Below, piece by piece: positions 1 to 64,000 of a stretch of DNA of 64,000 nt (within the stretch, counting starts at the first letter, position 1; each line of letters opens with the position of its first letter). The notes under the pieces were generated by a model. The model made no database searches. It was not told the origin of the DNA and was given only the letters and a program-made list of their open reading frames with translations. Origin of the DNA: Butyrivibrio sp. (lineage in GTDB: Bacteria; Bacillota; Clostridia; Lachnospirales; Lachnospiraceae); contig JAGAAO010000025.1 in assembly GCA_017615275.1 (NCBI GenBank), positions 1-64,000 on the forward strand. Direction: 5' to 3'. The position numbers and the translations under genes were made by a program.

Positions 1-60
1 CGGAATCTTCACTTGATGACTCCTGTTGAATACCATGAGAACTATTATGCGGCTGCATAA
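1..60 (+). CDS. C-terminal end of an IS3-family transposase (partial)
   Basis: Frame 1 is open from the window edge to TAA at 58-60 and reads RNLHLMTPVEYHENYYAAA. The 'SPvEYR/TPvEYH' ending a few residues before the stop is typical of the orfB (DDE integrase) product of IS3/IS150-group elements. Only about 19 residues are visible, so the subgroup and intactness of the copy cannot be judged. It ends just downstream of the groEL terminus and points towards it. Family assignment rests on this short tail. Confidence 0.6.
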   Translation, partial: RNLHLMTPVEYHENYYAAA

Positions 61-63
61 GAA

Positions 64-93
64 TACCGCCAGCCGATTACGCGACTGGCGGTA
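64..93 (+). terminator. Stem-loop behind the transposase gene
   Basis: TACCGCCAG (64-72) pairs perfectly with CTGGCGGTA (85-93) around a 12-nt loop, and a T5 run follows after a short gap (around 98-104). It sits 3 nt after the transposase stop, so it probably terminates that transcript or insulates the element. The inverted terminal end of the element is probably within about 110-150, but no target duplication can be checked from one end. Confidence 0.45.
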
Positions 94-221
94 CGAAACT
101 TTTTAATTATTCACTGTCCTCTTGACGGGTAGCACACCAGAGCTTGGGGGCAGTCCTCTCTTTTATTTTTGCCACTGCGTGGCAATTGATCATATGTTAA
201 GCGAGTTTTGCTCGTTATCGC

Positions 222-1859
<1,638 letters not shown>

Positions 1860-1880
1860 TTACGTTTATTATATGTTTTC

Positions 1881-2165
1881 TTATTTGATAATTGCTAGGA
1901 TGTCATTCTGCTTAACAATGATGTATGTTACATCGTCGAGCTTTACCTCTGTTCCGGCATATTTTGAATAGATAACATTGTCACCCTTTTTTACCTGCAT
2001 AGTAACTTCTTTTCCGTCAACGACGCCGCCGGGACCTACTGCGATAACTTCTGCCTGCTGGGGCTTCTCCTTCTCTGCACCCGGAAGTACGATTCCTGAT
2101 TTTGTTGTCTCTTCTGCTTCAAGCTGCTTTAATACAACTCTGTCTGCAAGTGGTTGTAAATTCAT
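1881..2165 (-). CDS. groES: Co-chaperonin GroES (10 kDa)
   Basis: The 94-residue lid of the GroEL chamber, full length for the family. It starts MNLQPLADRVVLKQ, the normal N-terminus, and carries the mobile-loop segment (EETTKSGIVLPG, about residues 18-29) that contacts GroEL. AAGGAGG lies 7 nt before the ATG. It is the first gene of the groES-groEL operon and is preceded by a perfect CIRCE operator and a sigma-A-type promoter, so HrcA repression with heat induction is expected; hrcA itself is not in the window. Confidence 0.98.
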   Translation of the reverse strand: MNLQPLADRVVLKQLEAEETTKSGIVLPGAEKEKPQQAEVIAVGPGGVVDGKEVTMQVKKGDNVIYSKYAGTEVKLDDVTYIIVKQNDILAIIK

Positions 2166-2213
2166 TACAAGCGCCTCCTTTATCTATTGGCTTTGAATAT
2201 TCTTTTTTAATTG

Positions 2214-2240
2214 TTAGCACTCTTATTGATTGAGTGCTAA
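2214..2240 (-). promoter_or_regulatory. CIRCE operator (HrcA binding site)
   Basis: A perfect TTAGCACTC-N9-GAGTGCTAA inverted repeat, 49 bp upstream of groES and just downstream of the predicted transcription start. This is the canonical binding site of the heat-shock repressor HrcA. Confidence 0.97.
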
Positions 2241-2253
2241 CCTCTAAGAACAT

Positions 2254-2282
2254 ATATTAGTTATTTCGTAAGCTATGTGCAA
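2254..2282 (-). promoter_or_regulatory. groESL promoter (sigma-A type)
   Basis: On the minus strand TTGCAC (2277-2282) and TAATAT (2254-2259) are separated by exactly 17 bp. A start a few bases downstream of the -10 box would put CIRCE at the very 5' end of the transcript, the usual arrangement for HrcA-controlled operons. Confidence 0.75.
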
Positions 2283-2527
2283 ACGCAGTTACAAATATAT
2301 ACCTACATAATTCTCGTTTTTTCTCTCGATTACTCTCATTTTCTCTCTTTTACGTCATTTACCCTCTAAAATCCAATAAGAATCGGTTTTTTCATACACT
2401 TTTAATAAAAAATGAATTGCATATTATAACACAATATCACATAATAATGATAAGATAGTGTGACTTTCAAAACACGGATGTTTTGAATCCTTTGTTAATA
2501 GGACGCATAAGCAAGGAGGGCGAGGTT

Positions 2528-2914
2528 ATGAGCACTAATATTTTCAATAGTCTTTCAGGCTCATACAATTATTTATCCGATATGAGTAACCTTATTTCCG
2601 ATTACTCAAGTATCAAGAACGGTTCCTATGGGAGCCTTATGAAATCATATGTAAAAAAAGTCGGAAACCAGGCAGCACTTAACGCATACCGCGAGACAGG
2701 AAGTACTGCAAACGTTTCTGTGTCCGATCCTGCGAAGACTTCTGCTTCAAGTTCGAACAAGAGTACCTCAAAAGCAGATACTACCGCTACCACGACGGAT
2801 GCATATGCAAAATACAAATCCAGCTGGCTTGACAATCAGCTTAAACAATACGAAAAAGACGGCAGTAAAACTACCGCCGCCGATACATCCGTATCACTTG
2901 ATACAAATATTTGA
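2528..2914 (+). CDS. Small Ser/Thr-rich protein of unknown function
   Basis: 128 residues from the ATG at 2528, chosen because AAGGAGGG lies 7 nt upstream; an in-frame ATG at 2483 has no such site. The N-terminal third (MSTNIFNSLSGS...) contains LISDYSSIKNGSYGSLMKSY, a pattern I associate with uncharacterised clostridial proteins, often near motility genes, but I cannot name a family. The C-terminal half is low complexity, rich in Ser, Thr, Ala and Lys. No signal peptide or membrane segment. It runs convergent to the phosphoesterase gene with only 12 bp between the stops. Function unknown. Confidence 0.7.
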   Translation: MSTNIFNSLSGSYNYLSDMSNLISDYSSIKNGSYGSLMKSYVKKVGNQAALNAYRETGSTANVSVSDPAKTSASSSNKSTSKADTTATTTDAYAKYKSSWLDNQLKQYEKDGSKTTAADTSVSLDTNI

Positions 2915-2926
2915 TAAAAATATTCA

Positions 2927-3814
2927 TTATTTATGTGGAATTTCTTTTCCCGCAAGATCTATGTAGTTCTCCTTGAGAGCTATTGCCCAGTATTTTTCCG
3001 GAATATCCGGCCATTTGGCTGCTCCGCGTTCCTGCTCGCACAATCGCATGGCGCGGAGCAGTATTGTTTCGTTTAGATCTATTCCCGTTCTGATAGTATG
3101 CATAGTAACCGCAGCCCATGCAGGCGCGATATTGCAAAGTCCCGATTCTTTGAATTCCTTAAGAATTTCTTTTCTGTCATAATCAAGCTGTATAAGCTCT
3201 TCTTCCCAAGTCTTTCCGTTTCCGTGAAGTATGCAGAACTGCGTTTTTCCGCCGTGATACCACGGAACACCTATAGAACCGGGGCTGACAGCTTTTTTCC
3301 CTCTGTACACATATGTATCCTGAATATGTACATGCCCGTGCAAAAGAAGCGGAGTATTCAGATGCGCAAGGACTTTCTTGGTATTTCTCTTCTCACGCAT
3401 AAGAAGTTCGCTTGTGCTCTCCGGCGAACCGTGACAATACTCAAAAGACGGCATTCCCTTCATTTCAAACTTACCGTAATTTGGAATCGAATCAAAGAAA
3501 TTAAAATCTTTGTCCGTAAGATTTTCATATGTATAAAGAAGCGAACCGCTCGCAGAGCCTTTTTTCCAATTCCCCGCACCGGTCTTCTTGTAGGCAAGAA
3601 GGTACTCTTCTCTGTTCCCACGTATTATGTAGGTATTGAAGTACTGCTTGAGAACATAGATAAGCTCCATCGTCTTCTGCGGATTCGGACAATCCGTCAC
3701 ATAATCCCCCAAAAGAACGAAATTCGTTATGCCTCTCCCCACAGCATAGTCTATGCACGCCTGAAGCGCAGAATGATTGCCGTGTATATCACCAAATACC
3801 GCTATATCCATCAT
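2927..3814 (-). CDS. Calcineurin-like metallophosphoesterase
   Basis: 295 residues with the two-metal phosphoesterase motifs in order: GDIHGN (8-13), GDYVTD (36-41), GNREE (66-70, in place of GNHE), CHGSPES (about 128-134) and HGHVH (159-163), followed by SPGSIG, as in YfcE/MJ0936-type proteins. The substrate is not predictable, and the C-terminal 90 residues extend beyond the usual domain. Its ATG overlaps the stop of the upstream ABC gene (ATGA type), so the two are translationally coupled. It is the last gene of the NfeD-SPFH-ABC operon. Confidence 0.85.
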   Translation of the reverse strand: MMDIAVFGDIHGNHSALQACIDYAVGRGITNFVLLGDYVTDCPNPQKTMELIYVLKQYFNTYIIRGNREEYLLAYKKTGAGNWKKGSASGSLLYTYENLTDKDFNFFDSIPNYGKFEMKGMPSFEYCHGSPESTSELLMREKRNTKKVLAHLNTPLLLHGHVHIQDTYVYRGKKAVSPGSIGVPWYHGGKTQFCILHGNGKTWEEELIQLDYDRKEILKEFKESGLCNIAPAWAAVTMHTIRTGIDLNETILLRAMRLCEQERGAAKWPDIPEKYWAIALKENYIDLAGKEIPHK

Positions 3815-5619
3815 ATAAGACTAAAACTCCGTTCATCAAACTGTCTCGTAAAGAGATCGTAATAATACCCCTTCAGTGCCATCAGTTCCTTGTGCTTACC
3901 TCTTTCTGTGATCTTACCGTCTCTTACTACCAATATTATATCAGCATCTACGATAGTTGACAGCCTATGTGCTATAACAAAAGACGTTCTGCCCTTTGTA
4001 ACCGTAACTATCGCGTCCTGTATCGCCCTCTCCGTCAAGGCATCTATCGAAGATGTCGCCTCATCCAATATAAGTATCTTAGGATCTGCAAGTATCGCCC
4101 TCGCAAAAGAAAGCAGCTGCTTTTCTCCCGTCGACAGCATACCTCCGTCCTCTCCGACGTCGCTATCAAGACCTTTATCCATCTTTTTGATTATGTCCTC
4201 GGCAGATACAAGTCTTAATGCCTCCATTATCTCTTCATCGGTTGCATCTGCCTTGCCGTACTTTAGATTGTCTCTGACAGAACCCGAGAACAGATGCGGT
4301 GTCTGGAGCACATATCCCAGATTGCTGTGAAGCCACAAGAGCGATCTTTCCGCAGCGTCACGTCCATCAATAAGTATCTGTCCTTTGGTGGGTTTAAAAA
4401 ATCTGCAGACAAGATTTACAAGTGTCGATTTACCCGCTCCTGTTTCTCCAACTATCGCAACATTCGTTCCCTTCGGCACCTTGAGATTGAAATTCTCAAG
4501 AACGTATTCATCTCCGTCGGGATATCTGAAAGATACGTCCCTGAACTCTATATCACCTATCAAAGGTTCCCAATTCTCTTTCTTGGGATTAAAAGTATCA
4601 CCGTACTTCTCAATTACTTCCTTCGAATCGGAGACATCTGATTCGGTCTCCAAAAGCTTAAATAACCTCTCAACATTTACCTGTACCGCGATCATCTCAG
4701 ATATGGTGACAATGACGTTCTGTACAGGTTCAAGAAGTCCGAGTGCATATGAAATAAACACCGTCAGTGTTCCGATCTGCATAAAGCCTTCAGTCGAAAG
4801 CTTTCCGCCCTTCCAGAGAATAAGCGCAAGTGCAAGCGTCGAAAGCATCGTTATAAGTGATGAAAAAAGAGCCGAATAATGCGTGGAATGCACCGATTCT
4901 CTCCGCATTTTTTCAGTGTCTTTTTCAAAGTCTTCTATAATCTTATTTTCCACAACAAGTGACTTAATTGCCTTTGCACCTGTGATTCCCTCGTTAAAAT
5001 TGCCGGTTATGGTCGAATTGATCTCCCTGATCTTTCTATTAAGAACAAGAAGTCTCTTCTGGAAATATACGGCTATAGCCACAGCGATCGGCACCATTAT
5101 GATCACGTAAGCCGCAAGCCTTGGATTTAAAATAGTCATCATCACAAAAACCCACACTATATATGAGCCGTTCCAGATGACATCCATCATTCTCCACGCC
5201 ACCATAACGCCTATCTTGCCCGTATCGCTCATAATTCTCGCGTGAATATATCCTACATTGTTCCTGTTAAAATAGTCGAAGGAAAGCTCCTGAATATGGT
5301 TAAAAGAGGCATTTCGAAGATCCCTGTCCATGCACATCTCAACCTGTCCGCACAGAGCGCAGGTGATGAAATTATCGACAACCTGAATGATCAGTACGAC
5401 CACATAGATGATTATGAAAACAGGAAGTCCCTTCAAAGTATTTTTTACCACAAAATTATCCAGCGCATACCTGTTAAATATAGGATACGCGGAGTCAAAG
5501 AGCGAACTTAACACTCCCAAAAAGATCATGGTAAAAATCTTTTTGAGATAAGGCTTTATATACGGATATAGTTTTGGAATGCCAAAAAATGGCAGTTTTA
5601 CGTTTTTTTCTTCGTTCAT
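3811..5619 (-). CDS. ABC exporter half-transporter, consensus-site subunit
   Basis: 602 residues: a type I exporter membrane domain (about 25-315, six helices) followed by a nucleotide-binding domain with Walker A GETGAGKST (391-399), signature LSTGE (495-499) and Walker B ending LDE (D519, E520). The signature deviates from LSGGQ while the catalytic Glu is kept. The partner gene upstream shows the opposite pattern, so this should be the subunit whose Walker motifs build the hydrolysing site of a heterodimer, as in LmrCD, BmrCD or TM287/288. The start codon overlaps the partner's stop by 4 nt. Substrate unknown; multidrug or lipid export is typical. Confidence 0.9.
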   Translation of the reverse strand: MNEEKNVKLPFFGIPKLYPYIKPYLKKIFTMIFLGVLSSLFDSAYPIFNRYALDNFVVKNTLKGLPVFIIIYVVVLIIQVVDNFITCALCGQVEMCMDRDLRNASFNHIQELSFDYFNRNNVGYIHARIMSDTGKIGVMVAWRMMDVIWNGSYIVWVFVMMTILNPRLAAYVIIMVPIAVAIAVYFQKRLLVLNRKIREINSTITGNFNEGITGAKAIKSLVVENKIIEDFEKDTEKMRRESVHSTHYSALFSSLITMLSTLALALILWKGGKLSTEGFMQIGTLTVFISYALGLLEPVQNVIVTISEMIAVQVNVERLFKLLETESDVSDSKEVIEKYGDTFNPKKENWEPLIGDIEFRDVSFRYPDGDEYVLENFNLKVPKGTNVAIVGETGAGKSTLVNLVCRFFKPTKGQILIDGRDAAERSLLWLHSNLGYVLQTPHLFSGSVRDNLKYGKADATDEEIMEALRLVSAEDIIKKMDKGLDSDVGEDGGMLSTGEKQLLSFARAILADPKILILDEATSSIDALTERAIQDAIVTVTKGRTSFVIAHRLSTIVDADIILVVRDGKITERGKHKELMALKGYYYDLFTRQFDERSFSLI

Positions 5620-7400
5620 ATTCCCTGTGTCTGTATGTCGTAGATTTTTTTGTACATGCCTTCCTGTCTTACAAGGCTGTCGTGATTTCCCATCTGAACA
5701 AGATTTCCCTTATCAAGCACAATAATGTTATCGGCGTGCATAAGCGTCGTTATCCTGTGAGAAATAATTATTACCGTGGAATCACCTGAGTTTTCGGACA
5801 ATGCTTTTCTTATCTTAATGTCAGTCTCAGTATCGACCGCTGACAATGAATCGTCAAACACCATGATCGGTGGCTTCGACATGAGCATCTGTGCTATCGC
5901 CGTCCTCTGCTTCTGCCCACCCGAAAGTGTAACGCCGCGCTCTCCCACATAGGTGTCATATCCTTTGTTAAAAGAAAGAATCGTATCATCAAGCGCTGCT
6001 ATCCTCGCAGCTTCCCTTATCTCTTTCATATCCGGATTCTTCTTGGTTATTCCGATGTTTTCAGAAAGAGTTCCGGAAAAAAGAAAAGGTTCCTGAAGTA
6101 CAAGTCCTATATTCTTTCTTAGATACTTCGCCTTGATATCCGCTATATTTGTATCTCCTATATAGATACTTCCGCTCTCCTTTGGAAGCTTGTAGAGCCT
6201 GTCCAGAAGATACATAAGAGTCGATTTGCCTGAACCTGTTCCTCCCAGAATTCCGACTGTTGTTCCCGCCTTTATCGTAAAGCTTATGTTATTTACAACT
6301 TCATCCGAGCCGTTTTCATATTTGTATGAAACGTCCTCAAATCTGATATCGGCACGCATATCGGGTTCAACCGCATTTTCAATATCTTTTTCAGCTTCGG
6401 AATTTATGATATAACCGATACGGTCTATTGCTACTCTTGCCTTACTCATCTCGGAAATAATCCTTCCGAGTGCTCTTACGGGCCATGTAAGCATTGCATT
6501 ATAAGCAACAAAAGCAATATACTCACCGACTGTGATATAGTTCCTTACACAGAATGCCGCGCCGCATATTGTGAGTATCATGACCTGAAGCCCAGAAATA
6601 AGATCGTTTGAAGCCCAGAACGCCGCCAAAATATTGATAAGCTTGATCCAATAATTGGTATAGTCGTAATTTCTTTTTTCAAAGCGATCTCTTTCGTACT
6701 TCTCTCTTCCAAAAGCCCTTACAACTCTGACACCTGTAAGGTTCTCCTGTGCGGTAGCCGAAAGTCTTCCCTCTTCAGCGTCAGCCTTCTCAAACCCTTT
6801 TCTTATTTTGTTGTGAAAAAAACATGAATATAAAACTATGACAGGAATAAATGCCGCAGATATCAATGTCATGGTCTTATTTATACCAAGCATGAAATAA
6901 ACCGCAACCGCTATCCTAATTATTATTCTTACCAGCGAATGAAACTGCTCTGAAATGAACAGCTTTACCGTGTCCACGTCTGAAGTGCAACGCTGGATGA
7001 TATCACCTGTGTGATTCTCGCTGTGCCATGAAAACGGCAACTCCATAATGTGTTCAAAAAGCTTGTCTCTCATTCTGCGAACAAATTTCTCCGCAGCATA
7101 TGAGTTTATGAGTTTCATAAGATATCTGCATATCGCAGCGGCAACCGCTATAGCTGCAACAGCAGCCGCAACATATACAAGATGTTCCCTCAGAAACTCT
7201 CTTCCTCCGACCTTTTCGACCAGAGTTTCCATAAATAACGGAACACTGCCTTTTTCCAAGGCAGTGTCCGCAATACAATAATCAACAGTATATTGAATTA
7301 TCTTAGGACCAAGAAAGTCCAACACAGTCACCATGACTGAAAATAATATGCTTACAAAATATAAAAACAAGCATCCCTCAAGAAAGTAGAATATAATCAT
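5616..7400 (-). CDS. ABC exporter half-transporter, degenerate-site subunit
   Basis: 594 residues: exporter membrane domain (about 10-320), then an NBD with Walker A GGTGSGKST (386-394), canonical LSGGQ (492-496) and Walker B MVFDDS, where Asp517 replaces the catalytic Glu. In heterodimeric exporters this Glu-to-Asp change marks the subunit whose own Walker site binds but barely hydrolyses ATP, while its signature motif completes the active site of the partner. AAAGGA sits 5 nt before the ATG. The SPFH gene ends 1 bp upstream and the partner overlaps downstream. Confidence 0.9.
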   Translation of the reverse strand: MIIFYFLEGCLFLYFVSILFSVMVTVLDFLGPKIIQYTVDYCIADTALEKGSVPLFMETLVEKVGGREFLREHLVYVAAAVAAIAVAAAICRYLMKLINSYAAEKFVRRMRDKLFEHIMELPFSWHSENHTGDIIQRCTSDVDTVKLFISEQFHSLVRIIIRIAVAVYFMLGINKTMTLISAAFIPVIVLYSCFFHNKIRKGFEKADAEEGRLSATAQENLTGVRVVRAFGREKYERDRFEKRNYDYTNYWIKLINILAAFWASNDLISGLQVMILTICGAAFCVRNYITVGEYIAFVAYNAMLTWPVRALGRIISEMSKARVAIDRIGYIINSEAEKDIENAVEPDMRADIRFEDVSYKYENGSDEVVNNISFTIKAGTTVGILGGTGSGKSTLMYLLDRLYKLPKESGSIYIGDTNIADIKAKYLRKNIGLVLQEPFLFSGTLSENIGITKKNPDMKEIREAARIAALDDTILSFNKGYDTYVGERGVTLSGGQKQRTAIAQMLMSKPPIMVFDDSLSAVDTETDIKIRKALSENSGDSTVIIISHRITTLMHADNIIVLDKGNLVQMGNHDSLVRQEGMYKKIYDIQTQGI

Positions 7401-7401
7401 A

Positions 7402-8319
7402 TTATCCTTTTACGATTTCTTTTAATGAACCTGCAAGTCCTGCAACGCTCTGAATATTTGAAGGAACGATTATCTTTGTTGCCTGACCGTCTGCAGCCTT
7501 TTCAAATGCTTCCAAGCTCTTAAGTGTAAGAACAGACTCGTCTGCTCCTGCCTCTTTGAGCATCTTGATACCCTCGGCATTAGCATTCTGGATACTCTTG
7601 ATAGCCTCAGCCTGACCTTCCGCCTCGCGGATTCTCTTCTCTCTCTCAGCTTCAGCTCTAAGAATTGTAGCCTGCTTATCAGCTTCAGCCTGAAGGATCT
7701 TACTCTGCTTTTCACCTTCTGCAACAGTGATCTGTGACTGCTTCTCACCTTCCGCAAAAAGGATTTTCTCTCTCTTTTCACGCTCAGCCTTCATCTGCTT
7801 CTCCATGGCATCACGGATCTGCTCCGGAGGATTGATGTTCTTGAGCTCGACTCTTGTGATCTTGATTCCCCAAGGATCTGTTGCTATATCAAGCGCATCC
7901 TGCATCTGAGCATTGATCTGATCTCTTGATGTAAGTGTCTCATCAAGTGTAAGTGATCCGATAACGTTACGAAGTGTTGTTGCAGTAAGATTCTCGATAG
8001 CTCCGATAGGATTTCTTACTCCGTATGCATAAGCAACGGGATCTGAAATTCTAAAGAATACGATAGAATCGATCTGCATTGTTACGTTATCCTGAGTAAT
8101 AACGGGCTGAGGGGGAAAGTCGCAATACTGCTCTTTCAAGTCAACCTGTCTTGCAACTCTGTCAAAAAACGGAACCTTTACATGAAGACCTACATCCCAT
8201 GTCTCCTTATAAGCTCCAAGTCTCTCAATGACAAAAGCCTGTGCCTGAGGAACAATTCTGATATTCACAGCCACGAGGATAATTGCCAAAATAATTAAAA
8301 TTGCAAATGCTAATCCCAT
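7402..8319 (-). CDS. SPFH/band-7 membrane protein (stomatin/paraslipin type)
   Basis: 305 residues: an N-terminal membrane anchor (about 1-20), the SPFH domain (about 20-180, with FVIERLGAYKETWDVGLH), then a long charged helical region rich in Glu, Lys and Ala (about 180-255) and a short C-terminal domain, as in QmcA and YbbK. Such proteins scaffold membrane microdomains. The stop overlaps nothing downstream, but the start overlaps the stop of the NfeD-like gene; SPFH plus NfeD is the standard bacterial pair. Being co-transcribed with an ABC exporter suggests, but does not prove, a shared membrane role. Confidence 0.92.
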   Translation of the reverse strand: MGLAFAILIILAIILVAVNIRIVPQAQAFVIERLGAYKETWDVGLHVKVPFFDRVARQVDLKEQYCDFPPQPVITQDNVTMQIDSIVFFRISDPVAYAYGVRNPIGAIENLTATTLRNVIGSLTLDETLTSRDQINAQMQDALDIATDPWGIKITRVELKNINPPEQIRDAMEKQMKAEREKREKILFAEGEKQSQITVAEGEKQSKILQAEADKQATILRAEAEREKRIREAEGQAEAIKSIQNANAEGIKMLKEAGADESVLTLKSLEAFEKAADGQATKIIVPSNIQSVAGLAGSLKEIVKG

Positions 8320-8771
8320 TAGTTATTAACCTCCCTTTCAACAATGAGTTTATTTCCGACAACATTTACTACTCGAACTTCCTCACCTTCTCTGATGATT
8401 ATCATATCGGAAGATGATCTTGCAAGCCAGATTGAACCCTCAAACTGAACTTTTCCGCTCTGTTTGAGATTATCTATATCACACATTGCAATAAGTTTTT
8501 TCCCAATAATCGCATCAAGATTGGTCTTCTTCAACTTGTTGTTAAAATGTTTTGCAGCAAGCGGTCTTACTGAGCAAAGGACGAGCACGGAAACAACGAA
8601 AAATGCAACAACCTGACCAGGCACACCCACGCCAAGTATAGCAAGTATCATGGAAACAAGCGCTCCGGCAGCAAACCATATGGTAATAAGCCCCATGGTC
8701 GCAAGCTCGATCAAAGCCATAACAACAACTATAACAAGCCAGATCCCAACCGGCGTACTAAGAATTTCCAT
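8319..8771 (-). CDS. NfeD-like membrane protein
   Basis: 150 residues from the ATG at 8771, chosen over an in-frame ATG at 8795 because GGGAGGTGAC is correctly spaced before it. Three to four hydrophobic segments occupy about 8-85, followed by a soluble beta-rich OB-fold tail (about 95-150, ending GNKLIVEREV). This matches the short NfeD family (no protease domain), the usual partner of SPFH proteins. First gene of the leftward operon. No promoter was assigned; the region behind it (8800-8870) is AT-rich. Confidence 0.88.
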   Translation of the reverse strand: MEILSTPVGIWLVIVVVMALIELATMGLITIWFAAGALVSMILAILGVGVPGQVVAFFVVSVLVLCSVRPLAAKHFNNKLKKTNLDAIIGKKLIAMCDIDNLKQSGKVQFEGSIWLARSSSDMIIIREGEEVRVVNVVGNKLIVEREVNN

Positions 8772-8872
8772 CGCGTCACCTCCCATCGATGTCAAAAAAC
8801 TCTCATAAATAATCTAAGTATTACCATTATACATTAAATCCATCCACTAAGGAAATACCGATTTATTTCACT

Positions 8873-9447
8873 GTTACCATTAACGGTCGGGGGGATTGGC
8901 TGTACGGCGCCGCCTGCTTCGGGCACGGCTCCCATGGCTTCGGGCTCTGCGCGTATACCCTGTGGGGACTGATTTTTTATCTGTGAAAGAGCTTGCAGAT
9001 TCATGAGATACCAAAATCTGCCATTTAATTCTTCTTGCGGCTCATTTGTCTGACACCCATATCCGTTAGTGCTGAGCCTTTGGTGATATTCTTTATCGCG
9101 ACCAACAAACCTCACATTTTCTTTGATGTTCCGTCGTTTTTCTTTTAACGCGCATACTGCGACTATAGACGTCTCGTATGCGCAGGAAAAACGAGTTTGG
9201 AACATCTGAAAATGTGGATTTGTTGCTAATGACTCAAAAGAATATCACCAAAGGCTCAGCACTAACGGATATGGGGGAGTTTATGAGCTGCAGAATTAAA
9301 TGGCGGATTTTGATATCCATGAATCCAAGCGAAAGAGCGATAGAAAATCAGTTCCCACAGGGTATACGCGCAGAGCCCGAAGCCATGGGAGCCGTGCCCG
9401 AAGCAGGCGGCGCCGTACAGCCAATCCCCCCGACCGTTAATGGTAAC
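8873..9447. repeat. 575-bp imperfect inverted repeat with near-identical 104-nt ends
   Basis: The outer arms 8873-8976 and 9344-9447 are reverse complements with one mismatch in 104 nt. Further in, the arms can still be aligned, including a roughly 35-nt block containing AATATCACCAAAGGCTCAGC, but with many substitutions and indels. They meet near 9150-9183 at the short palindrome GCGCATAC...GTATGCGC. Reading outward, each arm has an open frame (8834-9205 minus, 9178-9573 plus) ending in the same peptide tail with EPEAMGAVPEAGGAVQPIPP. These ORFs have no clear ribosome site and are probably by-products of a nucleic-acid element: two head-to-head copies, a MITE-like element or a structured RNA. 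It fills the gap between the NfeD gene and the GGDEF genes. Confidence 0.9.
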
Positions 9448-9516
9448 ATCCCGATATACAGGGCTTTCCGAGCGAAGATTTTAATTTATTATTTATTATT
9501 TTTAACACTTTATTGT

Positions 9517-9545
9517 TTGATTATTCGTCCATTTTTGGATAATAT
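9517..9545 (+). promoter_or_regulatory. Promoter of the GAF/GGDEF gene pair
   Basis: TTGATT (9517-9522) and TAATAT (9540-9545) with a 17-bp spacer, in AT-rich DNA about 48 bp before the ATG at 9593. CGGAGGTGA (9581-9589) is the ribosome site. Confidence 0.65.
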
Positions 9546-9592
9546 AATTATATATGTTTATTGTGCGGTATAACGCATATCGGAGGTGAACA

Positions 9593-10633
9593 ATGTCACT
9601 TGATACAATGTTTGATAAATTTTATGAAAAAGATTTATCTCCCGCGCTCTCTTCGTTCATCATTCGAACCTGCCTCAGCATGAGAAAAGAAGCTGATTTC
9701 CAATCGAGTATGAACCGAGTTGCAAAGGATCTGCGAGAATATACAGACGCTTATGCTGCCTGCATAATGACGATTTCAAGAGACCTTTATAAGTTTAATG
9801 TTGTGGGGCAATGCGTAAAAAACAACGAAGTTAACCTTCAGAATGTTTTTGATAAAATCCCCTATGACGTTATAGAAACATGGGAAGAAATGATTCTCGA
9901 GAATGACTCAATCGTGATAACCGATCCTTCCCAGATGGATCAATACGAGAAGCGCTCTCCCGATTGGGTAAAGACTTTAAAAGATAACGGTGTCGAAACA
10001 TTATGTCTTGTGCCTTTTATCCATCAGAACATGATAATCGGCTACATGTACGTTACAAATTTCCAAAAAGAAGCTCTTCCCAGAATAAAAGAAACAATTG
10101 AGCTTATGTCAGCGTTCGTTTCTGCTGAAGCTGCTCATCATCTTCTTATAGAGAGACTCAGAACACTCAGCCTTATTGATTCGAGGACAGGTGTATATAA
10201 CAGAACCGCTATGAACAACAAGGTTGATGAACTTGCTGCACAGCTCAAGTTAGCTCCAGCTCCTTTCAGTGTCGCTTTCTGTTATCTTAACACTCTTAAG
10301 ACCATCAACGAGAAGAGAGGACACGACGTAGGAAACTCACTCCTTAAAGACGCGGGCAAGACCTTGAAAGAAGTATTCAAAAACGATTATATCTACCGCT
10401 CTTCCGGTGATGAGTTCTGTGTAATATCAACCACAAGCACAGAAGAAGAATTTGAGGAAAAAATTGATAATCTCAAGGATCTGGCAAGCGATCCCGAATG
10501 GATCTATTTCACAGTCGGATACTATACAGACAATACCGACGGCGCACTGCACAGTGCAATGAGATACGCAAATAAATACGAACACGAATTTAACGAAGAG
10601 TTCTATTACAATTACCCTGACATGGTTAAGTAA
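9593..10633 (+). CDS. GAF-like plus degenerate GGDEF protein
   Basis: 346 residues. The first 185 or so form a GAF-like sensor region (LVPFIHQNMIIGYMYVTNF at about 139-157 is the typical C-terminal strand set). The C-terminal part is a GGDEF domain in which the signature reads SGDEF (271-275) and the metal-binding Asp of the first motif is replaced by Tyr231 (CYLNTLKTINE). Loss of both makes diguanylate cyclase activity unlikely. The downstream gene is a paralogue with both motifs intact, so this looks like a duplicated copy turned into a sensor or partner. Cytoplasmic, no membrane segment. Confidence 0.85.
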   Translation: MSLDTMFDKFYEKDLSPALSSFIIRTCLSMRKEADFQSSMNRVAKDLREYTDAYAACIMTISRDLYKFNVVGQCVKNNEVNLQNVFDKIPYDVIETWEEMILENDSIVITDPSQMDQYEKRSPDWVKTLKDNGVETLCLVPFIHQNMIIGYMYVTNFQKEALPRIKETIELMSAFVSAEAAHHLLIERLRTLSLIDSRTGVYNRTAMNNKVDELAAQLKLAPAPFSVAFCYLNTLKTINEKRGHDVGNSLLKDAGKTLKEVFKNDYIYRSSGDEFCVISTTSTEEEFEEKIDNLKDLASDPEWIYFTVGYYTDNTDGALHSAMRYANKYEHEFNEEFYYNYPDMVK

Positions 10634-10651
10634 TCAGATAGGAGTTAAAAA

Positions 10652-12094
10652 GTGGATAGAGAGTTTTATGATGCGGTCAAGGATTCAATAAATCTTATAA
10701 GCCTTCCATGCTGTATCTTCTCTTTGGAGAAAAACGAGGATGGAAGCTGCAAAGAAATGAAGTTTTTTGCGGTTAACAATACTTTTCTCGGCGACTTTAT
10801 AATTCTGTTCTATCCGGACAAAGATAAATCTAAAAGCCTATCAGACTTCGAAAAGGAAGTTGAAGGCTCTGTTTATTCGAATTACATTCCAAAAGAACCC
10901 AAATTTGAAGCATTCTGTTACAGGGCTGCCTTTGTAAAGGAGCCCTGTCATACTTACGTTGACACCACTAAGATGTACGGCTATTGGACCGAAGATTATC
11001 TTCTTCCCATTGGTCCATCAGACAATCCCAACATAGGCTATTGCCAATTCATATACACACTCAACAAAAATCTGGATACGGGTAAATATTCTACTGTATC
11101 ACCGGATATCGCAAGCTTTACCATAAAAGCCTGCCTGGAACTTCGAAACGAAGAAGACTTCCATACAAGTATAAGTGTCGTTAACGAAGACCTGCGCGCT
11201 TATACAGGCGCTCTCGGCTCCGGTATCATCACCCTCAATACCGAAAATGAACATTCGGAGATAATATGTCAATCCGTAGAACCCAATTATGAAAACGTAA
11301 GAAACGCTTTTGCCCAAACAACTTATAAGATAATACAGGGTTGGGAGAAACTTCTCGCTAAAACAAACTCCATAATCATTAATAGCGAAGCGGATCGAAA
11401 GCTCTATGAAGAACAATATCCCGAATGGCTACGTATGCTAAAAGACAACGGTATCGATAACGTATGTCTTGTTCCTTTTATTCACAAGGAACTTATCATA
11501 GGTTACTTCTATTTGCTTGATTTTGACCGCGAAAAAATGTCTCGAATAAAAGAAACCGCAGAACTAATCTCCTTCTTCCTGTCATCCGAAGTTGCCAGCC
11601 ACTTGTTTCTTGAAAGGCTTGAATATCTCAGCAATGTCGATATTCTCACAGGAGTATCGAACCGAAATTGCATGAATATCGATGTAAACGAACTTGCAAC
11701 CAGATTGGAGATCGAGCCACATCCTTTCAGCGTAGCATTCTGCGACCTGAACGGTCTTAAGAACGTCAACGACAACTGCGGTCATGACAAAGGCGATAAG
11801 CTTATCATGGAAGCTGCCGCGCTGTTAAAAGAGATATTTAAAGGCGACAAGATATACAGAGCGGGCGGCGACGAATTTACAATTATCTCAATTGACTGTT
11901 CCAAAGAGGAATTTGAAAAAAAGATCGCAACTCTCAGAGAAAGAGCCTGCGATCCCGACTGGATTTATTTCGCCATTGGACACTACTCTGACGCTACAAC
12001 CGGCAAACTTCGCCTGGCACTCAGATATGCCGACGAAAACATGTACAAAGACAAAAATGCTTTCTATGAAAAGTATCCCGACAAGAGACGATAA
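10652..12094 (+). CDS. Diguanylate cyclase with PAS-like and GAF-like N-terminus
   Basis: 480 residues. An N-terminal PAS-like region (about 10-145) precedes a GAF-like region (about 150-325) and a GGDEF domain (about 330-475). The domain keeps the metal Asp365 (FCDLNGLKNVND) and AGGDEF (404-409), so synthesis of c-di-GMP from GTP is expected. No RxxD inhibitory site is visible before the motif. From about residue 150 it is collinear with the preceding gene, 18 bp upstream, showing a tandem duplication in which this copy has the extra N-terminal domain. GGAG precedes the GTG start (displayed as Met) by 9 nt. Confidence 0.88.
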   Translation: MDREFYDAVKDSINLISLPCCIFSLEKNEDGSCKEMKFFAVNNTFLGDFIILFYPDKDKSKSLSDFEKEVEGSVYSNYIPKEPKFEAFCYRAAFVKEPCHTYVDTTKMYGYWTEDYLLPIGPSDNPNIGYCQFIYTLNKNLDTGKYSTVSPDIASFTIKACLELRNEEDFHTSISVVNEDLRAYTGALGSGIITLNTENEHSEIICQSVEPNYENVRNAFAQTTYKIIQGWEKLLAKTNSIIINSEADRKLYEEQYPEWLRMLKDNGIDNVCLVPFIHKELIIGYFYLLDFDREKMSRIKETAELISFFLSSEVASHLFLERLEYLSNVDILTGVSNRNCMNIDVNELATRLEIEPHPFSVAFCDLNGLKNVNDNCGHDKGDKLIMEAAALLKEIFKGDKIYRAGGDEFTIISIDCSKEEFEKKIATLRERACDPDWIYFAIGHYSDATTGKLRLALRYADENMYKDKNAFYEKYPDKRR

Positions 12095-12107
12095 ATGAAC
12101 ATAGTAA

Positions 12108-12137
12108 AAGCCTGCAAAACACTGTTTTTGCAGGCTT
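12108..12137. terminator. Bidirectional terminator between convergent genes
   Basis: AAGCCTGCAAAAC and GTTTTTGCAGGCTT form a 13-bp stem with a tiny loop between the GGDEF gene stop (12094) and the stop of the leftward membrane-protein gene (12149). A T4 run follows on the minus strand; the plus side continues AATTTATTT. Confidence 0.8.
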
Positions 12138-12148
12138 AATTTATTTAA

Positions 12149-12664
12149 TCAGAAATTTCTATAGACTCGATAAATACTGTAACTGTTGGAATAATACTGT
12201 ACGATTATCTGAGTATTTGGTGTGATCGGTCCCATCGTAACAGCGCTTTTATCCTCGGGATATTGCAGTAAAAACGAATTCTTATTGCCCTCAAGGGATG
12301 TTCCTTCAACTCTGTAGCTGACACGATGAAGATGCCAACCTCCCCTGATAGTGTTGACTGTACAATTCACCAACGTTGACGTCAGTATATCACCCTCTCC
12401 CTTTATCAAAAATACTAAATTATAAAGGAAAACAGAAATACCAACAATCAAAACGAAAATGATAAAAACAGTCATTTTCTTGCGATCATCTTCTGTACTT
12501 GCAAGAAGAATAGCTGCGGCCATTCCCGACAGCGCCGAAAAAGAATGCCCTAAACGAAAGAGTCTTCTGTTCAATCGAACATATCTGTTTAAAAAAAACA
12601 TTCCAAATACTGATACCAGGAAACATATTCCGATAACAACGCCTAACCGGTTATCAACAATCAT
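12149..12664 (-). CDS. Small membrane protein of unknown function
   Basis: 171 residues from the ATG at 12664, preceded by AAGGGGA at good spacing; an upstream in-frame ATG at 12691 lies inside the VanZ-like gene. Three hydrophobic segments (about 6-24, 38-56, 65-88) are followed by a soluble C-terminal domain ending in TPNTQIIVQYYSNSYSIYRV. No recognised family. The start overlaps the end of the VanZ-like gene, so the two are translationally coupled and may act together at the membrane. Confidence 0.7.
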   Translation of the reverse strand: MIVDNRLGVVIGICFLVSVFGMFFLNRYVRLNRRLFRLGHSFSALSGMAAAILLASTEDDRKKMTVFIIFVLIVGISVFLYNLVFLIKGEGDILTSTLVNCTVNTIRGGWHLHRVSYRVEGTSLEGNKNSFLLQYPEDKSAVTMGPITPNTQIIVQYYSNSYSIYRVYRNF

Positions 12665-13211
12665 TCTTCTTCCCCTTAAATAATCGATCACGTATTGCCT
12701 TTACTACAAAATATATTATAGCACCGATCAATACTCCGGTTGTATTTAATATAATATCGTCAATGTCACTGCTTCTCCTGTAGAAAGGAACTTGTGACAA
12801 CTCAATGCAAAATGTATAAAAGAATCCGGCGAGAGTAACCTTAAAGACATTGTTGAGCTTCTTAAAGCAAAAAGGCCACACAATACCTACAGGAACGAAC
12901 ATAGCTATGTTTCCATATACATTCATCTTATATCCGGGATAAATTTGTTTGAGAAACAGAAACGGTTTCAAATTGTATCTGCAATGATATCTCCATTGAG
13001 GATCGAGAACCATTGGAGCTAAATGCCCATCCTGCAACGCCATAGGGAAATATACAAATCTGGAAATAACCACTATGCAACCATATACAAGCAAAAGCTT
13101 AAGTTCACGTTTAAAGTCTACTTTACCTTTGATCTTCGCAATTATAAATCTTGTAATGATCCAGCATATTGTAATAAAAGAAAGTAATTCCCAAAAAGTA
13201 ACCTGTAACAT
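12654..13211 (-). CDS. VanZ-like family membrane protein
   Basis: About 185 residues from the ATG at 13211 (GGAAAGG upstream; an ATG at 13235 is also possible). Five hydrophobic segments. The VanZ pattern is present: NIAMFVPVGIVWPF in the middle, a Glu-x-x-Gln-type segment (CIELSQVPFYRRSSDIDD), then NTTGVLIGAIIYF. VanZ of Enterococcus lowers teicoplanin susceptibility by an unknown mechanism; genomic homologues such as this are of unknown function, and no van genes are near. Confidence 0.85.
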   Translation of the reverse strand: MLQVTFWELLSFITICWIITRFIIAKIKGKVDFKRELKLLLVYGCIVVISRFVYFPMALQDGHLAPMVLDPQWRYHCRYNLKPFLFLKQIYPGYKMNVYGNIAMFVPVGIVWPFCFKKLNNVFKVTLAGFFYTFCIELSQVPFYRRSSDIDDIILNTTGVLIGAIIYFVVKAIRDRLFKGKKNDC

Positions 13212-13330
13212 GTAAAACCTTTCCCGCTTAATCATCCACCATCACTTATGAAAAACGCATATTTCAGCGATTCAGAGCTAAATGTTATCATTGTAAACAG
13301 ATAAAGTCAAATAGTTACTTGATAGCGATC

Positions 13331-13365
13331 AAAAAAGATCGGCTCCGCGTAATGCGGAACCGATC
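13331..13365 (-). terminator. Terminator of the GGGtGRT operon
   Basis: On the minus strand a 12-bp stem (GATCGGTTCCGC / GCGGAGCCGATC, one G-T wobble) with loop ATTAC is followed directly by six T. It lies about 75 bp past the GGGtGRT gene stop. Its core TCCGCGTAATGCGGA recurs in the terminator at 23842. Confidence 0.9.
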
Positions 13366-13437
13366 TGTAGATAACTAATTATATATAAGCCTCGCTAAGT
13401 TGTAAGTGGAAGTTCGACTCGCGCGCGTTGCGCGAGG

Positions 13438-14457
13438 TCAAAACTTACCAGCCTTAGCAGCTTCTTCGATAGAAACGGCTGTAGAAACAGTCATACCAAC
13501 CATCGGGTTGTTACCTGCGCCGATAAGACCCATCATCTCAACGTGAGCGGGAACTGATGAAGATCCTGCGAACTGAGCATCTGAGTGCATACGTCCCATA
13601 GTATCTGTCATACCATAAGAAGCAGGGCCTGCAGCCATGTTATCAGGATGAAGTGTACGTCCTGTACCGCCGCCTGAAGCAACTGAGAAGTACTTCTTAC
13701 CAGCCTCAGTACGCTCCTTCTTGTATGTACCTGCTACAGGATGCTGGAATCTTGTAGGATTGGTTGAGTTACCTGTGATAGATACGTCAACGTTCTCCTT
13801 CCACATGATAGCAACACCTTCCTGTACGTCGTTAGCGCCGTAGCAGTTAACCTTAGCACGAGGTGAATTAGCATCCTTAGAGTAGCACTTTCTGAATACT
13901 TCCTTTACCTCGCCTGTGTAATAATCGTACTGTGTCTCAACGAATGTGAAACCATTGATACGAGAAATGATCTGAGCTGCGTCTTTTCCAAGACCGTTAA
14001 GAATAACTCTGAGGGGTTTCTGACGAACCTTGTTAGCCTTCTCAGCGATACCGATAGCACCCTCAGCAGCTGCGAATGACTCGTGTCCTGCAAGGAATGC
14101 GAAGCACTCTGTATCCTCTTCAAGAAGCATCTTTCCAAGGTTACCGTGTCCAAGACCTACTTTACGACGGTCTGCAACAGATCCGGGAATACAGAAAGCC
14201 TGAAGGCCGATACCGATTGCAGCAGCAGCCTCAGAAGCCTTACGGCATCCCTTCTTGATAGCGATAGCAGCACCTACTGTGTAAGCCCACTTAGCGTTCT
14301 CAAAGCAGATAGGCTGAATACCCTCGATGAGCTTGTAAACATCGATGCCTGCAGCCATTGTAATATCTCTACATTCTTCTATTGAAGAAATCCCATATTC
14401 CTTAAGGCAAGCCAGAATCTGGGGCTCTCTTCTTTCATATGATTCAAATAAAGCCAT
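13438..14457 (-). CDS. GGGtGRT family protein
   Basis: 339 residues with the family's defining motif ASGGGTGRTLHPDN (about 267-280) and the conserved C-terminal region MMGLIGAGNNPMVGMTVSTA. It is named after its motif (Pfam 'GGGtGRT protein'); the biochemical role is not established. It lies 21 bp downstream of a NifU-like TSCPD gene, a pairing I know from many clostridia, so a link to Fe-S or metal handling is inferred from context. No membrane segment or signal peptide. The 3' end is followed by a GC-rich hairpin at about 13419-13437 and then the terminator at 13331. Confidence 0.9.
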   Translation of the reverse strand: MALFESYERREPQILACLKEYGISSIEECRDITMAAGIDVYKLIEGIQPICFENAKWAYTVGAAIAIKKGCRKASEAAAAIGIGLQAFCIPGSVADRRKVGLGHGNLGKMLLEEDTECFAFLAGHESFAAAEGAIGIAEKANKVRQKPLRVILNGLGKDAAQIISRINGFTFVETQYDYYTGEVKEVFRKCYSKDANSPRAKVNCYGANDVQEGVAIMWKENVDVSITGNSTNPTRFQHPVAGTYKKERTEAGKKYFSVASGGGTGRTLHPDNMAAGPASYGMTDTMGRMHSDAQFAGSSSVPAHVEMMGLIGAGNNPMVGMTVSTAVSIEEAAKAGKF

Positions 14458-14478
14458 TTATCTATCCTCCTTACCTTA

Positions 14479-15171
14479 TCACTCTTTTCTGGGATCGATG
14501 CATCTAGCTGCATCCGCAACACGTCCATACTGGCCCTTAGCCTTCTCCATAGCTGTGTTAGCGTCATCACCGGCCTTGATGAAGTCCATCATCTTTCCGA
14601 AGTTAACATACTTGTATCCGATGATCTCATCGTTCTCATCAAGAGCAACCTCTGTGATATATCCATCAGTAAGCTCAAGATAACGAGGTCCCTTATCAAG
14701 TGTTCCATATGTTGTACCAACCATAGAACGTGTTCCCTTACCAAGATCCTCAAGACCTGCACCGATCTGAAGACCATCCTCTGAAAATGCAGACTGTGTT
14801 CTACCATAAACGATCTGAAGGAACAGCTCTCTCATAGCTGTATTGATAGCGTCACAAACAAGGTCTGTGTTGAGTGCTTCAAGAACTGTAAGTCCGGGAA
14901 GAATCTCAGAAGCCATAGCTGCAGAATGTGTCATTCCTGAGCATCCGATTGTCTCTACAAGTGCCTCCTGAATGATACCCTCTTTAACGTTAAGAGAGAG
15001 TTTGCAGCATCCCTGCTGAGGTGCACACCAGCCGATACCGTGTGTATAGCCGGAAATGTCCTTGATCTCTTTGGACTGAACCCACTTAGCCTCTTCAGGA
15101 ATAGGCGCAGCGCCATGATGTACCCCTTGTGTTACGGGACACATATTCTTTACCTCTGTTGAGTAAATCAT
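14479..15171 (-). CDS. NifU-like Fe-S scaffold / TSCPD-type protein paired with GGGtGRT
   Basis: 230 residues. The core (about 45-115: GWCAPQQGCCKLSLNV, then VETIGCSGMTHSAAMASEI) matches proteins annotated as iron-sulfur cluster assembly scaffold with spaced cysteines (CPVTQG near the start, GWCAPQQGCC, GCSGM). Unlike the short housekeeping NifU/IscU, it has a longer C-terminal half. AAGGAG is 9 nt before the ATG. First gene of a two-gene unit. A 5' leader of about 190 bp contains a partly paired segment at 15227-15262 with no assignable regulator. Confidence 0.8.
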   Translation of the reverse strand: MIYSTEVKNMCPVTQGVHHGAAPIPEEAKWVQSKEIKDISGYTHGIGWCAPQQGCCKLSLNVKEGIIQEALVETIGCSGMTHSAAMASEILPGLTVLEALNTDLVCDAINTAMRELFLQIVYGRTQSAFSEDGLQIGAGLEDLGKGTRSMVGTTYGTLDKGPRYLELTDGYITEVALDENDEIIGYKYVNFGKMMDFIKAGDDANTAMEKAKGQYGRVADAARCIDPRKE

Positions 15172-15363
15172 GTGAAAATCTCCTTTCGTAATGTAAAGTA
15201 ATTATCCATTACTTACTACCTAATTCAGATTGACCATAGATGTGCCTAAAAAGCACGGTCATAGACGGAAAATATAATTAATTAAATACATTCGCCAAAA
15301 CATATTTTTACATAAATCAGAGCATATTTCAATGGTAATGTTATATTTTTAACGTATTAATTA

Positions 15364-17043
15364 CTACTTCAGTCCAAGCTCATTTTTAAGTTCTTTGTAT
15401 GTCATCTTCCCTGAAAATGGCACATATTCCAGATCTTCAAGTTTTCTTATATTGTTCTCAACTTCCGCTCTGGACTTATCGGCATCATAGACATATGACG
15501 CATACGGTATATTTACACCGACTTCAAACTTGTTGTTCGGATCCGAATAATAATCAAGTCCCGGCGTAAGTATCCCTATATCGCTTGAATTTACTTTCTC
15601 TTCATTCAGATAGTCACTGTTGATAGTATATGAAAAACGTATAGTTCCCTTGCTTATGAACGAATAGCTGATAGGTTCGCTGTAGTCACCTTTTTCAAAA
15701 TCGACCGACCTGTTTCTGATCACATTCTTTTTTTCGGAATACTCCGACACATAGCCGTCCCTATTCAGATAGGTGCCTAAAGATACGGCATGCCCGTCTC
15801 CGAATGTATACAGATCCCACTCAGTGCCCTGATCAACCACCAGTTCCGGCATATTGTCTTCATCGACATACATAATGTCAAATGTACATTTTTCATTCAA
15901 CATCTTGTTGATATAGGCAATCTGCGCATATGCGGTGTTAAACGTATCAAACTTGCCTTCCTTGTTATCGGCGTACATTTTATCTTTTAATCCGTCAAAT
16001 CCCGCGCTTGCGCTTAGAAGCTCCTGATGCTCGTCAAAAAAACGGTCGTGCTCATAATAATTATCATTTCCGACGTTATATACGGTCATCGCATCTCCTG
16101 CGTCGGTTTTCCCTGTCACTACAATGTCCGACTTCCCGTCAGCATCATAATCAAAAGTTTTTATATCGGTTATCTCTTTAAAAGAATATGATGCGCCATT
16201 GACAAAAACATCGGGAATAAACTCACCTTTTGAATTGCCGTCTTTTAGCACAAGAACATTACAGCCTTTATCTTCCTTGGGCGGATAAACCCTGAACTCG
16301 CACTTTCCGCCAAACTGCAACATATCACACTCAAATTTCTCTTTTCCTTCTTCCCACAGGAGTTCATTTGAGACAACATGATACTTTCCGTCCTCTTCTT
16401 TCAAAGTAAGACGCGTAGGTGTAAGTGTATAGTAATCCTTATCATCCGCTTCTTCAAAATTCAAAGTATATACATCACCCTGTTTTGTTCCGGATGTACA
16501 TTTATAGTAGGAGATCAAAGCTCCCCACTGCGAAACATCCCAGGAAACATAAAAAGAATCCAATTCTTTTATATAAGTCCAATCAGGCTTATTATTGCAT
16601 TGCTCATACGTTATTCCTGTATGTTCTTTTATATATTCATTGAGATCGTCTGCAGAAACTCCCGAAGCTCCGCATTCAGGCCCAAACCAGCAACTGTTCA
16701 GAACCTTCAAAAAAGCGTCTGCTTCCTCCGGTGAAACCTGATGTCCGACCACCTCATGTTCAAGCAAGCCGCTCCAGTCAATATTTTCAGGACAATCATA
16801 CGCTGTTGTCAAAAAGAAGTTATTTGCCGGCTCCTGAAAATAATCAGTAAATTTCTGAAGTTCTCCGGTATCAAGCTCTGCTCCGTCTTCAGCCTGACTC
16901 TCCACAGCACTTTCAGACGCACCGGCTCCGACTTCTTTATCTTCACCCACTACCACAACACTTTCAGAAGTGTTTCCGGACGCGCATGCACCTGTGCCAA
17001 GCATTATTATCGGTGCCAATAGACATAAAAATTCCTTTTTCAC
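15364..17043 (-). CDS. Putative lipoprotein of unknown function
   Basis: 559 residues with a lipoprotein signal (MKKEF, hydrophobic stretch, lipobox LGTGAC with Cys20), then an acidic low-complexity linker (about 23-60). The rest is extracytoplasmic; the segment FDYDADGKSDIVVTG (about 298-312) resembles an FG-GAP/VCBS-type calcium-loop element, and the part after about 390 holds a second such stretch (FDIMYVDEDNMPELVVD). No enzyme family recognised. It lies 21 bp behind the hexapeptide-repeat gene, so it may be the end of that operon. Confidence 0.75.
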   Translation of the reverse strand: MKKEFLCLLAPIIMLGTGACASGNTSESVVVVGEDKEVGAGASESAVESQAEDGAELDTGELQKFTDYFQEPANNFFLTTAYDCPENIDWSGLLEHEVVGHQVSPEEADAFLKVLNSCWFGPECGASGVSADDLNEYIKEHTGITYEQCNNKPDWTYIKELDSFYVSWDVSQWGALISYYKCTSGTKQGDVYTLNFEEADDKDYYTLTPTRLTLKEEDGKYHVVSNELLWEEGKEKFECDMLQFGGKCEFRVYPPKEDKGCNVLVLKDGNSKGEFIPDVFVNGASYSFKEITDIKTFDYDADGKSDIVVTGKTDAGDAMTVYNVGNDNYYEHDRFFDEHQELLSASAGFDGLKDKMYADNKEGKFDTFNTAYAQIAYINKMLNEKCTFDIMYVDEDNMPELVVDQGTEWDLYTFGDGHAVSLGTYLNRDGYVSEYSEKKNVIRNRSVDFEKGDYSEPISYSFISKGTIRFSYTINSDYLNEEKVNSSDIGILTPGLDYYSDPNNKFEVGVNIPYASYVYDADKSRAEVENNIRKLEDLEYVPFSGKMTYKELKNELGLK

Positions 17044-17064
17044 TTGTTCCTCCCCAAACAGCGA

Positions 17065-17739
17065 TCAGTCTTCTGTCTTTTTTACGATATGATCTTTGTC
17101 CTTGAAGATATGATGCGCAGGGATACAGCCTCTTACAGATGAAAGAGGATAAACATTGCACCATCTTCCGATGACTGTTCCCGGGTTAAGAACCGAATTA
17201 CAGCCAACTTCCACGTTATCGCCAAGCATAGCGCCCATCTTCTTAAGCCCTGTTTCTACCTTGTCATCCGCACCGTTCTTGACAACGATAAGCTTCTTGT
17301 CGCTCTTTACATTGGATGTGATGGAACCTGCACCCATATGAGATTTAAACCCAAGTATTGAATCGCCCACATAATTATAGTGTGGAACCTGAACTTTATT
17401 AAAAAGAATAACATTCTTAAGCTCTGTGGAATTTCCTACAACCGCGCCCTTTCCAACAATCGCACTGCCTCTGATAAATGCGCACTGTCTGATCTCCGCA
17501 TCCTCATCTATGATGCAGGGTCCGCCGATATAAGCGGAATCAAATACCTTTGCGCTCTTTGCTATCCAAACGTTCTCTCCGCGCTTTTCGAATTTATCTG
17601 CGGGCAACTTATTTCCAAGCTCTATGATATAGTCCTTGATACCTGCAAGAAGCTCCCAGGGATACTCCTTAGTCTTCATAAAATCTGCAGCAATAGTCTC
17701 ATTAAGATCATACATATTTGAAATCTTAAATTCTTCCAT
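17065..17739 (-). CDS. Left-handed beta-helix (hexapeptide) protein, GlmU-like C-terminal domain
   Basis: 224 residues from the ATG at 17739, chosen because GGAGGAATAATAAG precedes it; the track-length extension upstream is very basic and lies inside topB. Isoleucine-rich hexapeptide repeats (AYIGGPCIIDEDAEIRQCAF and following, about 70-200) build a left-handed beta-helix as in the acetyltransferase domain of GlmU; no nucleotidyltransferase domain is present. Such stand-alone proteins are usually annotated as UDP-N-acetylglucosamine pyrophosphorylase-related; the substrate is not known. The start is 4 bp from the topB stop. Confidence 0.85.
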   Translation of the reverse strand: MEEFKISNMYDLNETIAADFMKTKEYPWELLAGIKDYIIELGNKLPADKFEKRGENVWIAKSAKVFDSAYIGGPCIIDEDAEIRQCAFIRGSAIVGKGAVVGNSTELKNVILFNKVQVPHYNYVGDSILGFKSHMGAGSITSNVKSDKKLIVVKNGADDKVETGLKKMGAMLGDNVEVGCNSVLNPGTVIGRWCNVYPLSSVRGCIPAHHIFKDKDHIVKKTED

Positions 17740-17743
17740 CTTA

Positions 17744-19831
17744 TTATTCCTCCGTAGTCTTCGCTTCTTTTTTCTTTCGCGTTGTTTTCTTTGATTCAGT
17801 CTTTTTATAATTTGTGGAAACATAGTCAAATCTTGATCTGAGCAGATTTCTGTAATCGTTCTGCTTTACAAAATTTGTTCTCTTGCTGACAAAGTCGTCG
17901 AGCTTTTCCATATACTCTTTCTCGGAAATTGTTCCCTCCGCAACACCCGTAAGTCCTTTTTCCCAACTTGCGGTAAGTGCGGGATTGAGCATAGGCTTCA
18001 TAGAGCAAGCGACTGTCTCATATATCATTTCTCCCATCTGCGTTGGGGTTATGATCTGCGTCTTTTTATTAAGATTTAAATACTTGATATTTACCAGTTT
18101 TGTAAGTATTCCGGCTCTGGTAGCGCTGGTGCCGATTCCGGACCCTTTTATCTGTGCACGAAGTTCCTCATCTTCGATAAACTGTCCTGCATTTTCCATC
18201 GTGAGAATCATCGTACCCGAATTATAACGCTTTGGCGGCGTAGTTTCACCCTCTTTTAATTCAAAAGATTCTGCGCTCAGCACATCATTTTTCTTAAGCT
18301 TTTGAAGATGCTCAAAGAGCTCCTCATCTGTTACCGTCTCTTCTTCGCTCTCGTTCTCTTTTTCCTCGTCGGCTTTTTTCGCCTTATCCTTATTGAACGA
18401 GTAGTCCATTACGTGAAGATAACCCTTCTGCGTAAGAATCTTGAAGTTTGCAAAAAAGTGCTCCTTCTTGCCCTCTTCTTCCCTGTTGTCCATGAGAAGT
18501 TCAAGGGATACCTTCCTGTAATTTGCAGGCGGATAAAATACTGCAAGGAACCTTCGGACTATTATCTCATATACCTTTGCAGATGTGGGGCTAAGTCCCT
18601 GAAGTGCAGAAAGTCCCTGTCCGGTCGGTATTATGGCATAGTGATCGGTAATTGCCTTGTCATTTACGTATCTTGATTTCTCAATGCCTTTGTACGCTTC
18701 GTGCTGCAGTATTGACTTTGCAAACACAGCGCAGGGCTCATAGACCGTAAGCCCTTTTATATTCTTATCGATTACCTTGGCGATTGCCGAAGACATTACT
18801 CTGGCATCCGTTCTTGGGTAAGTCGTAAGCTTCTTTTCATAAAGTTCCTGAGCTACCGCAAGGGTTTCATCGGGATTTATCTTAAAAAATCTTGAACAGT
18901 CATTCTGTAGCTCGGCAAGATTATACAACAAAGGTGCGTTTTTGACTTCTTTTTTCTTCTCGCATTTAAAAACAGAAGCTTCTACAGGAGTCTCTCCGAG
19001 AGAAGCAATCAGCTTATTTGCGCCTTCTTTGGTCTTAAAGCCCTTTTCGCTGTACAAATCAAAAGAGTCCTTATACTTGGAATCATCAGTTACTCTCCAC
19101 TCCGCATCACACTTTTTTCCGCCGATATCGACCTTGGAAATGATCCTGTAAAAAGGAGTTTTGACAAACTCTCTTATCTCTCTTTCTCTTTCAACAACTA
19201 TTCCCAGAACACAGGTCATAACTCTGCCCACCGAAACTACGCATTTGTCTATATTGAGGTAGTTTTTGATAGAGTAGGCATATTTAAGAGTAAGTGCTCT
19301 TGAGAAGTTGATACCCATGAGGTAGTCCTCTTTTGCCCTTAGAAATGCAGATGCTCCGAGGTTATCGTACTCACTGTCATCCTTCGCCTCACGTATTCCG
19401 CGAAGTATCTCCTCTTCCGTCTGTGAATCGATCCAGACTCTTTTTCTCTTTTTATCCTTGACGTTTGCTTGCATATCAACAAGCCGATATATATATTCAC
19501 CCTCTCGTCCCGAGTCGGTACAAATATATATCGTATCTACGTCTTCTCTGTTTAGCAGCTCTTTTACTATCTTGAATTGTTTCGAGACATTTCCGATAAC
19601 TTCATACTTGAAATTATCAGGAATAAAAGGAAGTGTGTCCAAAGACCACCGTTTGTATTTTTCGTCATAGACCTCAGGATAACTCATGGTTACCAAGTGT
19701 CCGACACACCACGTGATTATCGCCGTGTCCGACTCAAGGTAACCATCTCTCCTGGTAAAATTTATTTTCATTGCTGAGGCAAACGCCTGAGCAACACTGG
19801 GTTTCTCCGCTATATAAACCTGTTTAGCCAT
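17744..19831 (-). CDS. topB: DNA topoisomerase III-like type IA topoisomerase
   Basis: About 695 residues from MAKQVYIAEKPSVAQAF. A toprim domain comes first (KPSVAQAF; acidic motif TDSGREGEY), then the type IA core with the catalytic tyrosine in TTYPRTDARVM (about residue 338), and a Lys-rich tail. Type IA enzymes cut one strand and pass another, resolving precatenanes and recombination intermediates. No C-terminal CxxC zinc fingers are present. The ATG at 19831 overlaps the stop of the upstream AAA-like gene (ATGGCTAA); an in-frame ATG at 19843 is possible. Housekeeping or element-borne topB cannot be separated from sequence alone, but the surroundings look chromosomal. Confidence 0.93.
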   Translation of the reverse strand: MAKQVYIAEKPSVAQAFASAMKINFTRRDGYLESDTAIITWCVGHLVTMSYPEVYDEKYKRWSLDTLPFIPDNFKYEVIGNVSKQFKIVKELLNREDVDTIYICTDSGREGEYIYRLVDMQANVKDKKRKRVWIDSQTEEEILRGIREAKDDSEYDNLGASAFLRAKEDYLMGINFSRALTLKYAYSIKNYLNIDKCVVSVGRVMTCVLGIVVEREREIREFVKTPFYRIISKVDIGGKKCDAEWRVTDDSKYKDSFDLYSEKGFKTKEGANKLIASLGETPVEASVFKCEKKKEVKNAPLLYNLAELQNDCSRFFKINPDETLAVAQELYEKKLTTYPRTDARVMSSAIAKVIDKNIKGLTVYEPCAVFAKSILQHEAYKGIEKSRYVNDKAITDHYAIIPTGQGLSALQGLSPTSAKVYEIIVRRFLAVFYPPANYRKVSLELLMDNREEEGKKEHFFANFKILTQKGYLHVMDYSFNKDKAKKADEEKENESEEETVTDEELFEHLQKLKKNDVLSAESFELKEGETTPPKRYNSGTMILTMENAGQFIEDEELRAQIKGSGIGTSATRAGILTKLVNIKYLNLNKKTQIITPTQMGEMIYETVACSMKPMLNPALTASWEKGLTGVAEGTISEKEYMEKLDDFVSKRTNFVKQNDYRNLLRSRFDYVSTNYKKTESKKTTRKKKEAKTTEE

Positions 19832-21200
19832 TGGTAAGTTCATCTATCCCAATCAACCTGATCTTACTGTCGGGTCTCATCGCCGCATCTTGCAGCCATG
19901 CATCAAATCCCACGGTTGAGAAGAGATAGTAATAATCTCCCTCCAGTCTTGCTTTTTTTGCGCAGGACTCTATGCTAATAAGATCTTCATGGGTAGCTTG
20001 CTTCTGCCAACAGCAAATTCCGAGTGCCGTATCTCCCGTATCACTCTGGACTATGATATCAAGGTTGCCCTCTTTACCAAGCCATTCGCCATCTTCTTCA
20101 ATAGCAAAGGGGAAAAGACCTCTCTCCTCGCAGCGTAGGATATACTCGCGGCAAACGGATTTAAAGTGCTCCGTAGCATAGTTTTGCATTCCTGCAGATA
20201 TAAATATATCATAAAATCTTTCCGCAGGCATCCGCATCAAACTACTTTCATTCGGAAAAATAAATCTAAAGTAAAAATCCAAAAGAGGATCCGCAATCTT
20301 ATACACGCCCTTTACGACGTTCTCTCTTCCGACATTTCCGAATGAATATGCTTTATATGCAAAATCATGATGAATCAGTGTTTTCAGATAAACAGAAATC
20401 TTGGCTCTGGAGAACCCTGTCTCATGATAAATATCATTGAGCTTATTGATACCGCGCGCCATAACAGACAATATCGTATGGTACACCGCAGTTTCTCTAA
20501 GATTCTGTGATGTGAGGCGAAGTGCCTCCCCATAGAGATAAGAATTCCTGTCCAAAATATTCTTGCAGACATTTTCTTTGAAAGAAAGGGAGTCGTCAAA
20601 ATATCTCCACAGTCCCGTCTGTCCACCGAGAACCGAATAAGTAAGAACCGCATCCTTGTAGGACATCTTGGGATAGAACGATCTAAGCGCAGAAAAAGGA
20701 AGTGGCTTTATCTTTCTGAATCCCGCAATGTTTGCCGCAAGATTTCCAAGGCTCGCCACCATACTGTTTTCAACCCAGTTGACGTCATTACTTACAAGAA
20801 GAACAAGAACCTGTCTGTACTTACCGTTCTTTTCCAAATACTCCGTCAGCTGACTCATAAATGTTTGATCGGTCTTTAAGATATTCTCAAAATTACCAAT
20901 CACAAAAATTACCGGAGCTCTTCCGACCGAATCCGCACAAGAAGCGAGCAGATCATAATAAGTACTCACTTCTCCCACCGGAATTCCATCTCTTTTGAGC
21001 TCACCGGACCACAGAGTGAGCTGTTCCTTGGCAGATGCAGATCTTGCCGAATAGAAAAAGCTCTTTCTGTTTTCCATGAACTTCATAAGAAAAGCATCCT
21101 GCTCAATATTCTTGTGCCCGTAGACAACAAGAATATTGGACAGTCCGCTCTCATAATATCTATTTAAAAATCTTAAATCATCCTGTCTCTGTTCTAACAT
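19824..21200 (-). CDS. AAA-ATPase-like/DUF234 protein lacking Walker motifs
   Basis: 458 residues with the layout of the archaeal-type ATPase plus DUF234 family: an N-terminal NTPase-like domain, a winged helix (GFSRAKISVYLKTLIHHDF, about 268-286), then the DUF234 hallmark ADPLLDFYFRFIFP (about 313-326) and a restriction-like nuclease-fold tail. The usual GxxxxGKT is replaced by VYGHKNIEQD (26-35), and the Walker B region reads VIFVIGNFENIL without the Asp-Glu. ATP hydrolysis is therefore unlikely. It lies 6 bp from asd and overlaps topB, which suggests co-expression. Confidence 0.82.
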   Translation of the reverse strand: MLEQRQDDLRFLNRYYESGLSNILVVYGHKNIEQDAFLMKFMENRKSFFYSARSASAKEQLTLWSGELKRDGIPVGEVSTYYDLLASCADSVGRAPVIFVIGNFENILKTDQTFMSQLTEYLEKNGKYRQVLVLLVSNDVNWVENSMVASLGNLAANIAGFRKIKPLPFSALRSFYPKMSYKDAVLTYSVLGGQTGLWRYFDDSLSFKENVCKNILDRNSYLYGEALRLTSQNLRETAVYHTILSVMARGINKLNDIYHETGFSRAKISVYLKTLIHHDFAYKAYSFGNVGRENVVKGVYKIADPLLDFYFRFIFPNESSLMRMPAERFYDIFISAGMQNYATEHFKSVCREYILRCEERGLFPFAIEEDGEWLGKEGNLDIIVQSDTGDTALGICCWQKQATHEDLISIESCAKKARLEGDYYYLFSTVGFDAWLQDAAMRPDSKIRLIGIDELTNG

Positions 21201-21206
21201 ATCCTA

Positions 21207-22292
21207 TCACTTTTTGTTAATAAAACCTGTTGCTTTCAAAAGCTCAGCACACTCAACAGCTCCGCCTGCTGCGCCGCGAAGAGTATTGTGTGAAAGTCCT
21301 ACAAACTTCCAATCATATACAGAATCCTCACGGATACGTCCGATGCTTACACCCATACCGTTCTCATAGTTGACATCAAGTGTAATCTGAGGTCTGTTAT
21401 CTTCCTGCATATACTGAATGAACTGCTTTGGAGCGCTGGGAAGCTGAAGCTTCTGAGGTACTCCTGAGAAGTTCTCAAGTTTCTCGATAAGCTGTTCCTT
21501 TGTAGGATTCTTCTTGAACTTAACAAAAGCAGCTGCTGTGTGGCCGTAAAGAACAGGGATTCTGATGCACTGACATGTAATCTTAACGTCGTCAGCGGGA
21601 ACGATAACGCCGTTCTCTACCTTACCCCAAATTCTGAGGGGCTCTTTCTCTGACTTCTCTTCCTCTCCTGAAATGAAAGGAATAACGTTTCCTACCATCT
21701 CGGGCCACTCTTCAAAGTTCTTACCTGCTCCTGAAATAGCCTGATATGTTGTAGCTACAACCTCATAAGGCTCAAACTCCTTCCAAGCTGTAAGAGCGGG
21801 TGTGTAGCTCTGGATTGAGCAGTTGGGCTTAACTGCGATAAATCCGTTTGTTGTTCCGAGTCTCTTTTTCTGGAACTCGATAACGTCTGTGTGCTCAGGG
21901 TTGATCTCAGGAATGATCATAGGAACATCGGGAGTCCATCTGTGTGCACTGTTGTTGGAAACTACAGGTGTCTCTGTCTTAGCGTATTCTTCTTCGATAG
22001 CCTTGATCTCGTCCTTAGACATGTTTACTGCTGAAAGAACAAAGTCAACGTCCTCTGAAACACCCTTTACATCAGTAACATCCTTAATAACGATATTCTT
22101 AACGGATTCAGGAATGGGACCATCCATCTTCCATCTGTTTCCTACTGCCTCTTCGTAAGTCTGTCCTGCACTTCTGGGGCTTGCAGCAATTGTTGTGACT
22201 TCAAACCAAGGATGATCTTTGATAATGTCAATAAACCTCTGACCAACCATACCAGTTCCGCCAAGTACTGCAACCTTTAATTTCTCGCTCAT
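21207..22292 (-). CDS. asd: Aspartate-semialdehyde dehydrogenase
   Basis: 361 residues. It reduces aspartyl phosphate to aspartate semialdehyde with NADPH, the branch point to lysine/diaminopimelate, threonine and methionine. Seen: nucleotide loop GGTGMVGQ (11-18), catalytic Cys158 in KPNCSIQ, SGAGKN (187-192) and the active-site His251 in VLYGHTAA. The sequence is the archaeal/fungal-type branch rather than the enterobacterial one, common in Clostridia. It is 28 bp downstream of argH and 6 bp upstream of the AAA-like gene. Confidence 0.96.
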   Translation of the reverse strand: MSEKLKVAVLGGTGMVGQRFIDIIKDHPWFEVTTIAASPRSAGQTYEEAVGNRWKMDGPIPESVKNIVIKDVTDVKGVSEDVDFVLSAVNMSKDEIKAIEEEYAKTETPVVSNNSAHRWTPDVPMIIPEINPEHTDVIEFQKKRLGTTNGFIAVKPNCSIQSYTPALTAWKEFEPYEVVATTYQAISGAGKNFEEWPEMVGNVIPFISGEEEKSEKEPLRIWGKVENGVIVPADDVKITCQCIRIPVLYGHTAAAFVKFKKNPTKEQLIEKLENFSGVPQKLQLPSAPKQFIQYMQEDNRPQITLDVNYENGMGVSIGRIREDSVYDWKFVGLSHNTLRGAAGGAVECAELLKATGFINKK

Positions 22293-22320
22293 AATGTCCT
22301 CCTAGATTCAACTAAATATA

Positions 22321-23706
22321 TTAAAGCTTATTTTCATTTAAAAAAGCTTTATTTGCATCAATAACTTTTTTCATTGAGACGGGGCTCGGAGCTCCGATCG
22401 TAAGTCTCTTGTTTACACATGTCTCAAGACTGATCGCATCATAAATATCTTCGTCAAAAAGCTCCGAAAAGCTCTTGAGCTCATCAATCTTAAGATCATC
22501 TATTGCGCACTTCTTGTCTATGCAATGAAGAACAAGTTTTCCGATAACGGAATGCGCATCCCTGAAAGGCATCCCCTTCACAACAAGGTAATCTGCCGCA
22601 TCAGTGGCATTTGTATAACCCATCATCGCGCTCTTTTCCATATTTTCTTTATTGAACTTAAGCGTTCTGAGCATATCAGTAAAGAGTGTGAGACAGTTCG
22701 ATGTAGTATCTATCGCATCAAATGCCGCCTCTTTGTCCTCCTGCATATCCTTGTTGTATGCAAGCGGAATTCCCTTCATCGTTGTGAGAAGAGACATGAG
22801 GTCTCCGTAAACTCTTCCTGTCTTGCCTCTTACAAGCTCCGCGATATCGGGATTCTTCTTCTGAGGCATGATACTGCTTCCTGTTGAATATGCATCATCA
22901 ATGTCAACGAATCTGTATTCATTCGAATTCCAGATTATGATCTCTTCACTGAATCTTGAAAGATGCATCATCACAGTTGAAAGCGCCGATAAAAACTCAA
23001 TGAGATAGTCTCTGTCCGAAACGGAATCCATACTGTTAAGTGTAGGTCCGTAAAAATCAAGAAGCTGTGCCGTATAATCTCTATCGAGAGGATATGTTGT
23101 TCCCGCAAGAGCTCCGGCTCCGAGAGGACAATAGTTCATCCTGGTGTATATATCCTTCATTCTGAGAAAATCTCTTTTAAACATTTCAAAATATGCGCCT
23201 ACGTGGTGCGCAAGTGTAACGGGCTGCGCCTTCTGAAGGTGTGTGAATCCGGGCATGTAAGTCTGTGTATGTGCCTCCATGATATCAAGAAGCGTTGTAA
23301 GCATTGTGTAAAGAAGATCCGACATATGCTCAACTTCACCTCTTGCGTAAAGTCGCATATCAAGAGCAACCTGATCGTTTCTGCTTCGTCCTGTGTGAAC
23401 CTTCTTACCGGCATCACCGACCCTGTCTATAAGATTAGCCTCGAGGAAGCTGTGAATGTCTTCGTACTTGCTTGTAATCTCAAGCTTTCCCGCCTTGACG
23501 TCTTCCAATATGGAATCAAGACCTTCCGTTATAAGCTTCTTTTCCTCTTCGGATATGATATTCTGCTTGGCAAGCATCGTTGCATGAGCCTTGCTTCCTC
23601 TGACATCCTGTTCCAAAAATCTCTTGTCAAAACCGATGGAAGCATTGAAATTCCATGCAAGTTCATTGATACTTCCTGTAAATCTGCCACCCCATAGCTG
23701 CGCCAT
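22321..23706 (-). CDS. argH: Argininosuccinate lyase
   Basis: 461 residues, full length. It splits argininosuccinate into arginine and fumarate, the last step of arginine synthesis. Motifs: TGRSRNDQ (105-112), THLQKAQP (155-162, with catalytic His) and the fumarase/aspartase signature GSSIMPQKKNPD (276-287, flexible loop with the catalytic Ser). No argG lies nearby in the window. It is the first gene of a leftward run with asd; the promoter should lie in the AT-rich gap 23710-23800. Confidence 0.97.
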   Translation of the reverse strand: MAQLWGGRFTGSINELAWNFNASIGFDKRFLEQDVRGSKAHATMLAKQNIISEEEKKLITEGLDSILEDVKAGKLEITSKYEDIHSFLEANLIDRVGDAGKKVHTGRSRNDQVALDMRLYARGEVEHMSDLLYTMLTTLLDIMEAHTQTYMPGFTHLQKAQPVTLAHHVGAYFEMFKRDFLRMKDIYTRMNYCPLGAGALAGTTYPLDRDYTAQLLDFYGPTLNSMDSVSDRDYLIEFLSALSTVMMHLSRFSEEIIIWNSNEYRFVDIDDAYSTGSSIMPQKKNPDIAELVRGKTGRVYGDLMSLLTTMKGIPLAYNKDMQEDKEAAFDAIDTTSNCLTLFTDMLRTLKFNKENMEKSAMMGYTNATDAADYLVVKGMPFRDAHSVIGKLVLHCIDKKCAIDDLKIDELKSFSELFDEDIYDAISLETCVNKRLTIGAPSPVSMKKVIDANKAFLNENKL

Positions 23707-23841
23707 TTTTTATTCTCTCCGCTTTTTCATAGTAAAGTAAAAAAAATTATAATCACAACTTAACATAAGAGGATTCCAAAAACAATGTAAAATATTGCTC
23801 AAATCTTGATTGCTTTAACTTGAATTATTGTATAAAAGAAC

Positions 23842-23866
23842 AAATGTCCGCGTAATGCGGACATTT
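23842..23866 (-). terminator. Terminator of the coiled-coil gene
   Basis: AAATGTCCGC-GTAAT-GCGGACATTT, a perfect 10-bp stem; the minus strand continues GTTCTTTTAT. It lies 24 bp past the stop of the gene at 23890. It shares the 15-nt core TCCGCGTAATGCGGA with the terminator at 13331. Confidence 0.75.
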
Positions 23867-23889
23867 TGCTCATTTTTTACCGTATATGT

Positions 23890-24981
23890 TTATAGCTGTC
23901 TGTCGACAGTAACGCCCTTGATATCATCGGAAAGAAGCTTAAGACCGTTTAGAATATTTGTGATTTCAGATTGAACATCGCCTTGTGATTCATCAAGATT
24001 AGCTGTATCGGCAATTACCTGCTTTCTATCTTCAGGCACATCGAACTCCACAGCTTCCATTCTCTCTTTTCTTGCACTTGCTCTCTTTATATCGGCAGTT
24101 GTCTTTTCTCCAAGCTCGGCACGCTCCTTTATATTCTCTATCATCTCCTGCTGCCTTGCTTCTCTTTCTAATTTCTCTGCCTTTTCTTTCTTTGCTTCCT
24201 TCTTCTCTTCCGCCTGTTCTTTTGCTTCTTTTTCTCTTTCTTTTTGTGCTTCATCCAAATGACTGACAGCTTCATCCGTCAAAAGGACCACCGCTTCTTT
24301 ATTTGCAGACTCCATTATATCCTCGGACGCCTTCTGAGCATCAATCATGTTATGTGTCTTTTCACGCGCCTTCTTGATTTCTGTATAATTTAATCTGCTT
24401 TTATATATGGCATCTTTAAAATCATTTATTTCATCGTTTAATTCTTCATTGCTTTTAACGTACAAATATGCTTCTTTTTGATACTCGGTAATCGGTACTG
24501 CTGCATCTTCCTCAGATTTTCCTTTTAAATATCCTGTTGATCCCTGAACATCTTCTAATTGTGACAACAGCTTATGTTCTTCACTATTAGGATCTACGTT
24601 ATACTTCTTCTGCAGCTCTTCAAGCTTTTTATTATTTATTTCAAGCCTTTCCTCTCGTGCACTGATTTCATCCTGATACATATGTATCTCATCCAAAAGC
24701 TGCTGCATCTGTGTATCAATTTTGCTTTCACTCTTAAACGCATCAGCAACCACTCTGAGCGCCTGCTTCTGAGCAATTCCGCGTCTCTGTGCAACAAGGC
24801 TCTCACCTGTAAGGTTTGTGCCTGATACAGACGGATTGTTGTTATTACCCGATTTTCCGGCTTTTTTGTTTTTTCCGCTTGCGCTGTTTACTCCGATATT
24901 TTGTGAATTACTTGCATCTGTACTACCGTCCCGCTTCTGAAAAGTACTGATCGGAACATCCATTTTCCGCTCTACTCTCAT
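23890..24981 (-). CDS. Coiled-coil protein of unknown function
   Basis: 363 residues (an ATG at 24963 is an alternative; GGGGGT precedes the first by 7 nt). The N-terminal 60 residues are Ser/Asn/Gly-rich and disordered. From about 75 to 310 the protein is almost entirely charged heptads, including a Lys/Glu-rich stretch (about 245-285). No signal peptide or membrane segment. Ends DDIKGVTVDRQL. Possibly a structural or scaffold protein; no family recognised. Monocistronic, with its own terminator. Confidence 0.72.
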   Translation of the reverse strand: MRVERKMDVPISTFQKRDGSTDASNSQNIGVNSASGKNKKAGKSGNNNNPSVSGTNLTGESLVAQRRGIAQKQALRVVADAFKSESKIDTQMQQLLDEIHMYQDEISAREERLEINNKKLEELQKKYNVDPNSEEHKLLSQLEDVQGSTGYLKGKSEEDAAVPITEYQKEAYLYVKSNEELNDEINDFKDAIYKSRLNYTEIKKAREKTHNMIDAQKASEDIMESANKEAVVLLTDEAVSHLDEAQKEREKEAKEQAEEKKEAKKEKAEKLEREARQQEMIENIKERAELGEKTTADIKRASARKERMEAVEFDVPEDRKQVIADTANLDESQGDVQSEITNILNGLKLLSDDIKGVTVDRQL

Positions 24982-25104
24982 AGATTTACCCCCGTAAATA
25001 TGAATTAAAAAAATTGACAGTTATCGGTTTCTCTTTATATATCGGCTTATTTGGGAAATTTCTTAGAAAAATTTGGTAAAGAAAATATGAGAAGATATTA
25101 GGAA

Positions 25105-25188
25105 ATACAAGCTTCACTAGGCTCGGAAAAACCTCGCCAAGTGAACTTGTATGGTTCGCACTAAACTCGAAAATACCTCGTTAAGTGC
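25105..25188 (-). repeat. Two tandem related hairpins downstream of the COG0523 operon
   Basis: Two 29-nt related units start at 25115 and 25159 (CACTA..CTCG.AAA..CCTCG..AAGTG). Each folds back on itself. The unit at 25115 pairs GG with CC where the other pairs AA with TT, a compensatory double change. The first hairpin extends outward to ATACAAG/CTTGTAT (25105-25152). They begin 2 bp after the last gene stop; only a moderate T-content follows on the minus strand, so they may be terminators, mRNA 3' end stabilisers or a small element. Confidence 0.75.
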
Positions 25189-25189
25189 T

Positions 25190-26125
25190 CTACACAACTG
25201 AGATGACTTCGCGTGCAGGTTTTTCACAAGGGCGGATAGACTCGACGAGACAGGTTGGGAATTCCACATCGTACTTGGCGACATAGTCCTTGTCGACCGT
25301 ACCTGTTATCTCAACCCAATCGTCATTCTCGACAGGGTCACTCCCGCTGTAGTGACAGATTATTCCAAAAAGAGAAATATCCTCTTCACAGCATGTCATT
25401 GCAAGCCTTCCCGCAAGGAATATATCTTTACCTTCCTCTTTTGCTTTCATGATACGTGCCGTAAAGACTATCTTCTTCCCAAGATATCTGTCGAGATTAT
25501 CAAGGCTGTCAAGGTAAAAGACCGAGAACCTGTCGTCTCTTACATCAATTACCTCATCGTCCAAAGAATACGGAAGATCATCTTCAAATTTCTGAAGTAT
25601 GTCTTCTCCGTGCTTATCCTTGCAGACTATATTAAGGCTGGGATTTACAGCCTTAACACTTCGTCTGTATGAAGCCATCTTATCCATGACATCGTCGCAG
25701 TTATTGAAAATTGTAAGATATGCTTTTCGCACATGTTCGGACATAATAGATTTCATATTCGCCGCAAACATCTCAAATGTGGCTGAATCTATTATTACGA
25801 TTTCCATGATATCGTCCCAGAACCTTGAAAGATCAAGATTCCTTCTATCCCACATTCCGTTGTATTCAACAACAATCCTTTCGGGGCAAACTTCTTTTTC
25901 AAGCTCCGCGATATGTTCGGGAGTGAAATCTTCTTCGTTTTCGATATTTTTGATAACGACTTTCAGATGCTGCATAAGAAAGTCATCATACTCTACTTCT
26001 CCCTCCTCACAGAGTATAAGGAGTGTCTTTCCGTCTATCTCGAAATAGTCCTCCTCGAGAAGATCCTGTATAAAACTGGTCTTACCGGCATCCAAAAAGC
26101 CGTTTACAAAATATACCTTATTCAA
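25190..26125 (-). CDS. COG0523-type GTPase fused to a TIGR03943/DUF1980-like domain
   Basis: About 311 residues from a TTG at 26125 (AAGGTGG upstream, overlaps the previous stop); an ATG at 26158 would start inside the upstream gene. N-terminal P-loop FLDAGKT is the CobW-type GTPase motif, but the CxCC metal motif seen in the neighbour is missing. The C-terminal third (FLAGRLAMTCCEEDISLFG, then WVEITGTV) resembles the soluble domain of the YcgQ/TIGR03943 family. Both families are linked to metal, often zinc, homeostasis in other bacteria. Last gene of the glycerol-led operon. Confidence 0.75.
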   Translation of the reverse strand: MNKVYFVNGFLDAGKTSFIQDLLEEDYFEIDGKTLLILCEEGEVEYDDFLMQHLKVVIKNIENEEDFTPEHIAELEKEVCPERIVVEYNGMWDRRNLDLSRFWDDIMEIVIIDSATFEMFAANMKSIMSEHVRKAYLTIFNNCDDVMDKMASYRRSVKAVNPSLNIVCKDKHGEDILQKFEDDLPYSLDDEVIDVRDDRFSVFYLDSLDNLDRYLGKKIVFTARIMKAKEEGKDIFLAGRLAMTCCEEDISLFGIICHYSGSDPVENDDWVEITGTVDKDYVAKYDVEFPTCLVESIRPCEKPAREVISVV

Positions 26126-27269
26126 CTTCTTCCACCTTTTCAGCCAAACAATCATCAAGTCTATCGGTGATGGCGTCTTTATCTATTTCTTTTCCTATAA
26201 AAACAATCTGGTTCATTCGGTCTCCGTAGACCTCATCCCACTCATCCATAATATCGGGATAAGCTTCAATTACTTTCTGCCTTTCCTCTTCTTCAAACGC
26301 TGCAACCCAGTTGGAAACTTCAGAAACCGAAGCGTTTCTTCCTGCCTGCTCAAAGAGCTGAACATGAATATCGTCGTCGGCAAACCATATATAACCCTTG
26401 GCTCTTACGATATCCTCAGGATATTCGTTTTCTATAAAATTGCTGAAAAGCTCTCTGTCAAAAGGTCTTATATTCTCATATACAAAAGAATTGAGACCAT
26501 ACTCATCGACACAGGACTCCTCCATCTTGCTTTCTCTTGCAAGAGCCTGCTGCATAGCAGATGAATTCATTACTTCGTCGTAGTCGAACTTATCTCCGCT
26601 GAATATCTTGTCGGAATCAACCTTTCCGCTTACGCACTCGATGATTTCCGCTTCTCTTTGGAAGTTTCTTATAGTGTTTTTTACTTCCTCGATCTTATCG
26701 GGAGGAAGAAGGTCACACTTATTTAAAACAACGATATTGCAGAACTCGATCTGATCCATAACAAGATTCAGGATATCAGGATCTTCGTCCTCTATCTCAC
26801 TTATTTCCTGCTCACTCTTTTCATTCAAGCCGTCAAGAAATTCTGTGTAGATTCTGTCCGCATCAACGACTGTCACTATTGAATCAAGATAAACGTTACT
26901 CTTTTGGTGAGTATCCTTGTACATTAAAAAGCCGTCTGCTATGGATGCGGGATTGCTGATACCGGAAGCTTCAACGATTATCTTTTTTACATTCTTGTCT
27001 TTGGACAATTCCTCAATCTGATTCATGAACGCTTCCTGAAGCGTACAGCATATACATCCGTTTGTAAGTTCAATCATCTTGGAATCGGCTTCTGTCACGT
27101 TGTTGTTCTTAATGAGAGAAGCATCGATGTTTATGCTTCCCATATCGTTTACAATAAGTGCGATCCCACTGTTGTCTTCATTCTTTAAAAGCTCATTCAA
27201 AAGAGTTGTCTTTCCTGAGCCAAGGTATCCCGTGATTATGGTTACGGGTTTTTTGTTATTCCCAAACAT
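26118..27269 (-). CDS. COG0523 family GTPase (CobW/metallochaperone-like)
   Basis: 383 residues from the ATG at 27269 (GAGAGGAT 5 nt upstream); the open frame extends further into the cysteine hydrolase gene. Motifs: Walker A GYLGSGKTT, the metal-binding NGCICCT (CxCC), NKCD guanine specificity (VVLNKCDLL), then the CobW C-terminal domain. COG0523 proteins deliver zinc, cobalt or iron to target enzymes using GTP; the metal here is not predictable. Its stop overlaps the following COG0523 gene, so the two probably work as a pair. Confidence 0.88.
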   Translation of the reverse strand: MFGNNKKPVTIITGYLGSGKTTLLNELLKNEDNSGIALIVNDMGSINIDASLIKNNNVTEADSKMIELTNGCICCTLQEAFMNQIEELSKDKNVKKIIVEASGISNPASIADGFLMYKDTHQKSNVYLDSIVTVVDADRIYTEFLDGLNEKSEQEISEIEDEDPDILNLVMDQIEFCNIVVLNKCDLLPPDKIEEVKNTIRNFQREAEIIECVSGKVDSDKIFSGDKFDYDEVMNSSAMQQALARESKMEESCVDEYGLNSFVYENIRPFDRELFSNFIENEYPEDIVRAKGYIWFADDDIHVQLFEQAGRNASVSEVSNWVAAFEEEERQKVIEAYPDIMDEWDEVYGDRMNQIVFIGKEIDKDAITDRLDDCLAEKVEEVE

Positions 27270-27285
27270 AAGTATCCTCTCTAGT

Positions 27286-27804
27286 CTAGCAAGTAATCTG
27301 GCATGAACGCATGGTCTCAAGGGCAGCAAGGTGCTTTTCTACGGTAACTCCCGCACAACACTTGGGATCCACACTAATCTTTATTTCAGGCATGTAAGCC
27401 TTAAGCATGAGCGCATTCGAAACAACACAGATATCTGTGCAAAGACCGATGAGCTCTACTTCTATCTCTTCTTTATCAGCGATAGCCTTTATAGTCTCTG
27501 CGAGCTTAACAGATCCGAATGTGGGCTTATTGATAAATGTAGCACCCTCAACCTCTGCTGCCACAGTCTTATCAAGCTCCCAGCCTTCTGTATTCTCTAC
27601 GCAGTGAACAACTGGAAGATTTTTTCCCTCCTGAGTGTCCATATAGTTTTCCTGATGTGTGTCCCTTGTCACAAACACATCCTTTATGTCGTAGCTTCTT
27701 ATCTTCTCTACAACAGCAGGAACGATCGCAACGGCCTCCTTTGTTCCAAGTGCTCCGTCAACGAAATCCTTCTGCATATCTACAACAACAAGTAATTTTC
27801 TCAT
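27286..27804 (-). CDS. Isochorismatase-like cysteine hydrolase (nicotinamidase type)
   Basis: 172 residues. The triad of the superfamily is visible: Asp9 in VVDMQKDF, Lys93 in FINKPTFGS, and Cys126 in GLCTDICVVSNA, matching nicotinamidases more than isochorismatases. A nicotinamidase would convert nicotinamide to nicotinate for NAD salvage, which would fit the NAD-linked dehydrogenases of the operon, but related hydrolases act on other amides. The ATG overlaps the DUF1667 gene's stop by 4 nt. Confidence 0.88.
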   Translation of the reverse strand: MRKLLVVVDMQKDFVDGALGTKEAVAIVPAVVEKIRSYDIKDVFVTRDTHQENYMDTQEGKNLPVVHCVENTEGWELDKTVAAEVEGATFINKPTFGSVKLAETIKAIADKEEIEVELIGLCTDICVVSNALMLKAYMPEIKISVDPKCCAGVTVEKHLAALETMRSCQITC

Positions 27805-28166
27805 ATTAAATCTCCATTTCCTGTAGCTATTATGTCACTTCCCGTGCCCGCTACGTTTTTAATTATAACATCCCCTATCGAAACAGGCGCCTTGGCGATT
27901 GCCTCATTTATCTCTTTCATGACATCAAAGATCTTGCTCTTGGGAATATCGGTGCTTGTTTTTACAGAAACTCTGCTTCTGTCGCTACCTTCAAGCTTCA
28001 CGGTACTTGTAACTATTCTGGTCGGGTTCACTACTTCTTTTCTTGCGTAGATGTCCCCTTTCTGACAAGTATTGCCCTCAACGGACACAGCTTCTCCGTT
28101 CTCAAGCATAACAGTAAGAAAGCATCCCATGGGACAACCTATGCATGTAAGTTCTCTTTTATCCAT
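27801..28166 (-). CDS. DUF1667 family protein of the glycerol operon
   Basis: 121 residues with cysteines CIGCPMGC (8-15) and Cys34 in GNTCQKGDIYA, typical of DUF1667. Members are found beside glpA-like dehydrogenase genes in Clostridia and are thought, not proven, to be an Fe-S or electron-transfer partner. It lies between the small protein and the cysteine hydrolase, overlapping the latter. Confidence 0.9.
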   Translation of the reverse strand: MDKRELTCIGCPMGCFLTVMLENGEAVSVEGNTCQKGDIYARKEVVNPTRIVTSTVKLEGSDRSRVSVKTSTDIPKSKIFDVMKEINEAIAKAPVSIGDVIIKNVAGTGSDIIATGNGDLI

Positions 28167-28189
28167 AGCGTTACTCCTTAACTATTTTT

Positions 28190-28477
28190 TTATCCTTCAA
28201 GTCTCATCATAAAAATCGAATATTCATCGTTCTGAAAGTCAAGATCGGGTGAATTCTCTCCGCCGCCGTTGGTACTTCTCTTTATCTCCGCATAGAACTC
28301 TTCTCCCTGATTTATAATATCCATAACAGTGAGTTCAATTCCGTTCTTCGTAGCAATATCGCAGAAATCAGAAACAGGATTTGCCGATTTTCTCGTTGAA
28401 AGAAGCTCCTCTTTAAGAGCCGGATTTTCTTTTGCCATCTCAAGTAACTTATCAAGCTTTTCAGTAATCATGATCAT
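28190..28477 (-). CDS. Small protein of unknown function within the glycerol operon
   Basis: 95 residues; start overlaps the stop of the FAD oxidoreductase by 4 nt. The segment from about 8 to 60 (LLEMAKENPALKEELLSTRK..FCDIATKNGIELT) resembles the Nif11/leader helix pattern (repeated 'NP.L...L' then 'A...G.ELT'), but the tail lacks a leader cleavage motif and there are no RiPP genes nearby. An unusual insert for this operon; the assignment is tentative. Confidence 0.7.
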   Translation of the reverse strand: MIMITEKLDKLLEMAKENPALKEELLSTRKSANPVSDFCDIATKNGIELTVMDIINQGEEFYAEIKRSTNGGGENSPDLDFQNDEYSIFMMRLEG

Positions 28478-29742
28478 TCACCTTCAATCCTTACAACTAT
28501 CTTCTTAAGACCGCTTCTCTTTACAAGTTCATCCTTCTTAAGAACAATCTGCTCCATTTCACCCGGAGACATGATTCTCTTTTTGTTATGCATGACTCTC
28601 TCATCATCAAAGTACACACTGACAAAAGAATCCTTGTAAACATCGCCAACTCTGAACCTCACGGTCAAGAGATCTTCCATCCTACCTGTATCAATCGTCT
28701 TTGGAACAGTATACCTTGCTCCGCTCTCAGCGACAACCTCTATATTTCCCGAAGTGTTTCCTGCCCTGCATCCGCTCTCGATATATTTTGCCGCATTATA
28801 ACCCGCTCTTTTAGCTTCTTCTGAGACATAGTCCACAAGATCGTGAACATGCAGAACATTGCCGCAGGCAAAGATTCCGGGAATATTGGTCTCAAGAGAT
28901 TCGTTGACCGTAGGGCCGCCCGTTACTGCATTCATCTCTATTCCCGCAGAAAGAGACAGCTCATTTTCGGGTATTAAACCGCATGATAAAAGAAGTGTAT
29001 CACAAGTATAGCGCTCTTCCGTCCCCGGAATCGGCTTTCTGTCAGGTCCAACCTCTGCTATTGTGACCGCCTCTATATGCTCTTTTCCCTCAATGTCTAC
29101 GACTGTATGCGACAATTTAAGCGGAATATCATAATCATCAAGACACTGAACAATATTTCGCTTAAGCCCTCCAGAATACGGCATAAGTTCTGCGACAAGC
29201 TTAACTTTTGCACCTTCAAGAGTCATTCTCCTCGCCATGATAAGTCCGATATCTCCCGAGCCAAGGATAACTACTTCTTTGCCCGGCATGTAACCTTCGA
29301 TATTTACAAGTCTCTGAGCCGTTCCCGCAGAAAAAATCCCCGCAGGGCGATAGCCCGGAATATTGAGAGCTCCTCTTGACCTCTCCCTACAGCCCATGGC
29401 AAGGATCACTGCTTTAGCCGGTATCGTGAACATGCCATCCTCTCTGTTCATGGCTGTGACCGTTCTGTCGCCTTCAATGTTCATCACCATAGTGCCAAGC
29501 TTATAATCTATTCCGAGTTCAAAAACCTTTTGCTTAAATCTGTCGGCATACTCTGGACCTGTGAGTTCCTCCTTGAATGTATGAAGTCCAAAGCCGTTGT
29601 GAATGCACTGATTCAAAATGCCGCCAAGCTCTTTGTCCCTCTCAAGGATCAGTATGCTGTCATTTCCCGCTTCCTTTGCCGCGATTGCAGCTGCAAGTCC
29701 CGCAGGTCCGCCTCCGACAATAACTATATCGTATGACTTCAT
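28474..29742 (-). CDS. FAD/NAD-dependent oxidoreductase of the glycerol operon
   Basis: 422 residues from the second ATG (29742), because GGGGAGGT is 9 nt before it and too close to the first ATG. FAD loop VGGGPAGLAAA (about 8-18), a second dinucleotide fold GSGDIGLIMA (about 158-167), and CGNVLHVHDLVDYVS (about 294-308, the FAD-binding ATG-type motif). Similar to the pyridine-nucleotide disulfide reductase subunit (GlpB-like position) that accepts electrons from the GlpA-like dehydrogenase. Overlaps the glpA-like gene. Confidence 0.88.
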   Translation of the reverse strand: MKSYDIVIVGGGPAGLAAAIAAKEAGNDSILILERDKELGGILNQCIHNGFGLHTFKEELTGPEYADRFKQKVFELGIDYKLGTMVMNIEGDRTVTAMNREDGMFTIPAKAVILAMGCRERSRGALNIPGYRPAGIFSAGTAQRLVNIEGYMPGKEVVILGSGDIGLIMARRMTLEGAKVKLVAELMPYSGGLKRNIVQCLDDYDIPLKLSHTVVDIEGKEHIEAVTIAEVGPDRKPIPGTEERYTCDTLLLSCGLIPENELSLSAGIEMNAVTGGPTVNESLETNIPGIFACGNVLHVHDLVDYVSEEAKRAGYNAAKYIESGCRAGNTSGNIEVVAESGARYTVPKTIDTGRMEDLLTVRFRVGDVYKDSFVSVYFDDERVMHNKKRIMSPGEMEQIVLKKDELVKRSGLKKIVVRIEGE

Positions 29743-29744
29743 GC

Positions 29745-31187
29745 TCATCTCACCTCCCCTTTGGTTCTCTCAAGGACTATGTTGGACTTTCCGCCCGACT
29801 TTGTAATGTCTTCATAATCTATACCAAGTTCTCTGCTTAATATCTCCATTGTCCTTGGCATGCAAAAGCCCGCCTGACATCTTCCCATTCCCGCTCTCGT
29901 CCTTCTCTTTACACCATCAAGACTCTTTGCCCCAAGCGGTCTGTGAATTGAGTCGATTATCTCGCCTTCTGTTATTGATTCACATCTGCAGATTATATTT
30001 CCGTATGCGGGATTCTCTTTTATAAGAGCGTTCATCTCCTCTGCAGAAAGCCCTTCCGTTCTTCTTACAGCCTTTCTCGTTGTGATGATCTCATCTTTCT
30101 TTTTCATGGGCAAAAGAGATTTCGCTATATCGCAGACCATCTCGCCGATTGCAGGACTACTTGTAAGTCCGGGAGACTCTATTCCCGCACAATCAATAAA
30201 TCCCGGTGCATCCTCGATCTCTTTAATAATAAATTCGTGTCCATCCTCGTGTGCACGAAGTCCCGCAAATGAAGTAATCACCTTATTCATGGGAAGCTTC
30301 TTAATATGGTTTCCGGCTTTTTCTATAAGCTCGTTTATTCCTTCCGCCTTCGTGTTCGTAGCCTCTTTATCCTCGGTATCTATTGCCGTCGGGCCGACTA
30401 TCATATTGCCGTGTACCGTAGGTGCCACAAGAACACCCTTTCCAAGAGCCGTAGGCTGCGGGAAGATAATGTGATTCACATATCCCCCGACCTGCTTATC
30501 AAGAAGGCAGTAGTCACCTCTTCTTTCTGTTATATGTATCTTGTTTGCACTAACCATGTTGTGAATGACGTCGGCATACACACCCGCCGCATTGACAACG
30601 AGCTTTGTAACATACTCTCCGTTATTTGTACTTATGTGCCAGTTCCCGTCATCACTCTTTTTGATGTCTTTTACCTCGGTGTTAAACTTAAACTCTGTTC
30701 CGTTAACAGCAGCAACTTCCGCCATTCCCATGTTGAGCTCAAACGGGCAAACAATTCCCGCACTCGGGGCAAAAAGAGCTCCTTCTGTATCGTCCGAAAG
30801 ATTTGGCTCCATGGAAAGTGCTTCTTCCTTAGAAAGAATCTTAAGCCCTTTAACACCGTTTTTTATACCTCTGTCATAGAGAGTCTTAAGCCCCGGTAGC
30901 TCCTCCTTGTGGATGCAAACGACAAGTGATCCTATCCTCTTAAAAGGAATATCCAGATCTTCGCAGAGCTTGTCCATCATCTCGTTTCCTCTGACATTGA
31001 GCTTTGCCATAAGAGAACCTTCGGCGGCGTCATAGCCTGCATGAATTATCGCCGAATTAGCCTTGGACGTTCCTTCGCACACGTCATCGCATTTTTCCAA
31101 TACGCAGGTCTTGATGTCATACTGCGAAAGCTGCCACGCGACAGCCGCACCCGACACGCCCGCTCCGATAATTATCACATCATACAT
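29745..31187 (-). CDS. Glycerol-3-phosphate dehydrogenase-like flavoprotein with BFD-type Fe-S domain
   Basis: 480 residues. N-terminal FAD loop GAGVSGAAVAW and DAO-type fold (1-370), then a C-terminal bacterioferritin-associated-ferredoxin-like domain with ICRCESIT...(C-x-C) and GRCQAGFCM, the four cysteines of a [2Fe-2S] site. It should oxidise glycerol 3-phosphate to dihydroxyacetone phosphate and pass electrons to the partner flavoprotein. Sits 6 bp downstream of glpK and overlaps the next gene. Usually annotated NAD(P)/FAD-dependent oxidoreductase or glpA. Confidence 0.9.
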   Translation of the reverse strand: MYDVIIIGAGVSGAAVAWQLSQYDIKTCVLEKCDDVCEGTSKANSAIIHAGYDAAEGSLMAKLNVRGNEMMDKLCEDLDIPFKRIGSLVVCIHKEELPGLKTLYDRGIKNGVKGLKILSKEEALSMEPNLSDDTEGALFAPSAGIVCPFELNMGMAEVAAVNGTEFKFNTEVKDIKKSDDGNWHISTNNGEYVTKLVVNAAGVYADVIHNMVSANKIHITERRGDYCLLDKQVGGYVNHIIFPQPTALGKGVLVAPTVHGNMIVGPTAIDTEDKEATNTKAEGINELIEKAGNHIKKLPMNKVITSFAGLRAHEDGHEFIIKEIEDAPGFIDCAGIESPGLTSSPAIGEMVCDIAKSLLPMKKKDEIITTRKAVRRTEGLSAEEMNALIKENPAYGNIICRCESITEGEIIDSIHRPLGAKSLDGVKRRTRAGMGRCQAGFCMPRTMEILSRELGIDYEDITKSGGKSNIVLERTKGEVR

Positions 31188-31193
31188 AAACTT

Positions 31194-32738
<1,545 letters not shown>

Positions 32739-32768
32739 TTAATTCTATTATACTTGAAAAGCCGCGTA

Positions 32769-32798
32769 TTGTATTCAGGGCAAATAATAAGCTATAAT
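32769..32798 (+). promoter_or_regulatory. Promoter upstream of the 97-residue gene
   Basis: TTGTAT (32769-32774), an 18-bp spacer and a perfect TATAAT (32793-32798), about 36 bp before the start codon. Confidence 0.7.
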
Positions 32799-32834
32799 TA
32801 GAAAGGAAAGATGAATATGTGGAGGGCTAGTGTC

Positions 32835-33128
32835 ATGGCAAACGAAAGAGAAGATCTTATTCACTCACTTGCTAAATCCATGGGCGTAGGCGACGCACAA
32901 AAAGCGCGCGGCATATCGGGTAAGTACAATGCTGAGACCGGTACCATGTACTGTAACGGCCACATTATTTCCCGCACTACCATTGAACAGGCAAGCTCCT
33001 ACTTTGGTTCACAGTATAAACGTCTTGCCGAAATCGATGACGAGAACGCCAAGGAGATGGCTTCGCTTTACGAAGTTGCAATGGAAGCGATAAACATGAT
33101 AGTAACACCTACAGAGGCAGCCGAATAA
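32835..33128 (+). CDS. Small conserved-looking protein of unknown function
   Basis: 97 residues from the ATG at 32835, with GGAGGG 9 nt upstream; earlier in-frame ATG codons at 32811 lack a site. It begins MANEREDLIHSLAKSMGVGD and has a central Tyr/Cys segment (TGTMYCNGHIISRTTI). Mixed alpha/beta, soluble, no signal. Its own near-consensus promoter and ribosome site show it is a real gene. A weak palindromic or T-rich end follows (TAACGGCTACCTCTTTTTTT). Function unknown. Confidence 0.75.
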   Translation: MANEREDLIHSLAKSMGVGDAQKARGISGKYNAETGTMYCNGHIISRTTIEQASSYFGSQYKRLAEIDDENAKEMASLYEVAMEAINMIVTPTEAAE

Positions 33129-33209
33129 CGGCTACCTCTTTTTTTGCTTCGCAATACCACTCGCTCTTCGAATCATTAAAAAATTCTCCGCTATGGATGC
33201 ACTCAGCTA

Positions 33210-34331
33210 TCACTCTTCTTCTGCTTCGTCCACTGCTTCATAGGCGGTGTAGTACGTCTCCACTCTATCAAACCTGTAGTACGCATCTCCCTTTACTGTT
33301 CCCACTCCGTTTGGCTCCACATACACATTGCTGTTACTCGCGGGAATGAGCCAGATACAATCAACCAGCTCCGCCCCGTCAAAAAATAAAACAAATGCGT
33401 CCACTTTCACTTTCTTATCACATAAATTCTTAGCCTCAACCACCACAGAATTTCCTTCAGCTTTGGAATGAATAGCAATGTCGTTAAGCCTGTCCTTCTC
33501 ATAGGGATTTCTTTTGGTGACAGAAAACTCATACATGGTGGGAAGTTTCCCATTAAGCTCCCTCTTATCAAACCTTCCCTCAAATACAAATTTGGCTCCG
33601 TCTTGAACAACTTCAACTGTCTTCTCGGATACCGAAAGCTCATCGCCATCATCATTTCTAGCAATAAATCTGCACTCATACCGAAGTTCTTTTCCCGAGT
33701 TATTCTGGAGAACCAGCACCGGATTGCAGTTGTGATCATCTTCCCTGAAATACTGCGCGATCAGACTCGTTCCCCTGGGAATACCGCCGTAAGATGGCAT
33801 GTTATCGTCAGAAGCACCTATCTGTATGCTTGCTGGCTTAAAATCACCATCGCCCTCTATCTTTCCTTTATCTCCCGTACCTTCTGTTGTTTTACCGGAA
33901 AGGCTTCCGTCCTTGTCGGTACTTTCGCCGACAACTTCAAAAACTACGGTTTTATCTTTTGCGGCGGTCGAAGTAATTTTTTGGTCGTCTGTATTAATAT
34001 AAAATATCTGCTCTTTTTCAAGCTCGCTCTCCACCAACCATTGCATATCAAGCCCCATGTTTGTGTAGTTGTCGTAAATAATCTGAGATAAAATTGAAAG
34101 CTCCTCGCTCTTTTCATATGGCAGAGCAAATCCGAAGCTGTTTAGATACATGATAACAGGAACAAGTGCTCCGACCACAGACATAGCAAGAGCCCGCACC
34201 GCACTAATTGTTTTTTCCCGCAAAAGACACATCACACTGATAACGGCACCGGCAAGAGACGGAATGATCCCAACCACAGTAAATGAGGTTATCAAGCCAA
34301 TAACCGACAGAACTATCGCAGCAATCGTCAT
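33210..34331 (-). CDS. Membrane-anchored protein with large extracytoplasmic domain
   Basis: 373 residues. Two or three hydrophobic segments in the first 70 residues (MTIAAIVLSVIGLITSF..., ALAMSVVGALVPVIMYL) resemble the DUF4190-type membrane start. A Ser/Gly/Asp-rich linker (about 130-175) leads to a beta-rich domain (about 180-360) resembling a FxLYD-type extracellular domain. No enzyme motif seen. Convergent with the 97-residue gene upstream in coordinates. Confidence 0.72.
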   Translation of the reverse strand: MTIAAIVLSVIGLITSFTVVGIIPSLAGAVISVMCLLREKTISAVRALAMSVVGALVPVIMYLNSFGFALPYEKSEELSILSQIIYDNYTNMGLDMQWLVESELEKEQIFYINTDDQKITSTAAKDKTVVFEVVGESTDKDGSLSGKTTEGTGDKGKIEGDGDFKPASIQIGASDDNMPSYGGIPRGTSLIAQYFREDDHNCNPVLVLQNNSGKELRYECRFIARNDDGDELSVSEKTVEVVQDGAKFVFEGRFDKRELNGKLPTMYEFSVTKRNPYEKDRLNDIAIHSKAEGNSVVVEAKNLCDKKVKVDAFVLFFDGAELVDCIWLIPASNSNVYVEPNGVGTVKGDAYYRFDRVETYYTAYEAVDEAEEE

Positions 34332-34410
34332 TTAATTCAAAGTCCCCCGATTTTTAGAAAAAAGACAAAATATTGCAAAATGTCAATACTTGTATCTGAT
34401 TTTTTTTGAG

Positions 34411-34426
34411 CTACAATATGTTGTAG
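34411..34426. promoter_or_regulatory. Dyad near the promoter of a 56-residue gene
   Basis: CTACAA-TATG-TTGTAG, a perfect 6-bp inverted repeat in the AT-rich gap 34332-34506 that separates two divergent genes. It could be an operator for either; no regulator can be named. Confidence 0.45.
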
Positions 34427-34512
34427 AATATATATTAATATTATAACAAAATGTGTGACCGTATATTTATATTATTTTATTTCGGAACATTTTTTGTGAG
34501 GAGGGTATGATT

Positions 34513-34683
34513 ATGAATAACGTTGAAACATTGGAGGCTTCCGATTCTCGCGTCATCCGCAGCATTCTTCGTTCAATGGCAAACGAACATTGGTCCGTAG
34601 CCGAAGCTTTGGATGAATACGATATTCCCGAAGATCTTCGCGATTCATACGAAGCGCAGATTTCAGAATTTTTCATAGACTAA
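34513..34683 (+). CDS. 56-residue acidic helical protein
   Basis: A short gene below common ORF cutoffs. ATG at 34513 has GAGGAGGG about 8 nt upstream (an ATG at 34507 is too close to it). The product begins MNNVETLEASDSRVIRSILR, continues HWSVAEALDEYDIPEDLRD and ends SEFFID. It is acidic, contains no cysteine and looks like two or three helices. A strong hairpin terminator with T-run starts 26 bp after the stop. The combination of ribosome site, compositional bias and terminator supports expression. No family recognised. Confidence 0.75.
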   Translation: MNNVETLEASDSRVIRSILRSMANEHWSVAEALDEYDIPEDLRDSYEAQISEFFID

Positions 34684-34708
34684 AATACTTCTCACTCTTA
34701 TATATGGT

Positions 34709-34746
34709 AAAAGGACAGTGAAATTTCCATCTTTCACTGTCCTTTT
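34709..34746. terminator. Bidirectional terminator
   Basis: AAAAGGACAGTGAAA / TTTCACTGTCCTTTT, a perfect 15-bp stem with an 8-nt loop. It serves the 56-residue gene on the plus strand and the GNAT gene on the minus strand; both flanks give T-runs. Confidence 0.92.
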
Positions 34747-34771
34747 ATTTTGATTTATTCAAAGTTCCCTA

Positions 34772-35212
34772 TTAAGTCAGCTTCTTTTCCATGCGGATGC
34801 AGTCGAATGTATCGCCGTGAACAATATGCCTGTCGGTTACTGTATACCCTAAAGTCTGATAAAACCCGACAGCAACATCGCGGCTCTCAATCAGCGCATG
34901 CGTATAGCCAAGATCCAAAAGCCAGTTTTCTGCCTCTTGCATAACGCGCTTTCCAAGCCCCTTTCCGCGATACTCAGGAAGTACAACAACTCGGCCTATC
35001 ATAGCTGACGTCGCGTCAATACTATAAAAACGACAGGTTGCAACAGGAAAATCATCATCTGTAAGGACGATATATTTCGTATCCGGTCCGTCATGTTCGT
35101 CAAATTCGCGTCGAAGCGTAATATTGTATTGTTTTGCCATTCCTTGAATCCGGACGTAATACGCTCCCGCCTGCTGCCACGTTTCCGTCGCCCTGATAAC
35201 CTGTATGTTCAT
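34772..35212 (-). CDS. GNAT family N-acetyltransferase
   Basis: 146 residues. The acetyl-CoA motif RVVVLPEYRGKGLGKRVM (about 73-90, motif A with R/Q-x-x-G-x-G/A) and a motif B helix (AVGFYQTLGY, about 114-123) are clear. Substrate unknown. It starts with MNIQVIRAT with AGGGGG upstream. A single gene between the terminator and the methyltransferase gene. Confidence 0.85.
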   Translation of the reverse strand: MNIQVIRATETWQQAGAYYVRIQGMAKQYNITLRREFDEHDGPDTKYIVLTDDDFPVATCRFYSIDATSAMIGRVVVLPEYRGKGLGKRVMQEAENWLLDLGYTHALIESRDVAVGFYQTLGYTVTDRHIVHGDTFDCIRMEKKLT

Positions 35213-35278
35213 AAGTACCCCCTCTTAAGTCAAAAAACTGTCAGCTTACATTAGCTTGCAACTTCTTATCCATTGCAA

Positions 35279-36037
35279 TCACTTTCTGACAGTGTAGATA
35301 TATCTTGCCATTTTCTCCGCAAACAAACCAAAAGATTCAGTAACGCAGTCGGTCTGTGCCATCAGCATATCGAACCACTCGCTGCTACCTTCATTTTCAA
35401 ATTCCTTTTGATGCAAAATAGCAGCTTCTCTCTTCTTTTTCAGAAGTTCATAAGTCTCTTTGGTTATATCTTCCACTTCATAAGGGATGCTGTTTTTCTG
35501 TAATGCTCCGGCAAAGACAGTTGTATCCTTGTTATCAGTCTTAGGCATCACATCACCTTCCTGATAACACACAAAAAGTACGCCGTCTTTCTTAAGCCAT
35601 CCAATAGCCTGTAATATAAACTTTTCCATATCCGGAGCAAAATACATCGTGTCCATAGAGGTTATTACATCAAACTGTTCTGTAGGATAATCAATCTCGC
35701 CAATAAGCCCCTGTCGAAACTCTGCATTTGTCCGGAATAATTTCTCTGCAGTATTTATAGCGTTCTCGGAATAATCAAATCCGTGGATAAAAGCATTTGT
35801 TCTTTTTTGCAGGTATCCCAGCATCTTTCCGTTTCCGCATCCCACATCAAGTATATGACTTTCCCGACCTGTCGGAATATAATCGATAATTCTGTCTATC
35901 TGCTTAATATCACTAAATCCATCCTGCGAAAAATCATCTCCGAATGCATCCTTACAGAAATTCCTGAATGCATCGGAGCGTTCTGCCATTTCATAGAAAT
36001 TCTCATACTCATTGTAAAATAACTTTTTGTCGCTCAT
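35279..36037 (-). CDS. Class I SAM-dependent methyltransferase
   Basis: 252 residues. Motif I ILDVGCGNGKM (about 58-68) and the acidic residue of motif II (HGFDYSENAI, about 81-90) place it in the class I (Rossmann) methyltransferases; the motif IV region is VITSMDTMYFAPD. Substrate unknown. 27 bp downstream of the racemase gene, so the two are probably co-transcribed. Confidence 0.85.
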   Translation of the reverse strand: MSDKKLFYNEYENFYEMAERSDAFRNFCKDAFGDDFSQDGFSDIKQIDRIIDYIPTGRESHILDVGCGNGKMLGYLQKRTNAFIHGFDYSENAINTAEKLFRTNAEFRQGLIGEIDYPTEQFDVITSMDTMYFAPDMEKFILQAIGWLKKDGVLFVCYQEGDVMPKTDNKDTTVFAGALQKNSIPYEVEDITKETYELLKKKREAAILHQKEFENEGSSEWFDMLMAQTDCVTESFGLFAEKMARYIYTVRK

Positions 36038-36064
36038 GTCACTCTCTTATATAATTTTTGCCTT

Positions 36065-36760
36065 CTATTCTTGCATCGCAAGTTCAATCAATTTGTTCAA
36101 ATGTATCTCAACCGAATCCAGACAAAGAATAGGACAATTCTTTTCGTTTAATAAAAGCGGTAACTCCGTGCAACCGAGAATAACTGCTTCTATACCGTCT
36201 TCAACATGCATTCTCTCAATGATTCCTCTGAACTCTTCAAGTGTACTTTCTTTTACAATACCTTGTTCAAGCTCTTCCAATATCCTCTTTGCAATCAATT
36301 CACGCTCATTTTTCTGTGGTATGACTACATCTATTCCGGCTTCAATAAGATCTTTTTTCATGTAGTCTTGTTCCATTGTAAAAATGGTTCCAAGAAGACC
36401 TACTTTTTTGATCCCTTTGGAAACCGCTTCATCACTTACAACCTTAGGAATACTTATCAGTGATACATTTGTTTTCTGAACAATCTGCTCATATACGATA
36501 TGCATTGTCCCTGCTGTAAGCGAAATAATCTCTGCACCGCCCGCTTTTATGCTCTCCACCTTTTCAGACAGATAGTCCGCCAGTTCCTGATACTTCCCAT
36601 CAGAAACGAATTTCCACGCCTTACGAAAGTTTACACTTTCTATTGCTACATCAGGCATAGAAGCTCCATTCGTCAACTTATCAATTCTGCTATTCAATTC
36701 TTTATAGTACATTACTGTTGATTCAGGTCCTGTTCCGCCTACCAGCCCAATTTTTTTCAT
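36065..36760 (-). CDS. Aspartate/glutamate racemase family protein, first catalytic position changed
   Basis: 231 residues from the ATG at 36760 (AGGAGG 6 nt upstream); the open frame extends to 36934 without a site. N-terminal IGLVGGTGPEST and C-terminal VILGCTELPLLL (Cys197) are family motifs. The first catalytic position is TAGTMH (82-87), Ala83, where most members have Cys and E. coli L-Asp/Glu racemase has Thr83. So one of the two bases is absent and the reaction may be one-sided or different. Preceded by the sugar O-acetyltransferase gene 43 bp upstream. Confidence 0.82.
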   Translation of the reverse strand: MKKIGLVGGTGPESTVMYYKELNSRIDKLTNGASMPDVAIESVNFRKAWKFVSDGKYQELADYLSEKVESIKAGGAEIISLTAGTMHIVYEQIVQKTNVSLISIPKVVSDEAVSKGIKKVGLLGTIFTMEQDYMKKDLIEAGIDVVIPQKNERELIAKRILEELEQGIVKESTLEEFRGIIERMHVEDGIEAVILGCTELPLLLNEKNCPILCLDSVEIHLNKLIELAMQE

Positions 36761-36803
36761 CTGCATCCTCCTATATTTGACGTTATTACGTACAGGATTG
36801 AAT

Positions 36804-37415
36804 TTACAGATTCTCCCAGTCAATACGTTCGTTCTTATAAAAGTATTCACGATCTCTATCTGATACTTCACGTAAGACACGGCATGGATTTCCGACCGCA
36901 ACCACGCCATCTGGAATGTCATGTGTAACAACACTACCGGCGCCTATCACAGTGTTCTTTCCTATGCTGATCCCCGGAAGAAGCATGGCTCCTGCGCCTA
37001 TCCACGCATTTTCTCCAATCCTAACATCTTTGTTATACTGTAGGCCACGGGCACGAAGTTCCGAATCCACAGGGTGACTCGCTGTGCTGATAACCACATT
37101 GGGGCCGAACATAACCTTATCACCCACGTAGATATGACCGTCATCAACAAGCGTCAGATTTGAATTGGCATAAACATCCGATCCGAAGTGGAGATGATGG
37201 CCGCCCCAATTGGCGCGAAGCGGCAGTTCAATATAGCAGTTATCGCCACACTCTGCGAAAACCTCATGCATATATTGCTGCTTTTTTTCAATATCGGAGG
37301 GCTTAAGCTGATTGAATTCCCACTGTCTGTCCAGAAAAGGAACCTGCTCATTCATAATTTCAGGATCACCCGGATCATAAATCAAACCTTTTTCCATTCT
37401 CTCATATTGAGTCAT
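36804..37415 (-). CDS. Sugar O-acetyltransferase (maltose/galactoside acetyltransferase type)
   Basis: 203 residues. N-terminal MAc domain (MTQYERMEKGLIYDP..., about 1-55), then left-handed beta-helix repeats (about 60-190) with the catalytic His in NWGGHHLHFG-like context (position from DVYANSNL follows) and the usual GNPCRVLREVSDRD ending. It transfers acetyl from acetyl-CoA to a sugar; substrate unknown. Coding start ATG at 37415 with GGAGG-like site. Confidence 0.9.
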   Translation of the reverse strand: MTQYERMEKGLIYDPGDPEIMNEQVPFLDRQWEFNQLKPSDIEKKQQYMHEVFAECGDNCYIELPLRANWGGHHLHFGSDVYANSNLTLVDDGHIYVGDKVMFGPNVVISTASHPVDSELRARGLQYNKDVRIGENAWIGAGAMLLPGISIGKNTVIGAGSVVTHDIPDGVVAVGNPCRVLREVSDRDREYFYKNERIDWENL

Positions 37416-37474
37416 AGTTAACCTCCTTACATTCTTCCTTTCCCCAATATGGCCTCTCCCCTTTTTTATATTTC

Positions 37475-37819
37475 TTACACCGAATATCCCAAATTTATAT
37501 CAAATGGTGCAATCAATAGCTTCTGCAAATCTTTATTATAGTTATCAAAGAAGAATTTAATAGCCTCGCCATAGTTTTCTTTGGTATCAAACTCCCAAAT
37601 CGAATAGTATTTAACGCACTTTATAATCTTGGTTAGCTCTCTTGGCGGTTCGCCAAGTTCAATTCCATCTATAGTATAAAAGCGTTTAAAGTACTTAAGG
37701 GATATACAGCCTTCGCATTTAGACTGATTCGCAGACATCTCATCAATCTTTGCTTCGAATTGCTCGAGTCTATCGGGCTTTACTTGAAATAGTTTCATTT
37801 CGATAAAGTTTTTTTCCAT
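37475..37819 (-). CDS. Small protein, possibly ABM-type (dimeric alpha/beta-barrel)
   Basis: 114 residues from the ATG at 37819 (GGGGGATATATA upstream). The start MEKNFIEMKLFQVKPDRLEQF and the pattern of alternating strands and helices resemble the antibiotic-biosynthesis monooxygenase (ABM) fold, but no catalytic residues can be fixed. It partly overlaps in coordinates the end of the MBL hydrolase gene upstream only in the longer ORF reading; with this start the two are 52 bp apart. Confidence 0.6.
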   Translation of the reverse strand: MEKNFIEMKLFQVKPDRLEQFEAKIDEMSANQSKCEGCISLKYFKRFYTIDGIELGEPPRELTKIIKCVKYYSIWEFDTKENYGEAIKFFFDNYNKDLQKLLIAPFDINLGYSV

Positions 37820-37871
37820 TATATATCCCCCATAGTTCTTACATATATATGTATGTTTAAATCTTCCATGC

Positions 37872-38552
37872 TTACTCACTCATCAGATCATTCAAAGTAT
37901 CCTGCATATCCACCGGCGTCCAATGACCCTCCACACATATTTCCGGATTGATTTTTTTGATTGTATCCGAGAGTTTCTCGCAAAGGTCAGCTCTTTTGAT
38001 TCCTGCGAAGAAATCGTCACAGGTAGAATCACCGAGAAATAACGTTTTATCTTTCTCAATATAGACAAGCGTAGAATCGTCCGTATGCGGAGCCTCTGTC
38101 TGAAGAATCTTTACACTACAACCGCCAAGGTCAAGCGTACTTTCTCCGGAAAAAATTATATCTGCCTGTTTTACAATTACTTCGGCGCCACCGCTGTATT
38201 CTCTTCCTATGCTTTCATGAATAGCGAAAAAAACTTCAGCCCCATTCTTTTCTATTTTTTCTTTCCATTCCAAAAGATATTCATTTGTTTTTGCATTAGC
38301 CATGCAAAGTCCGTTTACGGCATGCATTCCGAAAGTATGATCCCAATGCCAATGGGTAAGGACAGTCAGCGCAGGCAAAGGCAGGTTTTCTTTTTCAAGA
38401 AGTGCATAGAATTCCTTTGTATGAGCCTCAGAATGACCGGCATCGATCGCCAGACTCCAGTTGTCTCCCTTCACATAGCCAAGATTAGGACGATCCCTCT
38501 CCGTTTCATAAGGCATGTACCATATATGTTCAGTAAGTCGTTTCAGCTCCAT
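37872..38552 (-). CDS. MBL-fold metallo-hydrolase
   Basis: 226 residues. The metal motif HWHWDHTFGMHA (HxHxDH, about 62-73), a further His in TEAPHTDDSTLVYIE (about 152-166), LGDSTCDD (about 173-180) and GHWTP near the end are those of glyoxalase-II/beta-lactamase-fold hydrolases. Substrate unknown. Upstream AGATATAAGATG lacks a strong ribosome site. Confidence 0.85.
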   Translation of the reverse strand: MELKRLTEHIWYMPYETERDRPNLGYVKGDNWSLAIDAGHSEAHTKEFYALLEKENLPLPALTVLTHWHWDHTFGMHAVNGLCMANAKTNEYLLEWKEKIEKNGAEVFFAIHESIGREYSGGAEVIVKQADIIFSGESTLDLGGCSVKILQTEAPHTDDSTLVYIEKDKTLFLGDSTCDDFFAGIKRADLCEKLSDTIKKINPEICVEGHWTPVDMQDTLNDLMSE

Positions 38553-38652
38553 CTTATATCTATCTCCAATTTAAACCTGTTTTGAAAAAGCAACGTTATA
38601 TTCCGATCTATTACAGCACCAATATCACCATCGATGCAGATAGCCTGCTCAC

Positions 38653-39270
38653 TTAGAATATTTCCCAGTGAATCTGGACATTATAATCCACATCTATCTG
38701 CTTTGTATAAACAGCCGTTTCAGCAGGTCGTCCGATTCCTATAAAACAAGGAATCATATACTCTTCGGGAATATTTAAAGCATCTTTAGCTATTGACTCC
38801 TCATTTCCCAGTGCAATTCTGACATTGCATCCATATCCTTCTGCCACAGCTGCAAGCCACACATTTTCTATACTGCACCAAATGGACGCATAACAGTTAA
38901 GATCCGACAGGCAGGAAGGATTTAGAATATCCACTTTCTTCTTCATCAGCGGAATTATTATAGCAGCAGCATCAATTAGCATTCTGTATTGCTTTGGTAC
39001 AGCAATCTGATAGCTCTCCTTCTGAACAGGATCAGAGATAAATGTCATAGAATCCACATCCTTAACAGTCAGATTCTTGGGAACTCCTTCTATAACATTT
39101 TTCATAATCTCTTTATCTGTTACCACTACATAATGCCAATCTCTGAAATGGTCATTTGCAGGTGCACTATATGCCGCCCTGACTATTCTCTCCATCATAT
39201 CCTTAGGAATACTCTCATCTGCAAAATCTCTTATACTATGTCTTGAATTTAAAACTTCATAGAAATCCAT
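38653..39270 (-). CDS. Nitroreductase family flavoprotein
   Basis: 205 residues from the ATG at 39270 (GGAGAGG upstream; an open frame to 39324 lacks one). Begins MDFYEVLNSRHSIRDF, the FMN-binding Arg-x-Ser-x-Arg start of the family, with AAYSAPANDHFRDWHYVVV (about 35-53) and later a FMN-site Gly region. FMN-dependent reduction of a nitro- or quinone-type compound by NAD(P)H is expected. It is divergent from a LysR regulator across a 195-bp gap, a typical regulated arrangement. Confidence 0.88.
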   Translation of the reverse strand: MDFYEVLNSRHSIRDFADESIPKDMMERIVRAAYSAPANDHFRDWHYVVVTDKEIMKNVIEGVPKNLTVKDVDSMTFISDPVQKESYQIAVPKQYRMLIDAAAIIIPLMKKKVDILNPSCLSDLNCYASIWCSIENVWLAAVAEGYGCNVRIALGNEESIAKDALNIPEEYMIPCFIGIGRPAETAVYTKQIDVDYNVQIHWEIF

Positions 39271-39465
39271 ATTAATATCCTCTCCGATTTTAAATATATA
39301 ATCCAAACATAAACTCAATTGCATTTTTCATTTACAGTTTTATCTTATCATCAAACTTATATACAGTGAAATGAATATATGTTATTATTTATAAATAATT
39401 GGAATAAATGATATTTCATCTCTAACCCCTGAATTCCATGAATAGCAAAAACCAAGGAGAACACT

Positions 39466-40368
39466 ATGACAACATCTCAGCTTGAATGCTTTATCAGCCT
39501 GGCAGGTACCCTGAATTATATGAAAACCGCAGAACAGCTCGGTCTCACACAACCAGCCGTATCAAAACAAATTCAGTCTCTTGAAACAGAACTAAACTGC
39601 AAGCTTTTAAGCAGAACCACCAGATCCGTTACACTGACAAAGGCCGGCACAGCATTTCTCGCGGATGCAAATACAATAATTGATACCTTCTATCACTCCA
39701 AAGAACGTATATCAAATTACCAGGAACGAGATATCCACAATCTTAAAATCGGCTATATGGATCCTCACACAATATATCTTATAAGCCGAATTCTTAAACC
39801 TCTGTTAATATCAAAACCAAATGTGATACCGGAGTTCACTCAGGATCAAACAGACGCCAACTTAAGTCGTCTTGCAAACAGCCAACTGGATTTGATCGTA
39901 GGTATGAAGGATGCCAAATTCAAAGATTCCAATATTCATTTCACCAAGTTATATGACGAAGAATTATATTGCGTGCTAAATAAAAATCACATTTTAGCAA
40001 AAGAATTAAAAGCACATAAAAAAAAGACGGTAACCACCAAAGATTTATGGGAGTACCGTCAAATTATTTCTGTCCCTCCATATCTAATAAGGAACCTTTT
40101 TTCAAGAAGGCGATATATCGTACCTGTAAATGAAGAAGTAGATAATGCAATATGTGCAAATGCCACTGAAGCATACGGCCTGCTTCTTGCAAACTATGGC
40201 TACGCTCTCCTCGCAGGTTACGAAATACTACAGCATAAGGATCTTGTCACATTTAAATGGGAAGAATCTCCTCACGCCCCTTTTGGAATATACAGTAAAT
40301 CAACTGTTCTTAAAGATAAAAACTCTATGGAATATGAATTTATACAGATTGCGGCAACGCTGGTGTAG
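39466..40368 (+). CDS. LysR-family transcriptional regulator
   Basis: 300 residues. The N-terminal winged helix (MTTSQLECFISLAG...LTQPAVSKQIQSLE, about 1-45) and the effector-binding domain (about 90-290, periplasmic-binding-like) define the family. AAGGAG is upstream. Divergent from the nitroreductase gene, which it probably controls. The intergenic gap is AT-rich and contains TGATATTTCATC-type dyads but no confident T-N11-A box can be assigned. Confidence 0.92.
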   Translation: MTTSQLECFISLAGTLNYMKTAEQLGLTQPAVSKQIQSLETELNCKLLSRTTRSVTLTKAGTAFLADANTIIDTFYHSKERISNYQERDIHNLKIGYMDPHTIYLISRILKPLLISKPNVIPEFTQDQTDANLSRLANSQLDLIVGMKDAKFKDSNIHFTKLYDEELYCVLNKNHILAKELKAHKKKTVTTKDLWEYRQIISVPPYLIRNLFSRRRYIVPVNEEVDNAICANATEAYGLLLANYGYALLAGYEILQHKDLVTFKWEESPHAPFGIYSKSTVLKDKNSMEYEFIQIAATLV

Positions 40369-40465
40369 CAAAACACCATTTATTATTTAATGCCTTGGTA
40401 GGGTTTCTTATACTTTTCTATACCCCCCATACACTTCACCCTCCATAGCGAGTTTTACTGCAATA

Positions 40466-41146
40466 TTATTTGTATCCCGATGTTCTTTTCAAAACATCTT
40501 TACACCAATCCAATAATAAATCTATTTTCAGATCTATGTTCTCATAAGTAACATTTTCTGAGAAACATTCCCAAACCTGAAGATCAATACCTTTAACTAT
40601 AGAAGTCACCTCGTTTTTTTTCTCGATAAAAGTATTATATTCGAGATAATAAAGATTCTGAAGAATAAAGAAAATATCTCTTTTAGCTAAAGGCAGTTTA
40701 TTAACGTTCTTTTCCATTTCAAAATGAATACGTCTATGACAAAGCATATGATATAAATTTCCGACACTCATCTTGATATAGTTCGCCACATCCTTTTTAC
40801 TGTAATTCGGCACTATATCATTCAGTTTACCATATATATCCGAAGTGGTATGAAGTACATGGCTGATTTCTTCAGGGAACCAATTCAACAATTCATTCCT
40901 TCCGCAGACGAATCCACATGCACGATTATATTCACCAAGTTCTTCCAGTATCTGACGATAAACATTCAAATCTTTTGAATGTATCTCATCCAATACCAAC
41001 ATAATATCAATGTCGCTCTCAGGCGTAGCTTCACCTCTAAGATAACTTCCTTGAAGTCCAACATATAAAAGCCTTTTGCCAAACTTCATTTTCAATTCTT
41101 CTGTCAATCTTTTCGTATAATCTTCTATATCCACTAGATTATTCAT
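40466..41146 (-). CDS. Nucleotidyltransferase-domain protein
   Basis: 226 residues from the ATG at 41146 (AGGTGA upstream). The GSYLRGEATPESDIDIML segment (about 34-51) is the GS-x9-DxD active-site of the Pol-beta superfamily, followed by a four-helix region with SVGNLYHMLCHRRIHFE typical of MNT/HEPN-like fusions. It may be a toxin-antitoxin-type or antibiotic adenylyltransferase-like protein; no partner gene is adjacent. Confidence 0.78.
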   Translation of the reverse strand: MNNLVDIEDYTKRLTEELKMKFGKRLLYVGLQGSYLRGEATPESDIDIMLVLDEIHSKDLNVYRQILEELGEYNRACGFVCGRNELLNWFPEEISHVLHTTSDIYGKLNDIVPNYSKKDVANYIKMSVGNLYHMLCHRRIHFEMEKNVNKLPLAKRDIFFILQNLYYLEYNTFIEKKNEVTSIVKGIDLQVWECFSENVTYENIDLKIDLLLDWCKDVLKRTSGYK

Positions 41147-41216
41147 TTTTATATCACCTATTATTTGGAAAAACTGCATTTGCCACTTTTAACTGAAATA
41201 TAAATCTGCCAGCCAC

Positions 41217-42095
41217 TCATATTGTCCATTCAGTCCACTCTATGTGGTTGTATTTCATTACATCGTCAGCCCTTTTCATACCGATTTTCTCATAAAAACC
41301 TACAGCATCTTCATTGGCAATCAGATATATGGCTATATCCTTTTCTCCACCGGCAATTTCATGTGCAGTCTTCATGAGCTTGCTTGCGATACCTTGTCTC
41401 TCATAATTCCTGTCCACCCCAAGGTCTGTCACGTACAACCAATAGCAGAAATCTGTAAGCCCAAACAAAGCCCCAACAATTAGACCTTTATCATTACGCG
41501 CAATCAGGCTAATGGAAACATTCTTGACAAGCTTCCTGATTCGTTCTTCAAAACGCTCTTTTGGATATTGTGACCCCAAACCCGTCCTCTTTAAAAAATC
41601 AACATATTCCTCAGCAGTAATGCGTTCTTCCGCAATATGAATCCGATCTTTTTTCATCATATATCTGTTGCCGTCATCACGGAAAATCTTATAGCCAAGC
41701 CTTTCATATAATCGGAATGCTTCAGTATTGGATTTTTCAACGTGAAAAAGAATGTGCTGTATACCAATTTCTTGTGCATAGACCTCTGCTTCATGAATCA
41801 AATCACTTCCGATTCCACGATTGCGATATTTTTCTGTGACAGACAAATCATCAAGATATATATAATCTGCTTCCGGCTCATGATGAACTTCAATTGATAA
41901 ATACGCCACAACAGCTTCATCCTCTGCAACCAGAATACGTTCTTCACCATTTGTCCAATATCGATCCAAACAGCCGGATTCGTAGCCCTCCACATCTTCT
42001 GTATGATAAATAGTCTTAAGCATCTCAATAAACAATTCGCGAATTCTCTGTTCATCTTCCGGAATTGCTATTCTAACCCTGTACTCCATTTCCAC
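41217..42095 (-). CDS. Tandem GNAT acetyltransferase
   Basis: 292 residues made of two GNAT units: the first (about 5-150) with YRNRGIGSDLIHEAEVYAQ, the second (about 155-290) with DRNYERQGIASKLMKTAHEI. Each has motif A and an EKxGM/ERLGY-type motif B. Both acetyl-CoA loops appear intact. Substrate unknown. GTG at 42095 or ATG at 42089 start; GGGGGTGG is upstream. Confidence 0.85.
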   Translation of the reverse strand: MEMEYRVRIAIPEDEQRIRELFIEMLKTIYHTEDVEGYESGCLDRYWTNGEERILVAEDEAVVAYLSIEVHHEPEADYIYLDDLSVTEKYRNRGIGSDLIHEAEVYAQEIGIQHILFHVEKSNTEAFRLYERLGYKIFRDDGNRYMMKKDRIHIAEERITAEEYVDFLKRTGLGSQYPKERFEERIRKLVKNVSISLIARNDKGLIVGALFGLTDFCYWLYVTDLGVDRNYERQGIASKLMKTAHEIAGGEKDIAIYLIANEDAVGFYEKIGMKRADDVMKYNHIEWTEWTI

Positions 42096-42153
42096 CCCCT
42101 AGTCAGTAATTATTTATCCTTTCTTTTGCAAAACGTATCTCCATCCATTTGCC

Positions 42154-42183
42154 AAAAAGATGTAGCCAATACGACTACATCTT
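42154..42183 (-). terminator. Terminator of the GH120 operon
   Basis: On the minus strand AGATGTAG-N8-CTACATCT followed by five T. It lies about 50 bp past the last gene of the operon (stop at 42232). Confidence 0.8.
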
Positions 42184-42231
42184 TCATCATCAATTGTATT
42201 CTATCTTTAGGATGCATCCTTCATCCCACTG

Positions 42232-42690
42232 TCAGCGGATGATTTCCGCTTCCTTGCAATTTCTTCGCAAATACTTTGCGGCCATCGAAAAATTAGTAAC
42301 TTCCGATTCTTTGAAACTCACGACTTTATTGTTGAACTTAATAAAAATAGCCCCTTGGTGATAACCGTTCTGCGCCCTGAATTCCCCGATATCATAACAG
42401 ACATCTCCGTAAGAAAAAGAAGCTTTTTTAAACATCCTCTGAATGTCTATCCCATCTTCTCTAAAATATATGATCTGCGTAACTTTCAAGGAAACATACC
42501 AAAAAACGCCGATTGCCATTAAAATATAAATTCCAACCAGTACGCATACAAGTAAGAAATCGCCTTCATTCTCACTAAGGAACGCGATCATAGCTTTGAA
42601 AAATACTCCCGCCATAACCGCTACTCCAAAAGCTAACCCCAATAAAGTTGTCAAAAATACTCTGTTTATCTTTACAATAAATTCTTCCAT
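42232..42690 (-). CDS. Two-helix membrane protein of unknown function
   Basis: 152 residues with two long hydrophobic segments (about 12-36 and 47-70) and a cytoplasmic tail that begins IYFREDGIDIQRMFKKAS, like the PH-like tails of small bPH2-type membrane proteins. No catalytic motifs. 22 bp behind the pectin-acetylesterase-like gene and followed by the operon terminator. Confidence 0.7.
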   Translation of the reverse strand: MEEFIVKINRVFLTTLLGLAFGVAVMAGVFFKAMIAFLSENEGDFLLVCVLVGIYILMAIGVFWYVSLKVTQIIYFREDGIDIQRMFKKASFSYGDVCYDIGEFRAQNGYHQGAIFIKFNNKVVSFKESEVTNFSMAAKYLRRNCKEAEIIR

Positions 42691-42712
42691 ACCTTAATAC
42701 CCGAGCAATAAA

Positions 42713-43915
42713 TCACTCTTCCCTCAAAAGCTCCGTGCCGACATCATAGACTTTACCGTCAACTGCATCGCTAAGCCAGCGCGCCATTGTGATACCGTCC
42801 TGAGTAAAGGTCGCAAATTGCATATCCCTTACGCTTGTGTGAACCGTGCCACCCATAGTGATAAGCGGGAGCTTCCAATTGTTTATAAAAAATCCGAACT
42901 TAGGGTTGAGCTCCCTAAGTGCCTGTACCATCTCTATCAGCTGTCTGTGGTACTCTTCCTGAACCTGCTGATCCGTCTTATATTGCTTATTTATTATGTC
43001 ATTGTAGTAGGCGCTCAAAAGGTAGTCCCTGTCGGAACTTGAGTACAAATACCTGAATCGGTCACCATATTTCCCGTAAAGAGCTCTGTACCAGTCAAGA
43101 GTTATATTGTCTGTCGTTATGCTCTTCCAGATTTCCTCTTTCGTATTCCAGATGTTCTTGGCGGTCTTTCTCCACTTATCGTAAAGAAGCTGTCCGCTGT
43201 CCGAAAAAAGAGTTATATCCTTAGCCTCGGGATAATAATCATCCACGATTTCACCCGAAAGTGCAGGAATCGCAAAGGCTCCTGCAGAATTACCCGCAAT
43301 AAGGATATTTTCCGGCGAAGGAAAAAGTCGCTTTGCCACCTTCATGCTCTCAAGGAAATTTGTATATCCGTGAAAATGAAGAATCTCATCCTTGCCTTCC
43401 TCAGAAACGTAAGAATACTCGTTGTTTCCTACATGGAAATCCCCCGTTGCATAAGTCACAACGACAAAACTCCAGTCTCTGAAAGGATTTTTCTCAGAAG
43501 AAACATCGGTGATACCAAAGTTGATATTCATAATCTGAGTGACAGGTCTTAGATTGTTCCAATAAAAATTTGGAAGTCCCGCTGCAAGTTTGCCTATTGT
43601 GACAGGCCTTGCCGCCGTATATTCATTCCAGGCAACTCCGCCGCCGGAAAAAAATATACACAGCTTCTTGGGATCTCCTATTTTCACATAGATATAGTAC
43701 TCGGATCCGTCTCCCGAAAGTCCCTTGGGCAATGATACTCTGTACCATTTAAGTTTCTCGGGATTTTCCGGAAGTTCCTCTGCCAAATGATTGCGCTGAA
43801 CAATAGCCTTTTCGATCGAGTTCTCTACAAAATCACCAAACTTGGTAGCAAATACTACTCCATGCTTTATGTTCTTTTTTGTAACTCTGTCTCTTAAGCT
43901 CATATTTTTCATCAC
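42713..43915 (-). CDS. Pectin-acetylesterase/Notum-like alpha-beta hydrolase
   Basis: 400 residues. Features of the pectin acetylesterase family (PF03283): oxyanion loop FFSGGGVAWNEYTAARP (about 90-106), nucleophile elbow ILIAGNSAGAFAIPALSG (about 204-221) with the Ser, and GTVHTSVRDMQF late with the expected His. No signal peptide, so an intracellular esterase of acetylated sugars or another ester is likely. Overlaps the DUF6320 gene's stop, and is followed by a small membrane gene. Confidence 0.85.
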   Translation of the reverse strand: MMKNMSLRDRVTKKNIKHGVVFATKFGDFVENSIEKAIVQRNHLAEELPENPEKLKWYRVSLPKGLSGDGSEYYIYVKIGDPKKLCIFFSGGGVAWNEYTAARPVTIGKLAAGLPNFYWNNLRPVTQIMNINFGITDVSSEKNPFRDWSFVVVTYATGDFHVGNNEYSYVSEEGKDEILHFHGYTNFLESMKVAKRLFPSPENILIAGNSAGAFAIPALSGEIVDDYYPEAKDITLFSDSGQLLYDKWRKTAKNIWNTKEEIWKSITTDNITLDWYRALYGKYGDRFRYLYSSSDRDYLLSAYYNDIINKQYKTDQQVQEEYHRQLIEMVQALRELNPKFGFFINNWKLPLITMGGTVHTSVRDMQFATFTQDGITMARWLSDAVDGKVYDVGTELLREE

Positions 43916-44592
43916 ATATTAAACATTTTCTCAGAAGCCTTTTTAAGGTCACGGAATCTGAAGATCAGTACTCCCGCCAAAAGAATCATGTACAGCATAA
44001 TACTGATTCCTGTAGGCCACAGATTCTTGGTATATCCCTTTGTAACAAAAATAATCTGCATAACAGCCATAATAAGGTCAAACAACAGATAAAAGATATA
44101 CTCATCCAGTCTAAGCTTTGTAGCAAGGGCGATTATGAATGTTATAACGCCAAGCAACATAAGTGTAAGCGGAACAAAAAAATCTATACTCCATCCGTAG
44201 AAGCCCGTCACTTTATCAATGTAAATTTCCGCAAATATCAGGACTATGGCTTCCCATGTAATAACCTTCAAAATATTGTTTCTTAGATAAATCGTAGCAA
44301 GAACCGCTATCCACGCTCCCAATATTCCCAAACCAAGCGGTCCCAGGAAAGGTAACGGCTTATCTGAAATTATTCGTATCGTGATAAAGATTATCTCAAG
44401 CACAGCACAGATAAATGTTGTCATCTTCATTATCGTGATGTGACTCATCTTTTTCTTTTTAAGAGTGGGAAAAGAAGCTGTTACTTCCTCAGCGCTCTCG
44501 ACCTCCTTCAAAGATCCCTGACACATCGGACAGCACATCTTGTTCCCTCTTATCTTTATCTTACATTTTGGACAATACTGCATATATATCAC
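43912..44592 (-). CDS. DUF6320 membrane protein with N-terminal zinc ribbon
   Basis: 226 residues. Starts MIYMQYCPKCKIKIRGNKMC: two CxxC pairs (CPKC, CPMC) form a zinc ribbon, followed by six hydrophobic segments (about 55-215). Typical of the family seen next to condensation-fold acyltransferases in Lachnospiraceae. Overlaps both neighbours (stop in the esterase start, start in the acyltransferase stop), so coupled expression is certain. Role unknown. Confidence 0.85.
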   Translation of the reverse strand: MIYMQYCPKCKIKIRGNKMCCPMCQGSLKEVESAEEVTASFPTLKKKKMSHITIMKMTTFICAVLEIIFITIRIISDKPLPFLGPLGLGILGAWIAVLATIYLRNNILKVITWEAIVLIFAEIYIDKVTGFYGWSIDFFVPLTLMLLGVITFIIALATKLRLDEYIFYLLFDLIMAVMQIIFVTKGYTKNLWPTGISIMLYMILLAGVLIFRFRDLKKASEKMFNM

Positions 44593-45857
44593 TGCTCCTC
44601 GTCGTAATCGTTGGTTCCAAGCTCCACTTCCATTCCCATTTCCGTAAGCAATCTGAAGAAATTAAGCATAACCTTGTGTGTCTTAAAAGGTGATACTTCT
44701 CCGAATACCATCTTGTCCATATATGAGCAGACCGTGATCTGCTGCGATTGTGCGGTCATAAAGGCGCTGAATCTGTCTATATAGTCCTTGACGGCATCAG
44801 GCATCTTGATCTGGCCAAGATTCGACATTGAGCTTGTAACTCCGCGCTTCGCGTTTTTGTCAAAAAAGCCGATTCCGATGTTCTTGATTGGAAGAGGAAT
44901 AACCTTGATTCCTATGTTGTGCTCAAGTGCCGAATAGGAATTCATGGTCTTTTCTATATTTTCTATCGAGAGCTTTTCCTTGAAACTCTTATCAACGAAT
45001 TCAATTATTGTCTTAAGCTCTCCGTCATATTCGCTTGGATTATAATCGATGCTTATTACACCGAAAAAGTTTCTCGCTGTTCCGCTCTTAAAAAAGTTTC
45101 TTAAGTTAACGGGAACACTTACAACTATATGCCTTCTTCTCTGACTTCTGTTCATTCCCATGAGAACAGCCTTGATATATACGGCAACACACATAACTCC
45201 TACTGTTGTGTTGTTGCTCTTTGCAGCCTCGTAAAACTTTGAAGCCGAAACTGTTCCCTCAACCAGATGAGGAAGAAGGTCATCATCTATCTCACCGCTT
45301 AGCTGATAAGCTTTCACGGAAGACATCTCTTTTAACTGCTTGAGACCTTTCTGCTTGCTGTAGAAATCTCCGAATGCATCCACATTCTTTTCCTCAAGAG
45401 AAAACTCATCAATAGGCTTAATATCGGGATCTACTCCGTGCTTAAGCTGAATGTACTTAATGATAAGTCCCTTAAAGAACATGAATGCTCCCGTTCCGTC
45501 CGCAAGAACATGGAACATCTCAAGGTTAATTCTCTTTTTATAATAATTTACTCTGTATAAAAGATTCTTTCTTCCTGGAATATAAAGTGGCATGCATGCG
45601 GGAGTTTTCTCCTCCTCCACAACAGCCTTTAGATCACTGTCTTCCAGATAGTACCAAAAAAGTCCTCTGTGAAGGACACAGTTAAAAAACGGGAACTCTT
45701 CAATCGTCTCATCCAGAGCCTTCTGAAGAATATCACCGTTTATATTCTCTTTTAATTCACATGTTATTCTGAATACTCTTGTGTTTGCTCCCCTTGCGGT
45801 CGAAGGAACAATCTTCGCCGCATTGTCGAGCTTATACCAGTTACTGCTTTTATTCAT
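44589..45857 (-). CDS. Condensation-domain-like acyltransferase
   Basis: 422 residues. HVLADG (HxxxDG, about 116-121) is the catalytic motif of the CoA-dependent acyltransferase superfamily that includes NRPS condensation domains, WS/DGAT and alcohol acetyltransferases. It lacks adenylation and carrier domains, so a free-standing transferase acting on a CoA- or carrier-bound acyl group is implied. Followed tightly by the DUF6320 and esterase genes: an acyl transfer/hydrolysis unit whose product is unknown. Confidence 0.8.
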   Translation of the reverse strand: MNKSSNWYKLDNAAKIVPSTARGANTRVFRITCELKENINGDILQKALDETIEEFPFFNCVLHRGLFWYYLEDSDLKAVVEEEKTPACMPLYIPGRKNLLYRVNYYKKRINLEMFHVLADGTGAFMFFKGLIIKYIQLKHGVDPDIKPIDEFSLEEKNVDAFGDFYSKQKGLKQLKEMSSVKAYQLSGEIDDDLLPHLVEGTVSASKFYEAAKSNNTTVGVMCVAVYIKAVLMGMNRSQRRRHIVVSVPVNLRNFFKSGTARNFFGVISIDYNPSEYDGELKTIIEFVDKSFKEKLSIENIEKTMNSYSALEHNIGIKVIPLPIKNIGIGFFDKNAKRGVTSSMSNLGQIKMPDAVKDYIDRFSAFMTAQSQQITVCSYMDKMVFGEVSPFKTHKVMLNFFRLLTEMGMEVELGTNDYDEEQ

Positions 45858-45884
45858 TAAAAATCTTTTCCTCGATAAAAAATA

Positions 45885-48494
45885 TTACAGGTGCTCTATA
45901 CGCTCAGTAACTACTTCCATGGTGCCTCTGCTGATCCTATACAATACATCTTCAAGAGAAATAAATTTTTTTCCTCTTATAAATTTCAGGTATTTGGGCG
46001 TAAATCTCATGCTGATTCCTTTGACATCAAGCCCTGCATTTACCTTATCCTGAATGGTGTCACAAGTATCTGCCGCATCATGTGCAAGACTCTTATTGAG
46101 TATGCATAGCAGCGTCCCTACTGTCCTTACTAGTCCTTCGGCGTTCACATCTTCGTTAACATCCAAAGATTGTAAAGCACCGATACTCCACTTCTTGATA
46201 TTATGATAAATTCCGTACTCACAGTCAAGTTCTACGAGTTTTTCTGTTGAACTATCATATAACCAAACTTCATTTCCCTTAACAAACATATCGCTTACCT
46301 TAAAGAGATTTCCGTCAAAAGGAAAGCTTATTCCGGCGTTCATCGCTCCCGTAAGAACGATGTTCGCATTTATAGAGGCAACTTCAGATTCGGATGTAAG
46401 TTCCTCTGCCACTTTTTCTTTTGCCTTATCCTCTATCCTTGCGCTCTCTTCGTGACTTATTCTCGTGGATGCATCATCCGGAGTCTGCACGGTGAACCTG
46501 TCTGTTCCGCACTCCTCAAAAGGTCCCGAAACAGGGAATCTTCCTCTCTTTCTTCCAAAGTAATCGCGGTCAAAAGAAATACTGCTTCCGTCGGGATTTT
46601 CAAACCTCTGCTCAGGCTCAAAAGCAAAGCCGAGCATATCTGTGTTCACAGGCACGGTAAATCCCCTTGGAAGGAACTCATAGAGATTCGTGTGAATCGT
46701 GTACCTTCCGTCACTCTCATCGACATAAAGGCTTATCTTGTGATCCTTGTCGACATGTGCCGAAGACTCATGTTCACAAGCTCGTGCGCCGTTAAAATAC
46801 GCATTGCCTCCGAAGTAAACAGGAAGATGATCGTAGTAAGGATCGTTTGATCCGTACTCCTTATATATATCTTTTGTAAAGCGCGAAAAATATTCCGAAG
46901 CGAGTGGATATTCGTTGTACGGAATTGTTCCGCAGATAAAATTATTTTTATCAAGCGTATCCGCGTTCTTCTTAACGCAGTAATCCACGAGGTCTCTTCT
47001 TACATCTTTCTGTACGAATATGTTGTTGTAAAATCTCGCATCACCGTGAAGGATCGTCATAAAGCCCGCAATCTTGGTAGAATGCGGAACATGATACGGC
47101 GTATATCTGGGTGAAGGAAACTTCTTGCCCAGATTATCGGTACCCTCTCCTACGTATGTAAAAGAGCCTGCTATCAGATTATGAACAAACGCTATACCCT
47201 GAGTTGAGATCCTGCCTGCGATATCTGACAAAAAGAGATTGTGATCGAGCAGAGTCGGACCGTGAGAAACCTCTACAAATATATCTTCACCAAGAGCCAG
47301 ATCATCTTCAATGATTGTTCCCTTAGGTGGAACATTATCATGGAAGAAGTTCTGGGATACTCTTGTTCCCTGCGCTTCCCAATCAAGCCAGATTCCTCTT
47401 GTGCAGTGATCTATATGGTTCCTTCTAATACAGGTATCGATCGCGGCGTGAAGCTTGATGCCTCCGATCTCGGCACCTGCAAGATTGTGTCTTGTATTGA
47501 TGTGATGAATATGGTTGTCTTCTATAATACAGAAAGCACCGCCCATATGACCAACGATTCCGGTCTGTCCGCAGTCATGAATATCACATCTTCGCACAAT
47601 ATGCGAACCCACAGTCTCTTTGTCCCATCCCTCGTTTACCGCCTGACACACGGCATCTCTCTGAGTCTGGGTACCATCCTTGAGTCTGTAAGTCGTCCAC
47701 TTGTTATCACTGCCCTTTTGGAAATACTTGCCAAGACTTATTCCGCTACACTTAGACTCCGATATCTCGCAGTCCTCTATTATCCAACCCTTTGACCAGT
47801 TGGGACCTACCATTCCCTCCTGAAAAGCTGTCGGCGGTGCCCACTGAGTGGCTGCCCTTGTAATGCAGAATCCTCGCAAGGTTATATAATTTATCCCACT
47901 TGTCTCAGGGAAAAAGCAAGCCTTTCTCACTGAGATCTCAACATTTTCAAAATTGGGGTCTTTGCCCATAAAGTTAGCGTAGATCACGGTACAATCATCT
48001 TCCTGTGCCGTAAACCACACGTACTCCGAATACTCGGGTTCCCATGACCTGTTATCTTTTTGCGGATGCAGACAAAAAGAAAGGTCAAATACCTCAAGCA
48101 TTGCCCTTTTATTAAGATATATCTCTCCTGTATGTGATGGAATCTTGGGATCGCCGAAAAACCAATCCCCGTGAACTTGCGTATTGAACGGATTGTAATC
48201 TCCGAAATAGCTGTTGGGAATGCGAACGCGCCAAACGTTATCAAACGCCTCCCAACCTTTTATCTCTTCGGAACCTGTGATAACGGCTCCGCCTTGTTCT
48301 GTACTAAGATAGGTTATTCGTTTATCTTCCGTTCCTGAATTATGCGGTCTTACCCACTCTCTGTATATTCCGGGTGCAACCATTACGGTATCTCCCGGAC
48401 AGGCAATCTCAGCCGCTTCAGAAATCGTCATAAACGGATGGCCTATCGATCCATCCCCACTTCTGGACACATTACCGGCAACATAAATCTTCAT
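45885..48494 (-). CDS. GH120 beta-xylosidase with C-terminal extension
   Basis: 869 residues from the ATG at 48494 (GGAGGG upstream). The first 660 match the fold and many motifs of GH120 XylC of Thermoanaerobacterium: GSIGHPFMTISEAAEI, a right-handed beta-helix, GLWLDWEAQG-type segment here IWLDWEAQGTRVS (nucleophile Asp about 371) and DIFVEVSHGP (acid/base Glu about 408), GIKLHAAIDT, VPHST. It cleaves xylose from xylo-oligosaccharides and lacks a signal peptide, as in intracellular xylosidases. Residues about 665-869 are not part of the known family and form an additional region of unknown role. First gene of the operon. Confidence 0.88.
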   Translation of the reverse strand: MKIYVAGNVSRSGDGSIGHPFMTISEAAEIACPGDTVMVAPGIYREWVRPHNSGTEDKRITYLSTEQGGAVITGSEEIKGWEAFDNVWRVRIPNSYFGDYNPFNTQVHGDWFFGDPKIPSHTGEIYLNKRAMLEVFDLSFCLHPQKDNRSWEPEYSEYVWFTAQEDDCTVIYANFMGKDPNFENVEISVRKACFFPETSGINYITLRGFCITRAATQWAPPTAFQEGMVGPNWSKGWIIEDCEISESKCSGISLGKYFQKGSDNKWTTYRLKDGTQTQRDAVCQAVNEGWDKETVGSHIVRRCDIHDCGQTGIVGHMGGAFCIIEDNHIHHINTRHNLAGAEIGGIKLHAAIDTCIRRNHIDHCTRGIWLDWEAQGTRVSQNFFHDNVPPKGTIIEDDLALGEDIFVEVSHGPTLLDHNLFLSDIAGRISTQGIAFVHNLIAGSFTYVGEGTDNLGKKFPSPRYTPYHVPHSTKIAGFMTILHGDARFYNNIFVQKDVRRDLVDYCVKKNADTLDKNNFICGTIPYNEYPLASEYFSRFTKDIYKEYGSNDPYYDHLPVYFGGNAYFNGARACEHESSAHVDKDHKISLYVDESDGRYTIHTNLYEFLPRGFTVPVNTDMLGFAFEPEQRFENPDGSSISFDRDYFGRKRGRFPVSGPFEECGTDRFTVQTPDDASTRISHEESARIEDKAKEKVAEELTSESEVASINANIVLTGAMNAGISFPFDGNLFKVSDMFVKGNEVWLYDSSTEKLVELDCEYGIYHNIKKWSIGALQSLDVNEDVNAEGLVRTVGTLLCILNKSLAHDAADTCDTIQDKVNAGLDVKGISMRFTPKYLKFIRGKKFISLEDVLYRISRGTMEVVTERIEHL

Positions 48495-48541
48495 ACTCCC
48501 TCCAATCCTGAATTCATATTCAGACATACATGCTAAATCGG

Positions 48542-48570
48542 TTGTATCCCAAAAAAAGATACAATATAAT
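48542..48570 (+). promoter_or_regulatory. Promoter of a 30-residue membrane peptide gene
   Basis: TTGTAT (48542-48547), 17-bp spacer, perfect TATAAT (48565-48570). AAAGGAG follows at 48588-48594 and ATG at 48601. Confidence 0.8.
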
Positions 48571-48600
48571 TATAGCATGATTAATCCAAAGGAGTACGCC

Positions 48601-48693
48601 ATGGCAAGAATGAAATTCCTTTATGCAATCGCCATATTGGCAGGATTTATCCTCGCCGGTCTTGCAATAAATTTTATCAGCTCTCTGTTTTAA
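48601..48693 (+). CDS. 30-residue single-helix membrane peptide
   Basis: A short gene below common ORF cutoffs. ATG at 48601 has AAAGGAG 6 nt upstream and a near-ideal promoter. The product begins MARMKF and continues as one hydrophobic helix (LYAIAILAGFILAGLAI), ending SSLF: a positively charged N-terminus, so N-in orientation. The TAA overlaps by 2 bp the opposite-strand stop of the GGDEF gene, so the two genes run tail to tail. Promoter, ribosome site and composition support it as a real small membrane protein; function unknown. Confidence 0.75.
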   Translation: MARMKFLYAIAILAGFILAGLAINFISSLF

Positions 48694-49841
48694 ATATTAT
48701 TCATCTTCCTCTGCTTGTACAGATCTGAATCTGCTCTTGCAATGAGTGACTGAATGGATATTGGAGCTTCATAATCATACTGAGCAATTCCCACGCTTAC
48801 GGTAAGGTCATACGCACATCCCGTAAGTTCGGGTATTCTCTTCACATTATTCTTTATCTGGTCGGCAAGCCAGCTGGCTTCCGCTCTGTAAGACATCTCA
48901 GCGACCACAACGAACTCATCCCCGCCGTATCTTGAAATAAAGAATCTGCTTCTGGGGCCCTGACAGGCATCCTTGATCGCATTCGCAACTCTTACCAGGA
49001 TCTTATCGCCTTCGCTGTAGCCGTAAGTATCGTTGATAGCCTTGAATCTGTCTATATCAATGATCAGCATAAAGAGAGAAAGACCGGGATTCTGGTTTCT
49101 CATCTTCTGCACCAGATACTTGTACATCTGGTTCTTGTTGTTGATCTGAGTCAAAGGATCGATAGAAACAAGGTTGTCCATATATGTTATGTATACGTAC
49201 AGAACCGCAGCAAGACTGCCATAGCAGACAAGCGGCACTCTCCAATACATAGCCTGCAAGATTCCAAGTAATATAGGTGTAACCGGGAATATACCGATCA
49301 TAAAATAGATATATCTGTCCGCATATCTGTCCTTACTGAACGCACGCGACAACGCCTTGACCGATGCGGCAAGAAGATACCCAAAGGGTATGATTATAAG
49401 TATCAGGTAGAGCTTTCCACCTGTCAGCTTACCATTCTCATCAAGATAATATACCAGTCCCGTCCTATATGCAGTCACGCACAACAGTGCAGATATCCAA
49501 ACCGGAACGCTGATTATAACTCTGGTCAGGTCACTCTCGATATATTTCTCCTTCTGCATAACCTCAGACAAGATATACCAGATATATGCTGCAACACTTA
49601 TCAAGAGGTATGTAAATACATTGGATAAATACAAAAGAGTCTTCGACGAGCCCAAACATCCGCCATCAACCAGTGCCCAAAATATTTCTGCAGCGCAATA
49701 TGCGATGAGTACAATTATAAGATTACCGAGATAAATTTGTGAAAGTTGCTTGTTTACGCCTTTTCTGATTTTGAACAAAAGGAATGCCATCAGAAATATA
49801 CAAGCAAGCTGAGCTTCAATGAAATAAAAGACGTATGTCAA
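48690..49841 (-). CDS. Membrane-bound diguanylate cyclase
   Basis: 383 residues from a TTG at 49841 with GGAGGT 6 nt upstream (upstream Met codons at 49886 and 49856 have no site). Seven hydrophobic segments (about 1-210) form a membrane sensor, followed by GGDEF (about 225-380) with IIDIDRFKAINDTYGYSEGD and RYGGDEF intact. The RxxD inhibitory site is not conserved (Phe in place of Asp). Expected to make c-di-GMP from GTP in response to an unknown signal. Part of a c-di-GMP neighbourhood with the EAL and PilZ genes. Confidence 0.9.
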   Translation of the reverse strand: MTYVFYFIEAQLACIFLMAFLLFKIRKGVNKQLSQIYLGNLIIVLIAYCAAEIFWALVDGGCLGSSKTLLYLSNVFTYLLISVAAYIWYILSEVMQKEKYIESDLTRVIISVPVWISALLCVTAYRTGLVYYLDENGKLTGGKLYLILIIIPFGYLLAASVKALSRAFSKDRYADRYIYFMIGIFPVTPILLGILQAMYWRVPLVCYGSLAAVLYVYITYMDNLVSIDPLTQINNKNQMYKYLVQKMRNQNPGLSLFMLIIDIDRFKAINDTYGYSEGDKILVRVANAIKDACQGPRSRFFISRYGGDEFVVVAEMSYRAEASWLADQIKNNVKRIPELTGCAYDLTVSVGIAQYDYEAPISIQSLIARADSDLYKQRKMNNI

Positions 49842-49946
49842 AATCAGACCTCCCATCAACCTCGTACACAAAAGTAATTTTATCACGAATCCCCAAAAAA
49901 TTCCTACGTTATTGCACTTTTTTATACAATGTTTATAAATAACAAA

Positions 49947-49972
49947 CGGAAGTCTTTCAAAAAAGACTTCCG
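49947..49972 (-). terminator. Terminator of the 101-residue gene
   Basis: CGGAAGTCTTT / AAAGACTTCCG with a tiny loop just downstream of the stop at 49977; the minus strand continues TTTGTTATTTAT. Confidence 0.7.
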
Positions 49973-49976
49973 CTAT

Positions 49977-50282
49977 TTATCCGCCGCCTGCGATGGCCTT
50001 CAGCGCATCAAATTCCGATTCGTACACTCCCCCGAGCCTTTCAATGTCTTCCCAAGTGTACCAAGCACCGCTAAGTTGAATCCCCCTTAGGGAAATGTCC
50101 GTGACGACAACCATAAAGGGCTGGTGCTTGACCACTATATACGCAGTCCTGTTTAGAGCGAAAGGTGTAACAAAAACATGCCCTGTATCAATGAGATGAT
50201 TTAATTGATCCAACGATAAACTCTTGGATAAAGGTACTGTTTTCATCATAGGCTTTACCCACTTTTCGTTTTTAAAACTCAT
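49977..50282 (-). CDS. Small protein of unknown function linked to the EAL gene
   Basis: 101 residues, soluble, no recognised family. The ATG lies 7 bp after the stop of the PAS-GGDEF-EAL gene, so it is likely co-transcribed and may be regulated or act with it. Its middle (HVFVTPFALNRTAYIVVK and later SLRGIQLSGAWYTWED) is beta-rich. Ends GGG. Confidence 0.7.
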   Translation of the reverse strand: MSFKNEKWVKPMMKTVPLSKSLSLDQLNHLIDTGHVFVTPFALNRTAYIVVKHQPFMVVVTDISLRGIQLSGAWYTWEDIERLGGVYESEFDALKAIAGGG

Positions 50283-50289
50283 TCCGACA

Positions 50290-51936
50290 TCATTTCCTTA
50301 TAAGTTCCATAAACTCATCAATTTCAACCGGTTTTGAATAAAGATAACCTTGGAAAGATGTGGCGCCGTAGTTTTTCATAATTTCTTTCATTGTTGGTGT
50401 TTCTATTCCTTCAATGGTAGAGCTTATCTTCATATTTCTGGCACATGCCAAAATAGCATCAACTACATACTGCTTCTCTTTGATGTTCTCAATATCCATA
50501 ACAAACGATCTGTCTATCTTGATGGCATCGATAGGTAATGTAATAAGAAGTTCAAGTGCAGAGAATCCGGTACCAAAATCATCAAGCGCGACCCTGATTC
50601 CCTTTGACTTCAAGAAGATCATCTCGTTTCTGAGAAACGATTCGTCTAAGAGTTTACATCTCTCTGTAAGCTCCAGACAAAGATTCTTTGGCGGATAGCC
50701 GGTTTGCTCAAGCAATCGCATCAGGTCTTTTCTAAAGTTCTGCCTCTCAAGCTGCATATATGAGAGATTTATGTTGAGAACGAAATCCGGAAATACCGGA
50801 AGAATCTTCTCTTTTACCGCAGTCATCGATGTCCTCATGATCCAATTACTGAGATCGTAGAAAAGAGGATCGTTCTCAAGCCACGCGACGAATTCTCCGG
50901 GAGGAACATTACCGATAGGATCCATGTTCCATCTCACAAGAGTTTCCGCTCCCACAAGCTTCTCGGTAACTGCATTGACTATGGGCTGATAACACATGTA
51001 AAAGCCCTTGCAGCCGTCGTTTATACAGTTCCTGAGGGTATTGATTATAAGTATCCTGTCATGATTGTTAATATAGTTGGCATCACTGAAAATAACAAGT
51101 TCTCCGTGTTTCTCATGCATGGACTCGTCAAGTCCCAGAAGTTCTCCCGTCAAAACAGTGTGCTCATCAATATCGTGATTTCTTATTTCAGCAAGGCTTC
51201 CTCCGAGGTTAATGGCAACCATGCTGTTGTCAATCTCTATGGAATGTCTCGCATAATCGGAAAGTTCTTTGTAAACTTTCGCCATTTCTTCTTTGGTGTA
51301 ATTACTCGAAACTATTGCGAACTTAGTTCCGCCCGCGTGGAAAACAAATGCTCTGTCGAGATAATCAAGGAGCTTCTCCGCAAAGACCTTAAGCACCTTG
51401 TTTCCTATCTCATAGCCGTAGATATTGTTGATCTCGTGAAAGTTACACAGACCAACCATAAGAATTATATAATCTTCTCTTTTGTCTTTAAAATCTCTTA
51501 AATCTGTAAGAAGTTTGTATCTTGTATAAAGATTGGTCACAGGATCGTATTCGGTAGCGATTCCGTGATTATCGATAGTACCCGCAAAATAGATCGGCTT
51601 GCCTTCATCATCATCTATAATAAAGCCCTTGCACGAACAAACGACGTATTCTCCTGATTTATCAAGCGCTCTGTAACTCATATCGTGAACTTTGCTGTTT
51701 CCTGCGATAAGATCCTGCAATGATTTCTGAAATCTCATTCTGTCCGCCGGATTCACAATAGATGCCCAAACCTCTCCGGCGTTCTCAACATACTCACCGG
51801 GAAGCTTAAACCTATCAGCACAACTCTTCGAAAACCTGCACACGTTTCTTTGAACATCGAATAAAAAAACATATCTGCTGTCGGAAGAATTTGCAAACGC
51901 TTCAAATACCTTACTCAAAAGCTCAGTCTTTTCCAA
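50290..51936 (-). CDS. PAS-GGDEF-EAL protein, probable c-di-GMP phosphodiesterase
   Basis: 548 residues: PAS (about 15-130), a GGDEF domain with degenerate signature AGGTKF (about 204-209), and an EAL domain (about 290-545). The EAL catalytic set is present: ETLVRW, NINLSYMQ, ELTER, DDFGTGFSAL, KIDRSFV, EGIET, QGYLYSKPV. So it should hydrolyse c-di-GMP, with the GGDEF domain used as a GTP-sensing or allosteric part. Followed by the 101-residue gene. Confidence 0.92.
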   Translation of the reverse strand: MEKTELLSKVFEAFANSSDSRYVFLFDVQRNVCRFSKSCADRFKLPGEYVENAGEVWASIVNPADRMRFQKSLQDLIAGNSKVHDMSYRALDKSGEYVVCSCKGFIIDDDEGKPIYFAGTIDNHGIATEYDPVTNLYTRYKLLTDLRDFKDKREDYIILMVGLCNFHEINNIYGYEIGNKVLKVFAEKLLDYLDRAFVFHAGGTKFAIVSSNYTKEEMAKVYKELSDYARHSIEIDNSMVAINLGGSLAEIRNHDIDEHTVLTGELLGLDESMHEKHGELVIFSDANYINNHDRILIINTLRNCINDGCKGFYMCYQPIVNAVTEKLVGAETLVRWNMDPIGNVPPGEFVAWLENDPLFYDLSNWIMRTSMTAVKEKILPVFPDFVLNINLSYMQLERQNFRKDLMRLLEQTGYPPKNLCLELTERCKLLDESFLRNEMIFLKSKGIRVALDDFGTGFSALELLITLPIDAIKIDRSFVMDIENIKEKQYVVDAILACARNMKISSTIEGIETPTMKEIMKNYGATSFQGYLYSKPVEIDEFMELIRK

Positions 51937-52076
51937 AATAATACCCTCATAAAAAAAGAAAAATTATGTAATTTTATTATACTATCCGCCTATATCTGTG
52001 TAAATTCGTTTATATATATTTAATATTTCCATGAAAAACTGCCGGTAGAAATACTGTAGAACTATTGAATAAAAGA

Positions 52077-52112
52077 ACAGAGCAAATCATCCCTATATGA
52101 TGACTGCTCTGT
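52077..52112 (-). terminator. Terminator downstream of the PilZ gene
   Basis: ACAGAGCA(A)ATCATC pairs with GATGA-CTGCTCTGT around CCTATAT; the minus strand then reads TCTTTTATTC. It lies 14 bp past the PilZ gene stop. Confidence 0.7.
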
Positions 52113-52125
52113 ATAATTATACTTA

Positions 52126-53022
52126 TTATAGATTGCGAAGGTCAAGCAGATTCTCGATTCTGCGTGCCTGTTCAGCAAATTTCTTTTCTTTATTGCGTTG
52201 ACGGAACGTTCTGTTATCTCTTACGTCCCTAAGCGGATGCTCAAGATTCTTAGGTATCAAAGGCTCTCCCGACCTGATAGTAATGGTTCTAAGCCTCTGC
52301 GAATCCTTCTTGTTCGCCACATCCTCTTCCAGCTCTCGAAGCTGCTGCTCCTTAGGAATCTGAGGATTGAGAGTTTCCTCCTTGGCATTGTTGTTCTCCA
52401 TCTCAGAGCGCATCTCTTCTTTCTTGGCTGTAAGAAGCCCTATAAGATCTACGTTGAGGTTCTCGATACTGCAACCTACGGCATTCTTCCTGCCAACCTT
52501 GAAGTTTCGTACAACCACAGTCTTAAGCTCGTAGTTGTGAAGAGTTGCTCCGTACCTGAACATAACATCGATCTTGTCTCCCGGAATGCAAGTAGTGCCG
52601 TCTTCCATTACCAGAGATATACCTCTCATCGAGATATCATGCACTATGCAGTTCCTCAGATCCATCTTGTTTCCGTTTACAGAAATAAGACCGAGCTTTT
52701 CAATATTGAAACGCTCTGCTCTTCTTGAATTCTCCGGCTCGAGTGTAGAAGAACATCTGATCAGGTGGTAGTTACCATACCTGGTCTTAACGGGAGTAAT
52801 TGTTGTAGACATGAACTTATACACTCTGCCGTCACGCTTATTCCTGATCTGAACGATCGACGGTTCCAAGAATTGTATGTACTTGCCAAAATACTCCATT
52901 GGATTTACCAGAAGTCCTGCAGCTACTCCAAAGACAGCCTCTGTCATCAATACGATCGAGTGTCCTTTAACGGCTGCGTAAATTTTTACCTCTGATCCAT
53001 TTCCGATTTCACTTACTTTCAT
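52126..53022 (-). CDS. PilZ-domain c-di-GMP receptor (YcgR/YpfA type)
   Basis: 298 residues: an N-terminal YcgR-like region (about 1-95), then a PilZ domain (about 97-205) with the binding motifs RRAER (100-104, RxxxR) and HDISMRG (128-134, D/N-x-S-x-x-G), and a charged helical tail. Binding of c-di-GMP would modulate motility or a surface process, as in flagellar brakes; no flagellar genes are in the window. Divergent from yggS. Confidence 0.9.
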   Translation of the reverse strand: MKVSEIGNGSEVKIYAAVKGHSIVLMTEAVFGVAAGLLVNPMEYFGKYIQFLEPSIVQIRNKRDGRVYKFMSTTITPVKTRYGNYHLIRCSSTLEPENSRRAERFNIEKLGLISVNGNKMDLRNCIVHDISMRGISLVMEDGTTCIPGDKIDVMFRYGATLHNYELKTVVVRNFKVGRKNAVGCSIENLNVDLIGLLTAKKEEMRSEMENNNAKEETLNPQIPKEQQLRELEEDVANKKDSQRLRTITIRSGEPLIPKNLEHPLRDVRDNRTFRQRNKEKKFAEQARRIENLLDLRNL

Positions 53023-53114
53023 ATATGAATCCCCATATAAGATTTTTGTGCCCTATAATATGATATACTATAACGGACAAAAATGAAAGACAAATAGAGA
53101 CAAAGGAGTGTCAC

Positions 53115-53813
53115 ATGATTAGGGAAAACCTTGAATTTGTGGAAAATAACATAAAAAAAGCATGCGAAAAATCAGGAAGAAGCAGAGATGAAGTCACCCT
53201 CATCGCAGTCAGCAAAACCAAGCCGGTAAGCGACATTCGCGAGGCTATGGCATGCGGAATCACAGTGTTTGGCGAGAACAAAGTTCAGGAGATCAGAGAA
53301 AAAACAGAAATTATTAAAGAACCTCTCTCCTGGCACATGATCGGACACCTTCAAGCCAATAAAGTCAAATATCTTCCCGGCGTTGCCTGCATGATACACT
53401 CTGTAGATAACAAAAAGCTCGCAGATGAGATAGAAAAACAGTGCGCCAAGCACGATATCAAGATGGATGTACTCATAGAAGTAAACATGGCAAAAGAAGA
53501 CACCAAATTCGGACTTTCTCCCGAAGAAGTAACTGATTTTGTCCGTGAAATCAGCACTCTTCCCCACTTAAACATAAGAGGTCTTATGACAATAGCTCCT
53601 TACACCGAAAATGCGGAGTCAAACAGAGTATATTTCAAAGGACTTAGAGAACTCAAAGATTCTATAAACAGCTTAAATATTCCCGGTGTAAACATGGACA
53701 CACTCTCCATGGGCATGACCGGCGATTACGAAGTAGCCATCGAAGAAGGTGCAACCTTCGTACGTGTGGGCACCGGTATCTTCGGAGAGCGCGACTACAG
53801 CAAAAAGGCATAA
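53115..53813 (+). CDS. yggS: YggS-family PLP homeostasis protein
   Basis: 232 residues. The PLP lysine is in AVSKTKP (Lys34), and HSVDNKKLADEI, GLMTIAPY and GMTGDYEVAIEEGAT follow, as in YggS/PROSC, which carries PLP and affects vitamin B6 homeostasis rather than catalysing a known reaction. AAAGGAG is upstream. A TTGTGC-N17-TATAAC promoter lies at 53046-53074. Often found beside sepF or a lipoprotein; here it is followed 15 bp later by a lipoprotein gene. Confidence 0.93.
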   Translation: MIRENLEFVENNIKKACEKSGRSRDEVTLIAVSKTKPVSDIREAMACGITVFGENKVQEIREKTEIIKEPLSWHMIGHLQANKVKYLPGVACMIHSVDNKKLADEIEKQCAKHDIKMDVLIEVNMAKEDTKFGLSPEEVTDFVREISTLPHLNIRGLMTIAPYTENAESNRVYFKGLRELKDSINSLNIPGVNMDTLSMGMTGDYEVAIEEGATFVRVGTGIFGERDYSKKA

Positions 53814-53828
53814 AAGAAGGACAAAAGC

Positions 53829-55700
53829 TTGAATCATAAATATTTAAAAACAGCGCTGTTGCTCGCAATTATATGCTGCGGAATTTATGGCTGCGCAAAC
53901 ATCGCTGACAAAGACACCTCTGCTACAGCCGCTGTAGAAGCAACCTCAACAGGAAGTACAGACTCTGCCGCATCAGAAACTATAGAATCAATTCCTTCCA
54001 GATACAACATCAAACATAATGAGTATTTTTTGTATTATGGATACGGAAATCCGTCGGATTCAATGTATCTGATAGACGAAACCGGAGAGAAAAAAATCAA
54101 TATATCCGAGACTGTACAGAATATTCTTAAAGAAAACGGTTTAGACTCTGCCTGGAAGTATATGTGGGATGTCACATATTACTATATAAACGGAATACTA
54201 TATGCAGATTATTGCGGTAGTTCGACCGAAAAAGAAACCGGCATATACGCCATTGATGTTAATAATAGCAAATTTGTAAAAATAACAGATAACAACGGTA
54301 TCGATTACATTGATTATTACAATAATAAGCTGTATATAGGTTTTTATGAAACGGATGACGAAATAGATACCGAGAATGTCTATACTATTTCTGATGATTT
54401 TTCTTTTAAACCGGAAGAAACCGAATATTCCAAAGTATTAAACCACACAGGCAAATACGAAGAAATTGTAAAAACACCCTATTGCCTGTATTCGGAAGAC
54501 AGAAATTCTTTAAGCAAAAAAGATTTTTCTTTAAAAAGAGTATTCGATGAAGTCGGATATGTAATAGTTCATGAAAGCAACTATGGTGTAGATGAATATA
54601 TCAAAATTTTTCCGGATGGAACTACTGAAGAAATTAAAGGTTTACATGACAAAGATGGCGGCATTCTTTACTATGATAAAGATAAAATCTATTTTGCCAT
54701 GGGTGAATTTGACGATATTGAATTTGCTACCGATGTTTATTCTTTAGATATGAAGGTCGGCGAACCGGTGCATATTTTAGACCTTAAAGACGGAGAGATA
54801 ATACAAGTTGTAAACGACAAACTATTCCATACTATAGACAAAGATCTTTATGTATTTGACCTTAAAGAAGGAAAAGATGAACCTGTTTATCATTATGAAG
54901 AGAAACCGGGCGTCGCTATATATGACAGATATCAATACCAGATCATGAACGGTATGGTATTTACATGTGATCTTAAGGATGCAGAGCTTAAGTGGCTTAG
55001 AGTAGATAAATACGGAGATGAATCGGCAGCTATTGATATTGGTTGCCCTATCTTTCCTGTCAATGCGTATAAATACGGCTCGGTAACAACTTATGAATCC
55101 GATGCCAAATGTCCTGTTTGCGGTAGCCAAATATTAGTCCATACCTACGAACTGTTTCAATTAAATGATGAATATTCAACTCATGCATCGGCAATCAATA
55201 AAAGTCTAAAAGAAAAAAAAGATGACTTTATAAATAATTTTTCGGAAGAAGAATTAAATTTGGGAAGCGAATGTGAATACCATAAAGATTCCCCTTACTA
55301 TACATTTTACGGAGATGAATCATTATGTAATGCCAATATAATCAATTCACGGTTTCTTGTAATTGAAATGGCTTACTGCTGGTATGGCGGAATCGCACGC
55401 CCCCTTTCTGATAATGATACTTATGTTTTTGACCTTTCAACAGGTGAATCTTTAAGTGTTAATAACTTTTATCCGGGTACAAAATCAGAATTAAATGCTT
55501 TGATTAACGAAAAAATTAAAGAAGCTTATCCCCAAAATAGTTATTTGTCATTTGAGGGAATTTGTGTAGATTCTTCAAATATCTCTTACTATGACGATCA
55601 TATAACATATCACTTTGGCGAATATAATATCGGCACATACGAAGTGGATGTTTCTTATGAAGAATTAAACGGACATGCAAAACTTACAAGAATGCAATAA
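53829..55700 (+). CDS. Lipoprotein with RsiV-like C-terminal domain
   Basis: 623 residues starting at a TTG (AGAAGGA 8 nt before). Signal peptide and lipobox (LLLAIICCGIYGC, Cys about 22). The middle (about 45-400) has repeating aromatic/Asp blades like a DUF5050/beta-propeller, and a CPVCGSQ pair follows at about 435. The last 190 residues (HTYELFQLNDEY..., NFYPGTKSELNALINEKI, YDDHITYHFGEYNIGTYE) match the RsiV/DUF3298-type domain. Secreted and anchored outside the cell; role unknown. More AT-rich than its neighbours. Confidence 0.82.
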   Translation: MNHKYLKTALLLAIICCGIYGCANIADKDTSATAAVEATSTGSTDSAASETIESIPSRYNIKHNEYFLYYGYGNPSDSMYLIDETGEKKINISETVQNILKENGLDSAWKYMWDVTYYYINGILYADYCGSSTEKETGIYAIDVNNSKFVKITDNNGIDYIDYYNNKLYIGFYETDDEIDTENVYTISDDFSFKPEETEYSKVLNHTGKYEEIVKTPYCLYSEDRNSLSKKDFSLKRVFDEVGYVIVHESNYGVDEYIKIFPDGTTEEIKGLHDKDGGILYYDKDKIYFAMGEFDDIEFATDVYSLDMKVGEPVHILDLKDGEIIQVVNDKLFHTIDKDLYVFDLKEGKDEPVYHYEEKPGVAIYDRYQYQIMNGMVFTCDLKDAELKWLRVDKYGDESAAIDIGCPIFPVNAYKYGSVTTYESDAKCPVCGSQILVHTYELFQLNDEYSTHASAINKSLKEKKDDFINNFSEEELNLGSECEYHKDSPYYTFYGDESLCNANIINSRFLVIEMAYCWYGGIARPLSDNDTYVFDLSTGESLSVNNFYPGTKSELNALINEKIKEAYPQNSYLSFEGICVDSSNISYYDDHITYHFGEYNIGTYEVDVSYEELNGHAKLTRMQ

Positions 55701-55728
55701 ACGTAAATCCTTTCCTATGATATAAAAC

Positions 55729-55752
55729 GGGCTGACTATCGCTAGTCAGCCC
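55729..55752. terminator. Bidirectional terminator between the lipoprotein and rho genes
   Basis: GGGCTGACTA-TCGC-TAGTCAGCCC, a perfect 10-bp stem. AAAAC precedes and AATTTATT follows, so it can serve the rightward lipoprotein gene and the leftward rho gene. Confidence 0.9.
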
Positions 55753-55771
55753 AATTTATTGGAAATCATAT

Positions 55772-57202
55772 TTAGAATCGAACCTGTTTCTCAACCATTC
55801 TTACAAACTCAGTGTTGTTTCTTGTCTTCGAGAAGAGGTTAATGCACTGATCTACAGCGTCATCAGCCTTCATGCTGTTAAAGCCTTTTCTGAGGTTGTT
55901 GATAGCTGCAAGCTCCTCACTGTCAAGAAGCAAGTCTTCTCTTCTGGTACTTGACTTCGGAATATTGATCGCAGGGAAAATTCTCTTTTCCTGAAGTTTT
56001 CTGTCAAGAACCATTTCCATGTTTCCTGTTCCCTTGAATTCCTCGTAGATAACATCGTCCATCTTGGATCCTGTCTCTATAAGAGCCGTTGCAAGAATTG
56101 TAAGGCTTCCGCCCTCTCTCATGTTTCTCGCTGCACCGAAGAATCTCTTAGGCATATGAAGAGCCGCGGGATCAAGACCACCGGAAAGTGTTCTTCCTGA
56201 AGGAGGAACAACGATATTGTACGCCCTTGTAAGTCTTGTTATTGAATCAAGGAGGATAACAACATCCTTACCGTGCTCAACAAGTCTCTTTGCCCTCTCC
56301 ATAACCATCTCGGCAACTCTCTTGTGGTGCTCGGGAAGCTCATCGAAAGTTGAATAGATAACCTCTGCGTTAGGTCCCTCAATTGACTCCTTGATATCCG
56401 TTACTTCCTCAGGTCTCTCATCAATAAGAAGGATGATAAGGTGTATCTCAGGGCTGTTCTTAAGAACTGACTTTGCAACTTCCTTAAGGAGGGTTGTCTT
56501 ACCTGCCTTAGGAGGAGATACGATCATTCCTCTCTGTCCCTTACCGATAGGGCTTATAAGATCCATAATCCTCATGGCCACGCTCGCGCCGGGCTGTTCA
56601 AGTCTTATTCTTGAATTAGGGAAAATAGGTGTCATATTCTCAAAGTTCCATCTTCCCATAGCAACTTCGGGCTTATATCCGTTTACCGTATCAAGGCGAA
56701 GAAGAGCCGCAAACTTATCTGTCTCTTTCTTTGCTCTGCATGTTCCGGCAAGGATATCACCCGTCTTAAGATTAAACTTCCTGATAAGACTGGGTGCAAC
56801 ATAAACATCATTCTCACCCGGAAGATAATTCTCACATCTGATGAATCCGTAACCATCCTGCATTATCTCAAGGATTCCGTTTGCTGTATCGCCGTCTGCG
56901 ATCTCATTCTCAGCATCCTCTTTTGCAGCTGTATCATTTTTCTTTTCAAGTTTTGTTTCGTTATTGTCACTTTTGTGACCTGACTCCTCTTTTGAAGTCT
57001 TTACCACAATATTTCTACGACGGGATTTTGAAGGAGCTTCTGTTGCTTCCTCAACCTTCTCCGACTTTTTTTCCTTTTCATCAAGTTCACACATAAGATC
57101 GATAATCTCAGACTTTTTTAAAGCAGCAACGCCCTTGATTCCTCTCTTCTTTGCAATGTCTCTAAGATCATTAAGTTTAAGTGTCTCGTACTTTTCTCTC
57201 AA
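55772..57202 (-). CDS. rho: Transcription termination factor Rho
   Basis: 476 residues from a TTG at 57202 (AGGAG 5 nt upstream); the longer frame to 57277 lacks a site. Rho is the RNA-dependent hexameric ATPase that ends transcription. Motifs: a Rho N-terminal SAP-like start ([20 protein letters not shown]), a charged insert (about 40-105), the cold-shock-like RNA-binding domain (DGYGFIR, about 116-122), Walker A PPKAGKT (230-236), [12 protein letters not shown] and RTLSGGLD. Full length. Confidence 0.97.
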
Positions 57203-57387
57203 ATTTACTCCTATTCTCTGCGCCCCTGTCGCAAATTTAAAACTATAACGGTTAAAATAATTGAGTGGGATAAACAAATGAATGCGTAAAACACGCGTTT
57301 GCTTACGGAAATATTACTTTTTTAGCACATTAGTACAATACAACATATTTTTTGCAATTGCAAGAAAAAATTTCACATAGTAACGGA

Positions 57388-57419
57388 AAAGCGATTGTCC
57401 CAAACCGGAACAACCGCTT
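57388..57419 (-). terminator. Terminator of hflKC
   Basis: On the minus strand AAGCGGTTGTTCC-GGTTT-GGGACAATCGCTT followed by TTTT-CC. About 30 bp past the hflC stop. Confidence 0.75.
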
Positions 57420-57448
57420 AACCATGCACCTTAACGTTAATTTTTTAA

Positions 57449-58330
57449 TTAATTAAAATCTCCATAAAGTATTTTTGCAAGCTCTGAGTTCTTATCAAGC
57501 ACAAGCGTCTTGTCTCCCTTAAGAGATCCCTTGAGCGCATCGAGCCCTCTTATATAATTGTAAAACTCAGCCTTCTCAACAGTATCGTAAGCCTTTGAAA
57601 GTGTAGCCATGTATGCTGATTCACCCTCTGCTTCAAGAACTGCCGCATCTTTCTGTGCGTTTGCCTTTACAATGGCAACCTCTTTGTCGGTCTCGTTATG
57701 AATCTTCTGAGCCTCAGCTTCACCCTGAGCAGTAAAGGATGCCGCTATATTATTTCTCTCGGAGATCATTCTCTCATATACAGCCTGCTTATTGTCATCA
57801 GGAAGATCAAGAGCCTTGATCTGTGCCTGTACAATCTCAATGCCGTATCCGTTCATATCAGAATTGGATTCTTCAGAGATGAGCTTTGTGAGCTGCTCTC
57901 CTCTCGCCTCGATGACTTCATCCTGAGTCATTGAAGAGATTGCATTCTTAGTGGAATTATAAACAGATGCCTCAATTCTCTCCTCTGCCCTTGCATCGAT
58001 CGCGTTAAGAGTCTGAATGTATTTGATCGGATCAACAACCTTCCATATAACATATGTATCTGTGATCATTGACTTCTTGTCTTTTGTAATAACGTCAGAC
58101 TTAGGAATATCAAAAAGTACGATCTGAGCGCTTATTGTCTGTGTATCATCAATGAAAGGTGCCTTGAAATAAAGTCCGGGATTCTTGGCAATGCTGATGA
58201 TCTTTCCGAATCTTCTTACCGCAACATACTCTTTCTGATGAACAACATAAGTTGCAGATCCTGCAAGGAATGCAAGGATCAGGATCAATATTACTATTAT
58301 GGTTCTTGTAATCTTCTTAGTTTTCTCCAT
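57449..58330 (-). CDS. hflC: HflC protein (FtsH modulator)
   Basis: 293 residues from the ATG at 58330, with AGGAGG upstream; it overlaps the stop of hflK. One N-terminal membrane anchor (IIVILILILAFLAGSATYV), the SPFH domain (about 25-200) and a charged helical tail. HflK and HflC form a membrane complex that surrounds and limits the FtsH protease in E. coli. Confidence 0.93.
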   Translation of the reverse strand: MEKTKKITRTIIVILILILAFLAGSATYVVHQKEYVAVRRFGKIISIAKNPGLYFKAPFIDDTQTISAQIVLFDIPKSDVITKDKKSMITDTYVIWKVVDPIKYIQTLNAIDARAEERIEASVYNSTKNAISSMTQDEVIEARGEQLTKLISEESNSDMNGYGIEIVQAQIKALDLPDDNKQAVYERMISERNNIAASFTAQGEAEAQKIHNETDKEVAIVKANAQKDAAVLEAEGESAYMATLSKAYDTVEKAEFYNYIRGLDALKGSLKGDKTLVLDKNSELAKILYGDFN

Positions 58331-59261
58331 TGCCGCCTCCTTCAACACTGCTGAAACTCTCCAGAGGAAGCATCTTCTGTGTGTTTCCGTCCGAAATTAT
58401 AACCTTAAGATCGGGAAGAATATCCTCCATTGTCTCATAGAACAATCTCTTCTTGGTTATGTGCGGCTGGAGCTTGTACTGTTCGTACATCTCGTTAAAT
58501 CTTGCAACCTGACCTTCAGCCTCTGCGATTCTGGACTCTTTTTTAGCCTGCGCATCCTGAATGATCTTGTCGGCTGCTGCCTCTGCCTTGGGAAGCTCTT
58601 CGCTCTGATACTTCTTGGCATTGTTTATTGCAGTTTCTTTGCCCTGCTTTGCAGTCTCAACAGACTTGAATGCCTGAACAATCTCCTCTGTGGGAGGCTC
58701 TGCATCCTGAACAGAAAGATTTACGACCATAAGTCCTATATCTTTTTCGGTTAGTTCGTTCTGAAGCTTCTCTTTTACCTCTGACTGGATCTGTCCCTTC
58801 GCTGTTGTGATGACATCATCAACAGGATAATTTACAACCGTGTTCCTGATGCATGAAAGAGCCATATTCTTCATAACAAGCTCAGGATTCTCGCAATTGT
58901 AATATGCAGCTACAGGATCGCTCACCTTGTATTCAAGGTAGAAATCGATGTCAACAAAGTTGAAATCCGAAGTGATCATTATTCCCTCATCATCGACGGT
59001 TATGTTCTGACCGTCCTGAACGGTATATCCTATGCCTATACCGTGCGTGGTCATATCAATAAGATGAGCACGCTGAATGAAAGGAACTTTGAAATAAAGT
59101 CCTGCGGTATCAACTCTTACAACCTTACCGAACATGGTAAGGATCGCCTGCTCCTGCTCCTTTACGGAATAGAAGCTCCCTGATACTACCATAAGCACTA
59201 CAATGACTATAATGCTTATAACTATGTACCTGGGATCAAATTTTTTCCTGGTCTTTTTCAT
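58317..59261 (-). CDS. hflK: HflK protein (FtsH modulator)
   Basis: About 314 residues from the ATG at 59261 (GGAG nearby), with one N-terminal membrane anchor (YIVISIIVIVVLMVVSGSFY), the SPFH domain and a long Glu/Ala-rich helical region. Paired with hflC, with overlapping ends. No FtsH gene in the window. Confidence 0.93.
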   Translation of the reverse strand: MKKTRKKFDPRYIVISIIVIVVLMVVSGSFYSVKEQEQAILTMFGKVVRVDTAGLYFKVPFIQRAHLIDMTTHGIGIGYTVQDGQNITVDDEGIMITSDFNFVDIDFYLEYKVSDPVAAYYNCENPELVMKNMALSCIRNTVVNYPVDDVITTAKGQIQSEVKEKLQNELTEKDIGLMVVNLSVQDAEPPTEEIVQAFKSVETAKQGKETAINNAKKYQSEELPKAEAAADKIIQDAQAKKESRIAEAEGQVARFNEMYEQYKLQPHITKKRLFYETMEDILPDLKVIISDGNTQKMLPLESFSSVEGGGNGEN

Positions 59262-59283
59262 CATTATCTCCATTCTCATAAAA

Positions 59284-59338
59284 ACGGGCACCGCCACCAA
59301 AGAGATCAGTCAATATCTCTTAAGACAACAGTGCCCGT
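59284..59338 (-). terminator. Terminator of the purine permease gene
   Basis: ACGGGCAC...GTGCCCGT outer stem with an inner AGAGAT...ATCTCT stem, then TTTTA on the minus strand, between the permease stop (59361) and the hflK start. Confidence 0.75.
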
Positions 59339-59360
59339 AGTTATACATAATCAAGCAGTC

Positions 59361-60710
59361 TTATTGGAAATTCGTTATTAGGGCAATTATCCTAAGCGCA
59401 AAGAGAACAAATACCACCCACATAATAGGGCTTACATCCTTTGACTTCTTGGCAATAACCTTAAGAATAACCCAAGCGAGGACTGCAAACATGATACCTG
59501 TAGCGATTGAATATGCAAGAGGCATCATAACTACCGCAAGATATGCTCCTACAGAATCAGCAATATCCCCGTCAAATTTTACTTTTGTGATACTCATGAG
59601 CATCAGCATGCCGACATAGATAAGAGCCGGAGCTGTTGCGAATGAAGGAATCGCAAGAAACAGGGGGCTGAGTACAAGTGAAACAAGGAACATAACACCT
59701 GTTGTAAGTGCTGTAAGACCTGTTCTTCCGCCTGCAGCAACACCTGCGCTTGATTCCACGAAACTAGTGATCGTTGATGTTCCGAGAACAGCACCGGCTG
59801 TTGTTCCTACAGCGTCTGCAAGGAATACCTCACCAACTCTGGGAAGATTGCCGTCTTTATCCAGAAGCCCTGCCTTGTCGGCAACGCCTACCACTGTTCC
59901 AACTGTGTCAAACAGATCCACATACAGGAAACTGAATGTGATCGCAAGGAACTGAATAAGGTGAGATCCCGCCCAGCCAAAATTAAGCTTGAACGCAGTC
60001 TCAGATATTGCTCCGAGCTGAAGTCCGTTTGAGAAATCAGGGAAAAGATTACCTGCTGTATAAACACCTGCTGCCTGAAGGATCATACCAATGATCCAAG
60101 TTCCGATGATTCCTATGAGAACACCACCTGTCACATTGTAGTGAACAAGTGCTGCGATAAGTATAAGTCCGATAAGTGCAAGGACCATGTCAAGGTCGCT
60201 AAAGCTTCCAAGTCCTACAACTGTAGCTTCATTAGCTACTATAATATGTGCATTCTGCATTCCGATGAAAGCAATGAACAGACCGATACCTGCAGAAATA
60301 CCGAATTTAAGGTTCTGCGGAATGCTGTTTATTATCTGCTCACGGAATTTAAAGAATGAAAGCAAGATAAATATCAAACCTTCTACAAAAACTGCTGTGA
60401 GAGCGATAGTAAAAGGATTCTCTTCTCCGGCAAGCTCCGAAAGACAAACAGTATATGCAAAATATGCATTAAGTCCGAGTCCTGCGGAAAGTCCGATAGG
60501 ATAATTGGCAAGAAATGCCATAATAAAGGTTGCGATTGCCGAAGCAATGGCAGTTGCAACAAATACACCGTTGGCATTCATTACAGTACCCAGAATATTA
60601 GGGTTTACCGCAAGAATATACGCCATTGTAAGGAATGTCGTGACACCCGCCAAAATCTCCCGTTTCACCGTAGTGTCATGTTCCTTGAGCTTAAATAACT
60701 TCTCCAACAT
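59361..60710 (-). CDS. AzgA/GhxP-type guanine-hypoxanthine (NCS2) permease
   Basis: 449 residues with 12-13 hydrophobic segments. Motifs of the AzgA-like group: FLTMAYILAVNPNIL (about 27-41), GLSAGLGLNAYFAYTV (about 74-89), the central ATAEA-type segment TIATSFLYVDLFDTVGTVVGVA (about 248-270) and GTSTITSFVESSAGVAAGGRTGLTAL (about 310-335). It imports guanine, hypoxanthine or adenine by proton symport. Monocistronic and followed by its own terminator; no purine riboswitch fits in the 46-bp gap upstream. Confidence 0.93.
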   Translation of the reverse strand: MLEKLFKLKEHDTTVKREILAGVTTFLTMAYILAVNPNILGTVMNANGVFVATAIASAIATFIMAFLANYPIGLSAGLGLNAYFAYTVCLSELAGEENPFTIALTAVFVEGLIFILLSFFKFREQIINSIPQNLKFGISAGIGLFIAFIGMQNAHIIVANEATVVGLGSFSDLDMVLALIGLILIAALVHYNVTGGVLIGIIGTWIIGMILQAAGVYTAGNLFPDFSNGLQLGAISETAFKLNFGWAGSHLIQFLAITFSFLYVDLFDTVGTVVGVADKAGLLDKDGNLPRVGEVFLADAVGTTAGAVLGTSTITSFVESSAGVAAGGRTGLTALTTGVMFLVSLVLSPLFLAIPSFATAPALIYVGMLMLMSITKVKFDGDIADSVGAYLAVVMMPLAYSIATGIMFAVLAWVILKVIAKKSKDVSPIMWVVFVLFALRIIALITNFQ

Positions 60711-60756
60711 ACTTTTCCTCTCCTTTGCATTTACCTTTTTTTACTTCATAATCGGA

Positions 60757-61386
60757 TCATCTGAAAAAGATTCTTCCGAGTGAGTAAACAATCTCATAGG
60801 TATTGTCCCAGAATTCGAATATGACATGCGCCATTATAGGAATATATATATTCTTAGTAGCTATGTAAGCAATCGTAACAGGGAGAGACATCAGTATCCA
60901 TTGCATTATCGCAACAGGTCCGTGTGCCCTGCTGAGTGCACAGATAAGGAGACTTGCAACGGTCAAAAGAATCATCTTTTTCTTATCACCGAATCTGATG
61001 ATCGCCTTTCTGTAAAAAAGTTCCTCAGCAACAGGTTTCATTATAATCATCATGCACGCATAGATTATCGTCGGTATCAGATTATTAGGAACAATTATCC
61101 ATACATTCTCTTTATAACTGTTTGGGTACAGCTGAGAAATATAATCTTTCAATTTGGATGCCGCAAACAAACCTGCAAACGTCACAAGGACGGGTAACCA
61201 AAACGTTTTTACTTCGCAAAAATAACTGTTAAGCTTTCTGAACGAAAACTGTTTATTTATAAAATAAAAGTATATAAGCAGTCCGAGATAAAAAGCGAGA
61301 AATAAAACGAATGCCTGTTTAGGAAAAAATATTGTCAATATTATTAAAGCCAATTCCCATACGAACGGTATATATAAGTGTTTCAA
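60757..61386 (-). CDS. CPBP-family intramembrane metalloprotease
   Basis: About 209 residues from a TTG at 61386 (AAGGAG 6 nt upstream; an ATG at 61410 is less well placed). Six or so hydrophobic segments; the CPBP motifs are EELFYR (EExxxR, about 119-124) and HVIFEFW (HxxxE-type, about 188-194). Members cleave membrane proteins or process peptides, often for bacteriocin self-immunity or CaaX-like cleavage. No bacteriocin genes are near, so the target is unknown. Confidence 0.85.
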   Translation of the reverse strand: MKHLYIPFVWELALIILTIFFPKQAFVLFLAFYLGLLIYFYFINKQFSFRKLNSYFCEVKTFWLPVLVTFAGLFAASKLKDYISQLYPNSYKENVWIIVPNNLIPTIIYACMMIIMKPVAEELFYRKAIIRFGDKKKMILLTVASLLICALSRAHGPVAIMQWILMSLPVTIAYIATKNIYIPIMAHVIFEFWDNTYEIVYSLGRIFFR

Positions 61387-61581
61387 GGTACACTCCTTTT
61401 TAAAGTACAATTACACTTTAAATATTATAAATACTCTAATTATCGAGGTCAATTCATTTTTATTCCGTTTCGTGGAGTTCCGGTGGGTTTGGATGGGTTT
61501 GGACTTCGGCTTTCGGGGAAGCTTCTCCGGGCGCTCTTCAGGGGCTTTCTCAGAGCTTGCTATTGGCTTTTTCAGCCTCAT

Positions 61582-61781
61582 CTACGTGAATGATCCGCTT
61601 TTTCTTACGCTTTTCACGTAGTTTCCTGCTTATTTTCCGCTCACCTACGTGAGCTCCTGCCCAATATTGGTTTGCTTTCACGTAAATATTTCCGAATTTT
61701 GGCGAAATCTACGTGAGAGAGAAAGGATTTTGAGGTTTGCTTCACGTAGACACGCCCGGGTTTCAGTCCTAATCTACGGGA
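61582..61781. repeat. Array of alternating inverted octamers CTACGTGA/TCACGTAG, about 32-bp period
   Basis: Seven octamers at 61582, 61614, 61645, 61678, 61709, 61742 and 61774, strictly alternating CTACGTGA and TCACGTAG (one each TCACGTAA and CTACGGGA). Start-to-start distances are 32, 31, 33, 31, 33 and 32. Spacers of 23-25 nt are unrelated except for a short extension (GCTTTCACGTA, TTGCTTCACGTAG). The period is close to three helical turns. In RNA, successive pairs give 8-bp stems with 24-25-nt loops. It does not match a CRISPR (repeats too short, alternating) and no gene starts inside it. Confidence 0.9.
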
Positions 61782-61895
61782 AAAAAGAACGATTATTAGT
61801 CACATACCCGTAACCCAAGAAAGTACTAATTATATTCTGTGCCCCTTCAGAACCATCCCAAAAGTCTACTCTTAGATCCACCAGAATCAACCTGC

Positions 61896-62058
61896 GACAC
61901 TCGTATAGAACCCCAACTGCAATACAAGTGTCTATTTCGAAGAAAACTCCCTTGATTTAAGCAAATCCGACACTTGCCAAGAAGCTCAATCGATTTACAA
62001 GTGTTCACACCACCTGTTTCAGACACTCCTCCCGCAATCCACTGCCATATCAAGTGTC
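61896..62058. repeat. Three hairpin units GACACTTG-N21-CAAGTGTC
   Basis: Three pairs at 61896/61925, 61969/61998 and 62022/62051, each with an exactly 21-nt spacer. Arms: GACACTCG/CAAGTGTC, GACACTTG/CAAGTGTT, GACACTCC/CAAGTGTC. Spacers differ completely. The gaps between units are 36 and 16 nt. A second family of short stems of the same style, directly beside the CTACGTGA array. Confidence 0.88.
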
Positions 62059-62117
62059 GCTCCTCAATCTTTCGCCGTTGTGCTCCTCATTTCCTGCTCA
62101 ACTCAGTAACCGGAACT

Positions 62118-62395
62118 CATAATAAGTCCTTAATACTTTCAAGATACTTTGCGTCATCATATTTAAATATATTTTCCCCATCGAGCATGTACGCTCTCAG
62201 AAGATAGAACGTCATAAGCCTCTGCATATTTGTCTTGCATGAAATATGCATCACCGATAGAAGTCTGAAACCACACCGATTCTTCACGTGTATTCTTAGG
62301 CTCTGGAACAGAGTCCAAGCCCTGCTTTCATATCTCTATTGCATCATCATATTTCTCTAAATCAAGTACTTGTTCCGCTTACGAATTTTTTATCA
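62118..62395 (-). pseudogene. Remnant of a tetratricopeptide-repeat (TPR) protein gene
   Basis: On the minus strand the DNA reads DLEKYDDAIEI, a stop, KQGLDSVPEPKNTREESVW, then FQTSIGDAYFMQDKYAEAYDVL, and after a frameshift LRAYMLDGENIFKYDDAKYL and ESIKDLL-stop (62118-62120). These are helix-turn-helix pieces of a TPR protein like those common in Lachnospiraceae, broken by at least one stop and one frameshift, without a start. Not translated as a whole. Confidence 0.75.
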
Positions 62396-62506
62396 CCATT
62401 AAGAACGCTTTCCCTCGATATTTCCATCGTTGCGCTTTAGTCTGCTAGATTGTAAAATTATTGAAGTTGCCCTTACATCATTTGAACATTTTACAAGGAG
62501 AAAATA

Positions 62507-62914
62507 ATGGACATAAATAACGCTTTAGAAATCCAGTCATTAAAGAGACGAGTTGGGGTTATCGCCTTAAAACTCATACTAGCATTTATGATGGTTAATT
62601 TGCTGGCAAAAGGTGGTGAATTCGTCGGAAAGTTACTTATATTCTTAATATCATATGGCTTCATCTCAATTTTCGGTTTCTTTGTTAAAGTAACCAAAAG
62701 CTATATTGTCGGCATCATTGTAGGATTAATTACGTTTTTATTTTTCATTAATTTCTTTGAAAAAACTAACACTAACATTCAGGGAATAGCATCAATAGCT
62801 TTTTGTGTCGGCGGAGCCCTTTACGACGTTATGAGCATGTTGAAATTATACAAGCTCACCAAAGGTTCAACAGGCAAAACAGAAACACCTGATGACAATC
62901 AGAAAGCATCTTGA
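62507..62914 (+). CDS. Small membrane protein of unknown function
   Basis: 135 residues with four hydrophobic segments (about 20-36, 41-58, 66-85, 92-108) and a Thr/Asp-rich hydrophilic tail (GSTGKTETPDDNQKAS). AAGGAGA lies 7 nt before the ATG. Very hydrophobic and AT-rich relative to the neighbours. No family recognised. It sits alone behind the repeat arrays. Confidence 0.72.
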   Translation: MDINNALEIQSLKRRVGVIALKLILAFMMVNLLAKGGEFVGKLLIFLISYGFISIFGFFVKVTKSYIVGIIVGLITFLFFINFFEKTNTNIQGIASIAFCVGGALYDVMSMLKLYKLTKGSTGKTETPDDNQKAS

Positions 62915-62978
62915 TCAACAACAATATTATTAAAACAAAAGAATCGATTGCGATTTTTATTGAATAAGGAGCTTCATT

Positions 62979-64000
62979 TCACGCCTTCTCCGCAACTATA
63001 ATACAATTCGAGCTCGGATACTCGGTTGGAGTGCCGGAGGGGTCAAGAAGCTCGAGGTGTTTGCTCAGGTTATCGGGATAGCCGGGTTCGAGAAGCTCTT
63101 TTGCCTCGATGATCTTGGCGCCGAGTTCTTCAAAAAACTCCCTGTACTCTTTCAATGTAAAATACCCAAACTGCTCCTGAACTTCGTGTGCATAGCTCTC
63201 ACTTCCCCATGTGTAGGTAAAAAGAAACTCCCTTATGTAGTTTATATCACCGGTCACAGTGAGGTTTTTGTCATCTATGGAAAGAACTTTTCTTTCCTCG
63301 GGAATATCTTTAAGTCCCTTGAAATCCTTGACGTAGTTTTTGAAGAAATCAAGTCCCGCCGAAGTCTTAAAACGTATCATCCTAACGGCATTTCCTTCAG
63401 TCTTAACTCCGTCGCGTATCACAATCCTGCCGCCCGGTTTCAGACTGTCAAAGGCATTTCGAAGAGCTTTCTTGACACTCGCGATATCAAACCTTCCGTT
63501 CTCGGTTTCCGTATAAGAATAGATTTCATGAAGTATCGAGGAAAAGATAATGCTACCTACTTCTTTTTCCAAAGTACCGGACACAAAATTGTGAACCTTA
63601 ACTTCCCAGTTATGTCCCTCGCGGTGCTTCTTCTGTTCGAGAGTCTCGATGACATTGGTTGAAATATCTGTTCCGATAACTTTCTTGTCAGGGAAACGAC
63701 TCTCAAGCTTATCAAGAAGAATTCCTCCGCCTGAGCCGACATCGACAACACAGTCTCCCGTAACAAAATCAACAATACCGTCCTTGGTGCTTGCAGCGAC
63801 GTTGTTCATTGTCTCAAGATACTTATCTTCGTTGTTTAACCTGTCAAAAGCATCTCTCCTAAATCCGAACATATCATAAAGAACAATTATGCTCTTCTCA
63901 AAAGTAAGAAGCCCGCTTCTTTCCGCCTCCACGCAGAACTCAATAAGCTTCTCGCACACACGCGAAAACTTGAAATCAACAAAAGCGCTCTTATTTTCTA
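62979..64000 (-). CDS. Class I SAM-dependent methyltransferase (5' end beyond the window)
   Basis: At least 340 residues. The frame stays open past the GTG at 63959 through the right edge (ENKSAFVDFKFSRV precedes it), so the true start lies outside. Motif I VVDVGSGGGILLD (from about residue 70 of the GTG reading), motif II VIGTDISTN, and motif post-I LKPGGRIVIRDG are those of class I methyltransferases; the N-terminal 60 residues resemble a winged-helix or helical cap domain. Substrate unknown. Confidence 0.85.
   Translation of the reverse strand, partial: ENKSAFVDFKFSRVCEKLIEFCVEAERSGLLTFEKSIIVLYDMFGFRRDAFDRLNNEDKYLETMNNVAASTKDGIVDFVTGDCVVDVGSGGGILLDKLESRFPDKKVIGTDISTNVIETLEQKKHREGHNWEVKVHNFVSGTLEKEVGSIIFSSILHEIYSYTETENGRFDIASVKKALRNAFDSLKPGGRIVIRDGVKTEGNAVRMIRFKTSAGLDFFKNYVKDFKGLKDIPEERKVLSIDDKNLTVTGDINYIREFLFTYTWGSESYAHEVQEQFGYFTLKEYREFFEELGAKIIEAKELLEPGYPDNLSKHLELLDPSGTPTEYPSSNCIIVAEKA

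Follow-up and report, generated by a model that had tools for sequence, protein, structure and literature searches.

Trains of inverted octamer pairs, phased on the DNA helix, and the nuclease genes they accompany in Butyrivibrio and other bacteria

Two neighbouring arrays in the window

What is a row of short repeats that alternate in orientation and follow one another at nearly constant steps doing between two genes of a Butyrivibrio genome? The row lies near the end of the window, by which we mean the whole stretch of 64,000 nucleotides that was analysed (contig C90 of genome G000), with the gene for a CAAX-protease-like membrane protein (Rce1-like, PF02517; 60757..61410, minus strand) on one side and a 135-aa ORF (62507..62914, plus strand) without a Pfam family above the cut-off on the other. 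The CAAX-protease-like gene has relatives in 36 of the 61 genomes searched, all within the genus; of the 24 further genomes from the order in the searched set, not one has a relative. Our main reading, mechanism included, is that the window holds orphan copies of two different "nuclease arrays", and we give this reading a probability of roughly 0.7.

Array 1 (61583..61812, no strand assigned) consists of four inverted pairs with eight members in all and is an orphan, nuclease-free copy of the TACGTGA family. Units 1 to 3 pair TACGTGA with TCACGTA, at 61583-61589 and 61614-61620 (unit 61583..61620), at 61646-61652 and 61678-61684 (61646..61684) and at 61710-61716 and 61742-61748 (61710..61748); unit 4 (61775..61812) is a variant with TACGGGA at 61775-61781 and ACCCGTA at 61806-61812, and none of the four units is assigned a strand. 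The initial annotation had listed seven octamers, CTACGTGA alternating with TCACGTAG, and these are indeed present at 61582, 61614, 61645, 61678, 61709, 61742 and 61774, in strictly alternating orientation and with the steps that it gave (32, 31, 33, 31, 33 and 32 bp); all seven members stand, and the count rises to eight with ACCCGTA at 61806-61812, which had been missed. The accompanying statement that each orientation is represented by three exact copies has to be corrected, the exact copies being three in one orientation (61582, 61645 and 61709) and two in the other (61614 and 61742), with TCACGTAA at 61678 and CTACGGGA at 61774 as the inexact members. That such a row would not arise by chance was borne out by a scan for alternating chains of at least four exact 7-mers at steps of 15-60 bp, which returned one chain in the 64-kb window and none in five first-order Markov copies. 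The doubly changed pair TACGGGA..ACCCGTA of unit 4 (window 61775-61812) is also present at L192 (G000:C36), and it resembles the word CCCGTAGA, which belongs to a different nuclease clade (L082).

Directly beside array 1 lies array 2 (61896..62058, no strand assigned to the whole or to its units), an orphan copy of a second family, GACACTYG (GACACTYG/CRAGTGTC). Its three units are GACACTCG/CAAGTGTC at 61896..61932, GACACTTG/CAAGTGTT at 61969..62005 and GACACTCC/CAAGTGTC at 62022..62058, each with an in-pair step of 29; unit 2 lies 73 bp (7 turns) past unit 1, and unit 3 lies 53 bp (5 turns) past unit 2. Different word families share spots, as arrays 1 and 2 do side by side at 61583-62058 of the window: in G069 C12 (L228) a TACGTGA pair stands on either side of a ACCGCACA train, and in two cases a gene near a TACGTGA array of one species has a homologue near a GACACTYG array of another, namely at G070 C123 and G000 C82 (52% identity; L232, L198) and at G069 C2 and G000 C49 (41% over 93 aa; L229, L196).

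Array 1 is not isolated in its own genome: array 2 lies alongside, and TACGTGA arrays occur at eight further loci. In G000 the pattern TACGTGA-N20-30-TCACGTA matches 33 times, spread over nine contigs (C1, C4, C15, C25, C26, C36, C42, C73 and C90, the last being that of the window), and its reversed control not once. Irregular scatter of the octamers, named at the outset as an observation that would speak against the array, was not what we found; elsewhere in the genome the pairs again stand in phased arrays. When the search was extended to the 61 genomes of the genus, as had been proposed, the pattern gave 93 matches compared with 17 for the reversed control, and at least one match was found in 23 of the 61 genomes. 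The GACACTYG pattern has 11 matches in G000 and 0 for its control; over the 61 genomes the degenerate pattern is not above control (44 matches compared with 53), and for this reason only completely read arrays were used to assess how far this family has spread.

Each of the nine G000 TACGTGA arrays strings together some four or five pairs, with in-pair spacers of 24 or 25 bp and between-pair linkers of nearly always 25 bp. The chain opens with TACGTGA or the variant TACGTGT in eight of the nine, and the C4 chain opens one element earlier. By eye, an A- or T-tract often lies in mid-spacer, about 1.5 turns from each octamer (L187, L189 and L193), and DNA bending may matter in these arrays.

A nuclease family and its octamer words

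The C1 array ends 55 bp before the gene for a 266-aa protein (L044:1846-2646) and is the TACGTGA cis copy with an intact nuclease gene (G000:C1:24313-25458; L044, L187). Relatives of this nuclease occur in 54 of the 61 genus genomes, the largest number in any one genome being nine. They also occur in records under the names Butyrivibrio, other Lachnospiraceae, Clostridiales, Treponema and Fibrobacter, which are in many cases metagenome assemblies; this second sample is the best 80 of at least 569 confirmed stretches. The family, of ~266 aa, has no convincing Pfam or NCBIfam match and no name in the family libraries searched. Among 17 members scanned at E 0.01 there was one weak NCBIfam match (E 0.0017) and one weak Pfam match (TPD, E 0.0046), and the other members had no match in either library. 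The C-terminal part matches the end of PADLOC PDC-S68 in 17/17 members and that of HEAT_CxxC_PDDEXK in 15/17 (for the C-terminal domain of L070, E 3.6e-27 and 2.2e-3, respectively). In its model the protein has a predicted restriction-like nuclease domain. As candidate counterparts of the E, D, H and D catalytic residues of EDxHD homing endonucleases, E163, D194, E209 and H210 are conserved in 57/57 sequences and D215 in 47/57.

Arrays are strongly concentrated upstream of the genes of this one nuclease family. With five of the 80 loci left out as too short, an array score of at least 3 was reached upstream in 50 of 75 nuclease loci, compared with 6 of 69 windows downstream, 1 of 225 shuffled sequences, 8 of 231 windows further away in the same loci and 10 of 340 windows of one related genome. 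In 25 of the 75 loci no array was detected upstream, and some genomes have arrays without a close nuclease. Among strong cis arrays, 26 of 37 end at most 150 bp before the chosen nuclease start codon. In G000 itself there are seven nuclease loci, and at four of them an array reaches the threshold (words TACGTGA, CAACAGGG, ACACGC and TGCCTAAG). At the C68 nuclease (L182) the train is weaker, is built on the near-palindrome TGAGTCA and is irregularly spaced, which sets it apart from the other families, and two nuclease gene fragments have no array.

Two kinds of locus depart from the simple arrangement. At L171 and L172 the window downstream of the gene holds a strong alternating train (scores 4.5 and 5.5), and at L106 a second nuclease gene (L106:536-1333), together with a 12-member CACCCGTA train in L106:1-1150, lies upstream of the searched gene.

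To relate word to protein, we set the words of 61 nucleases against the similarity of the proteins. Pairs in which at least six motif bases match made up a growing share over six bins of increasing N-terminal identity (0.00, 0.04, 0.14, 0.33, 0.52 and 1.00; random words, 0.014). The correlation between word and protein was 0.26 for the N-terminal part compared with 0.16 for the nuclease part, and the correlation was reached by 0 of 500 permutations. The comparison shows that nuclease clades differ in their octamer and that octamer similarity tracks protein similarity. Because word and protein co-vary, the binding step of the mechanism proposed below is supported.

In the second family the word drifts in steps with nuclease identity. 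All five nucleases that are at least 62% identical to L247 (L247 included) have upstream ACACT..AGTGT pairs, 30 bp apart (31 bp in one), and the four relatives examined that are 50-55% identical to L247 have the words CGCGTGTA, ACACGCAG, GACACGCA and AGACACGT, the last with a low score. Since relatives of L247 carry ACACT..AGTGT pairs upstream, array 2 also has nuclease partners. GACACTYG-type pairs lie upstream of nucleases in other species (L247/L257, L248/L260, L258, L259 and L261), and in G000 itself the sole relative found is 5'-truncated (C20).

Helical phasing and nuclease-free copies

Unit length, taken as two successive steps, was determined for 63 arrays of 41 word families, with one best 8-mer per locus setting the motif period; because 17 of the loci, from the genus and from G000, were entered for arrays already shown there, the 63 loci are not to be read as a rate. 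The unit lengths cluster at 52-54, 63-65, 72-76 and 85 bp, which correspond to 5, 6, 7 and 8 turns, with one at 69 bp. The Rayleigh statistic at 10.5 bp over the 41 word families is 0.84 (p about 3e-13). As word families are not independent, the test was repeated with the nucleases collapsed to 28 clusters at 50% identity (at 40% all nucleases form one cluster, which leaves nothing to compare), and it gave 0.85, with 10.75 bp as the best test period and none of 2000 uniform nulls coming near. The same rule holds within single arrays of the second family, where the in-pair step is 29 (once 30), the linkers are 23-24, 33-34 or 44 bp, and the units, of 52-53, 62-63 or 73 bp (27 units, 12 loci), differ by one turn within arrays; left out of these linkers were L251 (the same series as L250), a second chain of L248 (steps 39, 29 and 33) and a chain of L195 (steps 31 and 41). 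A linker of 39 bp would not keep the phase. Overall, the arrays are trains of inverted octamer pairs in which successive pairs lie at whole helical turns, and both the comparison across the 41 families and the second-family arrays taken singly lend good support to the earlier suggestion that all sites face the same side of the DNA. The simple reason for whole-turn steps would be a protein bound to the double helix; because each kind of array is tied to its own nuclease gene and the spacing is in whole turns, the octamers most likely serve a DNA-cutting protein as docking sites.

Array copies without a nuclease gene occupy intergenic DNA and vary from one species to another. Of 28 orphan loci, the window included, 26 showed no remnant of a nuclease gene in the 4.5-20 kb examined of each; the remaining two, L039 (G078) and L235 (G073), are decayed cis loci with an array and pieces of the nuclease gene. 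An array of G069 is absent from the same junction of gene and tRNA gene in G034 and from beside the same gene in G016 and G032. Given the nuclease-free loci and a presence that differs between relatives, arrays come and go without the nuclease gene. When 583 kb were scanned without a preset word, 12 arrays emerged, 8 of them from G000 (183 kb picked around known arrays) and 4 from 400 kb of G084, compared with 0 in 400 kb of shuffled sequence; 4 of the 12 adjoin a nuclease gene, and the known C36, C80, C72 and GACACTYG arrays were still missed.

At L046:1420-1726 (G064:C20) a TACGTGA array lies within a short element that has perfect 22-bp terminal inverted repeats at both ends, and arrays can thus also travel in a MITE-like element. 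One end of a 22-bp terminal inverted repeat was found at L033, L035, L051 and L224, and neither terminal inverted repeats nor a target-site duplication was seen by eye in the 60-bp flanks of the nine G000 arrays.

Mechanism, alternatives and known systems

We propose that the nuclease, probably through its N-terminal part, binds the octamers as a dimer across the inverted pair, ~30 bp apart, and that the pairs are very probably aligned on one face of the DNA, letting neighbouring dimers touch; successive dimers would share a face because the units are whole turns. The later steps are put forward with less assurance. At the cis copy, nuclease bound at or near its own promoter may limit its own synthesis, by analogy with I-TevI. 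At scattered copies, the nuclease may cut or nick, after which the array could be copied into the broken site, and the array would be a non-autonomous passenger of the nuclease, as REPINs depend on RAYTs.

A noncoding RNA with a row of variable-loop hairpins, one of the roles offered by the initial annotation, now appears very improbable. Both strands do fold better than shuffles (z -2.6 and -2.7), as inverted repeats must, and the unit 4 variant TACGGGA..ACCCGTA keeps pairing; however, this variant occurs without its pairing partner at C26 and, in two places, at C36, and Rfam gave no match up to E 1 (window 57000-64000). The proposal to look for covarying stems was taken up with nine distinct orthologous cis arrays (12 aligned rows, L074 left out, with guaA upstream in 11 of the 12 rows, not L076), in which 50 of 56 octamer columns and 96 of 173 spacer columns are invariant. 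None of the seven distinct octamer changes is compensated by either neighbour (one would give G-U), and because these changes are uncompensated, RNA stems are unlikely; further, a unit length in whole DNA turns is meaningless for RNA and unexpected of its hairpins. A CRISPR-like guide array, in which spacers would direct the nuclease, is the most improbable reading of all. Repeats of constant form, differing spacers of near-constant length and a nuclease gene alongside do recall such an array, but the repeats alternate in orientation, the spacers are inherited among orthologous arrays and repeated inside arrays, and the unit length keeps helical phase; there are no direct repeats with newly acquired spacers. 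Plain mobile repeats (MITEs, REP-like) with no functional tie to the nuclease, whose upstream position would reflect insertion near such genes, would agree with the copies inside elements with perfect 22-bp terminal inverted repeats. We consider this quite improbable, because the octamer tracks the nuclease clade, arrays lie mostly upstream and not downstream of the nuclease, and whole helical turns are unexpected of passengers.

Two further readings give the arrays a function. Arrays that serve as decoys or self-marks of a defence nuclease, restraining it on the chromosome until invading DNA frees it, would fit the relation of its domain to the end domain of PADLOC PDC-S68 and HEAT_CxxC_PDDEXK and the presence of up to nine paralogs per genome. 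This is unlikely, as no partner gene was recognised beside the listed nuclease loci (with unannotated ORFs) and the PDC entries are themselves candidates. A regulon, in which the arrays are operators for the nuclease or another factor and the window array controls the CAAX-protease-like gene or the 135-aa ORF, is a doubtful but real contender. It would account for the 26 of 37 strong cis arrays close to the nuclease start codon and for some trans arrays that lie 38 bp (C42), 52 bp (C4) and 97 bp (the G084 locus) from the gene that follows, and the CAAX-protease-like gene has a promoter-like site (61452-61424) between it and array 1, 131 bp from the array; such sites were, however, no more frequent in the scan than in shuffles (3 compared with 3.2). 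Against it, when the two nearest ORFs on each side were compared, no genes were common to the eight G000 trans TACGTGA arrays and those of G070, G069, G084, G005 and G073, the only own-versus-other matches being the cis nuclease and one match of 23% identity at a second-family array; array presence varies between relatives, and trains reach 17 octamers, beyond what operators need. A recombination or anchoring locus, also among the first suggestions, is possible.

Of known systems, REP, BIME and REPIN repeats with their RAYT (TnpA-REP) enzymes are alike in being short inverted-pair repeats scattered between genes, sometimes in trains, and in being tied to an enzyme gene whose class the repeat class tracks; dispersed intergenic copies tied to enzyme class are likewise found among the octamer arrays. 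RAYTs are HUH/Y1 (IS200-like) transposases, and REPs are 20-40-bp palindromes with a GTAG or similar tag. Unlike RAYTs, the array enzyme carries the predicted restriction-like nuclease domain, and the HUH/Y1 family was absent among Pfam and NCBIfam matches up to E 0.01 in the 17 members. Unlike REPs, the arrays have two octamers ~30 bp apart with free spacers, in units at whole helical turns; a REP-type palindrome was not seen, the spacers not being complementary by eye, and TAC or GTA occurs inside 34 of 63 octamers, the rest being without it. By analogy, the arrays would work like REPIN-RAYT with an enzyme of a different kind, one that recalls a homing endonuclease with its own train of sites.

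The placement of sites directly upstream of the gene for their candidate binding protein, presumably the nuclease, is like the autorepression of I-TevI. I-TevI is the GIY-YIG nuclease of phage T4 and has one such operator site, unlike the arrays, which hold many phased sites. According to a passage in PMC3943268, the homing endonuclease I-TevI represses by binding to a regulatory site that resembles its target. Unlike the EDxHD homing endonuclease I-Bth0305I, to which it is 18% identical over the aligned part, the array nuclease was not seen in an intron or intein, and its gene comes with a train of sites. PADLOC PDC-S68 and HEAT_CxxC_PDDEXK have a related C-terminal nuclease domain; unlike PDC-S68 (models of 1202-1273 positions), the array nuclease is a short stand-alone gene with an array. 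Iteron arrays and the arm-type sites of integrases also place several short sites for one protein on one DNA face. Iterons are direct repeats at an origin, unlike the array sites, which alternate in orientation and beside which no gene for replication or for an integrase was noticed. Overall, the array and nuclease system matches no family tested here.

Tentatively, and at clearly less than even odds, the arrays may form a separate class of bacterial mobile DNA, in which homing-endonuclease-like enzymes would spread trains of their own binding sites and not their own gene, with a word for each enzyme clade and helix-quantised spacing, in Lachnospiraceae, Treponema and Fibrobacter records. If the reading is right, the arrays would be a second, independent case beside REPIN-RAYT for how short repeats persist in genomes. 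With 41 motif families in a small sample, paired words and N-terminal domains would make a recognition code directly testable. It would also, in a single step, provide a repeat class of rumen and gut bacteria with its enzyme, its recognition code and, in the whole helical turns, a physical rule.
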